From: Candidatus Bathyarchaeota archaeon
GTDB lineage: Archaea > Thermoproteota > Bathyarchaeia > Bathyarchaeales > Bathycorpusculaceae
Direction: 5' to 3'
Assembly (NCBI GenBank): GCA_026414485.1
Contig: JAOAIX010000002.1
Location: 1-64,000 of the forward strand
Length of the DNA stretch: 64,000 bases
Part shown: positions 1 to 64,000 of the stretch, in pieces
Layout: each line of letters starts with the position of its first letter
Numbering within the stretch: position 1 is the first letter of the stretch
The notes under the pieces: model-generated
Told to the model about the DNA's origin: nothing
Databases searched by the model: none
Seen by the model: the letters and a program-made list of their open reading frames with translations, nothing else
Translations under genes and position numbers: made by a program

Positions 1-446
<446 letters not shown>

Positions 447-633
447 ATGAAACACGTGTTGTTTTTGCTGGAGGAGCAAGGAGAATATGCCACGTCCTGA
501 GTGTAGAGGGAACGTCAAAGTCCATTTCGATACATGTGAATCAAATTTTTGAGCAAGGAGTTGACTGTTTGTTCTTTTTAGTTTTTTCAACTGAAAGATT
601 CTTAAGTTCATTGTCCTCAATTTTATGAGTTGG

Positions 634-694
634 ATGATGAGCGCTAGAGTCATGAGCTTAGTCAGCAATGAGAGTGACTCGACGGGCAAACTGA
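634..694 (+). ncRNA. Candidate box C/D guide RNA in the 16S trailer
   Basis: The spacer after 16S holds a box C match (ATGATGA, 634-640) and a box D match (CTGA, 691-694), 61 nt end to end, a normal size for archaeal C/D sRNAs. The eight bases 680-687 (CGACGGGC), just before box D, are fully complementary to 16S 316-323 (GCCCGTCG). By the box D+5 rule, G686 pairs with C317, the equivalent of E. coli C1402, which is 2'-O-methylated in bacteria as part of m4Cm. Weak points: internal D'/C' boxes are degenerate (AATGAG near 667 at best), three bases before box D are unpaired, and no clear terminal stem is seen. Confidence 0.35.
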
Positions 695-745
695 CACTTT
701 ACAGTACGTAAAACTTATCAGCAAAGATGTAGAAAAAGAACCGAC

Positions 746-2455
746 TTGAGCCTTACAAGTGGAGAAGTGGGCAAGTCAGGTTTCAGGCTGAAAGCTTTGG
801 CTAACAAAATTCGAGAGACTTTAGATAAGTTGTCCGCGCGAACAGCCATAAAATATGCCGTTTATGCCTCTGCTGTAACCCTATTTTTTGTGCTAATCCT
901 TTTTCCCCCAATTGCCGGCATCATAATTAAATGGGGTAATATACGGTTCATTTTGGAGCAACCAACTCTTGTAAGTCGTGCATTAAATGCTATCCAGAAC
1001 AGTTTTGTAATCGCTTTGATTGTTGGCTTTTTTGACCTTCTTGCAGGCATACCAACAGCGTGGCTTATCGCTCGCGGTAAATCCCGCTGGTTAAGCGCTA
1101 TAGACACTTTAGCTGACATCCCTTTTATCATACCTACCACGGCGCTGGGGTATTCTTTGCTTCTTTTCTGGAGTAAGCCAGATGGCATCTCTGCAATTTT
1201 TGGTGACTCTCTAGTTTCTCCTGGTTGGTTACTTGTTATGCTACTTCATTTTACGTTCTCTTTCCCTGTGGTGGTTCGCACTTTGGTTGGGGCGCTTCTT
1301 GACTATAAAATGGAGTTTGAACGCGCTTCCAGAACTTTAGGGGCGGCGCCTTTTACTGCAATGCGTACAGTGACCTTTCCAGTTTTACGTCCAGCAATGG
1401 TTTCTGCATTTATTTTGGCTTTTGCCCGTTCTATCTCGGAAACAGGCGCAACTATGGTTGTTGCAGGTGCCTTTGAGAATGGTCCTGTCTTCATTCAGAA
1501 TATGCGAACAGAGTTTTCTGTATCTAATCCTGTGCTTTATGATGGGGCTATCGTTTTTGCAAGTTTTATTTTGATCGCTCTTTCCATTCTGGTTTTTGTC
1601 GTGGTTCGTCTTGTTGGGCCGAAATTAAAATTACCCCTTAAACGTGTTCACCCTCTGATGGAAAGACGACTTAGCTACAAAAAGGCTGAAACTTCACGTA
1701 ATATTGTAGCACTTTTTGTTTTCTTTGTTTTAATTCTTGGCCCCTCTTTGTTTGTTGCGTTACCTGCTTTCCAAGCTATATTCACGGATTCTTTGCCGAA
1801 TGCAATGACCAGTTCAGGAATCTGGCAAGGTTACTGGCAGAGCCTGCTACTCAGCTACGGTTTAGGTGCCGTAGTTACAATAATTAACATCGCACTAGGT
1901 TTGCCCACTGCTATACTTATTGCACGCCAGAAGATGGGTAAATTTATGTCTTCAGTTTTTGACCTCCTAGTTAACGTGCCTTTGGTGGTGCCTTCTATAG
2001 CTTTAGGTGTTTCTCTGGGTATATTTTGGAAAACCAGCTTTGCATTGCCTGATTTAGCGCTGCTTATATTTGCTCATTTAGCCATAACTTACCCATACTT
2101 TGTCAGATCAATGGCGGCGGCTTTAGAACGCATAAATCCTGACATAGAAGAAGCATCCAGAACCTTAGGAGCTAAGCCTTTTGGGGTTTTTCGAACAATA
2201 ATTTTTCCGTTAACCAAGTATTCCCTGCTTTCAGGCGCCATTATGGTTTTTACTCGGAGCGTTAGCGAAACGGGTGCTACACTTGCTGTTACTTCAACGT
2301 TGCAGACTGCTCCTGTGCTTTTAGTTAACTGGATAAAAAAGGTTGTTCCCGCGTCAGGTTTGGACATTGCTTTAGCTTCTGGCTTTCTTGTGTTGTTTAG
2401 CTTCATTATTCTGTTAGCCTTGCGTCTTGTAATAGGTCGCGAAGAAAAGTATTAG
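746..2455 (+). CDS. ABC importer permease, two fused permease domains
   Basis: A 569-residue membrane protein made of two tandem MetI-like permease halves. Each half has about six transmembrane segments and ends in the cytoplasmic EAA-type loop (ERASRTLGAAPF near 190 and EEASRTLGAKPF near 470), each followed by an SETGA motif. Such double permeases occur in the iron(III)/thiamine and sulfate/molybdate/tungstate type importer groups; substrate cannot be assigned from sequence. TTG at 746 is the only early start in frame and lacks a strong ribosome site; a GTG 21 nt later is possible. The ATPase gene follows after 42 nt. No substrate-binding protein is adjacent: 16S rRNA lies upstream and eL22 downstream of the pair. 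Confidence 0.88.
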   Translation: MSLTSGEVGKSGFRLKALANKIRETLDKLSARTAIKYAVYASAVTLFFVLILFPPIAGIIIKWGNIRFILEQPTLVSRALNAIQNSFVIALIVGFFDLLAGIPTAWLIARGKSRWLSAIDTLADIPFIIPTTALGYSLLLFWSKPDGISAIFGDSLVSPGWLLVMLLHFTFSFPVVVRTLVGALLDYKMEFERASRTLGAAPFTAMRTVTFPVLRPAMVSAFILAFARSISETGATMVVAGAFENGPVFIQNMRTEFSVSNPVLYDGAIVFASFILIALSILVFVVVRLVGPKLKLPLKRVHPLMERRLSYKKAETSRNIVALFVFFVLILGPSLFVALPAFQAIFTDSLPNAMTSSGIWQGYWQSLLLSYGLGAVVTIINIALGLPTAILIARQKMGKFMSSVFDLLVNVPLVVPSIALGVSLGIFWKTSFALPDLALLIFAHLAITYPYFVRSMAAALERINPDIEEASRTLGAKPFGVFRTIIFPLTKYSLLSGAIMVFTRSVSETGATLAVTSTLQTAPVLLVNWIKKVVPASGLDIALASGFLVLFSFIILLALRLVIGREEKY

Positions 2456-2497
2456 TATGATAACCTAATATGCAAACGTTCAGGAAGAATAAAAGCC

Positions 2498-3604
2498 ATG
2501 CCCGAAGTTCGCATCGTAAACGTTTCCAAAAAATTCGGTAATATCATTGCGCTGGACAACATAAACCTGACAATTCGTGATCAAGAATACTTTTCTCTGC
2601 TAGGTCCAAGTGGTTGTGGAAAAACAACTCTGTTACGTCTTGTTGCAGGTCTGATTGAACCTGACAGCGGCGAAATCTACATCGGCGACAGACTTGTTAA
2701 TGATGTACCGCCTGAAGACCGCGACATAGGCTTTGTCTTTCAGACATTTGCACTGTTTCCACACATGACAGCGTGGGACAATGTAACGTATGGTCCCAAG
2801 GTCAAAGGTTTTGATATGGCTGAAGCGACAACAATAGGACATGAAGTTTTAGAGATGGTCAAACTGCATGAGAGACTGGATGCTTACCCTAGCGAATTAA
2901 GCGGCGGTATGATGCAGCGTGTTGCAGTTGCGCGTGCGTTGGCGGCAGGTGCGAAACTGTTGCTTTTAGATGAGGCGCTAGGGCAGTTGGATGCGAAAGT
3001 ACGCAATGAGATTCGTTATGAAATCCGGAAGATGGCCAAAGACCTCAATTTAACAGGTATCCATGTGACACATGATCAATCTGAGGCTATGGCGATAAGC
3101 GACCGAATAGCAGTCATGAGAAAGGGTAAAATTTTACAGGTGGGTACGCCACAGGAGCTTTACATGAAGCCTGAAAGCATATTTGTAGCCCACTTTATTG
3201 GAGAATCTAACTTTTTAGAGGGTTACGTTGCAGGTGGCAGCAAAAGTAAAGTCGTTGTTGAAATTCGGGAGGGTCTAAAAATTCAGGCTTCTAACGGGGC
3301 AGTCGAGGAGGGAAAACAAGCAGTTTTAAGTGTTCGTCCTGAAACGCTGACTTTGGAGAGAGGTTCTAAGAAAATTCAGAATGGCATTCAGGGAACGGTT
3401 GAACGCATAACTTTTGAAGGACCAAACATGCGTTATGAAGTTCGTTTAGAAAACGACTCCCTAATCGTAGTTGTTAAATCCACTATGGCTGGTAACTGGT
3501 TCAACATCGGCGAAGCTGTAACTGTGGTTTTTCCTGTTGAACACACACGGGTATTTCCGTATCCTGAAAATAGGAGTTTGAAGGAGGAAATATCAGTCGG
3601 CTAA
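2498..3604 (+). CDS. ABC importer ATP-binding protein
   Basis: This 368-residue ATPase powers the permease encoded just upstream. Visible motifs are Walker A GPSGCGKTT (~38-46), Q-loop region, ABC signature LSGGMMQRVAVARAL (~134-148), Walker B LLLLDEA and the switch His in GIHVTHDQSEAM. The C-terminal ~130 residues form a TOBE-like regulatory domain, typical of the CysA/PotA/MalK/WtpC group. The usual DEPLSALD after Walker B reads DEALGQLD here, a modest deviation. Substrate is unknown; tungstate, molybdate, iron or thiamine are all plausible for this architecture. Confidence 0.92.
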   Translation: MPEVRIVNVSKKFGNIIALDNINLTIRDQEYFSLLGPSGCGKTTLLRLVAGLIEPDSGEIYIGDRLVNDVPPEDRDIGFVFQTFALFPHMTAWDNVTYGPKVKGFDMAEATTIGHEVLEMVKLHERLDAYPSELSGGMMQRVAVARALAAGAKLLLLDEALGQLDAKVRNEIRYEIRKMAKDLNLTGIHVTHDQSEAMAISDRIAVMRKGKILQVGTPQELYMKPESIFVAHFIGESNFLEGYVAGGSKSKVVVEIREGLKIQASNGAVEEGKQAVLSVRPETLTLERGSKKIQNGIQGTVERITFEGPNMRYEVRLENDSLIVVVKSTMAGNWFNIGEAVTVVFPVEHTRVFPYPENRSLKEEISVG

Positions 3605-3654
3605 GGCGTGTGCCGGTCAAAGTTACATTTTACAAAATATGTGAGGTGAAATTT

Positions 3655-3921
3655 ATGATAGAAATAAAAATCGATGCTTCAAAAATCAAAGACGACTCAG
3701 CACAACTAGCAACTTTCATTAAAGAAAAAACTTCCGGAGATATAACCACCGAGGGAGGCATACTGACCCTAAAGACCGAAGGCGTTGGCGTGAACAAGAA
3801 GTACGTACGTGTTCTACTCAAGAAGTTTTTACATCAGCGCGACCTCAAAGAAACTCATCGCGTTATCGGTGGAGAAGAAAACCTGCTGATAATAAGTGAA
3901 AGAAAAGTTTACGAAGCATAA
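3655..3921 (+). CDS. rpl22e: Ribosomal protein eL22 (L22e family)
   Basis: An 88-residue protein whose second half (KKYVRVLLKKFLHQRDLKE followed by HRVIGG) matches the eL22 pattern [23 protein letters not shown] known from eukaryotic large subunits. The N-terminal half fits too: a short beta strand, then a 'D..A.FI.EK' helix and the GG-x-LTL strand. ATG 3655 is chosen because GAGGTG (3643-3648) lies seven bases before it; an upstream in-frame ATG would extend it by 15 residues without support. eL22 is near-universal in eukaryotes and patchy in archaea, mostly in TACK and Asgard groups. Expected role: large ribosomal subunit protein. Confidence 0.82.
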   Translation: MIEIKIDASKIKDDSAQLATFIKEKTSGDITTEGGILTLKTEGVGVNKKYVRVLLKKFLHQRDLKETHRVIGGEENLLIISERKVYEA

Positions 3922-3990
3922 CTTTCCCAACTTTAACAACCTCTTTTTTAAACACCAAAACACAACATTTGATTAGCGTGTGATGATGAC

Positions 3991-4872
3991 ATGAAACTTG
4001 TCCGGTACCTTTACAATAATGAAGAAAGCTACGGCGTTTTAACAAAGCAAACTGTGTTATGCTTGCCCCTTTTAGCTAACCTTTCCAAGATCAATTTTCC
4101 CCAAGAGTTTTCAGACTTCATAGCTGCCGCAGATTCTTTGAATAAAACAGGCAAGTTACTAAACACTGCCCCACTTAGCTATTTCAAAGCTGCCTCTATC
4201 CCCCTTGGCGATGTTTCGCTGTTGGCACCTATCCGTTTTCCCCCTAAAATCATAGGCTTAGGCTGGAATTACTTAGACCACGCCACTGAAGTCAAAATTA
4301 AAGTTCCCAAAGAGCCTGTTATTTTCATAAAACCACGCACTACAATAATTGGGCCGCGTCAGAAAATTGTTAAACCTCCATTTGTAAAGGAACTTGACTA
4401 CGAAGGTGAACTTGCCGTCGTAATTGGCAAAACAGCCAAAAACGTATCTGTTAACGAGGCGGAACAATACATCTTTGGTTATACAATACTGAATGATGTT
4501 TCAGCGCGTGATTTTCAGTTTAAAGATGGTCAGTGGACCAAGGGTAAAAGCTTTGATACTTTTGCGCCTACTGGTCCTTGCATAGTCACTCATGATGAAA
4601 TCCCAGACGTAAACAATATACGTATCCGTACTTGGGTTAATGGTGAACTTCGCCAAAACGGCATTACCAAAGACATGGTATTCAATGTTAACCAGATAAT
4701 TTACCATTTAAGCCGATTCATGACGTTAGAACCCTGTGACATAATTGCCACAGGTACTCCCTCAGGTGTAGGTATGGCTATGCAACCACAGCGTTGGCTC
4801 AAAGACGGTGACGTGGTACGTATAGAAATTGAAGGTATAGGCGTTTTAGAGAACACTGTTGAAGGAAACTAA
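3991..4872 (+). CDS. Fumarylacetoacetate hydrolase family protein
   Basis: A 293-residue FAH-superfamily enzyme. The catalytic domain starts near residue 85 (KIIGLGWNYLDHA) and contains the metal-binding acidic set in KELDYEGELAVVIGK and NDVSARDFQ, plus the TGTPSGVG loop near the C-terminus. The N-terminal ~80 residues are a small regulatory-type domain. Family members are divalent-metal hydrolases, decarboxylases or isomerases of 2-keto acids (fumarylpyruvate hydrolase, oxaloacetate decarboxylase, HHDD isomerase); the specific reaction cannot be fixed here. Stand-alone gene, convergent with rad50. Confidence 0.88.
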   Translation: MKLVRYLYNNEESYGVLTKQTVLCLPLLANLSKINFPQEFSDFIAAADSLNKTGKLLNTAPLSYFKAASIPLGDVSLLAPIRFPPKIIGLGWNYLDHATEVKIKVPKEPVIFIKPRTTIIGPRQKIVKPPFVKELDYEGELAVVIGKTAKNVSVNEAEQYIFGYTILNDVSARDFQFKDGQWTKGKSFDTFAPTGPCIVTHDEIPDVNNIRIRTWVNGELRQNGITKDMVFNVNQIIYHLSRFMTLEPCDIIATGTPSGVGMAMQPQRWLKDGDVVRIEIEGIGVLENTVEGN

Positions 4873-4879
4873 CCTTTTT

Positions 4880-6982
4880 TTATCTATACTCTTTTGCTAT
4901 GGAAACTTTGCTGATACCTGCTTCTTTTTCCAAAACCACCACGTGTTCAGCCTTTTCGGCAAAGACCTCACTGTGTGTAACCGCGATAATCTGTTCAATC
5001 GCCTTAAACTTGGATATGGCTTCAGCTAAGTGATTGATGCTGTAGTCTTCAGCTCCCAAATTTTCTGTAGGCTCATCCAGCAGCAATATGCCTAACCCAT
5101 GGCCTGTACGCGATTGCATGATCAACTGTCCCAAGCCTAGCCGGTATGCGAAAGCTAGCAGAGTGCGCTCTCCCCCAGACAAGTTAGCTACTTCCCTGTC
5201 AGCGCCGCTTTCACTTTTAACGTAGGGTGTATACGTCTCATCTATTACAACGTTCAAGAAGGGTGCTTCATTTCCAATTAAAGTGTCGAGAACTTGTTGT
5301 ATAAAGTTTCTCAAAACTTTGACAAATTCGCCGCGCAATTTCGGTTGAATGCCACGATAAGCATAACGTATTGTGCCTATAATCTGTATAGTTTTTGTGA
5401 TTTTCTCTAGGCGTTCCATTTTCTGCATGGCATGGTCTATGCGCTCCTTGATTTCATCAAGTCGCTGGAGCGCGTCTCTTTTTCGGTTTTCTTTGGTACG
5501 TAACTCTGATTCAACAAGGTAATATTGCCTAAACAACTGCTCTTTTTGTGTGCGGGCTACTTCCAGATCTTCCATGTTGAATCTGCTGATTTCAAAACGT
5601 AACGACTCCAGCTGTCGGCTAAGTTCATAGTAGATGTTTTTCTTTTCCTCTAACTCTCTTTGAAGCTCCTGAAGGTTTTTTTCCTCTTCGCCTATACGCG
5701 TTTTTAGTTCACCCACTTTAAAGGTGTACATTTGCAGATCCGAACATGCTTCACTCCCTAAACGTTTTTTGCGTTGTAATTCTTCAATTTCTCTTTGTAG
5801 TTGGTGAATTATCTTTTGTCGTTCAGAATTTTCGTGCTGAATTCTCTGTAGCATAAGTTTTTTGTATTCGCTGTTTATGGGTTGCAAGCACACGGGGCAT
5901 TGGTTCTGTGTATCCACCGACAGCTGGGCAAGCCGCTTTTGATCCAGCTTCATATCGCGTAAAGTAGCTTCTTGTTCCCCTCTTAGGTCGCTTATTTTAC
6001 TGTCAAGTGTCAACAAGTATGACTGTAGTGCATCGGTGGGTTGGTCAATTGGTAGTCCTGCTTCTCTAATCTTATTCTTGCAAGATTCTATCTGGCAATG
6101 CATGACTTTTAAACGCTGGTTCAGATTCTCCAGTATGATTTTTTTGTCTTCCAGCCGTTGTGCTAATGCATCTGCTGCGTCTTGGGCATTACTTATGTTG
6201 GCTTGTATTTTTGCCTCTTTCAGACGTAACTCCTCAATCCAAAGTTTTTTTTCATCTAATTTTTTGAGTTCCACATCTGCTGCCTCTAAACGTCGTTTGA
6301 TCATTGCTAATTTTGCGACGGTGCTCTGAAGTTCAACCTCTAACAGTGTGTACTCTTCTGTGATTCGGTTGTATTCAAGTGCTAGTTTTTCTTTTCCTAT
6401 AACGTCGGGGTCTTTTTCCAAGATCCGCTTTTCCCCTTCATACTCCCTTTGGTAATCAACTATACTACTCCAAGCTGCTTCATAATCGGACAAACCAAAC
6501 AATTCGTCTAAAAGTTTTTGTCTGTCCCGTGGGGCGGCGTCGATGAGCTTTTTGAGTTGTTCCTGTCTTATCCAGACAATTTCCCGCCACAATTCTTTGT
6601 CCAACCCTGTGATGGCGCAGAACTGCTCTGCTATTGCGCTGGCGTTCATGCTTGCGATGAGATTTTCTTCATGGAAAAGCTTGAGTTCTTCAAGATCCTG
6701 ATTTATACCTTTGCCGCGTCGTTTTATTCCACGTGTAATTTTGTAGGTATTTCCGTTATGAGTAAATTGTACAGTGACTTTTCCCGAGTCTGCCCCCTCC
6801 CGTAGCAGATATTCAAAACTTCTGCCGATGGGGTCGCCGAAAAATGCAAAGTCAATGCTATATAATACGCTGGATTTACCGCAACCTAACCCGCCTACCA
6901 GACAATTGAAGCCACGGCTAAACGGTACGGTAGATTTAACGTGAGATCGAATGTTTTCTAGCTGAACAATTTCAATTTTCAA
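4880..6982 (-). CDS. rad50: DNA double-strand break repair ATPase Rad50
   Basis: A 700-residue SMC-like ATPase, shorter than most archaeal Rad50 (850-900) because its coiled coil is short. Walker A is GGLGCGKSS (30-38); long heptad regions flank the zinc hook CPVC (Cys362, Cys365); the signature LSGGERTLLAF and Walker B ILLLDEPTENL lie near 600-660, followed by a switch His in AVTHSE. It works with Mre11 in end recognition and processing. Its start overlaps the end of mre11 by 4 nt, so the two are translationally coupled. The HerA/NurA partners seen in many archaea are not in this window. Confidence 0.94.
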   Translation of the reverse strand: MKIEIVQLENIRSHVKSTVPFSRGFNCLVGGLGCGKSSVLYSIDFAFFGDPIGRSFEYLLREGADSGKVTVQFTHNGNTYKITRGIKRRGKGINQDLEELKLFHEENLIASMNASAIAEQFCAITGLDKELWREIVWIRQEQLKKLIDAAPRDRQKLLDELFGLSDYEAAWSSIVDYQREYEGEKRILEKDPDVIGKEKLALEYNRITEEYTLLEVELQSTVAKLAMIKRRLEAADVELKKLDEKKLWIEELRLKEAKIQANISNAQDAADALAQRLEDKKIILENLNQRLKVMHCQIESCKNKIREAGLPIDQPTDALQSYLLTLDSKISDLRGEQEATLRDMKLDQKRLAQLSVDTQNQCPVCLQPINSEYKKLMLQRIQHENSERQKIIHQLQREIEELQRKKRLGSEACSDLQMYTFKVGELKTRIGEEEKNLQELQRELEEKKNIYYELSRQLESLRFEISRFNMEDLEVARTQKEQLFRQYYLVESELRTKENRKRDALQRLDEIKERIDHAMQKMERLEKITKTIQIIGTIRYAYRGIQPKLRGEFVKVLRNFIQQVLDTLIGNEAPFLNVVIDETYTPYVKSESGADREVANLSGGERTLLAFAYRLGLGQLIMQSRTGHGLGILLLDEPTENLGAEDYSINHLAEAISKFKAIEQIIAVTHSEVFAEKAEHVVVLEKEAGISKVSIAKEYR

Positions 6983-8202
6983 TTCAGTAGTTCCTCAAGT
7001 ATTTGCCTTACTTTTTCCTCTTTTTTATTCGTCAACGGCTCGATTAAACTAAGGGCGTAACGCGCAATTTTTTCGGCTTCGCTGTGACTGTAGTGAGTAC
7101 TGAAAATCTGCATGAAATACTCAAAAGCCTTAGTTTTGGGGTCTTTGAATTCACTCTCAAAAATTGAACGTACAATTTCCTCTGAAACGGTACTCTCTTT
7201 AAGTAGAACAATGGGGTGGACAAGGAGCGCTTTTTCTGCGGCGTTTCGAATATGTCCCATGTCTAGTTGGGTGCGGCTGGTTTCAGGAGGTAAAACGCCT
7301 TTCAACACAGGTATTATAATTGCGTCTTCTTCATCTGCACTTTTAACCATCTGCACGACTATGTCGGTGATTTTTTGTGCATTTAAACCTGTGAATTCCT
7401 CCTCTAAAACCACAAACTTGCGAGGTGACCGTAGTTCCACTACTTCAAGTGAAACTTCACCTTCTTCGTTGACTTTAACGTGGTAGACTCCTTTTTTGTA
7501 TTTTGCTTCATCGTAGCTAACTGTTTCTGTGCATCCGCTGTAAGCTAAAAGTCCAGTTTTGAACTTGTCCACGAATCTTTGGTGAATGTGCCCTCCTGCA
7601 TAGTAGTCAAAACCGTCAGGGATAAGGTTCGGTGGGATCTCAGCTTCTATGTATTGTGGTTTCACAGTGGTCAAATCAACGGCGGCGTGAAAAACAAAAA
7701 TGTTGGTTACGGAGTGGTCAGGTGTGGGTGGTTTTTGCTTTAAAAACTGAGGCAATGTCTCCTCTGTTTTTCGTCTACTCCGAAAGTTAGGTACGCCGTA
7801 GACATAGCAGCAGTCAGCTTTGCGCCAGCATGCACCCTCGTGTCGAGGTAGATGATAGATTAATCCTGCGCTGTCTAGGGGATAGAGGATAGTGCTTGTG
7901 ATTGAGTTTGGAGCCATGTCATGGCTGCCGTCCACTGTCAAAACGGGGATGTTTGCGTCTTTTAGTCGCTTAAACGTCTTTACTGTATTTTCCAAAGTTA
8001 CGTTTGATGGTCGTGCTTGATGGAACAGGTCACCTGCAATAATCATAAAGTCCACTTTTAAATCTATGCTTTTGTCTACAATCTCACCAAAGGCGTTATC
8101 AAAGTCTTGTCTTCGCTCCTCCAGACCATACTGAGCGTAACCCAAGTGCAGATCAGCAGTATGGACAAAGCTGAAAGCTTTCAAACAGTTGTTACACCCC
8201 AA
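6979..8202 (-). CDS. mre11: DNA double-strand break repair nuclease Mre11
   Basis: A 407-residue metallophosphoesterase with the Mre11 motif set in order: HTADLHLG (motif I), AGDLFHQ (II), DGSHD (III), FHAAVD (IV) and GGHIHQ (V), then a C-terminal capping and Rad50-binding part. Motif III normally reads GNHD with the Asn as a metal/phosphate ligand; here Ser replaces it, which may occur in some archaeal homologues. First gene of the mre11-rad50 operon, divergent from the AN1-protease gene with a 118-bp AT-rich spacer. The start is the first ATG; a downstream TTG before KAFSFVHTAD is an alternative. Confidence 0.92.
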   Translation of the reverse strand: MGCNNCLKAFSFVHTADLHLGYAQYGLEERRQDFDNAFGEIVDKSIDLKVDFMIIAGDLFHQARPSNVTLENTVKTFKRLKDANIPVLTVDGSHDMAPNSITSTILYPLDSAGLIYHLPRHEGACWRKADCCYVYGVPNFRSRRKTEETLPQFLKQKPPTPDHSVTNIFVFHAAVDLTTVKPQYIEAEIPPNLIPDGFDYYAGGHIHQRFVDKFKTGLLAYSGCTETVSYDEAKYKKGVYHVKVNEEGEVSLEVVELRSPRKFVVLEEEFTGLNAQKITDIVVQMVKSADEEDAIIIPVLKGVLPPETSRTQLDMGHIRNAAEKALLVHPIVLLKESTVSEEIVRSIFESEFKDPKTKAFEYFMQIFSTHYSHSEAEKIARYALSLIEPLTNKKEEKVRQILEELLN

Positions 8203-8320
8203 GTTAACGTTGTTAGTGTCCTTCTTATTTTCAAGTTTAGAGTTTTAATGGTTTACTACCAAGTCTCAACAAGCAAGTTTTTAGTTTCGGAGAGAAACAT
8301 ATAAACCATAATTCATCTTT
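8203..8320. promoter_or_regulatory. Divergent promoter region, mre11-rad50 / AN1-S2P gene
   Basis: A 118-bp spacer between two divergent genes. A TATA-like element (ACATATAAACC, ~8298-8308) lies about 20 bp before the ATG of the rightward gene, implying a very short leader. The leftward TATA is less clear (TTTTAATGG-like stretch near 8245). Confidence 0.4.
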
Positions 8321-9163
8321 ATGCAGCGAAAAGAGTGTGCACGATATATGCGCTGTCATAGATGTGGTCAAGAAGTAATCATGCCTTTTCATTGTTCTTA
8401 CTGTGGAGGCCAATTTTGCAGTGCACACCGCCTGCCTGAAACTCATAGTTGCCCAAATATAGAGTTGGCTCAGATACAAAGAAGGGAAGCGACAGCTCAA
8501 GCTTTCACGACAAATCCCTCCGCTTCTTATAATTACTCCGTTAGTTTTTGGCCCCCTCGTCAAGCTAACAAAATCTATGTCAGTTCCACAGAAATTAAGC
8601 ATCTGCTTCCAGCTGCCCTGTTAATCGTCGGTATTGGCTTCTCAATTGCGTTATACAATGATTTCTTTTACTGGTACGGTTGGACATGGACCGTTGCAGC
8701 TGTTTTCTCCTTTTTCTTAACTTTGTCTTTTTTAATCCATGAAATGGCTCATAAAATTGCGGCCCAAAAAAGTGGACTCTGGGCAGAGTTTCGGCTCATT
8801 ACATGGGGAGCAGTTCTAACTTTGATTTCTGTGTTTACTCCTTTTAGACTCATAGCGCCAGGCGCCGTGATGATTGCTGGGCCGGCAAGGCGCGGTGACA
8901 TTGGAAAGATTTCTATCGCCGGTCCCTCCACCAACATACTCTTATCTGTAATCTTTTTAGGTATGGCGTATTTCCCTACTTATTTTGCTTACACAATGGC
9001 TTTTCTGTTGCTTGCTTCATTCAACGCTTTCATAGCTCTGTTTAACCTTCTTCCCTTTGGCGTCCTTGATGGCTTGAAGATTTTCAGTTGGGACAAGAAA
9101 ATCTGGGCATCTTTGTTTGCAGTAGCTATGGCGTTAACTATCTACACATACGTTTTTGCTTAA
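8321..9163 (+). CDS. AN1 zinc finger fused to site-2 protease (M50-type) membrane metalloprotease
   Basis: A 280-residue fusion. Residues ~10-48 are an AN1-type zinc finger with the spacing CxxC...FHCxYCGGxFCxxHRLPxTHxC. After a linker come about six transmembrane segments with the zinc motif HEMAH (HExxH, ~144-148) and the second site-2 protease motif NLLPFGVLDG (~232-241), which supplies the Asp ligand. Site-2 proteases cut membrane-embedded substrates such as anchored regulators; AN1 fingers bind ubiquitin-like or chaperone partners in eukaryotes, but the archaeal partner is unknown. Both catalytic motifs look intact. Start ATG 8321; ATG 8348 would still keep the finger. Confidence 0.9.
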   Translation: MQRKECARYMRCHRCGQEVIMPFHCSYCGGQFCSAHRLPETHSCPNIELAQIQRREATAQAFTTNPSASYNYSVSFWPPRQANKIYVSSTEIKHLLPAALLIVGIGFSIALYNDFFYWYGWTWTVAAVFSFFLTLSFLIHEMAHKIAAQKSGLWAEFRLITWGAVLTLISVFTPFRLIAPGAVMIAGPARRGDIGKISIAGPSTNILLSVIFLGMAYFPTYFAYTMAFLLLASFNAFIALFNLLPFGVLDGLKIFSWDKKIWASLFAVAMALTIYTYVFA

Positions 9164-9225
9164 AGCTAAAACTAACTTTTTTATGGGTAGCGCTTGAAAA
9201 ACTAATATCTGAATTAAAAAACGGT

Positions 9226-9543
9226 TTAGATAAGTTCTATTGTAACGTGTACTTCTTCGGGTACGCGGATACGCATAATCCGTCTCATGACTCTTTCTTC
9301 AGAGTCTATATCGATTAAGCGTTTGTGAATTCTCATTTCCCACCTGTCCCACGTGGCTGTGCCTTCCCCAGAAGGGGCTTTCAAAACTGGCACGCGTAAG
9401 CGTTTAGTTGGAAGAGGTACGGGTCCGTTGATTTTGACGCCTGTTTTTTGGGCGATACTTCTCAGTTCTTCACATACTTCTTCGAGCTTCCCGTAGTCGG
9501 TGCTTGTTAACCGAATTCGTGCTTTTCTAACCATTTCGCCCAT
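9226..9543 (-). CDS. rps10: 30S ribosomal protein uS10
   Basis: A protein of about 105 residues matching archaeal S10: [11 protein letters not shown] near the N-terminus, [22 protein letters not shown] in the tRNA/NusE-like loop region, and the [16 protein letters not shown] core. Role: 30S head assembly. In many archaea it sits next to the elongation factor 1-alpha gene; here it is alone. ATG 9543 is used; ATG at 9534 (MVRKARIRL) is equally possible. An AT-rich stretch near 9585-9610 probably holds its promoter. Confidence 0.95.
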
Positions 9544-9762
9544 CAATCCTAATTTTTGCCGCTATCACACTTTTTAGACACCTTACTGATTTAAACCCTA
9601 CATAAAAACTTATCGACGATACTTCTATACTTTACTTGTCATTAGGTTAAAGGGGATTTGGCATAGTTTTTTTGCTGATTGTCTGATTTTTGTGGTGTAA
9701 AAGAGTAAATAATATTAGTTATCGAATGTTATTTAAACTAAAATCTCTTGGTTGCTTACTTT

Positions 9763-10272
9763 ATGGGCGAATGTACTATCCCAACAACTAAAAAAGGCAC
9801 AGACTCTTTAACGATTGCTATAATTGCAGTTTTAGCTTTCATCGCTGTTATTGGCGTGTATTTCAGTTTAACATTCCCTGAGTTTGGCAAACTCTTTCTC
9901 CCAGGCGACGCTGTTTATGAGCCAGGCGGTTCGGTGTACGAAGTTATTTTCATTCTTCTCACAATGGCAACTGATGTTTTATATATACTTGGAGGGGCGG
10001 TCGTTGCTTTCGGCGCAGCGCTTGTGGCTTTCAGATTCATACAATGTAAGCTTAAAAGTCCCTACAAACCTTCATGTGCAACCAAATTTCTCTCAGGATA
10101 TTTAACTTTAAGTTTAGAGTTGTTCATTGGTGCTGAAATCATAAAAACTGTGGTTGTCCGAACGTATGAAGAGTTTCTTCTGCTTATACTTGTTATTATA
10201 AGTAGAGGTCTATTTAGTCTAATTTTGCATTTGGAAAAGAAATGGTTAGGTTCAGATGAAGAAACTGAGTAG
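9763..10272 (+). CDS. DUF1622 family membrane protein
   Basis: An integral membrane protein of about 169 residues with four predicted transmembrane helices (~12-35, 60-85, 108-130, 138-158 from ATG 9763). The region LTLSLELFIGAEIIKTVV followed by an RG-x-x-SLILHLEKK helix is characteristic of the DUF1622 family, whose function is unknown. ATG 9763 is preferred over a TTG 15 nt upstream. A TATTTAAAC element near 9729 is a likely TATA box. Stand-alone gene. Confidence 0.78.
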   Translation: MGECTIPTTKKGTDSLTIAIIAVLAFIAVIGVYFSLTFPEFGKLFLPGDAVYEPGGSVYEVIFILLTMATDVLYILGGAVVAFGAALVAFRFIQCKLKSPYKPSCATKFLSGYLTLSLELFIGAEIIKTVVVRTYEEFLLLILVIISRGLFSLILHLEKKWLGSDEETE

Positions 10273-10634
10273 TCAGCTCTTTAAGACAAAATATTTTCAG
10301 TTTTTCAGAGCTTTTTTGCTGAAACACCATCGAGTTATGTTGAAGTCCATGGCTAAACTTTAAATGTGTCAAATATAACTCTAAGAGAGTCAAGCCCGGA
10401 CCATAATGAGTGAAACAGTACCGTCTATTCGGCTTCGAAAATGCTGTTCCTACAATGAATCTCGGTTAGACATATTGACGATAGTTTTTGATTTTATTGG
10501 TCAATTGGGTGTTATCGTGCAAGTTATCTTTAAATATGTTTGTGTTGTGCATGTTTTTTATATGCAATTGAAAAATCAGGTTGGATTTGTGACGAACTTG
10601 TTAGCACCAAAATCTCCCAACGGAGGTAACGCCT
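10273..10634 (+). promoter_or_regulatory. Leader and promoter region of the hydrogenase operon
   Basis: A 362-bp spacer before the nine-gene hydrogenase operon. The best TATA-like box is CTTTAAATATG (10528-10538), giving a leader of roughly 75 nt. GGAGGT (10622-10627), eight bases before TTG 10635, fixes the start of the first gene. An open frame of about 79 codons in the spacer (from ~10406) has no ribosome site or recognisable motif and is judged non-coding. Confidence 0.4.
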
Positions 10635-10964
10635 TTGCTTATTGAAACTACACTATCTTTCTTACTTATAGTTGCCGCTACCAGCATTATTTATTTAATA
10701 GGTCGTCGTGCTGCACCTAAAACCGTCCAAACTGTAGGTGAACGTTCAGTTTATGCTTGCGGAGAAAAAGTTGCATACCCAAAATTGAAAGTTAATATTT
10801 CTCTCTATAAATACCTCATATACTTTGTTATTCTTGACAGTGCTGTGCTGCTCTTAGCATATGCAGCGTTCGCAGAGCAAGTCATGAACACCTCTCTGCT
10901 TCTACTTTACCTATTCATGGCGCTTATTTCAGCCATAGTTTTATTTGAAGGAGGCAAAGACTAA
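10635..10964 (+). CDS. nuoA: NuoA-like membrane subunit of the hydrogenase complex
   Basis: A 109-residue, three-helix membrane protein. The VYACGE motif followed by a hydrophobic LYKYLIYFVILDSAVLL segment resembles complex I subunit A (ND3), where a conserved Cys loop lies next to the quinone site. The acidic FDVE motif of true NuoA is altered (ILDSA). It opens the operon and ends 1 nt before the start of the B subunit. NuoA-like subunits are typical of complex I/Fpo and unusual with a hydrogenase catalytic core. The TTG start is set by GGAGGT 10622-10627. It could also be called a generic small membrane subunit. Confidence 0.75.
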   Translation: MLIETTLSFLLIVAATSIIYLIGRRAAPKTVQTVGERSVYACGEKVAYPKLKVNISLYKYLIYFVILDSAVLLLAYAAFAEQVMNTSLLLLYLFMALISAIVLFEGGKD

Positions 10965-10965
10965 C

Positions 10966-11430
10966 GTGACTAATATAACGACGTGGGCGCGAGTTAAATC
11001 ACCATGGGTTTTACATTTTAACTCAGGTGCTTGCAACGGATGTGACATAGAAGTTGTTGCTTTGCTAACACCAAAGTACGATGTAGAACGTTTCGGTGTC
11101 AAGCTTGAGCCATCACCCCGCCACGCTGATGTGCTGTTGACCACAGGGTGTGTTACCGAGCAGTGCGCAGAAAGGCTCAAACGTATTTATGAGCAGATGC
11201 CCCAGCCAAAATTTGTAGTGGCAATAGGCGCCTGTGCCTGTGCAGGTGGTGTCTTCGCAGGTAACTACAGCGTCGTTGGCGGTGTAGACAAAGTTATCCC
11301 TGTTAACGCCTACATACCCGGATGTCCTCCACGACCCGAAGCTATAATCGACGGCGTGGTTAAGTTGTTGAATTCCCTACAGCAACCGGCTGCTAATAAG
11401 GAAGAGGTGAAAACCGATGGCAAACAATGA
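10966..11430 (+). CDS. nuoB: Group 4 [NiFe] hydrogenase small subunit (NuoB-like)
   Basis: A 154-residue iron-sulfur protein that holds the cluster proximal to the [NiFe] site. The cluster motif is CNGC (Cys23, Cys26), then GC near 62, GACACAGG and GCPPRP near the C-terminus. Complex I subunit B has a tandem CC at the first position; the CxGC seen here is the hydrogenase form (as in Ech/Hyf/Mbh). GTG 10966 is chosen because AAGGAGG ends about 12 nt before it; a TTG 21 nt upstream lies inside that ribosome site. It overlaps the large-subunit gene by 14 nt. Confidence 0.88.
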   Translation: MTNITTWARVKSPWVLHFNSGACNGCDIEVVALLTPKYDVERFGVKLEPSPRHADVLLTTGCVTEQCAERLKRIYEQMPQPKFVVAIGACACAGGVFAGNYSVVGGVDKVIPVNAYIPGCPPRPEAIIDGVVKLLNSLQQPAANKEEVKTDGKQ

Positions 11431-12982
11431 CATTAATATTCTGAAAGTGCTTGAAGCAAAAAATTTCCAAATTCAACCTGGTAAACTTGGTACTGTCGCA
11501 ATTCAGGCTGGCGGTGGCAAACACAGAGATGCTTTGAAAGCTTTGTTAGAGGTGGATGAAAAAACTGCAGTTACAGCTATAACTGGCATAGATTTGGGCG
11601 ACAATATCGGTGTTTATTACCACGTACGTACTTCAAATGCTTTTGCTACCATTCAATGTGAAGTCCCCAAAGATAAACCTACACTTGCAACAATCACAGA
11701 CTTAGTTCCTGGAGCAGCTTTCCACGAACTAGAAGTTACTGATTTACTTGGTGTAGTGTTTGTAGGTCATCCCAGTCCTGGCAGGTTTGTTTTGCCTGAT
11801 ACTTGGCCAGAAGGTGTTTACCCGCTGAGGAAAGATTTCAAACCTAGCGAAATTAAATTTAATCCCCCTTCCACTGAGGATGTATCTTTATCTGATGATC
11901 GTGGGCTCGTCAAGATTGTTATTGGGCCTCATCATCCTGCGCTTTTGGAGCCTGAGAAATTCGCTGTTCTTGTTGACGGCGAAACCGTGAAAAATGTGGA
12001 GCCTCGAATAGGCTATGTCCACAGAGGCGTCGAAAAGGCAGCAGAGTCCAAAACGTATCTGCAAGGCGTCTATCTGGTGGAACGTATCTGCGGTATTTGC
12101 AATTCCTGCCATGCCACCGCTTTTGTTGAAGCTGTAGAGAAAATCCTGAAAACTGAGGTGCCGCCCAGAGCAAAATATATCCGAACAATAATTTTGGAAC
12201 TCAATAGGCTACACAGTCACTTACTCACGTTGGGGCATGCCGGTTTAGAAATTGGTTATGAAACTTTATTCCAGTATTTCTGGCGTGACCGAGAACCTAT
12301 AATGGATCTAACCGAGATGGTTACAGGTAACCGTGTTATTTCCTCTTCTTTAACTGTAGGTGGCGTGCGGCGTGACATCAAAGAGACTGATATTCCCAAA
12401 ATCAAAGCTACACTAGCCGCGCTTCGGAAGAAAATACCCTTCTACAAGCAGATGTATGAAAATGAGCCTTCACTTAAAATGCGCATGCAAAAAGTCGGTA
12501 CTCTTTCAAGAGAAGACGCATTGAAACTTTGCGTGGTTGGTCCAGTGGCACGTGGTTCAGGAGTAGATATTGATGTACGAAAAGATGAACCCTACGAGGC
12601 ATACGGAGAAATCCCATTTAAAGAAATTGTGTACACTGCCGGAGACACTTGGGCAAGGATGAATGTCCGTATGGATGAAGTTGAGGAAAGCATTAACATA
12701 ATCGAATATGCTCTTGACCATCTGCCAGGTGGCGCGTACCGAGTTAAAGTGCCCCGTGTTGTGCCGCCAGGAGAGGCTGTCAACCGTGTTGAAGCACCCA
12801 GAGGCGAACTTTTCTATTATGTTAAAAGCAACGGTACTGCCTTCCCCGAACGTGTCAAAGTGCGTACTCCAACTTTTGCTAACATACCCGCGTTTCTCAA
12901 AACTGCTATTGGTGAAAACATAGCTGATGTTCCTCCTAATTTTGTCAGCCTAGACCCTTGTTTTTCATGTACAGACAGATAA
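11417..12982 (+). CDS. nuoCD: Group 4 [NiFe] hydrogenase large subunit, NuoCD-like fusion
   Basis: A 521-residue fusion. Residues ~1-145 are a NuoC/HycE-N-like domain and ~160-521 the catalytic domain. The L1 motif RICGICNSCH gives Cys225 and Cys228; the L2 motif DPCFSCTDR gives Cys515 and Cys518. These four Cys are the [NiFe] ligands that complex I and Fpo have lost, so the protein should bind NiFe(CN)2CO and make or oxidise H2. It ends exactly at the Arg of L2, so no C-terminal extension exists for a maturation protease to remove. GAGGTG (11404-11409) supports ATG 11417. No hyp maturation genes lie in the window. Confidence 0.93.
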   Translation: MANNDINILKVLEAKNFQIQPGKLGTVAIQAGGGKHRDALKALLEVDEKTAVTAITGIDLGDNIGVYYHVRTSNAFATIQCEVPKDKPTLATITDLVPGAAFHELEVTDLLGVVFVGHPSPGRFVLPDTWPEGVYPLRKDFKPSEIKFNPPSTEDVSLSDDRGLVKIVIGPHHPALLEPEKFAVLVDGETVKNVEPRIGYVHRGVEKAAESKTYLQGVYLVERICGICNSCHATAFVEAVEKILKTEVPPRAKYIRTIILELNRLHSHLLTLGHAGLEIGYETLFQYFWRDREPIMDLTEMVTGNRVISSSLTVGGVRRDIKETDIPKIKATLAALRKKIPFYKQMYENEPSLKMRMQKVGTLSREDALKLCVVGPVARGSGVDIDVRKDEPYEAYGEIPFKEIVYTAGDTWARMNVRMDEVEESINIIEYALDHLPGGAYRVKVPRVVPPGEAVNRVEAPRGELFYYVKSNGTAFPERVKVRTPTFANIPAFLKTAIGENIADVPPNFVSLDPCFSCTDR

Positions 12983-12992
12983 GTGATGCAAG

Positions 12993-13982
12993 ATGATTGA
13001 CTATCTTTGGCTCGTATTTCGCGTGCTTGTGTTCCCAGGATTTACTTTTCTTCTGTTCCTTACCATGTTCTGCGATTGGATAGAACGAAAAATAGAAGCC
13101 CGTATGCAAAATCGCATGGGGCCATCCTTCACGGGTCCAAGCGGGATTCTTCAACCACTAGCTGACTTTATCAAGTTACTCACTAAAGAAGAAATTACTC
13201 CAAACGACTCTCGGAAGTACATTTTCCGTTTTGCGCCTCTTTTTGCTTTTTCAGTACTCGTTTTTGCACTTTGCTTTTTGCCTATAGATGGCACATCTGT
13301 GATTCCTGATGCAAGTTTTGGTGGTGACCTCATATTTGTTATGGCATTGATCTCTGTGGCAAACTTTTTGCTGTTTCTTTCAGGTTGGTCATCCTCTAAC
13401 CCCTACAGTTCAATAGGTGCAGCAAGGGTTCTGACTCAATTTCTAGGTTATGATATTCCGCTTTTCCTACTAGCTCTTGCGCCTGCATTCCTAGCTGGTT
13501 CTTTAACTATAGCAACAATTGTCGATAGTCAATGGATACCTTTTGTAGTTTTGGCGCCTTGGGCATTTGTGCTTTTCATAATAACTATGCAAGCTGAGCT
13601 AGAGAAAGACCCATTTGATATTCCTCATGCAGAAAGCGAAGTGGTCGCGGGGCATGAAACCGAGTATAGCGGAGGAAAACTTGCTTTCCTCAAGTTTGCC
13701 CGTGATGTGCAAATTGTTTTTGGGTCTTCGTTAATTACAGTGCTCTTCTTAGGTGGCGCCAACGGCCCTGTATTTTTTGGGCTGCAAGCGTTATGGGGTA
13801 CATTGTGGTTTGTACTAAAAGTGGTAGTAATCATCATAATCTCCGAGTACATGACGGTCTTGTTTGCACGATTACGCATCGACCAGATAGTGAAAGCTAA
13901 CTGGAAGTTCATGTTGCCGCTCTCTGTGCTCTCATTACTGTTGACTATAGGTTTAGCAGTTTGGGTTTACCCTATGGTGTGA
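12993..13982 (+). CDS. nuoH: Membrane-anchor subunit, NuoH/HyfC-like
   Basis: A 329-residue polytopic protein with about eight helices. It has the family hallmarks DWIERKIEARMQNRMGP (N-terminal loop), GPSGILQPLADFIKLLTKE, and the conserved acidic loop QAELEKDPFDIPHAESEVV followed by EYSGGKLAF. In complex I and group 4 hydrogenases this subunit links the catalytic arm to the ion-pumping arm. It lies 10 nt after the large subunit and just before the ferredoxin-like subunit. Confidence 0.95.
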   Translation: MIDYLWLVFRVLVFPGFTFLLFLTMFCDWIERKIEARMQNRMGPSFTGPSGILQPLADFIKLLTKEEITPNDSRKYIFRFAPLFAFSVLVFALCFLPIDGTSVIPDASFGGDLIFVMALISVANFLLFLSGWSSSNPYSSIGAARVLTQFLGYDIPLFLLALAPAFLAGSLTIATIVDSQWIPFVVLAPWAFVLFIITMQAELEKDPFDIPHAESEVVAGHETEYSGGKLAFLKFARDVQIVFGSSLITVLFLGGANGPVFFGLQALWGTLWFVLKVVVIIIISEYMTVLFARLRIDQIVKANWKFMLPLSVLSLLLTIGLAVWVYPMV

Positions 13983-13987
13983 TATCG

Positions 13988-14380
13988 ATGGCTAAAAAAA
14001 ATTTCCTATCTCCTATATTCAGTGAAGTGTTAAACCATCTCTTCAAGAAGCCTGCTACTGGCAAGTACCCCTTTGTGAAGTGTACTCCTGCGGAGGGCTT
14101 CCGCGGAAGGCAGGTTTTTGACATTGGTCTATGCGTAAGTTGCGGTTTGTGTAGCCGTGACTGCCCTGCAAAGGCTATAGAGATGGTGGATGTTAATGGG
14201 AAAAAGCGTCCCATGTTTCTTTTGGATCGGTGCATCTTTTGTTATCAGTGTGCGGAAAGTTGCCCTAGAAACGCTATAAAAAGCACCGAAATTTTTGAGT
14301 TGGCGACAACAAATAAATCTGACCTAGTTCTAAAACCTCAACCACTTGACCAAAAAGCTGGTGTTTCCAATGTTGCTTGA
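13988..14380 (+). CDS. nuoI: 2x[4Fe-4S] ferredoxin-like subunit, NuoI/HyfH-like
   Basis: A 130-residue electron-transfer subunit with two classical clusters: CVSCGLCSRDCP and CIFCYQCAESCP. It passes electrons between an external donor, probably ferredoxin, and the small subunit. ATG 13988, five bases after the preceding stop, is taken as start; an upstream TTG would overlap nuoH. The ~35-residue tail lacks recognisable motifs and overlaps the J gene by 11 nt. Confidence 0.94.
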   Translation: MAKKNFLSPIFSEVLNHLFKKPATGKYPFVKCTPAEGFRGRQVFDIGLCVSCGLCSRDCPAKAIEMVDVNGKKRPMFLLDRCIFCYQCAESCPRNAIKSTEIFELATTNKSDLVLKPQPLDQKAGVSNVA

Positions 14381-14837
14381 GCTTGTAAGTGCAGGAGTAG
14401 TAATAGCTGCTTGTTTGGCAATTTTCCTTGATGAGGCTGTTTACTCAGTTGCCGCTTTGGCAGGGGCTTTAATGCTCACCTCTTTATTGTATGCTTTGAA
14501 CGGCGCGATTTATGTTGCTGTTTTTCAGTTTGCCGTAGGTATTGGTACCGTTGCAGTTTTGTTTTTGTCTGGTGAAACTCTTAGCGAAAAGCCCTCAACA
14601 AAAACACAACCACGGCAACTGATTGTGTTGAGTGTGCTGGGCGCACTTTTGTCTCTGCCAGCATTTTTCCTTTCAGTTTCACAGCAGAACGGCTCCACTT
14701 ATTCAGTTCCCTTTGGGGAAGCACTTTGGTCTTATCGAGCGTTGGATGTAGTTTTACAAGGATTAGTTGTTATGACAGTAGCGTTAGGTATAGCTATTGT
14801 TCTGTACCGCAAGAAAAAAATTAGCAAGGGAGTGTGA
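14370..14837 (+). CDS. nuoJ: NuoJ-like membrane subunit
   Basis: A protein of about 155 residues with four to five helices. The segment LNGAIYVAVFQFAVGIGTVAVLFL corresponds to the NuoJ region that contains a pi-bulge in complex I, and the 'L..A....LLYALNGA' helix fits the family. GTG 14361 and TTG 14346 are alternative starts. Expected role: part of the proton-translocating membrane arm between H and K. Identification rests on operon position plus hydrophobic pattern. Confidence 0.78.
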   Translation: MLLELVSAGVVIAACLAIFLDEAVYSVAALAGALMLTSLLYALNGAIYVAVFQFAVGIGTVAVLFLSGETLSEKPSTKTQPRQLIVLSVLGALLSLPAFFLSVSQQNGSTYSVPFGEALWSYRALDVVLQGLVVMTVALGIAIVLYRKKKISKGV

Positions 14838-14845
14838 AGTAAATA

Positions 14846-15157
14846 GTGGACTTTGTCATTTTATCCATAGTTTTGCTGGCTATAGGTGTTTATGGGTTGT
14901 TAACTCAGCGCCATCTGCTCAAGGTTTTTATATCAATTGAGTTGGTTGCCACGGCCGCCACGCTTAACTTTGTTATGCTTGCTTCCTCGCTTAGCAGGGA
15001 AGTAGGTGAAGCCTTTCTGATTTTGGCTTTTTCCACAGACACTTGTGTTAGCGCAGTCATTTTGGCCTTGCTAGTTATTGTGTCTCGCAAGTATGGCACC
15101 ACAGATATTAGCAAACTAGGTGAACCTGAAGAAGAGGCAACCGAGGTTGATGTATGA
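14846..15157 (+). CDS. nuoK: NuoK/HyfE-like membrane subunit
   Basis: A 103-residue, three-helix protein. The first key acidic residue of NuoK (E. coli Glu36) is retained in FISIELVATAATLNFV. The second (Glu72 in E. coli) is not obvious: the helix reads STDTCVSAVILALL. The acidic C-terminal tail (EPEEEATEVD) is cytoplasmic. GTG start; the stop overlaps the ATG of the L subunit by 4 nt, indicating coupling. Confidence 0.85.
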   Translation: MDFVILSIVLLAIGVYGLLTQRHLLKVFISIELVATAATLNFVMLASSLSREVGEAFLILAFSTDTCVSAVILALLVIVSRKYGTTDISKLGEPEEEATEVDV

Positions 15158-17193
15158 TGCAGTTTTTCGATGTTTCATGTTGGCTTGTTTGGATACTGCC
15201 TTTGGTTTCTAGCGTTTTTGTTCCTCTGTTTAGTCGTTTTAGCGTGAAAATTCGGAACTATTTTGTCATCCTCATCAGCGCTATTACTGCTTTTCTAGCT
15301 TTCTCTTTGGTGCCAGAGGTTGCCTTAGGTGGTGAGGGTTTTATAAATCTGACTGCATCGTGGATTCCTAATGGTGTAACTGCAGGTGTGTTTATAGATC
15401 CGCTCAGTGTGCTGTTTACGTGTTTGGTAAGTTTATTTGGTGTTGTAATTACGGTTTACTCTCAAGGCTACATGAAAGGCGAAGAAAACTTGACTCGCTA
15501 CTACTTCTTCTTGCTTCTCTTCATAGGCTCAATGATTGGGTTGGTAATCTCTGATAACTTCTTGCAGATGTTCATATTCTGGGAGATGGTGGGTCTCTGC
15601 AGCTACTCTTTGATTTCATTTTGGAGTAATCGCCCTGAATCAGTGAAGTCAGGCAACAAAGTTTTTATCATGACCAGAATAGGTGACGTTTTACTGCTTG
15701 CTGCTATCGGCGTTCTGTATTCAAGTTTAGGCACTTTTTCATTTCGTGAAACTATTGCCTTACTGCCTACAATTCCTGTTTCCACTGTAACATTGGTTGC
15801 TTTCTTGCTCTTGGGGGGTGCAATTGCAAAATCAGCACAACTGCCACTTCACACGTGGTTGTACAGCGCAATGGAAGCTCCCACATCAGTGAGTGCCTTG
15901 CTGCATGCTGCCACAATGGTTAAGGCGGGCATCTACCTTATCGCCCGATTCATATTTATTGCCGGTCCACTTGTCGCTACACTTCCGCTGTGGCTACCCA
16001 CCGTAGCATGGGTTGGCGTTTTGACTGCTTTCTTGGGTGCAACTATGGCCTTATACACAACCGACATCAAAGGCGTACTAGCTTACTCAACAGTTAGCCA
16101 GTTAGGCTTTATGATGGCCGCCTTGGGATCTGTTGGCGTTCATGCTGCTTCCTCTTTGGGTTGGTTTGCAAGCCTATTCCACATGGTCAGCCACGCCTTC
16201 TTTGAAGGATTAGGCTTCCTGCTAGCAGGTGGCATAATTCATGCGTTGGGCACACGCGATATGCGTCTTATGGGCGGGCTAAGAAAACTCATGCCTATTA
16301 CCTATTATTTGGCTCTCGTAATGATAATTACTACCAGTGGATTACCTCCCTTTGCGGCTTTTTTCAGCAAAGGGTTGGTTCTTGAAAGTTTGATGGAAAC
16401 AGGGGTACTTTTGCAAGTTATTTTGTTATTTGCAACTACAGCGCTTACTTTTGCTTACAGCGTCAGATTCATGAAATTAATTTTCTTAGATGAACCTTCT
16501 GAGCATTTAAAGAAACTTCACGTGCACGAAGCCCCCAAAGTCATGCTGATGCCAGCAGCTTTGCTTGCTATATTATGTGTAATCTGGGGTTTTGTTGGAC
16601 CTGCACTTGGCAGTTTCATGCATACAGAAGTCGAGCTGAGTTTACTTTTTGCCTTTTTCAACATAGAAACTGCCATCTTTACCGTTATTCTTATACCGAC
16701 AGCTCTCTTGGTCTATTCTACTTACTGGCGCAAATATTCTATAATGAATTCTCTAAAAAGCGACAAAAATCCTATTGTAAAGTTGCTCAAACATGGCTAT
16801 TTCTTTGATGACTTCTATGAAAAAGTTGTTGCAAAAGCCGTGATGATTTTCTCTGGGGGGGTCAAGTTCACTGAGGAAGCTGGATTTGAAATGTTCCCCC
16901 AGAAATTCGCCAGCGGTGTAATTCGTTTAGCTGGCGGCGTTTACAAATACTTTGATTCTGCGGCCGATCAGTTTTTGAACGTAGTTGCGGGGCAAACAAT
17001 GGGCGGCGCCTCCAAAGTAAAAACAATTGACACGTTGGCTGATAGACTCTTAGATTTACTTGCAGGCAGAGCACTACGTTCAGCTTCTAAAGCAAGAAAA
17101 GTTCCCCGAAACAGTTTGCAGCATTACCTTGCAGCCGCGATTATTGGCTTTATCATGCTCGTCGTATTAATAATCATCAGTGTAGGTGTGTAA
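15154..17193 (+). CDS. nuoL: Antiporter-like subunit NuoL/HyfB type
   Basis: A 679-residue protein with about 14-16 helices. Ion-path residues are in place: Glu in MFIFWEMVGLCSY (TM5), Lys in IAKSAQLPLHTWL (TM7) and Lys in ATMVKAGIYLIAR (TM8). The C-terminal ~170 residues (after GYFFDDFYEKVV) form the long lateral-helix extension plus a final anchor helix that distinguishes NuoL from M and N. It lies at the distal end of the pump arm. Follows K with ATGA overlap and precedes M by 2 nt. Confidence 0.95.
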   Translation: MMQFFDVSCWLVWILPLVSSVFVPLFSRFSVKIRNYFVILISAITAFLAFSLVPEVALGGEGFINLTASWIPNGVTAGVFIDPLSVLFTCLVSLFGVVITVYSQGYMKGEENLTRYYFFLLLFIGSMIGLVISDNFLQMFIFWEMVGLCSYSLISFWSNRPESVKSGNKVFIMTRIGDVLLLAAIGVLYSSLGTFSFRETIALLPTIPVSTVTLVAFLLLGGAIAKSAQLPLHTWLYSAMEAPTSVSALLHAATMVKAGIYLIARFIFIAGPLVATLPLWLPTVAWVGVLTAFLGATMALYTTDIKGVLAYSTVSQLGFMMAALGSVGVHAASSLGWFASLFHMVSHAFFEGLGFLLAGGIIHALGTRDMRLMGGLRKLMPITYYLALVMIITTSGLPPFAAFFSKGLVLESLMETGVLLQVILLFATTALTFAYSVRFMKLIFLDEPSEHLKKLHVHEAPKVMLMPAALLAILCVIWGFVGPALGSFMHTEVELSLLFAFFNIETAIFTVILIPTALLVYSTYWRKYSIMNSLKSDKNPIVKLLKHGYFFDDFYEKVVAKAVMIFSGGVKFTEEAGFEMFPQKFASGVIRLAGGVYKYFDSAADQFLNVVAGQTMGGASKVKTIDTLADRLLDLLAGRALRSASKARKVPRNSLQHYLAAAIIGFIMLVVLIIISVGV

Positions 17194-17195
17194 AT

Positions 17196-18704
17196 ATGTC
17201 GTATCTTCTTTTGTCTGTGCTTCTGCTACCAGTTTTATCTACTCCCTTTATATATTTAGCTGGCAGAAAGTCCGCCAAGTCCGCAGCTGTTTTGCTCTCT
17301 TTAATTGCAGCTTCAACTTTAGCATTAGTTTTGACTACTGTTCCCACAATTCTTTACAGCCCCTCCAACAGATACGTAGAGGATTATCCTTGGATTCCTG
17401 TTTTGAACTCTAACTTCACACTTTTCGTCGACGGTATCAGTTTATCTCTGGTTATTCTTACCATGGTGTTGATTATAGCAGCATCTTTGTATTCGATAAA
17501 TTATATGGCAAACAAAAAGAACCTGCCCGTTTACTACACTCTGTTATCTTTGCTTTTTGCAGGGTTAATAGGAGTCTTTATCTCCTCAAATCTTTTGTTC
17601 TTCTACTTCTGCTGGGAATTGATGCTTGTTCCCGCGTTCTTCCTAGTCGGCGGATGGGGGTACCAAGATTCCTATAAAGTCAGCTTCAAATTTTTCGTTT
17701 TCACCCATGCAGGCGCAGTTTTTGTCCTTTTAGGAATAGGCGCGATTTACATGCTGACGGGTAGTATTGACATATTTACTGCTGCAAACTTACTGCTAAC
17801 TCAGAATCCCGACCTCGTTAAATGGGTACTAATAGCTTTAACTGCGGGGTTTGCAGTGAAGATGGCAATTTTCCCTGTTCACATGTGGCTACCAGACGCT
17901 TACGCAGAAGCCCCCGCGCCAATGTCTGCCCTCATAAGTGGAGTGCTAACAAGTGCAGGTGCCTATGCAATAGTTCGAATATCTATGGAAACAGTTTTTC
18001 CAGCTGTGGCGGCAACAACTTTTGGCGCAAACTTCCTTCATGGCCTAGCACTCTTTGGTGTAGTTTCAGCTTTCTTTGGGTCATTGGTAGCCCTTTCACA
18101 CACTGACATCAAACGCGTAATTGCCTACTCGAGCATTTCTCACATGGGTTACATCCTCTTCGGTGTTTCTCTCTTTCCTATTCAAACCGCAATGACCGGG
18201 ACGGTGCTGCATATTGTGACTCATGGACTCAGCAAAGGCTTGTTTTTCTTAACGGCAGGTGCAATCATGAGCGTTCTTGCAATTCGAAACATTAAGGAAA
18301 TGGGTGGTCTTGCAGGAAAAATGCCTATTACTGGTACTGCTTCTGCTGTTGCAGCCTTAAGTCTAGGCGGTGCACCACCATTTGCTTGCTTTATAAGTGA
18401 ATTCTTCATATTCATGGGTGCATTCCAGTTGATTCCAACAGACAACTTCTACATTATCCCAACGGCTTTAATGTTGGCGGCGACAGTGCTTTCACTTGGC
18501 TACGCATTACGGTTTATCTCCAAAGTTTTTCTAGGTCCATCAACAATGCCCCCAACTGACGAAACAGGAAAACAAAAGAAATTTGAGGTTCCCCGTTTCA
18601 TGCAGCTCTCGATGGTTATGTTGTTAGTACTAGTGATAATAGTCGGCGTCTACCCAACCTTTTTCCTAGACCTCATAAATACTGCCACAAGCAGTTTTAT
18701 CTAA
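17196..18704 (+). CDS. nuoM: Antiporter-like subunit NuoM type (copy 1)
   Basis: A 502-residue, ~14-helix protein. TM5 Glu is in FYFCWELMLVPAF and TM7 Lys in FAVKMAIFPVHMWLPDAYAEAP; the TM8 position that usually holds Lys reads GVLTSAGAY, so that Lys seems absent. Last gene of the nine-gene operon. A clearly paralogous gene lies at 35008-36540; the two share long identical stretches such as LALVLTTVPTIL / WIPVLNS / TLFVDGIS. No N-type gene follows here. Confidence 0.93.
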   Translation: MSYLLLSVLLLPVLSTPFIYLAGRKSAKSAAVLLSLIAASTLALVLTTVPTILYSPSNRYVEDYPWIPVLNSNFTLFVDGISLSLVILTMVLIIAASLYSINYMANKKNLPVYYTLLSLLFAGLIGVFISSNLLFFYFCWELMLVPAFFLVGGWGYQDSYKVSFKFFVFTHAGAVFVLLGIGAIYMLTGSIDIFTAANLLLTQNPDLVKWVLIALTAGFAVKMAIFPVHMWLPDAYAEAPAPMSALISGVLTSAGAYAIVRISMETVFPAVAATTFGANFLHGLALFGVVSAFFGSLVALSHTDIKRVIAYSSISHMGYILFGVSLFPIQTAMTGTVLHIVTHGLSKGLFFLTAGAIMSVLAIRNIKEMGGLAGKMPITGTASAVAALSLGGAPPFACFISEFFIFMGAFQLIPTDNFYIIPTALMLAATVLSLGYALRFISKVFLGPSTMPPTDETGKQKKFEVPRFMQLSMVMLLVLVIIVGVYPTFFLDLINTATSSFI

Positions 18705-18821
18705 CTTTTCCAGTTTCCTCAGCTTTACAGTAGGTTGTACAGAAAATAAAAACCACGTAGTGAGGCATCACACAGGTTGCTGAGCACCATTTTTGCAGAA
18801 GGTTAGTTAGTATTCTTTTTG

Positions 18822-21227
18822 CTATTTCTCTTTGTTTTCCTCACTAATCTTTGGGTATTCAGCCAGTTTTTTCGCCATTTCTCTAAACCGTTTATCAACT
18901 AGGTAGTTCACTGTGCCCTCTTCGTATGTACCGTCTTTTCCTTTTACCCCTGCTTTAACCCCCGTCAACAATTCAATGCCTTCATCGATGTTTTTCACCG
19001 CGTAAATGTGGAATTTTCCGTTTTTTACCGCTTCCACAAGTTCCTCTTTAAGCATCAGATTTTGTACGTTGCTTTCTGGAATCATAACACCCTGCTCACC
19101 TGTAAGACCCTTAAGTTTACAAACCTCAAAATACCCCTCAATTTTCTCGTTAACTCCGCCTATAGCTTGTACTTCACCTTTCTGGTTAACTGAACCTGTA
19201 ACGGCGATGCTCTGCTTAATTGGTAAACCTGCAAGGTTTGACAAAAGGGCGTACAGTTCAGTACTGCTTGCGCTGTCTCCTTCCACGCCTTCATAGTTTT
19301 GCTCAAAAACTAAACGGGCGCTTAGACTTAACGGTTTATCCTTAGCGTATTTTTCGTTTAAGTAGCCGCTGAGTATCAAAACGCCTTTTGTGTGAATTGG
19401 TCCGCCCATCTTTGCTTCCCGTTCTATGTCTATTATGCCTTCTCTGCCCAATCCCACAGAGACTGTTACTCTTGACGGCACTCCAAAAGCGTAGTCGCCC
19501 AATCCTGCTACCGAAAGGCCATTCACCTGTCCGATTTGCCTTGATTCTGTATCTATAAGCAGAAAGTTACGCTTTATCATTTCCTGAATTTTTTCTTGGA
19601 TCATTTTTGAGCGGTAAATTTTTTCTTCGATGGCTTTTTTTACATGCTCGTTAGTTATGTATTCTGAGTTGTCTTGGATAGCGTAAAAATTTGCTTCTCT
19701 GACTATGTCTGCTACTTCAGCAAACCGCGTGGATAGTTTACTTTGATCGCTAGCTAGACGTGAACTAAACTCGATTAGTTTTGCAAGACCTGCGCTGTTG
19801 AGATGTTTCAACTTTTCCTTATAGCAGAGTGTACAAACAAATGCTGCGTACTGCTTGGTGTTCTCTTCATTTCGTAGCATCGTTGTATCAAAGTCGGCTT
19901 TAACTTTAAACAGTTCTTTGAATTCTTTGTCCAGCATGTAAAGTTGCTGGTACAGATAGGGGTCGCCGATGATTATAACTTTGGTGCTAAGGGGGATTGG
20001 TTCAGGTTTTAGAGTTTTAGTGCTCAGAAAGCCAAAGCGTTCTTCTAGCTCTTCTATATTTATGTGTTCACTGCGCAAAGCACGTTTTAACCCCTCATAA
20101 GCAAAGGGGTTGCGTAGTAGCTCCTCCACGGGAACAACAAGGTAACCGCCGTTTGCTTTATGTAAAAAGCCACCTCTGATCATAGTAAAATCCGTGATTA
20201 AGGCGCCAAACTGTACCTCTTTTTCTATTCTGCCAAACAGGTTCTGATAGGTGGGGTTGGTAGCTATAACTACAGGCGCGCCTTTTAAGTCAGAATTATC
20301 TACAATCACTGTTACATCATACCGCTTAAATGAAGGTTCCCGAACCCACGGCAACGGGAATTGTGTTTGTTCTTTTTCCCCGATTCTTATGAATTGCGCT
20401 AAGTTGCTGAGTATATCTTTCTCTACTTCTTTAAGGTAGGTAGCTACGTCTGGGAAGCCTCTGTACTTATCTATAAGCTCGCTCGTCAAGTTGCCGATGG
20501 CGTACATTGCAACCTCTCTGTTGAGTTTATCGATGTCTTCGCGGGCTTTTCGGTCTAAATCCATGAACTGTCGCATTGCTGTTCTTAAGTGGCCTTCGAG
20601 GTGTACTCGTTTTTCTTGAATCTCAGCTTGAATTTTAGGCGGTAACTTCAGCAATTCCTCTTCCGTGATTGGTCGACCTTTTATAATAGGTATGAAAAGT
20701 AAACCAATTTGGGTAATTTGGATGGCGAAGCCCTCTTTTTTTGCTTCCACGTTAAGTTGGTCGATCAATTGCTTTCTCTGGTTTTCTGAACTCTTTATGG
20801 CTTCTTCTCTTCGATTTGCGTAGTCTTCGCTTTCAAAAGCTTTTCGTAGTCCCCTTTTTGAGTATTCGATGAAATTTTTCATGTCTCCTTGGAACTCTTT
20901 TGCTTTGCCTGCAGGAAGTTTGATAGCTTTGGGCGTGTATTCGTCAGCGAAATTATTTACGTAACACCAATCTGGAGGAGTAGGCTGAGATTTGGCAATT
21001 TGTTCTAGAAAATTTGTGACTGCTGTAGTTCTGCCCGTGCCGGGGAGTCCTGCAACGTAGATATTAAATCCTTGGTCTTTAATATTTAAACCGAACTTTA
21101 ATGCGCGTACAGCTCTTTCCTGTCCAATAATCTCCACTAAAGGCGCGACTTCTTTAGTGGTTTTACATTCTAATGTGGAGGGGTCACAAGTTCTCCGCAG
21201 ATCTTCAGGTGGCAACTCTCTGGTCAT
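18822..21227 (-). CDS. Lon-family ATP-dependent protease (LonB/LonC-like, COG1067 type)
   Basis: An 801-residue protein. N-terminal AAA Walker A is GLPGTGRTT near residue 60. A long helical insert (~110-280, many EAxxKR stretches) sits within the ATPase, as in the 'predicted ATP-dependent protease' branch of Lon. The C-terminal Lon protease domain has the catalytic Ser652 in GDSASS and Lys695 in GGVNEKIEG, 43 residues apart as in Lon. No transmembrane helices are seen, unlike archaeal membrane-bound LonB. Expected to degrade damaged or regulatory proteins. Monocistronic, convergent with the hydrogenase operon. Confidence 0.9.
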   Translation of the reverse strand: MTRELPPEDLRRTCDPSTLECKTTKEVAPLVEIIGQERAVRALKFGLNIKDQGFNIYVAGLPGTGRTTAVTNFLEQIAKSQPTPPDWCYVNNFADEYTPKAIKLPAGKAKEFQGDMKNFIEYSKRGLRKAFESEDYANRREEAIKSSENQRKQLIDQLNVEAKKEGFAIQITQIGLLFIPIIKGRPITEEELLKLPPKIQAEIQEKRVHLEGHLRTAMRQFMDLDRKAREDIDKLNREVAMYAIGNLTSELIDKYRGFPDVATYLKEVEKDILSNLAQFIRIGEKEQTQFPLPWVREPSFKRYDVTVIVDNSDLKGAPVVIATNPTYQNLFGRIEKEVQFGALITDFTMIRGGFLHKANGGYLVVPVEELLRNPFAYEGLKRALRSEHINIEELEERFGFLSTKTLKPEPIPLSTKVIIIGDPYLYQQLYMLDKEFKELFKVKADFDTTMLRNEENTKQYAAFVCTLCYKEKLKHLNSAGLAKLIEFSSRLASDQSKLSTRFAEVADIVREANFYAIQDNSEYITNEHVKKAIEEKIYRSKMIQEKIQEMIKRNFLLIDTESRQIGQVNGLSVAGLGDYAFGVPSRVTVSVGLGREGIIDIEREAKMGGPIHTKGVLILSGYLNEKYAKDKPLSLSARLVFEQNYEGVEGDSASSTELYALLSNLAGLPIKQSIAVTGSVNQKGEVQAIGGVNEKIEGYFEVCKLKGLTGEQGVMIPESNVQNLMLKEELVEAVKNGKFHIYAVKNIDEGIELLTGVKAGVKGKDGTYEEGTVNYLVDKRFREMAKKLAEYPKISEENKEK

Positions 21228-21326
21228 TTAGAACGTCCCCCTACTTGGCTTGTAAGGAAACTATTGGTAACTTTGGCTGAACAAAATAAAAGGTTACCTA
21301 TACAGCGTCAAGTTGCCCTGTATCTT

Positions 21327-22193
21327 CTACTTCTGAGGTGCTTTTGGCTCCACGTGAATGGTTAAACTGGTGTTTGGCAACTCGTTTTTTAGTTCATCTT
21401 CTAGATGGTCCGTCAAAGTGTGTGCTTCATTTACGCTAAGGGAACCGTCAACAGATAAATGTAGTTCCGCAAAGACTTGCGTTCCATGCCGCCTAGTTTT
21501 CATGTCGTGAAAGTCTATAAATCGAAATTTATGCCGCATCAAAACCTCGCGTATTTTTGCTTCTTCTTCTTTACACGACTTATCCATTAGGCGTTGACAG
21601 GACTTCGTGACTAAACTTATCCCCATTTTACCAATTAGTGCGGCAACTACAAAAGCTATGATTGCATCAAGCGGACCCCACCCGGTTAATTCTACAATAA
21701 AAAGCCCAATCCATACACCTGATGAAGAAATAACGTCAGACAAGAGATGTTTTGAATCTCCTTCTAGTGCTGCTGAACCATTTTTTCGTGAGGTACGTAA
21801 AAGAAACCCTGAAAGTAAACCATTAAGAACTGTGGCGCTTATGGATATACTGATTGCCAAAGTTAAATGTACAGGTAAAGTTTCCGAAGATAACCTTGCT
21901 GCGGCAGCATACACAATAAGTAGGGCCGCAGCAACTATCAATATGCCCTCTATCATACAAGATATTTCTTCAATTTTCTGGTGCCCATAGTTGTGGCTAT
22001 CATCTGCAGGTTTCTCTGAAAGCCACACCGAAAAGAACATCAGCCCTGAGGCGGCGATGTTGACAAGTGATTCAAGGGCGTCTGAAAGCAAAGCAACCGA
22101 GTTAGAAACAAAAAAGGCAACTAACTTTATACTAAGCACCGCTATGCCCCCAAATATCGCCACCAAGGCTGCTTGCTTCTTTTGCATACTCAA
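21327..22193 (-). CDS. Cation diffusion facilitator (CDF) metal exporter
   Basis: A 288-residue transporter with six helices in the first ~200 residues and a cytoplasmic ferredoxin-like domain (~205-288) ending in HVEPKAPQK. The metal sites read SDALESLVN in TM2 and DSKHLLSDVISS in TM5; the HxxxD of TM5 fits zinc/iron/manganese exporters, while TM2 starts with Asp instead of His. Exports a divalent metal in exchange for protons. Specific metal not assignable. Confidence 0.9.
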   Translation of the reverse strand: MSMQKKQAALVAIFGGIAVLSIKLVAFFVSNSVALLSDALESLVNIAASGLMFFSVWLSEKPADDSHNYGHQKIEEISCMIEGILIVAAALLIVYAAAARLSSETLPVHLTLAISISISATVLNGLLSGFLLRTSRKNGSAALEGDSKHLLSDVISSSGVWIGLFIVELTGWGPLDAIIAFVVAALIGKMGISLVTKSCQRLMDKSCKEEEAKIREVLMRHKFRFIDFHDMKTRRHGTQVFAELHLSVDGSLSVNEAHTLTDHLEDELKNELPNTSLTIHVEPKAPQK

Positions 22194-22324
22194 TAGCTCT
22201 GTTAGGTGTTGCTTTTAGGGGTTTTCATAAAAAACACGTAAAACTGTAGATGACGCTCTTTAGCACAAGAGATTTAATACACCTGCAATTTTACTCTTAC
22301 CAATTTGGTCCTGAGTTGAGTTAC

Positions 22325-23335
22325 GTGAAGCCTAGAACAAAAAAGATTGGCCGGCTGTTGCTGCAAACGGTGTTTACTGTGGCGATATTTGCTGCGTTGT
22401 TGTGGTACATAGGCTTTGGTTCCTTTTGGGACGTGCTAAGTAACATCAAAATGGAGTACCTAGTCTTGGTGTTTGCTGCTTATTTTGGGATAAACTTGCT
22501 TTTCACTGTTAGACTCAGAATTGTCCTCGCAAAGGAGGGCCTAAAAACATCCTTTATTAAAACGCTTTTTGCGCAGTACGCAGGTATGCTTACCAGCGAC
22601 GTTACGCCAGGGCGGTCAGGCTACGTTTTAACGCCGATATACCTCAGAGACCAAAACATTCCCCTCTCGGTGAGTTTGTCTGCAATTTTAGGCATTCAAT
22701 CTGTAGAGTTCCTAGCTAAAGTGGTGGGGGGAGTAGGTGCTTTGGTGTTTTTAACAAAGGTTTCTACGGTGTCTTTGCAGACAGCAGACTTTTTAATTAT
22801 AGGTTTAGGCATCGGGTTGATGCTTACAGGTGCAGTTTTACTGGCTGCCATGAGTTGGTCTCAACGTGTAATTGTTGCGGTTAAACGGGTAACTACCCAC
22901 AGGCTTATTGCAAGATTTACCCGTGGTCTTATGGGCAAACTTGAAGAATATGCTCAAAATGCCAAAAAAACTCGTAAAGCCCTTCCAGCAATCACAATTT
23001 TGACGTTCATGTGTTGGATACTGAAAGGTTTTGAATGGTATTTCTTGGGTTTAGCTCTCGGCATCACGCAGATTCCGTGGGTTGGCTACTTCCTTATTCA
23101 TCCTCTTGTAACAGCGTTGGCGTTTGTGCCGATAACACCTGCAGGAGCTGGCATTCAGGAGTTTGGCATAGTTGGCGTCTTTAGTCTGATTGGTGTGTCT
23201 GCAACAACAGCTGGAGCGTTTGCCATAGTTGCTAGGGCAATTTTGGTAATACAGGATCTTGTGGGCGTCCCTCAGATTGTCAGAACATCGAGTACTTTGC
23301 TTACAAAAAAACCCGAGGTTGACATTACGTCATAA
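22325..23335 (+). CDS. Lysylphosphatidylglycerol synthase TM-region (UPF0104/YbhN-like) membrane protein
   Basis: A protein of about 336 residues with eight to nine helices. Family signatures include the conserved 'LLFTVRLRIVL...G' segment, 'MLTSDVTPGRSGYVLTPIYLRD' with a conserved Pro-Gly turn, and 'ITPAGAGIQEFGIVG' near the C-terminus. Members occur as lipid flippase-like domains or stand-alone proteins of unsettled role in archaea. GTG 22325 starts a typical positively charged N-terminus (KPRTKKIGR); ATG 22250 would add 25 residues without support. Confidence 0.82.
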   Translation: MKPRTKKIGRLLLQTVFTVAIFAALLWYIGFGSFWDVLSNIKMEYLVLVFAAYFGINLLFTVRLRIVLAKEGLKTSFIKTLFAQYAGMLTSDVTPGRSGYVLTPIYLRDQNIPLSVSLSAILGIQSVEFLAKVVGGVGALVFLTKVSTVSLQTADFLIIGLGIGLMLTGAVLLAAMSWSQRVIVAVKRVTTHRLIARFTRGLMGKLEEYAQNAKKTRKALPAITILTFMCWILKGFEWYFLGLALGITQIPWVGYFLIHPLVTALAFVPITPAGAGIQEFGIVGVFSLIGVSATTAGAFAIVARAILVIQDLVGVPQIVRTSSTLLTKKPEVDITS

Positions 23336-23452
23336 CTGGTAGTTTGCTTGTGTTGGTGGAGTTTGGATATTAATCAGTAATATTTATTAAGTATTAATAT
23401 ATAATATATTGATGCGTTGTGGCAAGCAACGAATTGATTGAAGGATCACTCT

Positions 23453-23695
23453 ATGAATAAGAAAAAAACTGATACCTCAGAACCCTATTTTTATATGTCC
23501 TTCGTTTTGAAGGGCACTGAAAAACAATATTTACGCTTGTTGAAATACATTAGCGCTCGAAACGGCGCCTCCCTGATCTATCAATGCAGGTCGTTGACTT
23601 ACCTTCGAGTAGTCAAGGATGGAGATGTTAACTTAAGATTTTTACCTACTGAAGCTCTGCCTGAAACAGCGTTACATAAGAGGGTTAAGAAATGA
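23453..23695 (+). CDS. Small hypothetical protein, coupled to pilin-like gene
   Basis: About 80 residues, basic, no transmembrane helix and no motif I recognise (central YMSFVLKGTEKQYLRLLKYI). ATG 23453 is used; a TTG 15 nt upstream is an alternative. Its stop overlaps the start of the next gene by 4 nt, so the pair is co-translated. Upstream is a very AT-rich stretch (23368-23411) with repeated TATTAAT/TATAAT elements that probably holds the promoter. Confidence 0.6.
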   Translation: MNKKKTDTSEPYFYMSFVLKGTEKQYLRLLKYISARNGASLIYQCRSLTYLRVVKDGDVNLRFLPTEALPETALHKRVKK

Positions 23696-24258
23696 AGCGT
23701 CTTTTGCGAAGTAAGCGTGGTTTAGGTACTCCTGTAGCTAATTTGATCGTTTTGACGGCAGCTGTTTTGTTGTCTGTCACGGTAACTGCTTTCGCTATGA
23801 ACGTCACGACCAGTCAAGTGCAAAAAGAGAGTCTGTTCATTGCTACTAGCCACGTTTGGTACACCAACAGCAGTTACAGTGTAGGCGCCATAGCAGTTAC
23901 GAACATTGGGCCTACCGATGCTGTGTTGAATCGGATTACTGTCAAGGGACTTCAGTGTGCTTGGAATGGTTCAGATAACTTTGTGGTCTACTGCAAGATC
24001 AATCAAAGCTTGCCTGCAGACTTGATGTATGTGAGAACCTTGACTAACGGCGGCAATAATACCATAACCGTTGGAAACGAGCCTTTTGTTTTCACAGTTG
24101 CAGAGGAAGGCCTGACTCTTAAATCAGGGTGGACAATTATGTTTTACGTTGTTATACCTGACCGCATAATGGTATACGACCTTGGACAACCCATTCGTAT
24201 TGTAATTTCTACTACACAAGCTGTTTACTGCACTGAAACCAACGTACAAGCAGTGTAA
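23692..24258 (+). CDS. Archaellin/type IV pilin-like secreted protein
   Basis: A 188-residue protein with a class III leader: MKRLLRSKRG precedes a hydrophobic helix starting LGTPVANLIVLTAAV, the pattern cut by a prepilin peptidase (FlaK/PibD/EppA type). The rest is a beta-rich ectodomain with a few Asn-X-Ser/Thr sites (NVT, NSS, NGS, NQS) and Thr/Val-rich strands. Likely a minor pilin or surface adhesin. No assembly ATPase or platform protein is nearby. Confidence 0.72.
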   Translation: MKRLLRSKRGLGTPVANLIVLTAAVLLSVTVTAFAMNVTTSQVQKESLFIATSHVWYTNSSYSVGAIAVTNIGPTDAVLNRITVKGLQCAWNGSDNFVVYCKINQSLPADLMYVRTLTNGGNNTITVGNEPFVFTVAEEGLTLKSGWTIMFYVVIPDRIMVYDLGQPIRIVISTTQAVYCTETNVQAV

Positions 24259-24392
24259 TCTTTCTCTTTTTTGTTTTTAACTACTAACTATTTTTGCTAA
24301 TTGTGCAAGAATTATCCATGAGTAGAAATTCAACGGTAAAATTGTGTCGTAACTTATTTTTCTTTTAGCTACTCATGTTTTTGATAAGTTTT

Positions 24393-24546
24393 TGGTCGGG
24401 AGAGCAGGATTTGAACCTGCGACAGCTCGGTATCTGTGGCCTGCGCAGGCTAGAATGAAGCCCACCTTGGGTAGACCTCTACAGCTTCTCCGTCTGCTAG
24501 GCGGGCTAGCAGACCCGAGAGCTCTGCCAGGCTGAGCTACCTCCCG
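24393..24546 (-). tRNA. tRNA-Tyr (GTA) with two introns
   Basis: Reading the minus strand from 24546: acceptor CGGGAGG pairs with TCTCCCG, giving the C1-G72 pair and A73 that mark archaeal tRNA-Tyr; the D arm is GCTC/GAGC; the T arm is GCAGG-TTCAAAT-CCTGC; CCA is encoded (24393-24395). Exon 1 ends in CTCGG (24515). Intron 1 (24485-24514, 30 nt) lies at position 31/32. Exon 2 is CTGTAG (24479-24484) with anticodon GTA. Intron 2 (24432-24478, 47 nt) is at the canonical 37/38 site. At intron 2 the helix CTGT/ACAG is flanked by three-base bulges AGA and ATA, a textbook bulge-helix-bulge; at intron 1 TCTC/GAGA gives a relaxed one. Spliced length is 74 nt plus CCA. Confidence 0.9.
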
Positions 24547-24685
24547 TCAGAGTCTTAAAGGTAGTGTGAGAGAATTTATGTTTTACGGGAGCGATTTCTT
24601 GGTTCTATATGACTGCTTATTTACTTGACTCTTTTTTGATAACTGTCCTCTTTTGGCTTATTTTTTGTTAAGTTTGTTGGTTTTT

Positions 24686-24890
24686 CGCGGGCAAGTGTGT
24701 CCCACGTAACCTAACACTTAGCTTCACCGCGGAGCAGTGCGCTCCTCTATGCTAAGCTCTCTCTGTCGTGGGAAGTACGCCCGCGCCCACCGTGTCCCAT
24801 GTTTGGGTAAACCCGTGCATCACAAGCAGGGCAAGCTTTGTAGGTCTTGCCTCTTCAGCCGAGTCCGTCGGCATGGATATAGCCGGTGGG
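24686..24890. ncRNA. Putative structured non-coding RNA, family unknown
   Basis: No plausible reading frame, but dense nested complementarity. Domain 1: 24686-24692 pairs with 24779-24785 (7 bp), 24700-24706 with 24767-24773 (7 bp), 24717-24722 with 24751-24756 (6 bp), with an apical hairpin 24731-24735/24741-24745. Domain 2: 24786-24792 pairs with 24884-24890 (7 bp), enclosing hairpins 24830-24835/24846-24851 and 24858-24862/24868-24872 and possibly 24797-24801/24872-24876. The strand cannot be fixed from symmetric stems; the flanking tRNAs are on minus. I found no SRP helix 8 motif and no RNase P CR-I/CR-V set on either strand. Confidence 0.55.
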
Positions 24891-24997
24891 ATATACACAT
24901 AAAGTAAACAAAACAGTTAAGTATTTTCATGCGCTCTCAAGATAAATGTCACAGTAGGCGCCTTTTAGAAAAATTAATTCTTCTAAAATATAGAAGG

Positions 24998-25071
24998 GGC
25001 CGAGGCTGGGATTTGAACCCAGGCAAAAGGCTCCACAGGCCTCTAGGCTGCCAGACTACCTCACCTCGGCC
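24998..25071 (-). tRNA. tRNA-His (GTG)
   Basis: Minus strand: acceptor GCCGAGG/CCTCGGC, D arm AGG/CCT, anticodon arm GAGGC-CTGTGGA-GCCTT with anticodon GTG, T arm CTGGG-TTCAAAT-CCCAG. G-1 (25071) is encoded opposite C73 (24998), the identity pair of tRNA-His. No intron; the full CCA is not encoded. It lies 0.45 kb upstream of tRNA-Tyr on the same strand, with the structured stretch 24686-24890 between them. Confidence 0.95.
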
Positions 25072-25141
25072 ACTTTCCCTCATTTCGACCTTTTTCTCTT
25101 GACTTCGGTTGTTGCTTGCTTGGTATTTACTTGTCAATGCT

Positions 25142-25879
25142 GAGCACCTTATTTTCTTTTTCTGAAGCTTTTATAACCATTTCATATACTTGACAGTAAC
25201 GTGTTCAAAGTATGCCTTTCTATTTTTTTCACACCCATTTCAACAATACTCAGCTTCTACGTTGATAGAACCCAACTTTTTTGACCCGCGTATTTTTTGG
25301 GTGTTTCGAACATCAATGAGATTTAAAGTTATACTCGACTTGAAAACCTTGCAGGTTAAACATAAAAACTATCTAGTAACGCAAAGCCGCCCTAGCCTTT
25401 GTGAGGCGCAGTCTGTTAGGTTTGGTTTTGTTGTTTATATTAAGTTAGAGTTGGTGTTTTAGTTAATTTTAAGACAAGGAAGCTGATATGCCGTCTTCTG
25501 TGTTGAAGTAGCCGCATTATGCCTTTTTTATCAATTACTGTAATCTTTTTCTATTTCTTATGCTTTCTCGCCGATCTAGGGCCGCTTGGGTGTTCTTCTC
25601 TAAGGACGGTATTTTACCATGGTAGCAGACAATTCGTAGCTACCTGTAATGTTTTTGTCACAACTTTGGGCTACACACAAAATATTTTATCAGTTTGAAG
25701 CATACTATGGTAGTGCCGACTCTGAAAGCATGGAAAGTACGTGCTTTGGCGGAACCAGCGTCTAGCAAGCCACGACTAACTCGTGCCATTCCCCCACATG
25801 GTGGTTTCTCGTCCTCTTCGCGGTTTGAGGGCGCTGGGTTTTTCCGCCATTCCACCTTTTGAGTAGTTAATTTTTAGGT
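25142..25879. other. 738-bp region without a convincing gene; holds a structured block at 25725-25848
   Basis: Open frames here are short, lack ribosome sites and encode no recognisable protein. The right part is rich in complementarity: 25748-25760 pairs with 25832-25848 as 7+6 bp around a four-base bulge, enclosing hairpins 25771-25775/25781-25785 and 25794-25797/25801-25804. Next to it is 25725-25730/25742-25747. Farther left, 25621-25626 pairs with 25639-25644. This looks like an RNA gene or leader of unknown kind. The left part (25142-25600) shows nothing beyond AT-rich sequence. Confidence 0.45.
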
Positions 25880-26242
25880 TTATGCTTTTTCTTCTTTTGT
25901 TTCTAGTTGAGGTGACAGTTGATTTGAAAGAGTGGAGAGAAACAGGTTAAGTCTCTCCTTTGTTTTACCAAAATCCGCTATCGCTGTAAGAGTTGTGACA
26001 GGCGTTTCCGCCGAAATTTTGACGCGAGTAACATTTTCTTTAACAGTCTCTGCATTAATTAAGAATAGTGAGCTGTAGGACATGAAACTTTTTTTGGTTT
26101 TTGCCTTTAGTTGGTGTTCTCCCTCTTTTTTTTCTTCGATTGACCATTTTAGGTCGTTGATTGCCTTCTGGATAGCCTCCCACACCTTGCTTAACGGGTA
26201 ATCCATTTCAATTGTTTCGTTCTCCTTTCGCAAATATGCCAT
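25880..26242 (-). CDS. Hypothetical protein, possible SRPBCC-like fold
   Basis: A 120-residue soluble protein. The pattern 'ETIEMDYPLSKVWEAIQKAINDLKW', then basic strands and 'FLINAETVKENVTRVKISAET', then a C-terminal helix, is reminiscent of small START/SRPBCC-type domains, but I recognise no specific family. ATG start with a GAGA-rich stretch upstream. Stand-alone, divergent from larA. Confidence 0.65.
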   Translation of the reverse strand: MAYLRKENETIEMDYPLSKVWEAIQKAINDLKWSIEEKKEGEHQLKAKTKKSFMSYSSLFLINAETVKENVTRVKISAETPVTTLTAIADFGKTKERLNLFLSTLSNQLSPQLETKEEKA

Positions 26243-26466
26243 CCAACGTCTCCGTTAATAGCCAATGTAGCTGTCTATTAAAAAGTTTCATTGTAACGCA
26301 ACGAAGTTTTACGTGTTTTTATGCAGTTTTTGCTTATTTTTGCATTTTAGGTACATGCGCCCCTACGTCAAACTAAATCTTTAAAGTGAAGTCTTCGTGG
26401 TTGAGTGGTTGTGATAAGGCTTAATAGCAGCTTACGAAGTGTCTTAAATTATATCCGTGATACCTC

Positions 26467-27771
26467 ATGGTTGACGTATGGCTTCCTTACGGAAAAACTG
26501 ACCTTTGTGTTAGGGTCCAAGCTCGAAATCTTCTCGGTTCAATTGAGCCTAAAGAGCAAGCTGTATGTCCAGATGCAAAAGCTGAGATTGAACGTGCCCT
26601 CAAAGAACCAATTCCCATAGGGAACAAGCGACTTAGCGAAATTGCGCTGCCTGAAAGTAAGGTCGCCATAGTTGTTAACGATGCCACACGGCGGACACCA
26701 ACTGATGTGATGCTTCCGCCTGTGCTTGACGAGTTAACTTTGGCAGGAGTTAAAGATGAAAACATCGTGCTGATTTTTGGCACAGGTACCCACAGGCCGG
26801 TCACACGTGAAGAGGCTGTTAGACTCGTCGGAGAAGCAGTCTTCAAGCGAGTCAAAACTGTGAGCCACGACTGTAAAGCTCCAGACCTTGTACACGTGGG
26901 TAATACTAGACATGGAAACAAGGTCTACCTGAACAAGGTTTTTGCTGAAGCCAACGTTAAGGTTCTGCTGGGGGATGTAGATTTCCACTATTACGCGGGT
27001 TACAGCGGAGGAAGGAAAAGCGTGTTGCCTGCAGTTGCAGGTGAAGAAACAATAAAACACAATCACGCTTTGATGCTGCACCCCCATGCTCGACCTGGTG
27101 TTTTAGCTGGAAATCCTGTGAATGAAGACATGGTTGAAGCTGCTAAATTTGCCAAAGTTGATTTTATTTTAAACGTGGTAACCAACAGCAAAGGCCAAAT
27201 CGTGAAGGCGTTTGCTGGCGATTTAGAGCAAGCATTCAATGAAGCAGTTAAACTTGTTGATGATATGTACCGGGTGGTGATTGACCGCCGAGCTGAAATA
27301 GTTGTTGTTAGCTGTGGTGGTTCGCCTGCAGATATCAATCTATATCAAGCATACAAGGCAATAGACTCCGCCTTAGAAGCGGTGAAACGTGGAGGTGTTA
27401 TTGTGTTGGTTGCAGAATGCCCCGAAGGACATGGGAACCAAGTTTTTTATGACTGGATGACGCGTTTTGGTGACTTGAAAACAGTGGAGCGTGAAATCAA
27501 GAAAAACTTTGTTCTCGGTGGACATAAAGCGTATTATCTACTTAAAGCTTTGAGTAATCACCAGATAATTCTCGTTTCTGCCCTGCCTGATTATTATGCA
27601 GCTAACATCTTTAAATTGAAAACTGCAAGAGCTGTGAATGACGCCTTGGACGAAGCATTTGCGATTGCAGGAAAAGCGGCACGGGTCTGGGTAATTCCTT
27701 ATGGCAATTTCACGCTGCCCCAAGTTAAAGCCGTAGCTGAAGATTCTTCTCAAGCAGTTGAACCAATATAA
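26467..27771 (+). CDS. larA: LarA-type nickel-dependent 2-hydroxyacid racemase
   Basis: A 434-residue LarA homologue. The residues that hold the nickel-pincer cofactor and substrate in Lactiplantibacillus LarA fall at near-identical positions: Asp72 and Arg75 in NDATRRTP, His109 in GTGTHRP, His174 in DFHYYAGYSGG, the cofactor lysine Lys184 in GGRKSVLP and nickel-ligand His200. So it should be catalytically competent, interconverting D/L forms of lactate or a related 2-hydroxyacid. Cofactor genes larB, larC and larE are not in the window. TTTAAAG near 26382 may be its TATA box. Confidence 0.92.
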   Translation: MVDVWLPYGKTDLCVRVQARNLLGSIEPKEQAVCPDAKAEIERALKEPIPIGNKRLSEIALPESKVAIVVNDATRRTPTDVMLPPVLDELTLAGVKDENIVLIFGTGTHRPVTREEAVRLVGEAVFKRVKTVSHDCKAPDLVHVGNTRHGNKVYLNKVFAEANVKVLLGDVDFHYYAGYSGGRKSVLPAVAGEETIKHNHALMLHPHARPGVLAGNPVNEDMVEAAKFAKVDFILNVVTNSKGQIVKAFAGDLEQAFNEAVKLVDDMYRVVIDRRAEIVVVSCGGSPADINLYQAYKAIDSALEAVKRGGVIVLVAECPEGHGNQVFYDWMTRFGDLKTVEREIKKNFVLGGHKAYYLLKALSNHQIILVSALPDYYAANIFKLKTARAVNDALDEAFAIAGKAARVWVIPYGNFTLPQVKAVAEDSSQAVEPI

Positions 27772-27822
27772 AACGTAAACTTTAAGTTCCTTCCAGAAGT
27801 TCAAGGTTAAGAAGGCGAATAC

Positions 27823-28299
27823 ATGCAACAAACCTTCACGCTCAGAAAGTTTACCCCTGATGATCTGCAAGCCGTAATGAGAATTAATCGTGTTTGTTTA
27901 CCTGAAAATTACACAGACATGTTTTTTATGGATCTTCATCAACGTTTTCCTGAAACCTTTATAGTAGCAGAGGAAGACGGAGAAATAATCGGTTACATAA
28001 TGTGCAGGATTGAAGTGGGCTTGTCAAACATAGGTTTAGGCGGTTTAGTGCGGAAGGGACATGTAGTTTCCATAGCAGTTATGCCTAAAGGCAGACGCAA
28101 AGGGGTAGCAACCGCTCTGCTTAAAGCAGCCATGGAGGGTATGACTCGCTATAAAGCTAAGCAGATTTTTCTTGAGGTACGTGTTACCAATCACGCAGGC
28201 ATTGAATTATACAAGAAACTTGGTTTAGAGGTTTCAAGAACAATCAGCGGTTACTACAGTGATGGCGAAGACGCCTATGTGATGACAAAACGGTTGTAA
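27823..28299 (+). CDS. rimI: GNAT N-terminal acetyltransferase, archaeal RimI/Ard1-like
   Basis: A 158-residue GNAT enzyme. VSIAVMPKGRRKGVATALL is the acetyl-CoA strand and P-loop (RRKGVAT, Q/RxxGxA type), LPENY matches the substrate loop of archaeal Ard1 proteins, and the C-terminal YYSDGEDAYVMTKRL is the family's closing strand. Expected to acetylate protein N-termini co-translationally. Follows larA by 51 nt on the same strand. Confidence 0.9.
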   Translation: MQQTFTLRKFTPDDLQAVMRINRVCLPENYTDMFFMDLHQRFPETFIVAEEDGEIIGYIMCRIEVGLSNIGLGGLVRKGHVVSIAVMPKGRRKGVATALLKAAMEGMTRYKAKQIFLEVRVTNHAGIELYKKLGLEVSRTISGYYSDGEDAYVMTKRL

Positions 28300-28515
28300 A
28301 TAATTCTTTTCGATTTAAATTTCTACTGTAGGTGCATCTTTTTGCATCTGCTATCATCTAAAAATTGCCTTTAGAATGTGCCGTCGGCTAAAACTCTCTT
28401 TTTTTGGTTCCAGATAGTAATCTCCAATTTTACTCCTTGCAGAATCCTGTGGTTTACTACCCCGCTTTCTTTAAATTGGTTGCCTAAAAATCTGACTTTT
28501 CCACAGATCACGGTT

Positions 28516-29199
28516 TTATCTGTTTGAAAACGACTTCCAGAAGTTCAGTTTTTTATGTACAGGTAACATATGTTTACCGTAAAACCTGCCAACTGCTAAG
28601 ATGGAAATAATATCGACAATTACTAAGAGGACAAGCAGGTTAAGGCGTATTTCAGGCATGATGTATGCTGTAGCCAAGAAAACCTGAAAATTTGATGCGC
28701 CAGCATTAAAATTCATTGATCCCATAAACAAAGCAACTGCTGATAACACTACACCCGCGTAAAGAGACAACTTTTGCTTGATTCTAAACAGCAAAACATA
28801 CATCATAACTAATGTGGGGCCATAATATGCTAAAGCGCCTAAAATTCCCAAAGGCCACCCTAGAGGATTAATCTCCGTTGCTAAACGGGCGACGTCTATG
28901 GCGTAATGTGTTGTAGCAAGATCATAGCTCCAGCAGGCTAGCACCACACCCTGAAGAGCAAACATGAAGTGACGTAGTCTTTCATCTAGACTCAGCCCTG
29001 AAGTGACCTTTTTTCGTTTTAACATCAAAACTGCCACTGTTGAGGCAGGAATGAGGAAAATCAGGAAGTAGAACAACCCAAGCCAAGCATCACCTGACCT
29101 AGTCAAGGCTACAACGTTGAAGATCCAGATGAACGCCCACATAATTAAAAAGCCTTGTGCTAACCTTTTCAGTGTACTCGTGCCCCTTATCCCCACCAA
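28516..29199 (-). CDS. Polytopic membrane protein with DUF5658-like segment
   Basis: A 227-residue membrane protein with six to seven helices. The stretch SYDLATTHYAIDVARLATEINPLGWPLG resembles the D-x-x-TT...E-x-NPL signature of DUF5658 membrane proteins of unknown role, also seen in the gene at 41250. A basic tail (KHMLPVHKKLNFWKSFSNR) ends the protein. The start is TTG/GTG, poorly defined. Divergent from mgsA. Confidence 0.6.
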   Translation of the reverse strand: MVGIRGTSTLKRLAQGFLIMWAFIWIFNVVALTRSGDAWLGLFYFLIFLIPASTVAVLMLKRKKVTSGLSLDERLRHFMFALQGVVLACWSYDLATTHYAIDVARLATEINPLGWPLGILGALAYYGPTLVMMYVLLFRIKQKLSLYAGVVLSAVALFMGSMNFNAGASNFQVFLATAYIMPEIRLNLLVLLVIVDIISILAVGRFYGKHMLPVHKKLNFWKSFSNR

Positions 29200-29325
29200 A
29201 TTGTGGGTATCGTAACATTTAAGATTTGCTGCTGCTTTTGAAATCCTCCTGTCCGTTGTTCACGGTGCAAACGGTTATAGGCATGTTGCCACACATGCCT
29301 AAAATCAAATAATGGTGAATCAAAA

Positions 29326-29793
29326 ATGAACGGCAAAGTCGCCCCTATAGGTGAAAAGAAGAAAATTGCGTTGATTGCACACGACAACAAAAAAGCAGAT
29401 TTGCTGGAGTGGGTCAAATTCAACAAAGGTACTCTGCTTAAACATGAATTGTTTGCCACAGGAACCACAGGTGACATACTAGAAAAAGAACTCTGCTCAA
29501 ACATAACCAAACTCCAAAGTGGACCTTTAGGTGGTGATCAACAGATAGGTGCTCGTATAGCCGAAGGTGCCATAGATTTTCTCATATTCTTTTGGGATCC
29601 ACTGGAGCCTTTACCTCACGATCCAGACATCAAAGCTCTGCTTCGTCTTGCTGTTGTGTGGAACATTCCCGTGGCATGTAACCGCTCCTCTGCAGACTTC
29701 ATAATAAGCTCTCCCTTGATGAATCAAACCTACCCCCGCATAATTCCTGACTATGATACTTACCGTCAACGCTTCAAAGACAAGCGCCTTTAA
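29326..29793 (+). CDS. mgsA: Methylglyoxal synthase
   Basis: A 155-residue MgsA-type enzyme converting dihydroxyacetone phosphate to methylglyoxal and phosphate. Family hallmarks: [16 protein letters not shown] at the N-terminus, GTTG phosphate loop, [14 protein letters not shown] with the catalytic Asp, and [18 protein letters not shown] with the active-site His. Common in bacteria, sparse in archaea. Immediately upstream of triosephosphate isomerase, so the two enzymes sharing the DHAP pool are neighbours. Confidence 0.95.
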
Positions 29794-29874
29794 GTTGTGC
29801 ATGCTTCCTTTTATTTTTTATAAGGCAAACTGTTATTAATAATCAAAATTAAACCCTATGGCGGTGAAACATGA

Positions 29875-30564
<690 letters not shown>

Positions 30565-30578
30565 ACGAGGTAACTCAT

Positions 30579-31460
30579 TTGAAAGTTGAAGCAGAGTGTG
30601 CCAGTTGCCTTCTTTCAAGGGGTATGGCTGAAACCTATATGGCAACCACAAATCCAGCTTTACGTTTTAGGGTGGCGTCGGAACTAATCAAATTGTTAAA
30701 TCGCGAGTTCAAACCAACTGCTGTTGCAGCAGATTTGGGCACTAAACGCGATCGTCTCATACGTCAACTCACAGACAACCCTGACCCCTACCAACGAACA
30801 AAAAAATTAAGCAACCAAAAAGCCCTAGAGCTACTTCCCTTTGCCCAAAAACTGGTGGAAGAAGGCTACAATCAACAAGACAGATTCAAAAAAGCTTGCC
30901 TGTGTGCCATAGTGGGAAACATAATGGAATTTGACATTCCGGGGCACACATTCACTTTAAAAGACCTAAGAAAAACCCTCAAAAGCGCTGCAAAAGACCT
31001 TATTGTAGATGACGTGGACAAGGCATACGAGTTAGCAAACAAAACAGGCAAAGTTCTGTACTTGGCAGACAACGCAGGCGAAATAGTTTTTGACACTTTG
31101 CTGGTAGAACAACTCAAAAACATGGGTGTGCAAGTTACATTTGTGGTCAAAAGTGCCCCCGTTATCAACGACGCCACTATGGCTGACGTCGTGTTCTGCG
31201 GTATGGACAAGCTTGCTGATAAAATTTTAACTACAGGTGCTGACGCTGTTGGATTGCAGTTAAACTTGGTTTCACAAGAATTCCTCAAAGTTTACGAGGC
31301 AGCGCCGTTAGTCTTCGCAAAAGGGATGGGCTACGCTGAGACCTTAACTGAGTATACGCTAACAAAACCCCACTTCTTAATGTTCCGCACCAAGTGTCAG
31401 CCCGTCGCAAACTATTTTTCTGTTCCACGTGGCAAGAACATCGCCAAGCTGATGCCCTAA
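30579..31460 (+). CDS. DUF89 (ARMT1-like) metal-dependent protein
   Basis: A 293-residue member of DUF89, the fold shared by damage-control phosphatases and ARMT1. Archaeal-type signatures: ECASCLLSRG at the N-terminus, LYLADNAGEIVFD (metal/phosphate site), FVVKSAPVINDAT and a C-terminal KCQPVANYFSVPRGKN. The family removes phosphate from damaged sugar phosphates or pantetheine phosphates; the substrate here is unknown, but its place between tpiA and a debranching enzyme suggests sugar-phosphate clean-up. TTG start backed by GAGGT seven bases upstream. Confidence 0.88.
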   Translation: MKVEAECASCLLSRGMAETYMATTNPALRFRVASELIKLLNREFKPTAVAADLGTKRDRLIRQLTDNPDPYQRTKKLSNQKALELLPFAQKLVEEGYNQQDRFKKACLCAIVGNIMEFDIPGHTFTLKDLRKTLKSAAKDLIVDDVDKAYELANKTGKVLYLADNAGEIVFDTLLVEQLKNMGVQVTFVVKSAPVINDATMADVVFCGMDKLADKILTTGADAVGLQLNLVSQEFLKVYEAAPLVFAKGMGYAETLTEYTLTKPHFLMFRTKCQPVANYFSVPRGKNIAKLMP

Positions 31461-31461
31461 C

Positions 31462-33531
31462 ATGTACCTGCCCACATTGAAGTTCAGTGATTTTTCAAAT
31501 TTTGACGAAACTTTAACAAAAGAGTGGCTTATAACAAATGGACTTGGCGGTTACGCATCCACCACTGTTTTAGGCGTGAACACACGTAAATATCACGGCT
31601 TGCTTGTTGCAGCTTTACATCCACCAGGAGACCGAACAGTTTGTCTTGCAAAAATCGATGAAGAATTACAGTTAAACAAAATTTATCTATTAGGGGCAAA
31701 TGAATTTCACGGCGCAGTTTACCCAAAAGGCTTTCTGCACTTAACAGAGTTTTCTCTATCTCCTTTTCCAAAATATACCTATCACACAGAAAATGTGCAC
31801 CTGGAAAAAACCTTATTTATGCCTTACGGAAAAAATGTCCTAGTTGCAACTTACAAAGTTAAAAACATGAACAGCGGCAGTGTAAAAATTAGAATTTTTC
31901 CAATGATAACTTGTAGGCATTTTCACCATGTTATTAACAAAGCCGTACACACGTTACATTTCAACCAGAAGCAAGTTGCTTCTAGTGTAATCCAAGTGAA
32001 CTTTAGGCAACCTCAAGCTTCGATAGCTGTACGCATGACTGATGGTGTGTTCTATGAGTGCCCTGTCTGGATAGAAAGAATACGTTATCGCGAAGAAGAA
32101 AAACGTGGAGAAACCAGTTTAGATGACTATTATCAACCAGGCTACTTTCAACTCGATGTGTCTCCCAGAAGTGAAACTGAGTTCGCTGTTATAGCAAGTG
32201 CCAGCAGAGATGAACAGCAAACCGTGCAGACCTTAAATTATGTAGGTCAAAATATGGCTGAAATTAGTTCAGTGCGAGAACTTGAAATCAACCGCCGAAA
32301 CAAATTTTTAGTAAATTTTTATCACCTCCACCCTCATTTAGCAACAAATGACTGGTTGAACTGGATAATTTTAGCTACTGACTCCTTTGTCGTTCAAAAC
32401 TTGACTAATCAGTACAGTATAATTGCAGGATACCATTGGTTTGAAGTATGGGGTAGAGACACCTTCGTTGCTTTGCCAGGATTAATGTTGATTACTGGTC
32501 GATTTGAAGACGCAAAAAATGTGTTCACAGAATTCAACGAATATTGCCAAAACGGCTTAATTCCAAATTTCATAGATGACAGGTCAGGTCAAGCTGTATA
32601 CAACACCGTTGACGCTTCATTGTGGTATGTTAACGCTGTCTTGCAGTACCTCAAACATACAGGTGACTTTGAATTTGTCCGCGCGCAGCTATGGGCAAAT
32701 CTTAAAGAAATTGTGGCTAAACACGTACAAGGTACTCATTTCGGTATCCATGTTGACAACGACGGTTTGCTTACACATGGCGAACGCCTTACATGGATGG
32801 ATGCTGAAGTAGACGGCAAAGCAGTTACACCTAGAATGGGAAAAGCCGTTGAGATCCAAGCACTATGGTACAACACACTGAAAACCGTCCAGTTGCTTGC
32901 TCAAAGATTTGGTGAAAACCAACTGTCTGAAAACTACAATGCACTAGCGGAGAGATGCAAAACTAGCTTCAATGAAAAGTTTTGGAATAACAAAAAACAT
33001 TGCCTCTTTGATTGTATAACTGACGCCGGCGCTGATGACTCTCTGCGACCTAACCAAATCTTTGCAGTTTCTTTAGACTTCACTATGCTTGACTTAGAAA
33101 AACGCAATCAGATAGTCAATGTGGTTCAGCGGGAACTCGTCACGCCCTATGGCTTGCGTACTCTTGAGCGTAGCCACCCCAACTATCAAGGAGTCTACAA
33201 TGGTAACCGGCAAAGTCGAGATCGTGCATACCACAATGGCACAGTTTGGCCTTGGCTTGTTGGTCCATTTATGACCGCGTTCCGCAAAACTAAAGGTTAC
33301 GCAAGTCCTGATTCAAGGTTCGCCATCAGCAGTTTTGCTTGGCCCCTCTTTACAAGGCAAACTACGTATGCAGGGTTGGGCAATTTAAGTGAAATTTTTG
33401 ATGGTGATCCACCGCACACTCCAAGAGGTTGTATTGCCCAAGCGTGGAGTGTGGCTGAACCTTTACGCGGCTACGTGGAGGACGCTTTGCAAATAAGACC
33501 AAAATATGAAAAGGAAGTTTTAGGCTTCTAA
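31462..33531 (+). CDS. Glycogen debranching enzyme (amylo-alpha-1,6-glucosidase type)
   Basis: A 689-residue enzyme. The N-terminal domain begins with EWLITNGLGGYASTTVLGVNTRKYHGLL, typical of the bacterial/archaeal GDE N-terminal domain; the C-terminal (alpha/alpha)6 barrel starts near 295 and carries GYHWFEVWGRDTFVALPG and NGTVWPWLVGPF, with candidate catalytic acids in WGRD and DAEVDG. Hydrolyses alpha-1,6 branches of glycogen. ATG is one base after the preceding stop. Overlaps galT tail to tail by 4 nt. Confidence 0.93.
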   Translation: MYLPTLKFSDFSNFDETLTKEWLITNGLGGYASTTVLGVNTRKYHGLLVAALHPPGDRTVCLAKIDEELQLNKIYLLGANEFHGAVYPKGFLHLTEFSLSPFPKYTYHTENVHLEKTLFMPYGKNVLVATYKVKNMNSGSVKIRIFPMITCRHFHHVINKAVHTLHFNQKQVASSVIQVNFRQPQASIAVRMTDGVFYECPVWIERIRYREEEKRGETSLDDYYQPGYFQLDVSPRSETEFAVIASASRDEQQTVQTLNYVGQNMAEISSVRELEINRRNKFLVNFYHLHPHLATNDWLNWIILATDSFVVQNLTNQYSIIAGYHWFEVWGRDTFVALPGLMLITGRFEDAKNVFTEFNEYCQNGLIPNFIDDRSGQAVYNTVDASLWYVNAVLQYLKHTGDFEFVRAQLWANLKEIVAKHVQGTHFGIHVDNDGLLTHGERLTWMDAEVDGKAVTPRMGKAVEIQALWYNTLKTVQLLAQRFGENQLSENYNALAERCKTSFNEKFWNNKKHCLFDCITDAGADDSLRPNQIFAVSLDFTMLDLEKRNQIVNVVQRELVTPYGLRTLERSHPNYQGVYNGNRQSRDRAYHNGTVWPWLVGPFMTAFRKTKGYASPDSRFAISSFAWPLFTRQTTYAGLGNLSEIFDGDPPHTPRGCIAQAWSVAEPLRGYVEDALQIRPKYEKEVLGF

Positions 33532-34571
33532 TTATGCATGGTCTTTTTGAGCTCAGCTGATGCTACCTCAGGTGGCACTGTGTTTATGTAAACGCCTGTG
33601 CTTTTTTCGAATCCTGCCCACATGGTAAGTTTAGGGTAAACTTCCAAGTGCCAATGATAATATTCTTGTGTCTCTCGATTTAGTGCTAAATGGAAACCAT
33701 AGTTGTAAGGGGGATCGTTCACGGCGTCCTTGAGAGCTCTCATAGTGATTTTGAGCGTCTCTGCGAATACTCTGATCTCTCCCTCTGTGAGATCTAGGAA
33801 GTTTGGGCTGTGCCGTTTAGGAAGCACCCAAAACTCCATAGGGTGAATACTAGCGTAAGGAGAAAACACTGTAAAATGTTCATTGTCCATTATGTGACGT
33901 AAAGTTCGAGTTTCTTGGTCTACGAGGTCACAAAACACGCAGCGCTTGTGGCGCTCATAGTAAGTCTTACTTGCGGTCATCTCATCGCTTAAAATTTTTG
34001 GAGTGAATGGCATTGCAATTATTTGGCTGTGAGCATGTGAAAGCGAGGCGCCCGCGTCTGAACCATGGTTGCGGAAAATCTGCACGTATTTCACGTAGGG
34101 TTTTGTGGATAATTCGGCAAGTCGATCTTTATAAGCGTTAATTAGCTGAATTAGCTGCTGAGTTTTCGCGTTTGCAGGGTGATCTGCGTGGTTTGGCGAC
34201 TCAATGATGACTTCGTGGTGGCCAACGGCATAGCCATAGGTGTTGTCCTTCATAATGTGGTCGGCGTCTGCCTCCTGTCTTGGAGGTGAGAAGGCTGGAA
34301 ACAAGTTTGGAATACAGCGAAGAACCCAATTTTTATGGCGGAAATCATTCTGCTCTGAATCTTTTTTTACGTTGCCTTCTCCTGAATTTGGCAAGTAAAC
34401 TAGAACGGCAGGCGGCGTCATGTTTTCGTTGCCAGGACACAGTGGACAACTGGCAAATTTTCCCTGTTCAACTCTTTGTTTTGACAAATCTGTTGGTCTT
34501 CTGGCCCGTTCAGTGGCTATTACGACCCAGCGTTCTAAAAGATAGTCTCTTCTGAGTTCATTGTAGATCAT
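33528..34571 (-). CDS. galT: Galactose-1-phosphate uridylyltransferase
   Basis: A 347-residue HIT-superfamily enzyme. Zinc Cys pairs in CPLCPG and CVFC, the catalytic HAHSQ (nucleophilic His as in HxHxQ) near 180, GHHEVIIESP, and the C-terminal YHWHLEVYPKL. Transfers UMP between UDP-sugar and hexose 1-phosphate. Together with the debranching enzyme it links glycogen-derived and galactose-derived hexose phosphates. Confidence 0.94.
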   Translation of the reverse strand: MIYNELRRDYLLERWVVIATERARRPTDLSKQRVEQGKFASCPLCPGNENMTPPAVLVYLPNSGEGNVKKDSEQNDFRHKNWVLRCIPNLFPAFSPPRQEADADHIMKDNTYGYAVGHHEVIIESPNHADHPANAKTQQLIQLINAYKDRLAELSTKPYVKYVQIFRNHGSDAGASLSHAHSQIIAMPFTPKILSDEMTASKTYYERHKRCVFCDLVDQETRTLRHIMDNEHFTVFSPYASIHPMEFWVLPKRHSPNFLDLTEGEIRVFAETLKITMRALKDAVNDPPYNYGFHLALNRETQEYYHWHLEVYPKLTMWAGFEKSTGVYINTVPPEVASAELKKTMHN

Positions 34572-34756
34572 TAAGAGTTGGCTCCTCTATAGGTGGTTAT
34601 TATCAACGATGAATTTTAGAGTTTTCCAAAACTCAAATTTCTACACTAAGCTGTTATTGTTACTTGTAAGTCAACTAATAGTTTTTGGCGACACAAAAGA
34701 CAAAAATAAGTCAGTTCACAAAATGTACTAACCGCACTACTTTAGGTCGTGTTGTT

Positions 34757-34840
34757 GCGGGGTTCCCCAAGCCTGGTATGGGGCAGGCCTGCTAAGTCTG
34801 TGGTCGAAAGGCCGCGTGGGTTCAAACCCCACACCCCGCG
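34757..34840 (+). tRNA. tRNA-Ser (GCT)
   Basis: Class II tRNA of 84 nt: acceptor GCGGGGT/ACCCCGC, anticodon arm CAGGC-CTGCTAA-GTCTG with anticodon GCT, long variable arm (TGGTCGAAAGGCC), T arm GTGGG-TTCAAAC-CCCAC, discriminator G. No intron; CCA not encoded. It lies directly upstream of the second antiporter-subunit locus. Confidence 0.96.
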
Positions 34841-35007
34841 TCATCGATTTAGTTTTGCAGGTGTTGCTGTGTGTTGTGGGATGACCAGTTAAGGTATAAC
34901 AATGTGATGTGTGGTGAGTGTGATTTTCCCTCTTTGGTGTGTTTTTTGTGATAGATTTATATTTAGTTCGTTGCTGATATTACAGGCTATACAGGTGTGC
35001 AAAGACT

Positions 35008-36540
35008 GTGTTGTATAGCTTACTCTTAGTGTTCCTCTTGCCCGCGTTAGGTGTTCCATTTGTCTATTTTGGCGGAAAAAAATCTTCCAAACTTGCTGCA
35101 GCAATTGTTGCGTTAATCGCCTTAATCAACATCGCCTTAGTACTAACAACTGTACCCACTATACTCACAAGCCCTGAACGCAGATACATGGAAGAGTATG
35201 CTTGGATTCCAGTTTTGAACTCACACTTTACACTCTTTGTGGATGGTATCAGTGCGTCCATTGCGATAATAACTTTAGTTTTAATTGTAGCTGCGGCATG
35301 TTTCAGCGTTAAATACATGGAAGGCAAAAAAAATCTCCCTGTGTACTATGTTCTTTTATCTTTGTTATCTATTGGATTAGTGGGCGTTTTTATTACATCT
35401 AACCTTTTGCTGTTTTATTTCTGCTGGGAACTTATGCTCTTGCCTGCCTACTTTATAATTGGCAGTTGGGGCTACCGAGAAGCCTACCGAGCGGCATTTA
35501 AGTTCTTTATATTCACTCATGCAGGCGCAGTTTTTGTTTTGCTGGGTATAGGCGCAATTTACATGGTCACCGGCGCAACGGACATGTTTGCTGCGCAAAC
35601 AGCTCTGCTGAGTGTTCCTGACCTTGCGAAATGGATCATAATAGCTTTAACTGCTGGCTTTGCAGTGAAAATGGCTATTGTTCCCCTTCACATGTGGCTG
35701 CCAGACGCGCACTCAGAAGCTCCAGCTACCATGTCTGCACTTTTAAGCGGTGTGATTATCAGCGCAGGCGCCTACGCCATACTGCGTTTATCTTTAGGTG
35801 CAGTTTTCCCCGCAGTAGCAGGTACAGATTTTGGTGTAACCTTTTTGCATGGTTTAGCTGTATTTGGTGTCATCTCCGCGTTTTTCGGTGCTTTTATCGC
35901 TCTGGTTGAAACGGACATCAAACGTATAATTGCTTATTCCAGCATCGCCCACATGGGTTACATACTCTTTGGGCTATCCTTGTACCCGTCAGAACCTCTT
36001 GTGGGTGGCGCCTTGGCTTTGACAACTGCAATAACAGGAACCGTATTTCACATTTTAACCCACGCCGTCAGCAAGGGTTTGCTCTTCCTTTCTGCAGGTG
36101 CAGTTATGCATCAAACAGAACAACGTGACATTCGGGAAATGGGCGGTCTTTCAGGAAAAATGCCTTTCACCACTGCTTCGGCTGTAATCTCGGGGTTGAG
36201 CATCGCTGGTTCTCCGCCTTTTGCATGCTTCATCAGTGAATTTCTTATTTTTGTAGGCGCCTTCGACATCATACGTACCAACGCCTTTTACCTCATACCA
36301 ACAGTATTCATGCTCATAGCAACCGTTTTCTCTTTAGCGTACTCACTTCGTTTTGTCTACCGTATCTTTATAAGTGCAGCCAAAACCGAACCCGCTCCTT
36401 CAGTTGATGAAAAACACAAAATAGTTGATGTACCGAACTCAATGAAACTTGCGTTGCTGATCTTGGTGATCTTCGTTGTGCTTCTCGGAGTTTACCCCAC
36501 ATTCTTTATAAACTTGATTAACACGGTAGGCTTTATTTAA
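35008..36540 (+). CDS. nuoM: Antiporter-like subunit NuoM type (copy 2)
   Basis: A 510-residue, ~14-helix protein closely similar along its whole length to the operon copy at 17196. TM5 Glu (FYFCWELMLLPAY) and TM7 Lys (FAVKMAIVPLHMWLPDAHSEAP) are kept; TM8 reads GVIISAGAY with no Lys, as in copy 1. GTG start. Followed 10 nt later by an N-type subunit, so this two-gene unit supplies the N subunit missing from the main operon. Whether it joins the same complex or forms an alternative pump arm is open. Confidence 0.92.
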   Translation: MLYSLLLVFLLPALGVPFVYFGGKKSSKLAAAIVALIALINIALVLTTVPTILTSPERRYMEEYAWIPVLNSHFTLFVDGISASIAIITLVLIVAAACFSVKYMEGKKNLPVYYVLLSLLSIGLVGVFITSNLLLFYFCWELMLLPAYFIIGSWGYREAYRAAFKFFIFTHAGAVFVLLGIGAIYMVTGATDMFAAQTALLSVPDLAKWIIIALTAGFAVKMAIVPLHMWLPDAHSEAPATMSALLSGVIISAGAYAILRLSLGAVFPAVAGTDFGVTFLHGLAVFGVISAFFGAFIALVETDIKRIIAYSSIAHMGYILFGLSLYPSEPLVGGALALTTAITGTVFHILTHAVSKGLLFLSAGAVMHQTEQRDIREMGGLSGKMPFTTASAVISGLSIAGSPPFACFISEFLIFVGAFDIIRTNAFYLIPTVFMLIATVFSLAYSLRFVYRIFISAAKTEPAPSVDEKHKIVDVPNSMKLALLILVIFVVLLGVYPTFFINLINTVGFI

Positions 36541-36550
36541 GAAGTGAAAA

Positions 36551-38047
36551 ATGATGGTTGGCATCTTTGACGTAGCCTTCCCTTTAGTTAGTCTTGTTAC
36601 TTTTTCACTTTTAACAATCCCTGTTTTTCGACTCATCAGAAAAACAACCCATAAAACTGCTGCTGCACTGGTTTGGTTTGCCATAGTATTTGCGGTGGTG
36701 TTTTTTGCTGTTGCAAATTTAGCTTTAAGGTACTACGCCCTACCTTCTCCTCAACCCTTCATTAGTCTAAGCCTCTCTGATACCGCGTTGTCTTGGTTGT
36801 CAAGTGTTTTCATGATTGACGGTATATCCGTTTACATGGCCCTTATGTTCACCGCAGTTTGCGCGGTCACGTTACTCTACAGTGTGTTTTATATTAACCC
36901 CAAGGAAAGGCCGTCGGAGCGCTACTACGCTGTTATGCTCCTGCTTACAGCGGCAGTAGTGGGCGCAGTATTCTCTGGCGATCTATTAACCATGTTCATA
37001 TTTTGGGAGGCGGCCGCCGCAGGTTCCAGTTTTCTGATGCTTTACCGTAAAAACCGTACCTCTCTGAACTCCACTTTGAAGTACATTGTCATGATTGTTA
37101 TCGCCTCCGCGTTTATAGTGTTTGGTTTATCGTTGGTCTTCGGTATTACGGGAACCTTAAATTTCTGGGCGGTGAAAGAAGCTTTGATTGCTCTTTCAGA
37201 CAAGAGTCTGCTGATTTTAGCGTTCATCTTTATAGCTGCAGGGTATGCCATTGAATCTGCCATTGTACCTTTCCACTTCTGGTTGCCTGACGCATATGCC
37301 GCTGCGCCTTCTTCTACATCAGCGTTTTTATCAGCAGTAATTGATCAGGGCAGCTACTATGTTCTCATACGCGTCCTAGTATACATTTTAGCGCCAACCG
37401 CTGTTTTAGATTGGACCTTGATGCTCGCCGTTATGGCTGCTTTCACTATGATTGTGGGAAACCTGTTTGCGCTCATCCAAAATAACGTCAAAATGTTAAT
37501 TGGAAACATCTGCGTAGCAGACGTAGGCTACAACCTTGTCGCTATAACCAGTTTGACATCAGACGGGCTCAGAGGCAACTTGTACTTTTTCCTCATCGGC
37601 GGCGTAACTACAGCGCTTGCTTTCATGGCGGTCGGCATAATTAACCACTACGGCTTCAAATCGCTCCAAGACTTTTCAGGCATCGGCAGAAAAATGCCTC
37701 TGTCAAGCTTGGCTTTACTTATGGCTGCCCTTTCCTTTGCAGGTATGCCGCCATTTGGCGGGTTCATAGCAAAATACATGGTTTTCACCTCTGCTATCGA
37801 AGCAAAGTTGGCGTGGCTTGCCGTCATAGGTGTAGTTATGAGCGTCATTCAAGTGGCGTATCTGTTCCGTTTGGTGAACTATATGTACGGCAAGAAACCC
37901 GCAGATGAAACACGAATCAAAGAACCCGTAAAACTACTGATTCCTGTCTTCATACTTGCAGGTGCAATCATCATCTTTGGGCTGTTTCCACAAATAGTAC
38001 TCAACTTAATTGAACCTGTGATAAGGCAGTTGCCGTTTATTCCATAA
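36551..38047 (+). CDS. nuoN: Antiporter-like subunit NuoN type
   Basis: A 498-residue, ~14-helix protein of the proton-conducting antiporter family. TM5 Glu is kept (MFIFWEAAAAGSSF). At the TM7 position where M and L have Lys, it reads YAIESAIVPFHFWLPDAYAAAP, so Lys is replaced by Glu; the TM8 Lys site reads AVIDQGSYYVLIR. It lacks the NuoL C-terminal extension. Ends in a run of T residues (38047-38060) that may terminate transcription. Confidence 0.85.
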   Translation: MMVGIFDVAFPLVSLVTFSLLTIPVFRLIRKTTHKTAAALVWFAIVFAVVFFAVANLALRYYALPSPQPFISLSLSDTALSWLSSVFMIDGISVYMALMFTAVCAVTLLYSVFYINPKERPSERYYAVMLLLTAAVVGAVFSGDLLTMFIFWEAAAAGSSFLMLYRKNRTSLNSTLKYIVMIVIASAFIVFGLSLVFGITGTLNFWAVKEALIALSDKSLLILAFIFIAAGYAIESAIVPFHFWLPDAYAAAPSSTSAFLSAVIDQGSYYVLIRVLVYILAPTAVLDWTLMLAVMAAFTMIVGNLFALIQNNVKMLIGNICVADVGYNLVAITSLTSDGLRGNLYFFLIGGVTTALAFMAVGIINHYGFKSLQDFSGIGRKMPLSSLALLMAALSFAGMPPFGGFIAKYMVFTSAIEAKLAWLAVIGVVMSVIQVAYLFRLVNYMYGKKPADETRIKEPVKLLIPVFILAGAIIIFGLFPQIVLNLIEPVIRQLPFIP

Positions 38048-38149
38048 TTTTCTTTTTTTATTAGTTAACTTTTGGCACTCTTGTTAGACTAGAGAGGGTA
38101 AAAAAGAAAAAGAACTAATACAAAATCTGACCAAAATCTTTTCAGTCTT

Positions 38150-40156
38150 TTATGACTCTGAATTTTTGGGTACGGTAATGGTGAAGGTTGCGCCTTCATT
38201 CTCTTTGCTTTTAACTGTAATTGTGCCGCCGTGTGCTTCTACGAAACGTTTACAGATGGCCAAACCAAATCCCATGCCTTGAGCTTTAGAGGTAACCAAT
38301 GGTGCGAAAAGGTTGTTCAGCCTCTCTTCTGGTATGCCTATGCCTGTGTCAGCAAAGATTACCTCTATGTACTGTCTGTTTTGAGTGCTTTTTATTTGCA
38401 GTGTTCCACCGTTAGGCATGGCTTCTACTGCGTTTTTTATTATGTTAATGAAAACTCTTGACAGCTTTTCTTTGTCGACTGTAAATACGTGGTCGTTTGA
38501 CGTTAGATCTTGAAGAGTTATGTTGGGTGGAATTTGTATTTGTTGCAGTGCCTCTTTTAGTATGGCGCTTACTGAATATTTGGAGAGTTGTAGCTTTGGT
38601 TCACGTGAATATTCCAGAAGATCGCTTATTATTTTGTCTGCTCGTTCAATTGATTTATCGATAAGACTCAGCATTTGCTGAAATTGCTCTGCCGAGATTG
38701 ATTGCTGTTTTGCTCGTAAGTAATAGACCGCGTTTTTGATGGCGGTTAACGGGTTACGCAAATCATGTCCTACCATAGCTGCAGTTTCGCCTATGGCAGC
38801 AAATCTCTCTGCTTTAAGTAGAGCTTTTTCTGCTTGCTTTAGTTGCTCTGTCCTTTTTTCTACCAGTTGCTCCAGATTTTCAGAGTACTCTCTCAGCTTT
38901 TTTTCCAAAAGCTTTTTTTCTGTGACATCCACTGACGCCTCTAACGCTGCTATTACATTTCCGTCTTTATCTTTAATGGGTGTTGCTATAAGTTGCACCC
39001 AACGTGGATTTCCGTCTCTATCTGTGAAAGCGTAATCGTGGCTGTCAAATTCTGTGTTGTTATCAAAGATTTTTTTGACGCTACAATCAGGACAAACCGT
39101 GTCTAAATTGTTAAAAGTTGAGTAGCATATTTTGCCTTCGCAGCCTGGATTAAACCGTCGAAGGAAGCTGTTAACCCAGATAATGCGGTAGTCTTTGCTA
39201 ATTATGCCTAAACCGACGCCTATATTGTCGGTGACGGTTTCCAGTTTGTCGCGTTCCAGTTGAAGTGCTTCTTCCATTTTTTTCTGCTCAGTTACGTCTT
39301 TAGTTACAACGTGAAGCAGTTTTCTTCCTTTCAATTCAACAATCTGCATTGTGTTCATTACTTGGCGGATTTCGCCGTTTTTGGTGCGATGTTTTGTTTC
39401 AAACTGAGCTCTCCCCTCCTGCAAGATACTCTTGATTCTTAGCTGTGTTTCTTTTGGTGTTTCGTTTACTTCGTAATCAGATATTTTAAGTTCTGAAAAT
39501 TCTTCACGTGAGTAGCCCAGTTGTTTGTGTGCTTCCTCGTTAAACTCCACTGCCTGTGTGGTTTCTGGATCAATAATCAAAATTCCTACAGGCGCTTGAT
39601 TAAATAATATTTGGTAACGCAACTCGTTTTCTTTTATCTCTTGAATTTTCTCTTCTACCATCGCATTTAGTTGTTTAGAATATTGTTCCAGTTGTTTTGC
39701 AGCTTTTTTTCTGTCGGTGACGTCATGTAAAATCACAAGATCAGCAGGTTTGTTGTTGTGAGTAATTTTTTTACCTTTTATTTCCACAATTCTTTCTTCG
39801 CCTGATTCAACTTTTAAGCTGATTTCGTATGGCGCAATTACTTCGTCCCTTAGTCTTCTAACAAAGTTTTCTGCTAATACCCTTTTTGCTTCGCTGCTTA
39901 AGATGTTTAAGTCTAAAAATGATTTTCCGATGATATTTTTCGGGTTTAAATGAGTAATTTTATAGAACTCTTCGTTAGCATTAACAAAAATGCCTTGCTG
40001 GTTGACTATGACTGCTGGGTCAGGCACTACTTCCAAAAGGATCTGGTTTACCTGTTCAAAGTTAGTTCCTACTTCCCCCGACTCCTCTTTCAGCTTTTTC
40101 CCTTTGTCCTCTTCTGTTTCTCTTGACAAGTTTGCAGTCAACCTAATTTCTTCCAT
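38150..40156 (-). CDS. Soluble PAS-domain sensor histidine kinase
   Basis: A 668-residue kinase with no transmembrane helix: an N-terminal charged region, three PAS domains (~35-150, ~180-300, ~305-425), coiled-coil linkers between them, then HisKA with phospho-acceptor His in GHDLRNPLTAIKNA (~468) and an ATPase domain with N box INIIKNAVEAM, G1 DTGIGI and G2 GMGFGLAI. The third PAS holds Cys in FNPGCEGKICYS and CPDC, possibly a metal or redox site. No response regulator is adjacent. Senses an intracellular signal. Confidence 0.93.
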   Translation of the reverse strand: MEEIRLTANLSRETEEDKGKKLKEESGEVGTNFEQVNQILLEVVPDPAVIVNQQGIFVNANEEFYKITHLNPKNIIGKSFLDLNILSSEAKRVLAENFVRRLRDEVIAPYEISLKVESGEERIVEIKGKKITHNNKPADLVILHDVTDRKKAAKQLEQYSKQLNAMVEEKIQEIKENELRYQILFNQAPVGILIIDPETTQAVEFNEEAHKQLGYSREEFSELKISDYEVNETPKETQLRIKSILQEGRAQFETKHRTKNGEIRQVMNTMQIVELKGRKLLHVVTKDVTEQKKMEEALQLERDKLETVTDNIGVGLGIISKDYRIIWVNSFLRRFNPGCEGKICYSTFNNLDTVCPDCSVKKIFDNNTEFDSHDYAFTDRDGNPRWVQLIATPIKDKDGNVIAALEASVDVTEKKLLEKKLREYSENLEQLVEKRTEQLKQAEKALLKAERFAAIGETAAMVGHDLRNPLTAIKNAVYYLRAKQQSISAEQFQQMLSLIDKSIERADKIISDLLEYSREPKLQLSKYSVSAILKEALQQIQIPPNITLQDLTSNDHVFTVDKEKLSRVFINIIKNAVEAMPNGGTLQIKSTQNRQYIEVIFADTGIGIPEERLNNLFAPLVTSKAQGMGFGLAICKRFVEAHGGTITVKSKENEGATFTITVPKNSES

Positions 40157-40237
40157 CGTTGGATACTGTGATATAAAAATTGTGAATTACGTTCAAAGTT
40201 TCTGCTAAAAGTATGTTCTGCCTTTCAGAGTGAAAGG

Positions 40238-40322
40238 CGCCGGGAAAGGGATTCGAACCCCTGCGGACCGTGAGGTCCACGGGCTCTCAAGGCCCGCGCG
40301 TTAACCACTCTGCCATCCCGGC
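40238..40322 (-). tRNA. tRNA-Ser (TGA)
   Basis: Class II tRNA of 85 nt on the minus strand: acceptor GCCGGGA/TCCCGGC, anticodon arm CGGGC-CTTGAGA-GCCCG with anticodon TGA, long variable arm TGGACCTCACGGTCC, T arm AGGGG-TTCGAAT-CCCTT, discriminator G. No intron; CCA not encoded. Confidence 0.96.
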
Positions 40323-40433
40323 TTGTTGATTTACCTCCTTGTTTGTTCTATCTTAAATGTTTACCGCGGCTTGATTGTTTGATTTTGAGTTTGTAATAAA
40401 GCTAATTAGTGTTGAGGGTTGTTTTGCCTGTTT

Positions 40434-40823
40434 ATGGTTGAATCTGTTGTGGTGCAGCTTCCCAAGACGCTGTTAGGTGCCATTTATGCGGGTGCCAAGC
40501 AATTGTATCCCCGTGAAAGTTTTTTGTTGCTTAGAGGTAAAAAACGAAGAGGTGTCATCTGCGTGTCAGATTTGGTTGTGGCCCCGTTTGCGGTTCACGG
40601 CTTGAATTTTGCGCAGTTTAATCCGTATGTGTTGCCTTCAGATTTTTCTTTGGTCGGCACTGTACATTCTCATCCTTCAGGAGACCTTTTGCCTTCTTAT
40701 GTGGATTTAAACTATTTTTTTGGCAGAGTTTTGATGATTGTGGTTCCGCCGTTTGAAGGAGAAGAATGTGTGGCGGTTTACGATTCAAACGGTGCCCCTT
40801 TACACTTGCAGGTAACACCATGA
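40434..40823 (+). CDS. JAMM/MPN-domain metalloprotease
   Basis: A protein of about 129 residues. The JAMM zinc motif is complete: upstream Glu in ESFLLLRG and HSHPSGDLLPSYVD (HxH-x7-S-x2-D). Family members are deubiquitinase-like isopeptidases or remove ubiquitin-like or sulfur-carrier tails. No ubiquitin-like, E1 or E2 gene is in this window, so the substrate is unknown. ATG 40434 preferred to a TTG 15 nt earlier. Tail to tail with another small zinc peptidase gene. Confidence 0.87.
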   Translation: MVESVVVQLPKTLLGAIYAGAKQLYPRESFLLLRGKKRRGVICVSDLVVAPFAVHGLNFAQFNPYVLPSDFSLVGTVHSHPSGDLLPSYVDLNYFFGRVLMIVVPPFEGEECVAVYDSNGAPLHLQVTP

Positions 40824-40835
40824 GAACAGTTTGTG

Positions 40836-41192
40836 CTATGCTGCATCGCAGTTTTTTGCGGTTGCTTGATATTCTTTGATGAATTCAGCGGCGAATTTGT
40901 TGGCGTTTTTCTCTGTTCCTCTATGTTGTCTGTCTACATTTTTAGTCCGTAAATGATGGTAAAACTCGTGTAGGATCACAAACGGGTTTCCCAGAACCTC
41001 ACTGTTGAGGAGACTTATGGTTTGAGTTTTAGGTGAATATGTGCCGTAGATGTTGTTTTTGTGTCCTTTAGGCAAACCAATTGCCAACTTTGGCACCTCC
41101 ACATTGTAGTGTTTAGCTAAAAGCTCCAGTGCTTCTTCAGTTTGCCTATTGAGGATTAGGCAGACGATGTGAGTTTTAAAGCTGGCCTGCAT
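40836..41192 (-). CDS. Small zinc metallopeptidase-like protein (HExxH)
   Basis: A 118-residue protein with HEFYH (HExxH) in FVILHEFYHHLRTK and a downstream EKNANKFAAEFI helix that supplies a plausible third ligand, the arrangement of ImmA/IrrE (DUF955)-type peptidases. No partner HTH repressor is adjacent. Could act as a small cytoplasmic protease on a regulator; this is inferred from the fold only. Confidence 0.72.
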   Translation of the reverse strand: MQASFKTHIVCLILNRQTEEALELLAKHYNVEVPKLAIGLPKGHKNNIYGTYSPKTQTISLLNSEVLGNPFVILHEFYHHLRTKNVDRQHRGTEKNANKFAAEFIKEYQATAKNCDAA

Positions 41193-41249
41193 ATGCTATG
41201 TGAAATGAGTAGTGGTGTTAAAAACTGTTTAGCTTGTTGCGTTTGTTTT

Positions 41250-41597
41250 TCATATACCTATGAGAACAAGGAAGTTGTTGACTAAAACCGTTATCATAAA
41301 CCCACTAATACCCAAGTAAGCTACACGCAACAAATGCCGCGTTAGTATGTATGCTTTAGCGGTTTTGTCTTGAACTTTGGCTAACAGTTTTCCTGCATAG
41401 TAAAAAAATAACCCTGCAAAAATAGTTGCTGTCGCCTTAAAAACTACGAAACCAACAAAATTGGCGTTTAAAATTCCTGCTAAAAGCGGATTGCATTCTA
41501 CTGCTCTAAAGTAAACAACGCCAACAACTGTTGTAAGCAAGTCCACGCTGCCCATCAACACAAGAACTATGCCGGCGTAGGCTTTCCCTTGTGGCAT
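41250..41597 (-). CDS. DUF5658-like small membrane protein
   Basis: A 115-residue protein with three to four helices. GSVDLLTTVVGVVYFRAVECNPLLAGIL has the D-x-x-TT...E-x-NPL pattern of DUF5658. Function unknown. The gene at 28516 carries a related segment. Confidence 0.68.
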   Translation of the reverse strand: MPQGKAYAGIVLVLMGSVDLLTTVVGVVYFRAVECNPLLAGILNANFVGFVVFKATATIFAGLFFYYAGKLLAKVQDKTAKAYILTRHLLRVAYLGISGFMITVLVNNFLVLIGI

Positions 41598-41779
41598 TTT
41601 AGCCTTCTCCTTTCTCTTTGCGTGGAATTGATCGTTACTTGTCGTTTAGGCTTTAAGAATCAACTTTCCAGTCTTGACATATTCCAAATTAGCTAATAGA
41701 AAAAGTTAAAAGCAGAGCCAAAAGTCGAGTGTGATTGTATCCGTATAACTCTGTATGCTATAGTGGAGGTGAATCTGTG

Positions 41780-41968
41780 ATGCCAGTTGTTATTGTTGAG
41801 ACTTGGGCGGGAAAAAGCGAGGAGCAGAAAGCGACGCTCATAAAAGGCATAACAAAAGCTTTTGAAGACATCGGCGTAACCTCCGACCAAGTGCACGTGA
41901 TTATCCATGAGGTACCAAAAACAAACTGGGGAATGAAAGGTGTCCAGGCATCTAAGCTTCCACCGTAA
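41780..41968 (+). CDS. 4-oxalocrotonate tautomerase family protein
   Basis: A 62-residue protein starting MPVVIVETWAGKSEEQKATLIKGI; after Met removal Pro1 is the catalytic base of the tautomerase superfamily. ATG 41780 is fixed by GGAGGTGA (41765-41772) seven bases upstream and by the need for Pro next to Met; an upstream in-frame ATG would bury Pro1. Catalyses keto-enol tautomerisation of an unknown 2-oxoacid. Confidence 0.9.
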   Translation: MPVVIVETWAGKSEEQKATLIKGITKAFEDIGVTSDQVHVIIHEVPKTNWGMKGVQASKLPP

Positions 41969-42144
41969 CAATGTTCACCCCTATTCTGTTTGCTCTAACG
42001 ACACAACAATCGCCGTCTACTTGTGAACCAACCTCTCTAAGTTTAGTTCTTCATACTCTTTGTAGGAGTTTGCTTTCTTGTTAGTGTGGCGCAAAACCCA
42101 TAAATATTCCGAGCACCGAAACTTGTAAGAACAAAAATAAGTGT

Positions 42145-42219
42145 GGGCCGGTCGTCTAGCCTGGTTAGGACATCTGCTTGACGTGCAGAAGGTCGCCGGT
42201 CCGAATCCGGTCCGGCCCA
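42145..42219 (+). tRNA. tRNA-Val (GAC)
   Basis: 75 nt: acceptor GGGCCGG/CCGGCCC, D arm GTCT...GGAC, anticodon arm TCTGC-TTGACGT-GCAGA with anticodon GAC, T arm GCCGG-TCCGAAT-CCGGT, discriminator A. No intron; CCA not encoded. Confidence 0.96.
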
Positions 42220-42695
42220 CTAAAATTGTGCTTATATAAAGGTTGCTAGTTCAGTTATAGATTAATAAAAAAAGGGTTTTTGAAAAAGTTGTTTTACGCT
42301 TTAGTTTTTGTTTGTTGTTTTTATACATCGCCTCCATTTTCAGGATTTTACCGCACTTTTGAGTGATTTTTCCTCCTTTTACGTGGAAATTTTTGGTTGT
42401 TTTATTAGGTTTGATTTTTTTGTTGGTTGGTTTTTTACCTTGATGTTATTCATGGTCTGTTAATTCTTTTAAATATTGCGACATTTATGTTACAAAATTT
42501 ACTATTTATGTATTTTTTGAAACAATTTTGACATGGCTAAAGAAAATGTGACTTTTGTAGCCTTACGGAGAATCAGAACGAACTTTCATTTTTGTGCTTT
42601 CTGTATCTTTTTTATGTTTGGAGTTGTGACCACTTCAAGGTCAAAGGCGAAAATATTATCTTCTTGCACCCCTAACATAAGAACTGGCTATTATT
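42220..42695. other. 476-bp AT-rich intergenic region
   Basis: No open frame of substance. The left half is T-rich (several TTTTT runs that could end the tRNA-Val transcript). CTTTTAAATATTG (~42466-42478) is a TATA-like element but lies more than 200 bp before the USP gene, so the gene's own promoter probably lies nearer, in the 42600-42680 stretch. I see nothing else. Confidence 0.4.
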
Positions 42696-43088
42696 ATGTT
42701 TGAAAAAATTCGTGTTCTCGTCGGGGTGGATGGTTCTCTTCAGTCAAAGCGTGCGCTGGATGAAGCCGTAACTATTGCAAAGCATTTTTCAGGCTTCGTC
42801 AAAGTGGTTACCGTAGTGGATAAGGGTTCTGAAGAAAAAGCACAGGTGATCTTAAGTGAAGTCAGCCGAGAACTAGAAGCGGCATGTGTAACACACGAGG
42901 TGGCTTTGATGGTTGGCTCAGATGCAGCTAAAGTTCTAGAAAACGTTGCTAAACAGGAAAACTTTGACCTTATCGTTGTGGGTAGCCGTGGCTTAGGCGG
43001 TGGGGTTTCTATGCTTTTGGGTAGTGTCTCTAAAAAAATAGTGGGCAGTGCCTACTGCAATGTTCTTGTTGTAAAAAGCAAGCGTTAA
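42696..43088 (+). CDS. Universal stress protein (UspA family)
   Basis: A 130-residue single USP domain. ILVGVDGS-like start (VLVGVDGSLQSKRAL) and the ATP-binding type signature GSRGLGGGVSMLLGSVSKKIVGSAYCNVLVV (G-x2-G-x9-GS) are present. Cytoplasmic nucleotide-binding stress protein. Confidence 0.93.
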   Translation: MFEKIRVLVGVDGSLQSKRALDEAVTIAKHFSGFVKVVTVVDKGSEEKAQVILSEVSRELEAACVTHEVALMVGSDAAKVLENVAKQENFDLIVVGSRGLGGGVSMLLGSVSKKIVGSAYCNVLVVKSKR

Positions 43089-43122
43089 CCTATTTTAGAA
43101 GGAATTTCTCAATCCTTGCATT

Positions 43123-44367
43123 ATGCAGGGCGCTTTATGTTGGCAACGGCAATTCTTGTCAAACGGCTTGGTTGCCTTATTCTTTCCCCGTACGTCGGCG
43201 ATGACCACCCAAATGGCTATTGCCTTAAGATATGGCTCTAACTCTGATCCTGAAGAAAAATCAGGTACCGCTCACTTCCTTGAACACATGATAGCCGGTG
43301 GTTCAGCTGAGAGAATTCGTCTCTCACGGGATATAGAACGGTTAGGTGGAAGCGTTGATTTTTTCACAACACATGACTACACCATGATAGTAGCTGATGT
43401 TTTGCCTGATAAGGGCTGTGAAACTGCAGATATCCTCTGTAAGTTGATTTTTGATTCACAGTTTGAAAAAGAAAACTTTGAGAAAGAACAAAAAATAATC
43501 CTTCATGAAATTGCTGAAGCAAAGGATAACCCGTGGATACAAATCGACGAAATGCTCACTAGATGTCTCTACCATAATCATCCTGTTAAAAATCCTGTGT
43601 CAGGCTATGCAAAAACCGTACGTGGTCTAACTCTAAATGACATAGAACAAATTCACAGCGCCCAATACGTCCCAAACAACATAATTTTAGCGCTGTCAGG
43701 ACAATTCAATAGTAATCTCAAAGAAGCTATACTTCAAACTTTTGCGGCAACCAAACAAAACTGTGCACTCGTTCCCAGCAACGGAGGTATCACAGAAAGT
43801 AAACCCCCAAAAAGTGGAGTGACACAGAAGAGAGCTGGGCTTTCTCAAGCCTATCTCAGTATAGGTGCAAGAACTGTTTCAGGAAAACACTCCGATATTC
43901 CTGCGCTTGAACTAATCAACATCATGTTGGGCGGAGGCGCGAGTTCTCGTCTTTTCATCGAAATGCGAGAAAAAAGTGCGCTTGCCTACAATATCCTCTC
44001 AAGTCAAGAGTGCGGCATCGACTACGGCTACTTCCATGTGGACTGTGCAGTAAATCCAAAAAACTTAACAAAAGCAACAAATCTTCTCATCAAAGAGCTG
44101 CAGAAAATATGCGCAGAACAAGTTTCTGATGCGGAACTCAATAAAGCCAAAGACATGATTTTGGGTGCAATCTACCGCGAAGTTGACAGCCCCACAAACC
44201 TGCCTGAAACCCTCACCAGCATGGAGATGCTTTTTGGCAGCGAAAATGCCCTAGCCGACTACATCAATAAATTGAAACGCATAACTGCACAGGAGATAGC
44301 TGAAACAGCAAGTAAATACTTCAAAGAAGACAACTATTCTATTGTAACGCTAACTCCAAAACTCTAA
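43123..44367 (+). CDS. M16-family zinc peptidase
   Basis: A 414-residue processing-peptidase-like protein. The inverted zinc motif HFLEH (His51, Glu54, His55) is followed by a candidate third ligand, Glu129 or Glu132, in HEIAEAKDNPW. The second half, from about 220, is the inactive homologous domain with the ASSRLFIEMREK and RxxxSPTNLP-type signature. Single-chain half-size M16 enzymes usually form homodimers. Likely degrades or trims peptides in the cytoplasm. Start at ATG 43123. Confidence 0.92.
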   Translation: MQGALCWQRQFLSNGLVALFFPRTSAMTTQMAIALRYGSNSDPEEKSGTAHFLEHMIAGGSAERIRLSRDIERLGGSVDFFTTHDYTMIVADVLPDKGCETADILCKLIFDSQFEKENFEKEQKIILHEIAEAKDNPWIQIDEMLTRCLYHNHPVKNPVSGYAKTVRGLTLNDIEQIHSAQYVPNNIILALSGQFNSNLKEAILQTFAATKQNCALVPSNGGITESKPPKSGVTQKRAGLSQAYLSIGARTVSGKHSDIPALELINIMLGGGASSRLFIEMREKSALAYNILSSQECGIDYGYFHVDCAVNPKNLTKATNLLIKELQKICAEQVSDAELNKAKDMILGAIYREVDSPTNLPETLTSMEMLFGSENALADYINKLKRITAQEIAETASKYFKEDNYSIVTLTPKL

Positions 44368-44378
44368 CTGTATGCGAT

Positions 44379-45215
44379 TTAAAAGGATTGTATTATAGTT
44401 CGTGCTTTCTCTACGACATCATCCAGCATGACTTGTGAAAGTCCAATTTGCCTCGCTAGTCTTCTTGGATTCTCTTCAGCTAACTGTTTTATAAGAACAA
44501 TACCTGCGTCGCTTAGCCTTTCTTGCACGGGTCGTGGTAAACCCTTAATGCAAGTCAGTGGATACAACTGTTTCGCCTCAATCATAGAACGTAAATCAAG
44601 GTGCTCCGGTAAACTCCAACCTATCTGTAAAATCCCTCTGCAAGCACCATAACGTGTTGCTTGCTCTGAAAAGCGTGTGTTTGTGACAATCATGGCGCAA
44701 TCCACTTTTAACTCGTTTACTCCCAAGCTGTAGCCTTCAGAAATATCTTCCAGCACAGCGCGGGCAATGCGGCTTTCATCCAATCCTGTTGGAGCGTGAT
44801 AGTTTACGTGGTGTTTTGCCTCCACAAAATAAGTTATGCCGTCTTTTTTTGCGACTGCATCAACTTCATGCTCTACACACTTTCCTTTGATTAACCTGTT
44901 GGGTGTAACTTCAAAGCCGTTGTGTGCTAAAAGAAGCTGCACAAAAACCTCAAAGTCAGGCTTTGACCGCATTAAACTTAATCCGCGCCGTAAATCAATA
45001 AAATTCCTCGTTGAAGGGCGATATTTCGCCAAAAACCTAAAAATCATCTGCAGAATTTTCGCAGTGGAAATGCCGTTGTAAAGCCGTTTTTCCACTTTTG
45101 AAGCCACTTCAAAGGCAATCTGCTGTGAAGCGCCTAGTCGTAAGCAAGTTTGGACTACTTTGTTTTTGTCAAATGGCTGCTTAGAACCATTTGCCTTCGT
45201 TACAAAGACACTCAC
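44379..45215 (-). CDS. ATP-cone / Mrr-type nuclease / helix-hairpin-helix fusion
   Basis: A 278-residue fusion. Residues 1-90 form an ATP-cone (VTKANGSKQPFDKNKVVQTCLRLG ... ISTAKILQMI), the nucleotide-sensing domain best known from ribonucleotide reductase. Residues ~95-215 are a PD-(D/E)xK nuclease of the Mrr kind, with Asp in EHEVDAVAKKDG and the ExK motif VEAKH. The C-terminal ~55 residues contain helix-hairpin-helix DNA-binding segments (CIKGLPRPVQERLSDAGI, LARQIGLSQ). Could be a nucleotide-regulated DNA nuclease. No methylase lies nearby. Confidence 0.85.
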   Translation of the reverse strand: MSVFVTKANGSKQPFDKNKVVQTCLRLGASQQIAFEVASKVEKRLYNGISTAKILQMIFRFLAKYRPSTRNFIDLRRGLSLMRSKPDFEVFVQLLLAHNGFEVTPNRLIKGKCVEHEVDAVAKKDGITYFVEAKHHVNYHAPTGLDESRIARAVLEDISEGYSLGVNELKVDCAMIVTNTRFSEQATRYGACRGILQIGWSLPEHLDLRSMIEAKQLYPLTCIKGLPRPVQERLSDAGIVLIKQLAEENPRRLARQIGLSQVMLDDVVEKARTIIQSF

Positions 45216-45227
45216 AATTGCCCTCCA

Positions 45228-45548
45228 CTACAAGTTTACGGCGTTGAGAAAAAGCCAAAACTCTTCAATAGATCTGATTTCCCGTAGCTCCAAATACTCC
45301 GGTTTAAAGTTTATGCCTTCTCCAGAAGAAACTTTGAAGTATCCTATAGTGTGAGGATAACGTTGCTCCACCAGAGGACTTTCCAAAAAATCTCCTAGCC
45401 GAATCCATTTTTCGTCTGGTTGTGTTGCTGTTTTTCTGTCAACTACAATGACCTTGTAGTTAATATACTTGCCAGAGTTGTTTCCCACAGGGAAGTAAAC
45501 TATGTGGTCGATTTCTTGAAAGTGAAATTTTTTAAATTGCGGTTCCAC
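45228..45548 (-). CDS. Hypothetical protein
   Basis: A 106-residue soluble protein with no family I recognise. Sequence is rich in aromatic residues and alternates short strands (HIVYFPVGNN, YKVIVVDRK) with a C-terminal helix (SIEEFWLFLNAVNL). Lies 12 nt upstream of the ATP-cone nuclease gene on the same strand, so the two probably form an operon and it may assist that protein. Confidence 0.6.
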   Translation of the reverse strand: MEPQFKKFHFQEIDHIVYFPVGNNSGKYINYKVIVVDRKTATQPDEKWIRLGDFLESPLVEQRYPHTIGYFKVSSGEGINFKPEYLELREIRSIEEFWLFLNAVNL

Positions 45549-45700
45549 TTCGTTTCTGAAACTTCAATGGTTCGATAATGTATTTAAGGCTCGCTCTCCG
45601 TCCACCTTCTTAATACAAAAGACAAAAATCGGCGAGGCTTTTTCTGCATCAAAACCTGTTCAAGTTTCTCAGCGTCCTTTGCGACTGTTTGGTTGAAAAC

Positions 45701-46885
45701 TTATTTTCCGTAAACCGCTGCCCCTACCGCTGCAATAACAGTTGTTGCCACGATAATTACAACTGCTAGATTGACAAATAAGTCTGCGTAGGGTAGCCCA
45801 TACTGGGCTGGTAACGTTGCCAAGACTGCGGTAGCTAAACCCCGCGTTAAAATAGCCGTCATTAGCTTGTTTTCCGCTGTCATTTCGCTTTTCAGCGTAG
45901 AAAGCCAAACTGCGGCGTAGCGAACCACAAAAAGCAACACCGACAAAGTTACACCAACCCAAACTACGTTCACATCTGAAAACGAGGCCATCAGACCTAG
46001 AAACACAAAGAAGAATGTGCGTACAAGAAATGCGATTTCAGCTTCAAAGCGTCTTAACCCCTCGGTTACAGCTAATTCTCCAATGGCAGAGAGTTTAAAG
46101 AAGCGTAGAATCTGCTCTTCGTTGCCTAACATTAAACCAAAAAGCAACGCGCACAAAGCGCCGCTTCCCCCTAAGCTTTCACTGAAAGCGTAAGCAAACA
46201 AAACCACTGCTAACGTCAGAATATACGAAAAAGGTAATACGTTAACGCGGCGCATCATAAGTAGCCAAATAAGCCCCAAAAACACGCCTATTCCTGCACC
46301 TACAAGAAATTTGCCGCCTATCTCAACCGCCATTAAGCCGTAGTTTGTCTGCCCAGTTACTATAATACCTATAATGCCCAAGCTGACAACTATACCTAGT
46401 ATGTCTGTGATAGCAGACTCTAAAATGAGGGTGGTGGATGCTTTCTCACTGATTCTTGTTCTGTTGGCTAGTGATATGACCACTATGCTACTGCTGCCCC
46501 CGCAGATGCTGCCTAAAAGCACCCCATAAAGTAGTGGCAAACCTAAAACTGTAACGGCTACAGCTGCAACAGCTAGGACGCTAAAAATAAAGCCTAAAAC
46601 TGCCAGTGCTACAGCACGGGGACTATTTGAAACAACTTTGTTTAACTGTAAACCCATACCGCCATCAAACAAAATATAAACCAATGCTAACGCAGCCAGA
46701 TAAGGTGCAAAAATCTGTGTTGCTGCTGGATCCACCACGCCAAAGATAGGACCTGCAAGGGCTCCAACAACAATCAGCAGAAGCATATCTGGTACTCTTG
46801 TCTTTTTAAACAAAACATCCGCTATGAAACCAACAATAATCACAGCAGCACTTATCATAAGAGCAGTAGCGATAACATCAACCAT
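45701..46885 (-). CDS. Cation:proton antiporter (CPA/KefB-NhaP type)
   Basis: A 394-residue protein of about 12-13 helices. LFDGGMGLQL and GGSSSIVVISL match the crossing unwound helices, and LILESAITDILGIVVSLG carries the acidic ion-binding residues. No cytoplasmic TrkA/KTN domain. Exchanges Na+ or K+ for H+, which may couple to the ion gradient made by the hydrogenase complex. Confidence 0.92.
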   Translation of the reverse strand: MVDVIATALMISAAVIIVGFIADVLFKKTRVPDMLLLIVVGALAGPIFGVVDPAATQIFAPYLAALALVYILFDGGMGLQLNKVVSNSPRAVALAVLGFIFSVLAVAAVAVTVLGLPLLYGVLLGSICGGSSSIVVISLANRTRISEKASTTLILESAITDILGIVVSLGIIGIIVTGQTNYGLMAVEIGGKFLVGAGIGVFLGLIWLLMMRRVNVLPFSYILTLAVVLFAYAFSESLGGSGALCALLFGLMLGNEEQILRFFKLSAIGELAVTEGLRRFEAEIAFLVRTFFFVFLGLMASFSDVNVVWVGVTLSVLLFVVRYAAVWLSTLKSEMTAENKLMTAILTRGLATAVLATLPAQYGLPYADLFVNLAVVIIVATTVIAAVGAAVYGK

Positions 46886-47013
46886 GGCTGAGTTATATAA
46901 GAAATAGCGTATGCTTTAAAAGGTTAACTACATAACCATTGACTTGCTTGTCGGTCTCGACAAATAAAAAGCGAATTTAAGTTAAAAAATAGAGCCAAAC
47001 GTACCTTTGGGTC

Positions 47014-49338
47014 CTATCTCTTGGCGAATCGTATAATCATAATAATTACTACTATTACAGTTAAACATGCCACGCCCAACATCCACTGAGGGTCGTCGCC
47101 TTGAGTTTGAGGCTTTGTTTCCTCCTCTATTGGTTTTATTGTTTGGGTGGGCATAGTCGCATTTTCTTTGTTAATGTTAAAGTTGATAATTTGGAAATTA
47201 GCAGGGGTTCCCCACTTGTGATCAATGGTCCACATAAGCAGAGAGTGGGCGCCGTCAGATACATCGTTTAGTGTAGTGTTTGCGTTGGCTTCGATTTCTT
47301 CGTGTTGATCTAGACTGTATTTAGCCTTCAAATTTGTGTCCGCTACGGTGAACGTTAAGGGTATATTGTCTACGTTGTAGCAGTTGTTTGAGGGTTCCAA
47401 AACTTTTAGTTGTGGCTCAGACGGGAAACTGTATGGTGCGGCCAAGGGGTGCCTGTCTATGTCGGGAGTAGCCTCCACGGTGTAGTTTTTGCCGTTGACC
47501 ACGATGGGTTCTGCATGGGGCGAAGTGTCTACCATGTGTGCTGTGTCTCCGACGCCGTCGCCGTTTGCGTCGATGCCTTTGTAGTCGCTCCAGTAGTTGC
47601 CTTGTCTGTCTTTGTCCCAGATGTTGTGGGAAGGCACCATGAATGGTGAGGTAACTAGTACATTGGCGTATATGTCCAGAATTTGGTGTGCGAGGTAAAA
47701 GCCGTTGCGTATTTCAATTGTGATTTTAAAGTTGTTGCAGGTGAAGGTGTTACCTTGTGCGTTGTTTAGATCCACGGTTACAAAGCCGTTGTCCGTCACG
47801 TTGTTTCCTGCTATAAGGTTGTTGTTGGAAAGGTAAGTTAATATGATGCCTGCCCTGCCGTTGCCTTCGATGCGGTTTTCTAGCAGTTGGTTGTTTGAGG
47901 AACCTGAGAACTCTACGCCTGTGTAGTTACATGTTATAGTGTTTCGGCTAAAGTTATTGCCAGTACAATTTTCGACGCATAAGCCAACAAAACCGTTGGT
48001 TATTTGATTTTCAGACACTATGTTGTTGTCTGAGAACTTGAGGTAGATGCTGCTCTGGCTGTTGCCAGTAAAGGAGTTTTTAACTATTTTGTTGTTGACA
48101 CAGTCACGCAGGTATATGCCGTACTCATTGTCTACGACTTCGTTGTTGATGACTAGTGAGTCTGAGGTTGAAACCAAGCGGAGTCCCCGCGTTTGGTTTT
48201 TGATGGTTAAATTTTGTATTATCATACGTGTACAGTTGAATAGGAAAACATAACCTGCTTCTGCTGGCACGGTTTTGTCTTGTTGATTGAGTGCATAATA
48301 GAGCGGTGTGCTATTGACAGTATTGGAGAGATCTATGCTGTTTAGGTAGCCCTCTTGGAAGTCGATTTGCTCCCGTTCATTGTCTTTAAACCGATTGTAA
48401 GTGAGGGTGTTGCCTGAGGAGTAGAAGGTCACGCCGTAAATGTTTTTGCCTACGTCGTTGTTTTTGATGGTGTTGTTTGTGGAGCGTAGCAAAGTTAAGC
48501 CTACGTTGTTGCCTGTTATGTTGCAGCCGCTTATAGTAGACTCAGTGGTGTCTGCCAGTAATACACCCTGTTCGTTATTTTGTAGGTACAGGTTCTGCAC
48601 CGTTATGTTGCGACAATTCACTAATGCTACATAGCTTGCATCAGCAGCAGGGATTGCCTTGTCTTGCTGGTTCACCCAGTAAATCATGGGTTTGCCGTCC
48701 AGCAGGTTTGAAGCGTCGATATCCTGAACTAAATTACTTGATGGTGTATCTTTGTTGACTTTAACGCCGAAGTTGAATTTGTTTGTGGAGGTCCAAAAGA
48801 AGGTTCTTTCGCCGTTAGATACTGAATTATTTCTGAAAGTGTTACTGGGCGAATCAGCAATGTAGATGCCGTAGCCATGGAAGCTGCTCCCCTCTAGAAA
48901 ATTACTGGTGAATACGTTACCGCTAGAACCGCTCACGACAGATATACCGTTTACGCTATTTAGAACTCTGTTGCCTTCAACACGGTTGCTAGACGAAGCA
49001 TTAACCAGTATGGCTGTATCAAAGTTTACAATTAAAATGTTTTTCACGGTTACATTGTTGCAGCTTTCTAAGACAACTGCTGTTCGCGGTGCATACCAAT
49101 CTGTCGCCACAACAGCAAAACCCGCGCCATCTAACGTTACGCCGTACCGTTCAATTTTAAAGCCAAAATTGGTTAGGTTACCTTGTAGCGTGTACATGTT
49201 GCCTGACCTAACGATGGGCAAGTCGTCGGGGGAGAGCGATCCATCTGCCTTGACGTAAACTACGCCATAGCGCGTTCCAACTGGCGGAGGAATAAAATTC
49301 GCAGAAACCGACATCACACATAAAAGTAAACTAAGCAA
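47014..49338 (-). CDS. Secreted right-handed beta-helix (NosD-like) surface protein
   Basis: A 774-residue (as read) surface protein. After a signal peptide, residues ~80-560 form many parallel beta-helix repeats (patterns such as NN.V..N.I..N..GI.L..S) with numerous N-glycosylation sites. Then a NosD-like DANGDGVGDT...DRHPLA segment, an Ig-like domain, a Thr/Glu-rich linker and a C-terminal anchor helix with basic tail (VVIIMIIRFAKR). The frame opens at TTG 49338, but 49382 starts an ATG frame encoding a proper signal peptide (MNRPLRKKIVCGTIF) that would join this frame if the T6 run at 49345-49350 had one more T. A frameshift or assembly error is likely there. Confidence 0.88.
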   Translation of the reverse strand: MLSLLLCVMSVSANFIPPPVGTRYGVVYVKADGSLSPDDLPIVRSGNMYTLQGNLTNFGFKIERYGVTLDGAGFAVVATDWYAPRTAVVLESCNNVTVKNILIVNFDTAILVNASSSNRVEGNRVLNSVNGISVVSGSSGNVFTSNFLEGSSFHGYGIYIADSPSNTFRNNSVSNGERTFFWTSTNKFNFGVKVNKDTPSSNLVQDIDASNLLDGKPMIYWVNQQDKAIPAADASYVALVNCRNITVQNLYLQNNEQGVLLADTTESTISGCNITGNNVGLTLLRSTNNTIKNNDVGKNIYGVTFYSSGNTLTYNRFKDNEREQIDFQEGYLNSIDLSNTVNSTPLYYALNQQDKTVPAEAGYVFLFNCTRMIIQNLTIKNQTRGLRLVSTSDSLVINNEVVDNEYGIYLRDCVNNKIVKNSFTGNSQSSIYLKFSDNNIVSENQITNGFVGLCVENCTGNNFSRNTITCNYTGVEFSGSSNNQLLENRIEGNGRAGIILTYLSNNNLIAGNNVTDNGFVTVDLNNAQGNTFTCNNFKITIEIRNGFYLAHQILDIYANVLVTSPFMVPSHNIWDKDRQGNYWSDYKGIDANGDGVGDTAHMVDTSPHAEPIVVNGKNYTVEATPDIDRHPLAAPYSFPSEPQLKVLEPSNNCYNVDNIPLTFTVADTNLKAKYSLDQHEEIEANANTTLNDVSDGAHSLLMWTIDHKWGTPANFQIINFNINKENATMPTQTIKPIEEETKPQTQGDDPQWMLGVACLTVIVVIIMIIRFAKR

Positions 49339-49382
49339 AAAATAGTACCGCAGACTATTTTTTTCCTTAATGGTCTATTCAT

Positions 49383-49969
49383 AAAGGAGACCTTAATACT
49401 AAATACAAGTTGGGCTGTGCTTATTTACTCTTACCAAGGAACAAACTTCGACTCTGATGGTTCTGCCCGAAGAACACCTTTACAGGCACCTAGTTTTGTT
49501 TTTTTGCTTTCCGTCAAAGTATTCTGTTGCGGTTACTCTCCTAAGTTTATCCGTCTTACATAGGCACTCATCCGCTACAATATGCAACTCGGATGCTGTA
49601 ACAATGGCAGAAGAACAACATCTTGATTTTTTTGTTGTTGTTCTACCAGCAAGCCAGTTTAATAAGCTTCTTACGCGCTGTCTTACAACCCTACACCGTT
49701 GCACACGCCGCGGCGTTAACACACGCTCACACAAGTCCATCATCAATACTCAGCTACAAGTTTTCACATAGCGGCGATGATGCTATGTAGTTGATTGTTT
49801 TTCATCATGAAAAAGTAAATTTAATATAGCGAATGCATCAAAAAAGTTGTTGCTGCAACGCTAAACTTCAGAGCTTAAGCTGGAACCTTTTCGAAACTCA
49901 ATTAAAAACTCAAGGTACGGAGATTAAAGAAAAATGGGCTAAAAACAGTAGTTTTTTGGTTAGGAGTGG
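49383..49969. other. 587-bp region without a convincing gene
   Basis: Two overlapping opposite-strand frames of ~90-105 codons occupy 49457-49771. Both are rich in Cys, Arg, Leu and Ser in a non-archaeal pattern, lack ribosome sites and have no recognisable domain, so I do not call either. An ATG-rich stretch near 49775-49835 could be a promoter region. Nothing else seen. Confidence 0.35.
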
Positions 49970-50043
49970 CGCCGCCGAAAGGATTCGGACCTTTGACCGA
50001 CTGGTTAACAGCCAGCCGCTCCACCGGGCTGAGCTACGGCGGC
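49970..50043 (-). tRNA. tRNA-Asn (GTT)
   Basis: Minus strand, 74 nt: acceptor GCCGCCG/CGGCGGC, D arm GCTC/GAGC-like, anticodon arm GCTGG-CTGTTAA-CCAGT with anticodon GTT, T arm AAAGG-TCCGAAT-CCTTT, discriminator G, and an encoded CCA (49967-49969). Confidence 0.95.
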
Positions 50044-50209
50044 TCATAACATAGCGCTTATTCACTCAGTTTGAAAATAACTATTTAAGTTTACTCATAA
50101 CCTTTTAGGTAGCGCGCACATAACGCCTTTTGCTTTTTTGCAGATGTGGAGTTTTATAATGACTCTTTGCTGGAGCTACCGCGTTTTTGAAGTTACTTTT
50201 AGCTTCAGG

Positions 50210-51688
50210 TTACCCATGGAACTCTTTAACCTGTTGTCTTGTTTTTCGTTTTGCTATCCACGTGAAAAATTTGTATCCTCCTTTGAGGGCGGGACTGTAC
50301 CATTTGTCTGTAAACGTTATGTCCATGAGGTTCCCTGCCCAGCGAAAATCATGTTCTGCACACTTGATAAGTAGCTGTTTATGCAGTTCCGTCAGTTGTG
50401 CTTTTTTAAACCAGTCTTCACTTTTCAGTTTACCCAGCGGTACAAAAAACAGCGGCACAATAAGACTTCGACAGTCTTTTAAATCATCCATTAACTCCAT
50501 CGTTTTGAGCAAATCTTCTTCGCGTTCTTCAGGAAGCCCCACAATTAACGTTCCCGCGGGCGCCAAAAAATGATCATGCATCAAACCCATGCCCTGCTTG
50601 ACCACTTCCGGCCACTCTTCCGCTTTAAAAGGACGCGCTTTCGCTGGCATTATTTTTTTTGCCAATTCAGCTGAGCCTGTTTCGATGCCGATTTCTGCCC
50701 CCCACCACCTCTGCTTTGAAAGTATCATCTCACTTAACTGCGCAAATAGCTTCGGCTTTGCAGCAACTGCCGCCAGCGAACAGTGACTCCAGCTTATGCT
50801 ATCCGCCTTCTTCAGCACTTCTCGGTGCAGTTGAAGCAGTTTTTCCTCATGGGGCATCACATTGCTGGAGCCGTAGAGCATGACGTCTTCGCCGTGAAGG
50901 CACACCCCATGATTTTTGCTCAATTTGATATTTACGTCGATTTCACGCAAGATCTTCTCGACGGGGTACCAACGTAATGGCCTAGTGGTGACGTTACAGA
51001 ACTCGCAACCCCTACAACACCCTCTACCAATTTCAACCAAGCCATTAATTGAAGGATTAACGATGTCAGGAATCTCAAAAGTCTGCGGTACATCTTTAAT
51101 GTTGACATCGTAATGCTTTGGTAATTGTTCCCCGTTTAAAGCACTCCTGAAAAGTGTTGCAAGAATTTTTTCTGATTCCCCCTCCACTACACAGTCGATG
51201 CCGCTTTTATCGACAAAATCAGGTCGATACTTAAACTGCCACGCGCCGGGACCTCCAACAATTATTTTTAAGCCATGCTTTTTTGCCTCCAAAATTTCTC
51301 GGAGACCCAGCAACTTTTTGAAGTGTTTGGCTAAGTAGGGTTCTTTTTTTAGAATCGACGCTAACGTGCTGGAAGCTGGTCCTAACCCAAACGGATCCAT
51401 GACGTGAATGCCTAAAACTTTTGCTTTACCAATGAAACGATGGAGGTATCTTGGGCTAACAGTGGCAACGTTGAATCCCTCTTTCAGAAGCTGCGCCTCT
51501 ACCTTGCGCAAACCATAGGGCGCAGTCTTTGGGATGCCTCCTTTTGTTTTCATGTGAGGAAAAAACAGGTAAGTAAAAAGCCACTCAGGCACAAAATTCG
51601 GAGGCGCACAGGTCCCAAATCCTAAAAATTCGTTTTTGTGGTAATCACTCATTAGGGTCCGGTCACTTGTTAAAAGAATCTCCGCCAT
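50210..51688 (-). CDS. B12-binding-type radical SAM enzyme
   Basis: A 492-residue enzyme. Residues ~60-205 form a Rossmann-like cobalamin-binding-type domain (GLGPASSTLASIL, KIIVGGPGAW, CVVEGESE); the radical SAM cluster motif is CCRGCEFC (Cys224, Cys228, Cys231 as CxxxCxxC), followed by a TIM-barrel with GIETGS and LIVGLPEE. This architecture is shared by methylases, methylthiotransferases and the archaeal GDGT ring synthases (GrsA/GrsB). A lipid-modifying role is possible but only a guess. Monocistronic. Confidence 0.85.
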   Translation of the reverse strand: MAEILLTSDRTLMSDYHKNEFLGFGTCAPPNFVPEWLFTYLFFPHMKTKGGIPKTAPYGLRKVEAQLLKEGFNVATVSPRYLHRFIGKAKVLGIHVMDPFGLGPASSTLASILKKEPYLAKHFKKLLGLREILEAKKHGLKIIVGGPGAWQFKYRPDFVDKSGIDCVVEGESEKILATLFRSALNGEQLPKHYDVNIKDVPQTFEIPDIVNPSINGLVEIGRGCCRGCEFCNVTTRPLRWYPVEKILREIDVNIKLSKNHGVCLHGEDVMLYGSSNVMPHEEKLLQLHREVLKKADSISWSHCSLAAVAAKPKLFAQLSEMILSKQRWWGAEIGIETGSAELAKKIMPAKARPFKAEEWPEVVKQGMGLMHDHFLAPAGTLIVGLPEEREEDLLKTMELMDDLKDCRSLIVPLFFVPLGKLKSEDWFKKAQLTELHKQLLIKCAEHDFRWAGNLMDITFTDKWYSPALKGGYKFFTWIAKRKTRQQVKEFHG

Positions 51689-51959
51689 ACCCTTTCCCTC
51701 TTTTTAAGAGTAAACCTTGTTTTATAGTAAAAACTTTTTGTGGCTCGTTTAGAGCTGACATTAACTCTTTAACAATTAACTCTGCATGTGAAATGTGTAA
51801 AATTTATATTATCCAAAGCCATTTGGTAGGTAAAAGTCAAGGGCGGCATATCTATATGAAAGACATTGCTTTGCTAATTGATATGTCTAGACGTGTTTTC
51901 TGTCAATTTGTATAGGCGGAAACACCAAAATATAACTTTAAAATCGGAGAAGATAAAAC
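51689..51959 (+). promoter_or_regulatory. Promoter region of the pyruvate:ferredoxin oxidoreductase operon
   Basis: The 271-bp spacer ends with AAAATATAACTTTAAAAT (~51928-51943), an AT-rich TATA-type element close to the start, then GGAGA (51946-51950) nine bases before TTG 51960. The arrangement suggests a very short leader. Confidence 0.4.
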
Positions 51960-52523
51960 TTGAAAAAGATGTTAGAATTCAGGTGGCATGGTAGAGGTGG
52001 TCAAGGTGCTTGGACCGCAAGTGAACTCTTGGCACGTACCGCCTTAGCTGAAGGCAAATACATTCAATCTTTCCCCGAGTTTGGTCCAGAAAGAATGGGT
52101 GCACCCGTGACTGCTTTTACCCGTATCAGCAGTGAGCCTATTCGGATTCACTGTGCAATTTACGACCCAGATGTAGTTATCGTCCTAGATAACACATTGC
52201 TCAAAACGGTTCCAGTAACCGCAGGCATGAACAAAGGCGATGACATTCTTATAATTAATTCTCCCGATGACCCATCAGTGCTCAAGGCAAATCTTAGATT
52301 GGAAAAAGGACATTTGTGGACTGTTCCCGCAACTGAAATCGCCCTCAACATTTTAGGAACACCTATAACAAATACAGCTCTACTGGGTGTTGTTGCTCGG
52401 GCCACAGGTATCGTTACCATGGAGGGCATAGAAAAAACTGTTAAAGAAAAGTTCAGGGCAGACATAGCAGAGAAAAACTTTGCAGTTATCAAAAAAGCCT
52501 ACGAGGAGGCAAAAGCGGAATGA
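51960..52523 (+). CDS. porG: Pyruvate:ferredoxin oxidoreductase gamma subunit
   Basis: A 187-residue gamma subunit. MLEFRWHGRGGQGAWTASELLARTAL is the family's N-terminal signature, with FPEFGPERMGAPVTAFTRIS following. Structural partner that binds coenzyme A side in the complex. TTG 51960 is supported by GGAGA nine bases upstream; ATG 51969 is an alternative. First gene of gamma-delta-alpha-beta; overlaps delta by 4 nt. Confidence 0.94.
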   Translation: MKKMLEFRWHGRGGQGAWTASELLARTALAEGKYIQSFPEFGPERMGAPVTAFTRISSEPIRIHCAIYDPDVVIVLDNTLLKTVPVTAGMNKGDDILIINSPDDPSVLKANLRLEKGHLWTVPATEIALNILGTPITNTALLGVVARATGIVTMEGIEKTVKEKFRADIAEKNFAVIKKAYEEAKAE

Positions 52524-52804
52524 GCCGCGAAAAATCTTGGAAGGAAATCTCCCCTGCAGGCGTTTGCTCAAAACCCAGCACCGCCTTTTTGACAGGTGAC
52601 TGGAAAACCTTCACTCCTGTTCGGGATTTAGAAAAATGTACCACTTGCTTGCTTTGTGTAATTTATTGTCCTGATGGCGCCATACGTTTTAGATCTGAGG
52701 CGGGAAAAATCGAGTTTGACTATCGCTTCTGCAAAGGTTGCGGTATATGCGCAAAGGAATGTCCCACGAAAGCAATAACGATGAAACTGGAGAAAGGTGA
52801 ATAA
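52520..52804 (+). CDS. porD: Pyruvate:ferredoxin oxidoreductase delta subunit
   Basis: A 94-residue protein with two [4Fe-4S] sites, CTTCLLCVIYCP and CKGCGICAKECP, which carry electrons to external ferredoxin. Overlaps the gamma gene (ATGA) and ends one base before the alpha start. Confidence 0.95.
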   Translation: MSREKSWKEISPAGVCSKPSTAFLTGDWKTFTPVRDLEKCTTCLLCVIYCPDGAIRFRSEAGKIEFDYRFCKGCGICAKECPTKAITMKLEKGE

Positions 52805-52805
52805 A

Positions 52806-54038
52806 ATGGCGGGGAAAATTAAGCAACTACGTATGGGTTTGAATGGTGATGAAGCTGTAGCTTACGCTGTAAAACAGTCAGATGTGGATGTTGTTGCAGC
52901 CTACCCAATCACCCCTCAGACCATAATTGTCGAAAAATTCAGCGAGTACGTTGCCGACGGTGAAGTTAACACCGAATTTGTATGCACCGAATCTGAACAC
53001 AGCGCCATCACCGCATGCATTGCCGCCTCAGCAACTGGCGCAAGAACCTTTACTGCAAGCGCCTCAGCTGGTTTAGCTCTTATGCATGAGATGCTGTTTG
53101 TGGCAAGCGGCTGCCGCGTACCCATAGTGATGGCTATAGCAAATAGGGCTTTGTCTGCACCGTTAAACATTCATGGCGATCACTCGGATAGCATGGCTCA
53201 ACGTGACTCAGGCTGGATTCAAATTTTTGTCGAAAACTCCCAGGAAGCCTACGATTCCGTGATCCAAGCTTTCAGAATTGCTGAGAACACCAATGTGCTC
53301 TTACCAGTTATCGTCGGCCTAGATGGCTTCACTTTAAGCCACACGTTGGAAAACGTTGATACACTTCCTGACGAGTCAGTCAAACAGTTTGTTGGAAGAC
53401 GTCAATTCACAACCGTGACAACGCACGAAGGTAAAACAGTGCCCTTTAAGCTTGACCCAGCAAACCCCATGACTATTGGACCAATTGCTCTGCCAAATTA
53501 CTACTTCGAATTTAAGCGCCAACAAGAAGAAGCAATGAAAAATGCGCTTGAAGTGATCCAAAAAGTTCACGATGAATACGCCAAATTAAGCAGCAGAAGC
53601 TACGGCAATGGTCTTATAGAAGAATATTTCCTTGAAGATGCTGAAGTTGCGGTTGTTTGTTTAGGTTCTACCGCCGGCACTTTAAAAACTGTTGTTGATG
53701 GACTCCGGCAAGAGGGCATAAAAGTAGGCTTGCTGCGGCTCCGAGTGTTCCGTCCTTTCCCTGCAGAGGCAATTCGAAATGCGCTGAAGAACGCAAAAAT
53801 GGTGGTTGTTATGGATAAATGCATGAGCTTTGGCGGAAATGGTGGAGCTGTTTTCCATGAGGTTCGCAGTGCCATGTATGATGTTAACTCGCGTCCGTTG
53901 ATTGTCAATTATATCTATGGTTTAGGTGGGCGAGATACTCCACCTAAAGAGTTCCGAAAAATTTTGGAGGACATGCACCGAATGCTGCACGCCGGGCGTG
54001 TGGACAAACTGGTGCACTATATAGGTTTAAGGGAGTGA
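52806..54038 (+). CDS. porA: Pyruvate:ferredoxin oxidoreductase alpha subunit
   Basis: A 410-residue alpha subunit. Signatures: AAYPITPQTIIVEKFSEYVADG, FVCTESEHSAITACIAASATGARTFTASASAGLALMHEML and GDHSDSMAQRDSGWIQIF; domain II (ACLGSTAGTLKTVV-like) follows near 290. ATG 52806 is chosen with GGAGAAAGGTGA immediately upstream; a GTG 9 nt earlier overlaps delta. Pyruvate specificity is suggested by overall resemblance to PorA, not proven. Confidence 0.94.
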   Translation: MAGKIKQLRMGLNGDEAVAYAVKQSDVDVVAAYPITPQTIIVEKFSEYVADGEVNTEFVCTESEHSAITACIAASATGARTFTASASAGLALMHEMLFVASGCRVPIVMAIANRALSAPLNIHGDHSDSMAQRDSGWIQIFVENSQEAYDSVIQAFRIAENTNVLLPVIVGLDGFTLSHTLENVDTLPDESVKQFVGRRQFTTVTTHEGKTVPFKLDPANPMTIGPIALPNYYFEFKRQQEEAMKNALEVIQKVHDEYAKLSSRSYGNGLIEEYFLEDAEVAVVCLGSTAGTLKTVVDGLRQEGIKVGLLRLRVFRPFPAEAIRNALKNAKMVVVMDKCMSFGGNGGAVFHEVRSAMYDVNSRPLIVNYIYGLGGRDTPPKEFRKILEDMHRMLHAGRVDKLVHYIGLRE

Positions 54039-54049
54039 GGGGGAAACAA

Positions 54050-55021
54050 ATGACAACTCAAGAATGGAAATTTACAGCCAAAGAAATCGCTGAAAAACCC
54101 GACCAGTTCCTTTCAGGTCACCGTGCATGTGCAGGTTGCGTACCAGCTACAGTCCTTAAGCTTGTTATGAAAGCTACTCGCGGGCCCACAATTGTAACCG
54201 AAGCCACTGGCTGCATGGAAGTTGTTTCCTCAATTTATCCCTACACTTCATGGTCAGTGCCTTGGATCCACACAGCGTTTGAAACTGCAGCCGCCAACGC
54301 CGCAGGCATAGATGCAGCGCTGAAAGCTCTGAAACGTAAAGGTCAGCTAAAAGAACACGTCGACATAATTGCGTTTGCAGGCGACGGTGGAACCTACGAC
54401 ATAGGTTTCCAAGCGTTATCAGGTGCAGTAGAACGGGGACACGATTTTCTCTTTGTCCTCTACGATAACGAAGGCTACATGAATACAGGCATCCAAAGAA
54501 GCGGCGGAACACCCATCGGTGCAGCGACTACAACATCTCCTGCAGGCAAAGTTGTACCAGGCAAACTGCAGCACAAAAAACCCATAACCGACATAATGGT
54601 TGCTCATGGTATTGAATACGTGGCTACCGCGTCACCTTACTACTGGAAAGATTTGCTCACAAAAGTACGCAAAGGCTTAGAGGTTGAAGGTCCCGCATTC
54701 TTACATGTGCTTGCACCTTGCCCAAGAGGTTGGCGAAGCGAACCTGCTGATTCAATTTACTACTCAAAACTGGCAGTGGAGACTTGTGTGTTCCCGCTTT
54801 GGGAAGCCATCAACGGGCAATATCAATTGTCAACCCCCAGCAAGCTCATTGCATTGGCGCCTCAAAAGAAAAAACCTGTTACAGAATACCTCAATGGTCA
54901 AGGACGCTACAGGCACCTCTTTAAGCCACAAGGCAAAGCTATACTTGACGAGATTCAAAGATGGACTGACGACCGCTGGGCAAAACTACTCAAAAAATGC
55001 GTTGAAGAACAAAAAACTTAA
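54050..55021 (+). CDS. porB: Pyruvate:ferredoxin oxidoreductase beta subunit (TPP-binding)
   Basis: A 323-residue catalytic subunit that binds thiamine pyrophosphate and a proximal cluster. Cluster Cys in RACAGCV and TGCMEV; TPP/Mg motif AFAGDGGTYDIGFQ ... YDNEGYMNTGIQ. YPYTSWSVPWIH is typical of pyruvate-type beta subunits. ATG 54050 has a GAGGGGG site upstream; a GTG 15 nt earlier overlaps alpha. Makes acetyl-CoA, CO2 and reduced ferredoxin, the likely donor for the hydrogenase at 10.6-18.7 kb. Confidence 0.95.
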   Translation: MTTQEWKFTAKEIAEKPDQFLSGHRACAGCVPATVLKLVMKATRGPTIVTEATGCMEVVSSIYPYTSWSVPWIHTAFETAAANAAGIDAALKALKRKGQLKEHVDIIAFAGDGGTYDIGFQALSGAVERGHDFLFVLYDNEGYMNTGIQRSGGTPIGAATTTSPAGKVVPGKLQHKKPITDIMVAHGIEYVATASPYYWKDLLTKVRKGLEVEGPAFLHVLAPCPRGWRSEPADSIYYSKLAVETCVFPLWEAINGQYQLSTPSKLIALAPQKKKPVTEYLNGQGRYRHLFKPQGKAILDEIQRWTDDRWAKLLKKCVEEQKT

Positions 55022-55052
55022 AATTCTCTTTTCTTTTTTTACTTTTTTGGTG
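55022..55052 (+). terminator. Poly-T terminator after the por operon
   Basis: Directly after the beta stop codon lies a run of T-rich tracts (TTCTCTTTTCTTTTTTTACTTTTTT pattern), the type of oligo-T signal at which archaeal RNA polymerase stops. No hairpin is needed or seen. Confidence 0.45.
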
Positions 55053-55145
55053 GATTTTTAAACTTATTTTGCCTCTTCAGCAACTTCATGCGAAGATTTT
55101 AATAATCTAACGTTGCATACCCCATAACACTACTGGAGAGAACTC

Positions 55146-56021
55146 ATGAACGGCAAGCAAAAGGGTGTTTTGTTTACACTACTAACCAGTTTAACTGTTG
55201 CGATTGGCGCGGTTCTGCTGAAGTTAAACCTTGAGCTGGTAAGCGTTGAGATGGCAAATTTGCTTTTCTCAGGTTTTTGTAGCGTCTTCTTCATAGGTAT
55301 TCTACTTCTTTACCGTGGGCAGGGTCACTTTTCAGCTATAGCGAAAAACTGGAGGAAATTGGCGTTGTTCAGTTTGCTTGGTACCTCTGCCCTTCTGCTA
55401 AACACTTACGGCATATTTATCGCTGGCCCAGTAAATGCTGCTTTCTTAGGGCAGTTTGCAGCTGTTTTCACAATTTTGCTAGGCTTCTTTTTCTTAAAAG
55501 AACGATTCACCAAACAAGAAGGCACAGGTATTCTGTTTGCAGTAATCGGCGTGTTTATTATGGCATACTCTGGTTTTAACGCCGAAATTGTAGGGATTGC
55601 CATATTTTTAACAGTGGCCTTTTTGTTTGCTGTCAGTAATTTAATTTCAAAAATTTTTGTTGCAAAGATACCCCCCATCGCTCTAGCGGGGTCAAATTCC
55701 TTCTTTGGGCTCCTCTTCATGTCTTTATTTATGCTTTTGTTCACTCGAGTTGAGCCAAAAGTTCCGTCTCTCGCATTGTTTTATACTTTTTTCGGCGCCC
55801 TTTTAGGCGGCGTCATCGGGTTCATCCTATTTTATAAGGCCTTACAAGTTTTTGAAGTATCAAAAACTGTAGCAATCCGCACCGCGGATCCTTTCTTGAC
55901 AGCAGTTTTTTCCTTCATTTTTTTGTCCCTTACCCCAACGGTTAACCAACTTGTTGGCGGGGCCTTCATAGTTGTCGGAGTAATTCTGATAAGTTTGGCC
56001 AAACCGAAGAATGTTGAATGA
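55146..56021 (+). CDS. EamA/DMT-family transporter
   Basis: A 291-residue membrane protein with ten helices arranged as two EamA repeats (1-140 and 150-290). PVNAAFLGQFAAVFTILLGFFFLKERFTKQEGTGILFAVIGVF and its second-half counterpart (ADPFLTAVFSFIFLSLTPTVNQLVGGAFIVVGV) are the repeat signatures. Exports or imports an unknown metabolite. Possible TATA TTTAATAATC near 55098. Confidence 0.92.
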   Translation: MNGKQKGVLFTLLTSLTVAIGAVLLKLNLELVSVEMANLLFSGFCSVFFIGILLLYRGQGHFSAIAKNWRKLALFSLLGTSALLLNTYGIFIAGPVNAAFLGQFAAVFTILLGFFFLKERFTKQEGTGILFAVIGVFIMAYSGFNAEIVGIAIFLTVAFLFAVSNLISKIFVAKIPPIALAGSNSFFGLLFMSLFMLLFTRVEPKVPSLALFYTFFGALLGGVIGFILFYKALQVFEVSKTVAIRTADPFLTAVFSFIFLSLTPTVNQLVGGAFIVVGVILISLAKPKNVE

Positions 56022-56044
56022 GATAGAAGTCAACCGCTTTGACG

Positions 56045-56689
56045 TTAGGCAGTTATGTGTCCGCTTTTGCGCACTAAGATTATGTAGATGACGGTGGAGG
56101 CACACACCAAAATCGCAACTGAAAATACCGTGGGAAATTCAGGAATTACTGTATCAACTGAGCCTCCCACGTCAGTGTGAGGTATGAAGTTGGCCGGTTC
56201 ACCTTCCGCTGGGAAATCTGCTAGTTCAGTTTGTAGTTTAAGCTCTGAATGCCCAACGCTAATGACTTTGAACGTTACAACTGCAATTGTGCCGCTGCCA
56301 CTAAAGGCCGGCGCAGGATTCTGGGATGTAGCTAAAAGGTGGTAGGTGCCTATTTGTTGGTTCGCGTTGTCTTCTACGATGTAAATGGGCGCCTCTGTTG
56401 TTTCGTGTAGCACACCGTTTTGGTGGGATTCTATACCTAACAAGTGACTTGCGCTAATCACTTGGAGTACAGTATTATTCCAACTTAGAGTTACATCGAC
56501 GCCATAAAGGTTTTGTACATTATTAATAACAATCTTCACCGTAAATGTTTCATCCATAATTGCGGTAACATGTACAGGTTCAACTTCAACAGTTGTTCTT
56601 GCAGTCTGAGCACAAGCAGCACAAAACAAAAGCAAGAACAATAATGCAAACCCTGCCAGCAACAGAATCCTCCTTTTTTGTTGTCTCAT
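56045..56689 (-). CDS. Cohesin-domain surface protein with PEF-CTERM anchor
   Basis: A 214-residue secreted protein. An N-terminal signal peptide (basic MRQQKRR, then a hydrophobic core ending near 28) is followed by a cohesin domain (~35-165: EVEPVHVTAIMDETFTVKIVI, NVQNLYGVDVTLSWNNTVLQV, GTIAVVTFKVISVG). The end is a PEF-CTERM sorting signal: IPEF, a hydrophobic helix and basic VRKS tail, recognised by archaeosortase. It should display a dockerin-binding module on the cell surface. Start overlaps the upstream HTH membrane gene by 4 nt. No archaeosortase gene in the window. Confidence 0.85.
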   Translation of the reverse strand: MRQQKRRILLLAGFALLFLLLFCAACAQTARTTVEVEPVHVTAIMDETFTVKIVINNVQNLYGVDVTLSWNNTVLQVISASHLLGIESHQNGVLHETTEAPIYIVEDNANQQIGTYHLLATSQNPAPAFSGSGTIAVVTFKVISVGHSELKLQTELADFPAEGEPANFIPHTDVGGSVDTVIPEFPTVFSVAILVCASTVIYIILVRKSGHITA

Positions 56690-57627
56690 TGTTGCTCGCC
56701 TTTTGGATTTTCAATCAACATCACTATCTTATCTCTTCCTTTCTTATATCTTCTCACAATGCCCTTCTTTTCGAGGACAGCTAGAAGTTGGCTCGTTTTA
56801 GCCTTGGAGAACCTGCATTTTTCAGTTATTTCCCACTGAAACATGCTTCCACCTGCTGATTTGAGGGTTTTTAGAATTTTTTCTTCTTCGGTTTCAACTT
56901 TAGGAATCTCTGGAAGCTTGTTTATGTTTGTCTCTTTTATTTGTTGCATGCGGCGTTTTGCTAACACGAAACCTAAACTGCCCAATGAAAAAGCCAACAA
57001 TGTGCCCACAACTCCGATAATAAGCATGGCTGTTGGGGCATCACTGTTGCTAACCACGTTAGTATCTGCCAGAACTATGTGAGGGTGACCATTTATGAAA
57101 TATTGGCTTCCCAACCACTTGATTGTCTGTGCTTTATCGTCTCGTTCACTGGGTGCCGGGACCACTGATTGTATAGCCAATTTTTGGGGATAATTAATTT
57201 GCAATGTTCCATCTCCATAAAGAAGACTAAAAAACCCATTAACACCAAAAACATCGCCTACTATAACTTGACCGTTTTGGGCGTAACTAAAATTCGCCCA
57301 AGTAAATATGTACTTAACCGTTTTTGATTGTGTTTCCCACGAAAGAGCAGTATCCATCTGAAGCGACGCGGGAACCACGTTCATTTCACGCTGAGTTTGA
57401 TTCATTGCGGCATTAACAAGATTGGAAACTTTCTGTTGGAACCCGTCCCATGTATCGACTGTGCCGTTAATGTCTAACACCTGAGTTATAATCCACGTGG
57501 CCGAACAGTCTTCAAATACGTCAACAGTGTACTGGGTGTAGACTTGACCCTGAACATAGTTATTTGAAGTAAACAGTAAGATTAACGTCCAAATAACAAC
57601 TGAGCTGCTGACCGCTTTAAAGTGCAT
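56686..57627 (-). CDS. Membrane-bound protein with extracellular domain and cytoplasmic winged-helix domain
   Basis: A protein of about 313 residues: signal-anchor at the N-terminus, extracellular domain ~30-200 resembling DUF4897, one transmembrane helix (~210-235, LIIGVVGTLLAFSLGSLGFVLA), a Lys-rich linker and a C-terminal winged HTH (~250-310, MFQWEITEKCRFSKAKTSQLLAVLEKKGIVRRYKKG). The layout suggests a transmembrane one-component regulator. ATG 57627 is preferred to GTG 57648. Overlaps the cohesin gene by 4 nt, so it may control that surface module. Confidence 0.8.
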   Translation of the reverse strand: MHFKAVSSSVVIWTLILLFTSNNYVQGQVYTQYTVDVFEDCSATWIITQVLDINGTVDTWDGFQQKVSNLVNAAMNQTQREMNVVPASLQMDTALSWETQSKTVKYIFTWANFSYAQNGQVIVGDVFGVNGFFSLLYGDGTLQINYPQKLAIQSVVPAPSERDDKAQTIKWLGSQYFINGHPHIVLADTNVVSNSDAPTAMLIIGVVGTLLAFSLGSLGFVLAKRRMQQIKETNINKLPEIPKVETEEEKILKTLKSAGGSMFQWEITEKCRFSKAKTSQLLAVLEKKGIVRRYKKGRDKIVMLIENPKGEQQ

Positions 57628-57934
57628 TGTACACCTAACATAAGACACTCAAATAGGCTATATTTAAGACTTGTAGCGTCTTCAAAAAAAGTGCTCCCTC
57701 CCGCCGACGGGTGTGGTTGAGTACTCTGTTCTGTGAAAGCGTTTTTAAGGCAAATGCTGTTTAAGGCTCTTGGAAAATAAAAACGGTGTTTATTTGGAAT
57801 TAAACATTTAAATAAACTGTTATGAACTTTTTTGAACTAAATTAAACCCTTTTTGAGGCTTTTGTTTAAAAATGAGGTTAGAAACGGTTTTATTTGTGAA
57901 CTGTTTGGTCTTTTGTGAAAATCAGGTGATCAAA

Positions 57935-58768
57935 ATGAAAAAAACTACAGTCACACTACTATTATTAACAATCGTAGCTTTAGCAAGCTCAAGTATTATT
58001 GTAAACTTTGCCAGTGCCAGATGCACGCCAAATTTTGGATCATTTGTGAGATTCGGTGGTGGTCCTTGGCACTCTAATCAACCTGAATCGCTTAACCTAG
58101 TAAGGATAAATGGGTTGGTTACCAAGTGGGGAACAAGTTCAGTCAACGGCTCTCTTTCAGCTCAAGCTAAAACTGCAGTGTTTAACGTCTCAGATTCCCG
58201 TCAAATGGCTCTCGTCAACGTGATGTGGACAACCAACAGCTTACGCCCCCTAAACGCAGTTAGAACAGCTGAGAACTTCACCTATACGTTTTACTCGGCA
58301 AGACTAAATAACTCCTCTATATCCGCGATCGATCTTGGCTCAACAAACTTCTTCATCAACGGTACATGGAACCTCTATAACGTAACTACCATTGTAACTA
58401 TAACTACAAACAGTCTAGGACAAATAACAAACATTCACCGTGAAACTGACACCAAAGTTGCAATCGCTTACGGCAAACTCACCGTTACAGACAACTGGAC
58501 TACGTTCAAACTAGAAATTTCAGGAATTGCACCGTTATCAGGCACCGTAGCTCGTTCCAGAACCTGTCTCGTGGACTTTAACCCATTCAAATTCAGCGAT
58601 GAAGACGGTGTAACATCAAACCGACTAACCAGAAACGATGTGAGGACTCTTGGAAGAGCATGTGGTTCAATGCCAGGCTGGGGCAACTACGACCAAAGCA
58701 TGGACTTCAACAACAACTACCGCATAGATATAGCTGACTTATGCACAGTTGCAGCTAAAGCCCTCTAA
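57935..58768 (+). CDS. Secreted dockerin-containing protein
   Basis: A 277-residue protein. ATG 57935 follows AGGTGATC and starts a clean signal peptide (MKKTTVTLLLLTIVALASS, cleavage after FASA). The middle ~180 residues are a beta-rich domain of no family I know, with many N-glycosylation sites. The C-terminal ~60 residues contain two dockerin-like calcium loops, DFNPFKFSDEDG and DFNNNYRIDIADL, each followed by a helix (LTRNDVRTLGRA, LCTVAAKAL). It lies divergently next to the cohesin operon, so the two proteins are plausible binding partners. Confidence 0.82.
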   Translation: MKKTTVTLLLLTIVALASSSIIVNFASARCTPNFGSFVRFGGGPWHSNQPESLNLVRINGLVTKWGTSSVNGSLSAQAKTAVFNVSDSRQMALVNVMWTTNSLRPLNAVRTAENFTYTFYSARLNNSSISAIDLGSTNFFINGTWNLYNVTTIVTITTNSLGQITNIHRETDTKVAIAYGKLTVTDNWTTFKLEISGIAPLSGTVARSRTCLVDFNPFKFSDEDGVTSNRLTRNDVRTLGRACGSMPGWGNYDQSMDFNNNYRIDIADLCTVAAKAL

Positions 58769-58847
58769 TCTCCTATCCTTTTTTACGCCTTTGCTTTTTG
58801 ATCTTTTTGTTAAAGTTATAAATTCAAGGATATACTATAAACAACTG

Positions 58848-59036
58848 ATGCTCTTGACTGCTGAGTCACAAAAATCCAAGTTAAATGATACTAACAAGAC
58901 AACAAAGTTACCTTGTGGCTGTGAATATCAGGAAAGTAGCTGGTTGTTAACACGCCTTAGAGAATGTGAGTACCATAAACGAAGACGAACAGCAAAAAGA
59001 CCTTACAGACCCAAAGCTGAATGCGTCCGACCCTGA
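58848..59036 (+). CDS. Small Cys/Arg-rich protein
   Basis: A 62-residue basic protein from ATG 58848, with CGC and a later Cys-His pair (LPCGCEYQESSW ... RECEYHKRRR) that could hold one metal, and an Arg/Lys-rich tail. TATACTATAAAC just upstream may be its TATA box, implying a near-leaderless mRNA. No family recognised; could be nucleic-acid binding. Confidence 0.55.
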   Translation: MLLTAESQKSKLNDTNKTTKLPCGCEYQESSWLLTRLRECEYHKRRRTAKRPYRPKAECVRP

Positions 59037-59129
59037 TGGCGTTTTTGCTTTTTTGTTAATTATGCCTACGTTTTTATCGGGGCTTTAATTTTGGGTCTGT
59101 TGGTTGTTTGCTAAAGATGTATATGTGCA

Positions 59130-59525
59130 TTAAATGTGAATTGCATCATTTCGTTTTGAAAAAGCGGCAGGGTTTATAGTTGCAACCTCAAGTTTGACTT
59201 TATTTTCTGTTGACATTGTCCTACAAATGAGGTTCAAAGACCCCTCAGTAAAGTTAAGCACTGTCTGGCCTTCAGTTGTTAGGGTATAAACTTTACGTGG
59301 GCGTTCCGAATCCATGTTCCACTCGCTTTTGATGTATCCTTTCTTTTCAAGAGCGTTGAGCAATGGATAGACAGTGCTGGGGCCGAAGTATACGCCAAAG
59401 TTTTTCCGAATCTTCATAATTATTTGGTAGCCATGCATTGGCTGAGCGTCTAGGAATTGAAGGATAATCATGTCTAGCAAGCCTTTGGTTAGCTTTGTTT
59501 GGATTTCTTTTTGAAAGTTTGCCAT
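59130..59525 (-). CDS. PadR-family transcriptional regulator
   Basis: A 131-residue regulator. The PadR winged helix is clear: LDMIILQFLDAQPMHGYQIIMKI, STVYPLLNALEKKGYIKSEWN and the KVYTLTTEG wing. The ~40-residue C-terminal part provides the dimerisation helix. A perfect palindrome lies 40 bp upstream of its start (59565-59589), consistent with autoregulation. Confidence 0.93.
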   Translation of the reverse strand: MANFQKEIQTKLTKGLLDMIILQFLDAQPMHGYQIIMKIRKNFGVYFGPSTVYPLLNALEKKGYIKSEWNMDSERPRKVYTLTTEGQTVLNFTEGSLNLICRTMSTENKVKLEVATINPAAFSKRNDAIHI

Positions 59526-59564
59526 TTTTCTTCTTCCCTTGTGTATTTATGTTGTACATATGTT

Positions 59565-59589
59565 CAATATGTCTTATTTAGACATATTG
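59565..59589. promoter_or_regulatory. Perfect 10-bp inverted repeat, probable PadR operator
   Basis: CAATATGTCT, five-base spacer TATTT, AGACATATTG: a perfect 10-bp inverted repeat between the padR start codon (59525) and a TATA-like TTATAAAG at ~59609-59616. The position, downstream of the TATA box on the padR strand, fits a repressor site. A transcript hairpin is an alternative. Confidence 0.6.
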
Positions 59590-59930
59590 TATGAGTTTAC
59601 CTTCCTTGCACATGCTTATAAAGATTCATGCATATTCAGGCATACATGAGCATATGTTAATTACGGTGGTTTATGTATAATTAATTTTGAACATTCAGAT
59701 TCTGACTATAGAAGAGGACATTGTAGAAACTGTACAACACCTATACACAAAACATGCAAAAAGGCCACGTCAATTAAGTGCGCAAAAGCGGCGGGCTTTT
59801 CAACACACGCCTACCGCCTGAACATAGGGTAAATTCTGAGCAATTTTTCTTTGCATAGAACCATCTTCTCAAATAGAAAAAAACTTTTGTGCTTTTTCCT
59901 TTATACCCGTTGCGTCTGAGTTAAATATGG
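59590..59930. other. 341-bp intergenic region between padR and the isomerase-like gene
   Basis: Contains clustered CATATG/GCATAT/CATGC words at 59608-59655, possibly further half-sites for the PadR protein. An AAAAGC...GCTTTT hairpin lies near 59783-59799. AT-rich sequence follows up to the ATG at 59931. No open frame of interest. Confidence 0.4.
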
Positions 59931-60728
59931 ATGTTTGTTTTATGTGACGTGGAGGTATACGGTGCTTTGGAGCTAAGTTTGTCTAATGGACTTTTCTTTC
60001 AGATGCCAATAGCCGAAAATTTACGGTCAGTGCAGCGCTTAGGTTTTTTAAACGTGGAGTTTAATATGAAAAGTGTTGAGGAAAACGACGACGATTCAGT
60101 TTATACTGTAAAAGAGTTAATTGAAACATGCGGGTTGCGGTGTCTTACACTTCACGCCGCGAGTTTACATATGAGTAGCACAGCAGAGTTGCAGAAGGCG
60201 TGTTATTATGTTAAAGTCTCAGCGGAATTCGCCAAAACACTTGGTGTCCCCCTTATGGTAGTTCATTCCAACGTTTCTAGGAAGATTCCTGAAAAAATAC
60301 GGCGCCAACTTTTGAAAGAATTTTTCAGCTTTCTTAAACCCTACGCTAAAAAGTTGGGTATCAAGTTGGCTTTGGAAAACCTTTCATATGCATCCAGTGG
60401 ATATGGTAAAAACGTAGCTGAACTTGAGGAAATTTTTGGACTTATAAATCACGATGATTCAATCGGGTTTACTCTTGATTTTTGTCATGCTGAAGCTACC
60501 GGACAAACTTTTCCACTTCTCGAAAAATACAAAAATCGCCTATGCAACGTTCACTTAAGTAACCGTGCACATAAACCCTTCTTGCAGGAAGATCCGCATC
60601 TAATTGCCTTTCTAAAAAGGCTGCAGGAATTTAACTATCATGGTTCTTTAACCTTAGAGCTTAACCGTAAATGCAGCTTTGAAGAGGTACTTGCAACAAA
60701 AAATATTGTTGAAAAACTGCTTTTATAG
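59931..60728 (+). CDS. Xylose isomerase-like TIM barrel protein (AP endonuclease 2 family)
   Basis: A 265-residue TIM barrel. Typical family stretches are LRCLTLHAASLHM (strand with metal His), VPLMVVHSNV, LALENLSYA (metal Glu), GFTLDFCHAEATGQ (Asp and His ligands), NVHLSNRAH and SLTLELNRK. Members include sugar isomerases/epimerases and endonuclease IV-like enzymes; substrate unknown. Confidence 0.88.
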   Translation: MFVLCDVEVYGALELSLSNGLFFQMPIAENLRSVQRLGFLNVEFNMKSVEENDDDSVYTVKELIETCGLRCLTLHAASLHMSSTAELQKACYYVKVSAEFAKTLGVPLMVVHSNVSRKIPEKIRRQLLKEFFSFLKPYAKKLGIKLALENLSYASSGYGKNVAELEEIFGLINHDDSIGFTLDFCHAEATGQTFPLLEKYKNRLCNVHLSNRAHKPFLQEDPHLIAFLKRLQEFNYHGSLTLELNRKCSFEEVLATKNIVEKLLL

Positions 60729-60851
60729 GTGACAACAAAATATTCTATGTTGTGCAGTTGAATTGTTACGTGTTAATGTGTTAATCAAAGAAATGGTTAG
60801 TCAACAAGATGGATCAAACGCTGAAAAATTGACTTTGGTGGAGGTGAACAT

Positions 60852-60986
60852 ATGACTAATGTGGGAGAATTATACTCGTGCAAAATCTGTGGCAACTCTG
60901 TTGAGGTGGTTGTTGCGGGGGCAGGAAAACTTGTTTGTTGCGGGCAGCCCATGGAGCTTATCGGGAACGTTGATGACGAAGAATGA
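60852..60986 (+). CDS. Desulforedoxin-like iron protein
   Basis: A 44-residue protein: GELYSCKICGNSVEVVVAG and LVCCGQPMELI give the Cys-x2-Cys ... Cys-Cys set that binds one Fe(SCys)4 in desulforedoxin and in the N-terminal domain of desulfoferrodoxin. GGAGGTGAA (60839-60847) precedes ATG 60852 closely. The superoxide reductase catalytic domain is absent. Probably an electron carrier in oxidative-stress defence. Confidence 0.88.
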   Translation: MTNVGELYSCKICGNSVEVVVAGAGKLVCCGQPMELIGNVDDEE

Positions 60987-61054
60987 ATTGTTCGTCTGTT
61001 TCAGCGTAATGTTAATCATAGACTTAGCAGCTATTTAGTAGGGGATTTAAAGGT

Positions 61055-61315
61055 ATGAAGCCGAAGGTTACAAAGCCCACTCCAGAACAAAAGCAAAAGG
61101 CAGAATCGTGGCCTATATGGGAAAAAGAAGAATCCACTTTCCCATGGGAGTACGACGAAAAAGAAACTTGCCTAATACTCAAAGGGAAAGCTGTTGTGAA
61201 GTGTCCTGAGGGTACCGTTGAGTTTGGTGCAGGTGACTACGTAGTTTTCCCTAAAGGACTCAAATGTACGTGGGAAATCAAAGAGAAAATCAGAAAACAC
61301 TACAATTTTGGATAA
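61055..61315 (+). CDS. Cupin-domain protein
   Basis: An 86-residue single cupin of the DUF861/EutQ-like type: ETCLILKGKAVVKCPEG and VEFGAGDYVVFPKGLKCTWEI are the two cupin strands motifs. Usual metal-binding His of the first motif are missing, as is common in this subgroup. Function unknown; sits among redox-related small genes. Confidence 0.88.
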   Translation: MKPKVTKPTPEQKQKAESWPIWEKEESTFPWEYDEKETCLILKGKAVVKCPEGTVEFGAGDYVVFPKGLKCTWEIKEKIRKHYNFG

Positions 61316-61807
61316 CCTTTCTCTTTTTTTATTTCTGTTGTATCTTTTTTTATTGACAAAAAAGAATCAACAGGTGTTGTTAAAAGAGGAGGACAACTTC
61401 ATTTGCTGCCGTTGCGTGGTAGAATTCTAATGAAACTCAATTTAAACAAGGAACCACTTTATGTTTTAACAGCGGAGATCGACCTAGTTCGGAAAGGTGA
61501 CAATGCAAAACTAGACAAGTATGCTTTTGAACATACTTAAACAGGGTGGTTTTTCCAGCAACAACAAAAAATCATGAGGTTTTCAGCATTAATTTAAGCC
61601 CAGTTCTAAAGCAACTGGAAACTCACTAAAAACCATCAGAAACCGTCCCCTCTAGCCGTCAATTATCAATCAAACTCCCATCGTATGCACTTCTTCTAAA
61701 TATTACATTTAACGTGATATAACCAAAAATAGCCACGGACATACAATCTTCGCTGAGGAATACTTATTTTGGTGACCAAGCAAAATAGAGCTAAAAATAA
61801 CTAACTA
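61316..61807. other. 492-bp stretch between cupin gene and tRNA-Pro
   Basis: Starts with a T-rich terminator-like tract (CTTTCTCTTTTTTTATTTC, 61319-61338). Apart from the doubtful 45-codon frame at 61403-61540, it holds only AT-rich sequence; TTAAC/TATAACC elements near 61700-61730 may belong to the tRNA promoter. Confidence 0.35.
61403..61540 (+). CDS. Possible small protein, 45 residues
   Basis: TTG 61403 is preceded by GAGGAGGA (61386-61393) at a workable distance. The product contains RILMKLNLNKEPLYVLTAEI and a charged tail, with no recognised motif. Support is the ribosome site only. Confidence 0.3.
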   Translation: MLPLRGRILMKLNLNKEPLYVLTAEIDLVRKGDNAKLDKYAFEHT

Positions 61808-61885
61808 GGGGCTGTCGGCTAGCTTGGTCTAGGCTTGTAGCCTCGGGCGCTATAGACCCCGGTTCAAATCCGGGCAGCCCCACCA
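61808..61885 (+). tRNA. tRNA-Pro (CGG)
   Basis: Acceptor GGGGCTG/CAGCCCC, anticodon arm GTAGC-CTCGGGC-GCTAT with anticodon CGG, T arm CCCGG-TTCAAAT-CCGGG, A73 and encoded CCA (61883-61885). No intron. Confidence 0.94.
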
Positions 61886-61908
61886 TATTAGTCCCATTTT
61901 AAGGTTTT

Positions 61909-62025
61909 CTATCTTTTAACGCATTTACCTGTTTTTGGATCATAATGGTTTGTAGTGGAGTAGTCGCAGTTTTTGCAGTCGTCTTTTACGTCAAAACCGT
62001 AGGGACAATCTTTTATGTCTGCCAT
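61909..62025 (-). CDS. Tiny Cys-rich protein, 38 residues
   Basis: Minus-strand frame with AAGGAGG eight bases before its ATG (62025). Product MADIKDCPYGFDVKDDCKNC continues with Asp, Tyr and Lys and a last Cys near the C-terminus: four Cys in all (C-x9-C-x2-C-x14-C), suited to a small zinc or iron site. Too short for usual gene finders; ribosome site and Cys pattern support it. Confidence 0.65.
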   Translation of the reverse strand: MADIKDCPYGFDVKDDCKNCDYSTTNHYDPKTGKCVKR

Positions 62026-62175
62026 GTTTTCGTCCTCCTTGCGCTTTTTACGTTGGAGTTAAATTTAAATGTTGAATATGCTGCTTTGTTTTGGAGCTTT
62101 TATATTCAACACTTAGTGACACCTTTATTTATATTCTAATTTATTTATGCTACTCTAATGTGCTCAAGCTGTTTT

Positions 62176-62247
62176 TTATAGACGCGGGCCATCACATGAA
62201 TGATTTTCGTCTTCAGTGTTGCATTTTAGGCAATGCTTGAGTGGCAT
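62176..62247 (-). CDS. Possible micro-protein, 23 residues, Cys-rich
   Basis: ATG 62247 opens a 23-codon frame, MPLKHCLKCNTEDENHSC with a short tail: CxxC plus a further Cys and two His. No ribosome site is evident. Listed because it resembles its tiny Cys-rich neighbours at 61909 and 62936. Confidence 0.25.
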   Translation of the reverse strand: MPLKHCLKCNTEDENHSCDGPRL

Positions 62248-62264
62248 ATTCTTAGTTGAGACCA

Positions 62265-62696
62265 TCACCCAAACGGTATTGGTTTTTTCGGTTCAAAATT
62301 TGTTTCCATAGTCCAGAAGTATGCTTCGCCTTTGTAGATACGAAAGATAACCAATTCTCGGCTTTCAGCAGTAAAACCAAGCGCTTTTAGAAATTGCCTT
62401 TCCTCCACCAGCCTCTTTTTCAGGTTTAGATCATTCACAAATTCTACTTCTCCTGCGAGGCGCATCATGATTCCGTCTTCTTTTTGTTTGTTATTGAAAA
62501 AGCAAATTTCCACTTTTGGGTTAGCTTTTAGTTGCTTGTAGACTGCTTTCATGGTTCCAGTGTGAAAATAAAAGCCTGTCTTGTCTGCATACCACATTAA
62601 AAAGCCTCGTACGTGAGGTTGACCTTTATCGTCTATTGATGCAAGAAAACTGACGGGATTTTCGTTGGCAAATTTTATGCATGTTTCAAAGTTCAT
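62265..62696 (-). CDS. Pyridoxamine 5'-phosphate oxidase-like flavoprotein
   Basis: A 143-residue split-barrel protein: NPVSFLASIDDKGQPHVRGFLMWYADKTGFYFHTGTMKAVYKQL is the FMN-barrel N-terminal signature, followed by VEICFFN and GEVEFVNDLNLKKRLVEERQFL. Small members bind FMN, F420 or haem and often act in oxygen or nitroreductive detoxification. Confidence 0.9.
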   Translation of the reverse strand: MNFETCIKFANENPVSFLASIDDKGQPHVRGFLMWYADKTGFYFHTGTMKAVYKQLKANPKVEICFFNNKQKEDGIMMRLAGEVEFVNDLNLKKRLVEERQFLKALGFTAESRELVIFRIYKGEAYFWTMETNFEPKKPIPFG

Positions 62697-62935
62697 TGTG
62701 TTTCCCAGTTTTTATGAGTGATCTATGATAATTAACTTTTTGGTTGCATTTTAAGTTTAAATTGTTTTTTTAATCTGCAAGTAGCTGACTGCATATAGCT
62801 CGCCATGTTAGTAAAGTATAAAAGCATCAAATGCTCCCCCAAGTAAGCTTCATCAGTTACAGGTGTACGAACATGAGAGTCTTGTTCGAAAGACACCTAA
62901 AGATGTAGATGTTAACTTTAGGAGGCGAAAAAGAA

Positions 62936-63061
62936 ATGCTGTCAAGAGATTGTGACGGTTGCTCTCAAATGAGGTTATGCAGCCAACATTACGTTGTGGT
63001 TGGAAAGGGTAGTAAAGTCTATTGCCCTGATGGAACTGCCCACTTAGTGGACGGCATGTAA
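62936..63061 (+). CDS. Tiny Cys-rich protein, 41 residues
   Basis: ATG 62936 follows TAGGAGGCG (62919-62927). The product begins MLSRDCDGCSQMRLCSQHY and has a later CPDG: Cys-x2-Cys-x5-Cys ... Cys, a likely metal knuckle. No family recognised. Confidence 0.6.
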   Translation: MLSRDCDGCSQMRLCSQHYVVVGKGSKVYCPDGTAHLVDGM

Positions 63062-63108
63062 CAACTCACAGGTAAACGCGCTGCAACTTGAGTGCGCCGG
63101 TGAACTTC

Positions 63109-63321
63109 CTATTCTTTTTCCTTTTTCTTGATTGCAGTTTTTAGGGTTTTGCTGTGTTCTTTACAAATCGACGGTTTCCACATACATAATCCTTTGATTA
63201 TTTCTGAGAGATAATACTCTATTTCTTCATCAAGCAGGTTGTGGGCGCAGTCCACTTGGTAGACAATTTCTTCTTTGTCACGGCTTACAGTTATGGCAAT
63301 CAACACGTTGTCTTTAACCAA
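63109..63321 (-). CDS. Hypothetical small protein, 70 residues
   Basis: A 70-residue soluble protein with a charged Lys-rich tail. Contains VDCAHNLLDEEIEYYLSEIIKGLCMWKPSICKEH, i.e. three Cys and two His on a helical background. No family recognised. ATG start, convergent with the tiny gene at 62936. Confidence 0.55.
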   Translation of the reverse strand: MVKDNVLIAITVSRDKEEIVYQVDCAHNLLDEEIEYYLSEIIKGLCMWKPSICKEHSKTLKTAIKKKEKE

Positions 63322-63463
63322 ATGTGTCCCCTGTTTTAATCTATTGAGTGTATTTTACTTTTAAAATATTCGAAAAATAGTTTTAAAAGTGCAAAATTAG
63401 AGTGGTTACTGACCTGAAATTTTAATACGTTCCTGAAGACGTAATATTCTTGGTGCTCACCGG

Positions 63464-64000
63464 TTGAATTATGCTAAAATCGCAGATGCATACGAGAAAA
63501 TTGAAGCAACTACTAAACGGCTTGAAATGACTGATTTGCTTGTAGATCTACTAAAAAATACCCCGGTCAGCCTAATCGACAAAGTTGTTTATCTCACCCA
63601 GGGCAAACTGTACCCTGACTTTGAAGGCATAGAAATTGGCGTTGCTGAAAAACTCGCGGTAAAAGCTCTTGCACGTGCATCAGGTAGCCGCGAAAGCGAA
63701 ATCGAAGAAACTCTTAAGACAAGCGGAGACATAGGCGAGACAGCACAAATTTTTATTTCAAAAAAGAAGCAATCCACGTTCTTTCAGAAAGCTCTCACAG
63801 TCCAAAGAGTATATGAAACGCTGGGTAAAATGGCAAAAACCAGTGGTGCTGGAGCCGTTGAAACTAAAATGGCTCTTTTATCAGGGCTCTTATCTGATGC
63901 TTCTCCTAAAGAAGCAAAATACATTCTGCGTACAGTAACAGGTAGTCTACGCTTAGGAATCGCTGATATGACGGTGCTGGATGCGTTGGCGATTGCCTAC
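63464..64000 (+). CDS. lig: ATP-dependent DNA ligase, N-terminal part (runs off the window)
   Basis: The first ~179 residues of an archaeal ATP-dependent DNA ligase: NYAKIADAYEKIEATTKRLEMTDLLVDLL and DKVVYLTQGKLYPDF, then KMALLSGLLSDASPKEAKYILRTVTGSLRLGIADMTVLDALAIAY, the hallmark sequence of the DNA-binding domain. The catalytic lysine lies beyond the window end. TTG 63464 is the only start in frame before the domain; the ribosome site is weak. Confidence 0.92.
   Translation, partial: MNYAKIADAYEKIEATTKRLEMTDLLVDLLKNTPVSLIDKVVYLTQGKLYPDFEGIEIGVAEKLAVKALARASGSRESEIEETLKTSGDIGETAQIFISKKKQSTFFQKALTVQRVYETLGKMAKTSGAGAVETKMALLSGLLSDASPKEAKYILRTVTGSLRLGIADMTVLDALAIAY

Follow-up and report, generated by a model that had tools for sequence, protein, structure and literature searches.

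A predicted cell-surface signalling cassette in Bathyarchaeia pairs a cohesin and a dockerin-derived protein with a membrane winged-helix regulator

We describe a conserved three-gene cassette that probably constitutes a dedicated cell-surface signalling system, in which a membrane one-component regulator of a secreted protein (DOC) would read the assembly of DOC with a cohesin. The regulator (HTH) would reside in the membrane and form an oligomer whose cytoplasmic winged helices sit on a single face of the DNA and bind an array of TRAAC repeats. From there, at a fixed distance, HTH would control, and most likely activate, the DOC promoter. Secreted DOC is predicted to be held via its C-terminal dockerin by the cohesin of a third protein (COH), itself anchored in the membrane through its C-terminal segment. 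The HTH ectodomain would then read the state of the pair, with the cohesin free or occupied, and so tune DOC output to the surface receptor or to DOC's own ligand. The reading draws on the genes, their conserved linkage and co-inheritance, a candidate operator with rigid spacing and a cohesin-winged-helix fusion, all observed in the sequences; from these we infer the binding of DOC to COH, the occupation of the operator by HTH, the sensing step and the sign of regulation.

The window analysed here is a stretch of 64,000 nucleotides from a Bathyarchaeia MAG of 1.53 Mb in 33 contigs. The comparative set comprised 257 genomes of the class, in which G-numbers denote genomes and C-numbers contigs. 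The cassette in the window contains the following features:

56045-56689, minus strand: COH, with a signal peptide, one cohesin domain (residues 36-149), an IPEFP motif and a terminal transmembrane segment
56686-57627, minus strand: HTH, with a DUF7345 ectodomain, a transmembrane helix at about residues 205-237 (numbering of the longer reading) and a DUF7343 winged helix at 253-311
57657-57672, minus strand: probable TATA region of the HTH-COH operon, assigned by inspection alone
57813-57847, plus strand: candidate operator, four TRAAC repeats with an exact 10-bp period
57880-57893, plus strand: BRE/TATA element of DOC, AGAAACGGTTTTAT, 67 bp from the first TRAAC and conserved in relatives
57935-58768, plus strand: DOC, with a signal peptide, an all-beta N-terminal domain and a C-terminal degenerate dockerin
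58595-58759, plus strand: dockerin module of DOC, with boundaries from a model that itself contained the window sequence

The three genes named in an earlier note on this DNA were all found where it had placed them, with DOC secreted and divergent from HTH-COH as it had described. The 4-nt overlap it reported between HTH and COH is real (ATGA) and occurs identically in six relatives. The listed HTH frame extends to a GTG at 57648, and the ATG at 57627 is the likelier start. For DOC, the listed frame opens at 57872; the ATG at 57935, preceded by the Shine-Dalgarno sequence AGGTGA, is preferred because the ATG at 57872 lies upstream of DOC's own TATA box. An AT-rich TATTTAAGA-like element near HTH was found again in most relatives, by inspection only. 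Downstream of DOC, a small ORF (58749-59036, plus strand) encodes Cys and His residues (CGCEY...CEYHKRR) and has no Pfam match; its product is perhaps a small metal-binding protein.

The trio was found again in about 20 genomes, an arrangement far beyond chance. Of the 257 genomes, 24 hold DOC (searched by its N-terminal domain), 26 hold a member of the HTH family and 23 hold both (Fisher p = 1.6e-28, a value that overstates independence since the genomes are related). In every intact case examined, spanning four families, DOC and HTH lie side by side; in G081 and G099 the HTH matches are partial only. Within the named genome collection, every relative of DOC comes from an entry titled Candidatus Bathyarchaeota. 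A COH search of the relatives, combined with reading of the flanks, revealed a recurrent layout in which HTH and, behind it, COH run divergently from DOC. The cohesin gene of a cassette is located 3' of HTH or 3' of DOC; it follows DOC in G073 and G075, where the proteins contain three and four cohesin matches, respectively (the fourth in G075 being weak). G011 encodes HTH, a cohesin protein and a dockerin protein with a different N-terminal domain, so that the dockerin is the constant part. In G109 (L049:3680-5578), the genes 3' of DOC encode a combined cohesin-dockerin protein and another dockerin protein, a gene set that suggests a chain-like surface assembly. Two decaying cassettes were also observed, one in G176 (L159), with an in-frame TAA in DOC and no HTH found, and one in G178 (L160:3982-5732), in which the HTH frame stops before the winged helix and three stops occur there. 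A mobile or viral origin of the cassette was considered and dropped, as viral contigs hold no relative.

Three genomes (G065, G071 and G179) carry two cassettes each, which we term types A and B. Within one genome, A and B are 25-38% identical, while A-A and B-B comparisons between genomes reach 41-66% for all three proteins. The distance matrices of the cassette proteins are correlated (0.83-0.89, with DOC-COH at r = 0.83), a result that shared vertical descent of a linked cassette can produce alone and that it explains in large part. Insulated regulator-operator and cohesin-dockerin pairs would be expected to leave such an A/B pattern. We tentatively put forward the wider idea that cohesin-dockerin recognition serves in archaea as an input for transmembrane signalling, with a regulator family that would read the occupancy of surface cohesins and set the level of its own docked protein, and with parallel insulated channels within one cell; this is plausible and could well prove otherwise.

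The cohesin assignment of COH, which the earlier note had proposed and suggested checking by profile search, is confirmed: the protein scores 40.2 bits against Pfam Cohesin (PF00963), above the curated cut-off of 24.1. A distant PDB match was obtained with the ScaB cohesin 3l8q (E 1.7e-4), and COH was the sole cohesin found in a search of the genome. The same note had read its C-terminus as a PEF-CTERM anchor. Part of this stands, as a PEFP motif is followed by a transmembrane segment, but the tail scores 11.6 bits against TIGR03024 (PEF-CTERM, archaeosortase C substrate), under the cut-off of 23. The PEF motif is also absent from the cassette COH proteins of G109, G087, G065-C2, G071-C1 and G179-C164. 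A search of the genome for an archaeosortase yielded one family gene, on contig 11 (G000:C11, 348 residues), with 49.3 bits against TIGR04178 (cut-off 23). The product reached 35.3 against 100 for the ArtC model, and the subfamily models remained below their cut-offs. Because the PEF-free cassette COH proteins retain a terminal hydrophobic segment, the conserved feature appears to be the membrane anchor, not the sorting signal, and anchoring in the membrane is better supported for COH than sorting by archaeosortase C.

HTH resembles the Pfam DUF7343/DUF7345 proteins in having both domains above cut-off (DUF7345, 47.1 bits; DUF7343 winged helix, 54 bits). With one transmembrane helix and a DNA-binding domain on a single chain, it has the structure of a membrane one-component regulator, and a search of the genome turned up no second member of its family. 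In an AlphaFold2 model (mean pLDDT 84.5), the winged helix finds its matches among MarR-like and AspA-like domains, and the ectodomain weakly resembles Mycobacterium LppM (2nc8; TM-score 0.46). No sequence match to cohesins was detected for the DUF7345 ectodomain in the window. The HTH position of the G027 cassette is taken by a protein that combines a cohesin (Pfam Cohesin, 41.7 bits), a transmembrane segment and a DUF7343 domain (60.9 bits), and an operator-like array is retained. This fusion places the cohesin at the usual site of the sensor domain, and no other single observation hints as strongly at a regulator that reads dockerin binding. A further HTH relative was observed in G087:C64 (L204:3177-4997), on the 3' side of the gene for a secreted and probably coiled-coil protein and with an operator-like site that has two mismatches in the composite operator-promoter pattern; no cohesin or dockerin was seen beside it on this 5.7-kb contig.

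These features bear on a possible, if on balance unlikely, alternative in which the cassette is a structural surface assembly. COH would still anchor DOC, and HTH would control DOC through another signal read by DUF7345, such as envelope state, a solute or a polymer, and not through the pair. The ectodomain in the window, with its weak likeness to LppM and no cohesin sequence match, fits such a role, as does the G087:C64 locus, where a regulator without a visible cohesin or dockerin on a short contig indicates that the regulator is not always dockerin-linked. The G027 fusion, however, ties the regulator to the pair, and G011 keeps both cohesin and dockerin despite the differing N-terminal domain of its DOC-position protein. 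Signalling through the docked pair is the reading that we consider probable.

DOC gave no match to any Pfam or NCBIfam model, falling short of the cut-off for dockerin type I (PF00404), a model that matches 1 of 17 members of the DOC family (E 0.0011). A local dockerin profile was built on 30 Pfam-recognised dockerins from related genomes. Against this profile, the C-terminus of DOC from the window scores 27.9 bits and all 17 members tested score about 24-50 bits. The 75-residue tail alone reaches 32.2 bits, compared with 8.8 for the best of 2000 shuffled copies. Chance likeness was ruled out by this control and by the family-wide matches, and the tail is, on its sequence, dockerin-derived. 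The previous description of DOC as dockerin-like is thus upheld by the local profile, though not by the Pfam model. The DOC dockerin does not show two calcium loops of the form DxNxDGxxxxxD. Loop 1 is degenerate in the window and its clade and better preserved in G109, while loop 2 keeps its ligand positions with Gly6 replaced by Tyr or Phe. In the structure model, the N-terminal domain consists of long antiparallel strands predicted with high confidence, and the dockerin region has low confidence. A PDB search with the N-terminal domain gave no reliable fold match; 8-stranded beta-barrels such as Ail came out best (E 2e-3, TM-score about 0.44) and were not counted as homologues. No enzyme family was matched by DOC.

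Because of the degenerate loop 1 and the aromatic residue in loop 2, cohesin binding by the dockerin of this clade may be altered or lost. An improbable reading is that the tail, either vestigial or kept for calcium binding, no longer binds cohesin at all and that COH has another partner; the missing Pfam match and the low-confidence model at the dockerin agree with it. Against this, the DOC family has conserved both the interhelix motif and the ligand positions of loop 2, and more canonical dockerins occupy the equivalent position in G109, G021 and G011. The correlation of DOC and COH distances (r = 0.83) points the same way, though vertical descent alone would suffice for it. We retain DOC as the predicted ligand of COH. 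The genome carries one dockerin of the DOC type. The earlier note had also proposed looking for more dockerins, and one further Pfam dockerin was found (C11:110635); it lies inside a protein of 532 residues, seems unconnected with the cassette and was not counted as part of it.

The TRAAC array is a cis element that the earlier note overlooked. In the DOC-HTH intergenic region, 0 of 200 dinucleotide shuffles reached the score of the window, and a three-repeat TRAAC pattern with at most one mismatch has no other occurrence in the genome. Each of the 17 type-A cassettes has 67 bp between the first TRAAC and the BRE/TATA of DOC. In the window, the DOC transcript is predicted to begin about 25 bp 3' of 57893. 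In 9 of 10 further cassettes, across genera and families and including the fusion cassette, array and promoter are 66-68 bp apart; G071-C1 has no promoter match, and a permissive pattern was used for the outgroup matches. In column conservation, the operator (1.34 bits) and the promoter (1.46 bits) exceed the sequence upstream (0.33 bits). The composite operator-promoter site, with at most one mismatch, has 18 occurrences in the 257 genomes, every one in an HTH-bearing genome; 17 belong to DOC cassettes. The third TRAAC is absent from type-B operators and from G109 and G087. The helical phasing of the array and its rigid position 5' of BRE/TATA suggest that an oligomer binds there and contacts the transcription machinery, which would mean activation. 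An inverted repeat near 57790 (GTTTATTT...AAATAAAC) was the first operator candidate and was dropped, since the direct-repeat array is the conserved element.

Two other sites were noted. In G065:C26 (L169:2779-4180), a second site of like layout (66 bp) precedes the gene of a probable secreted beta-helix protein that is broken into two overlapping frames of 126 and 306 residues; this gene is possibly a further member of the regulon. In G177:C47 (L202:5320-5380), an orphan composite site with one mismatch has no downstream same-strand ORF of at least 80 residues, and is perhaps the remnant of a lost cassette.

That the array is read by an unlinked regulator, for instance a PadR-type or global factor, with HTH acting elsewhere, seems decidedly improbable. 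A PadR gene does lie near DOC (window 59130-59525, minus strand), likewise in three relatives of the genus, but it was not seen by the cassettes of the other genera examined, where HTH is. Sites with at most one mismatch are, moreover, confined to HTH-bearing genomes, and the operator layouts of types A and B differ within one cell, as do the HTH proteins. HTH remains our candidate for the factor that binds the array. A small cellulosome, a scaffold gathering enzymes, is hardly credible: cohesin and dockerin are cellulosome parts and G073 and G075 encode multi-cohesin cassette proteins, but here there is one single-cohesin protein, one dockerin of the DOC type and a DOC without an enzyme match, and we reject it for this genome, which lacks a multi-cohesin scaffoldin with dockerin-bearing enzymes. 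Taken as a whole, the earlier proposal is partly supported. Its core, a cohesin-dockerin unit under HTH control, has good backing from comparative genomics, with the conserved trio, the G027 fusion, the operator and the matched paralogues in its favour; capture of DOC by COH, sensing through the HTH ectodomain and the direction of control stay predictions.

If the signalling reading is correct, a family of archaeal regulators reads the occupancy of a surface cohesin. With a dedicated pair, a membrane regulator and a promoter element in hand, a role in surface signalling or in self-regulated assembly is directly testable, and the test system is small, consisting of three small proteins and a 35-bp operator.

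Among the literature within reach, which mostly excludes subscription journals, no paper was found that names DUF7343 or DUF7345 or treats the combination seen in the cassette. Non-cellulosomal cohesins and dockerins have been described in archaea, including Archaeoglobus and ANME (PMC9012536, PMC5244752), in hosts that, like those of the cassette, are not known for cellulose degradation. Their function outside the cellulosome is called unknown in PMC5244752, and a dedicated regulator, an operator or a cohesin-winged-helix fusion is not described in the accessible text of either paper. In Clostridium thermocellum, RsgI anti-sigma factors link sensing of the outside to cellulosome genes (PMC12203970, PMC4711584). 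The likeness lies in a transmembrane protein that senses outside, as predicted here, and controls the genes of a cohesin-dockerin machine. RsgI differs in being an anti-sigma factor that acts by proteolysis and senses substrates, whereas in the cassette the membrane protein itself carries the DNA-binding domain and no sigma factor is involved.

ArnR and ArnR1 of Sulfolobus are membrane-bound one-component regulators with two ArnR boxes upstream of BRE/TATA; ArnR is a membrane activator, and the box fragment spans -43 to -84 of flaB (PMC6396743). They resemble HTH as archaeal, membrane-tethered HTH proteins with boxes 5' of BRE/TATA, and they control surface structures and form oligomers, as we propose from sequence for the cassette. 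Unlike the cassette HTH, they have an N-terminal HTH and a putative HAMP region, and PMC6396743 describes no cohesin or dockerin partner. Their boxes are inverted repeats (TCGAC-N5-GTCGA), in contrast to the direct-repeat array of the cassette. The cassette would extend the short list of known archaeal membrane one-component regulators by one with a predicted operator.
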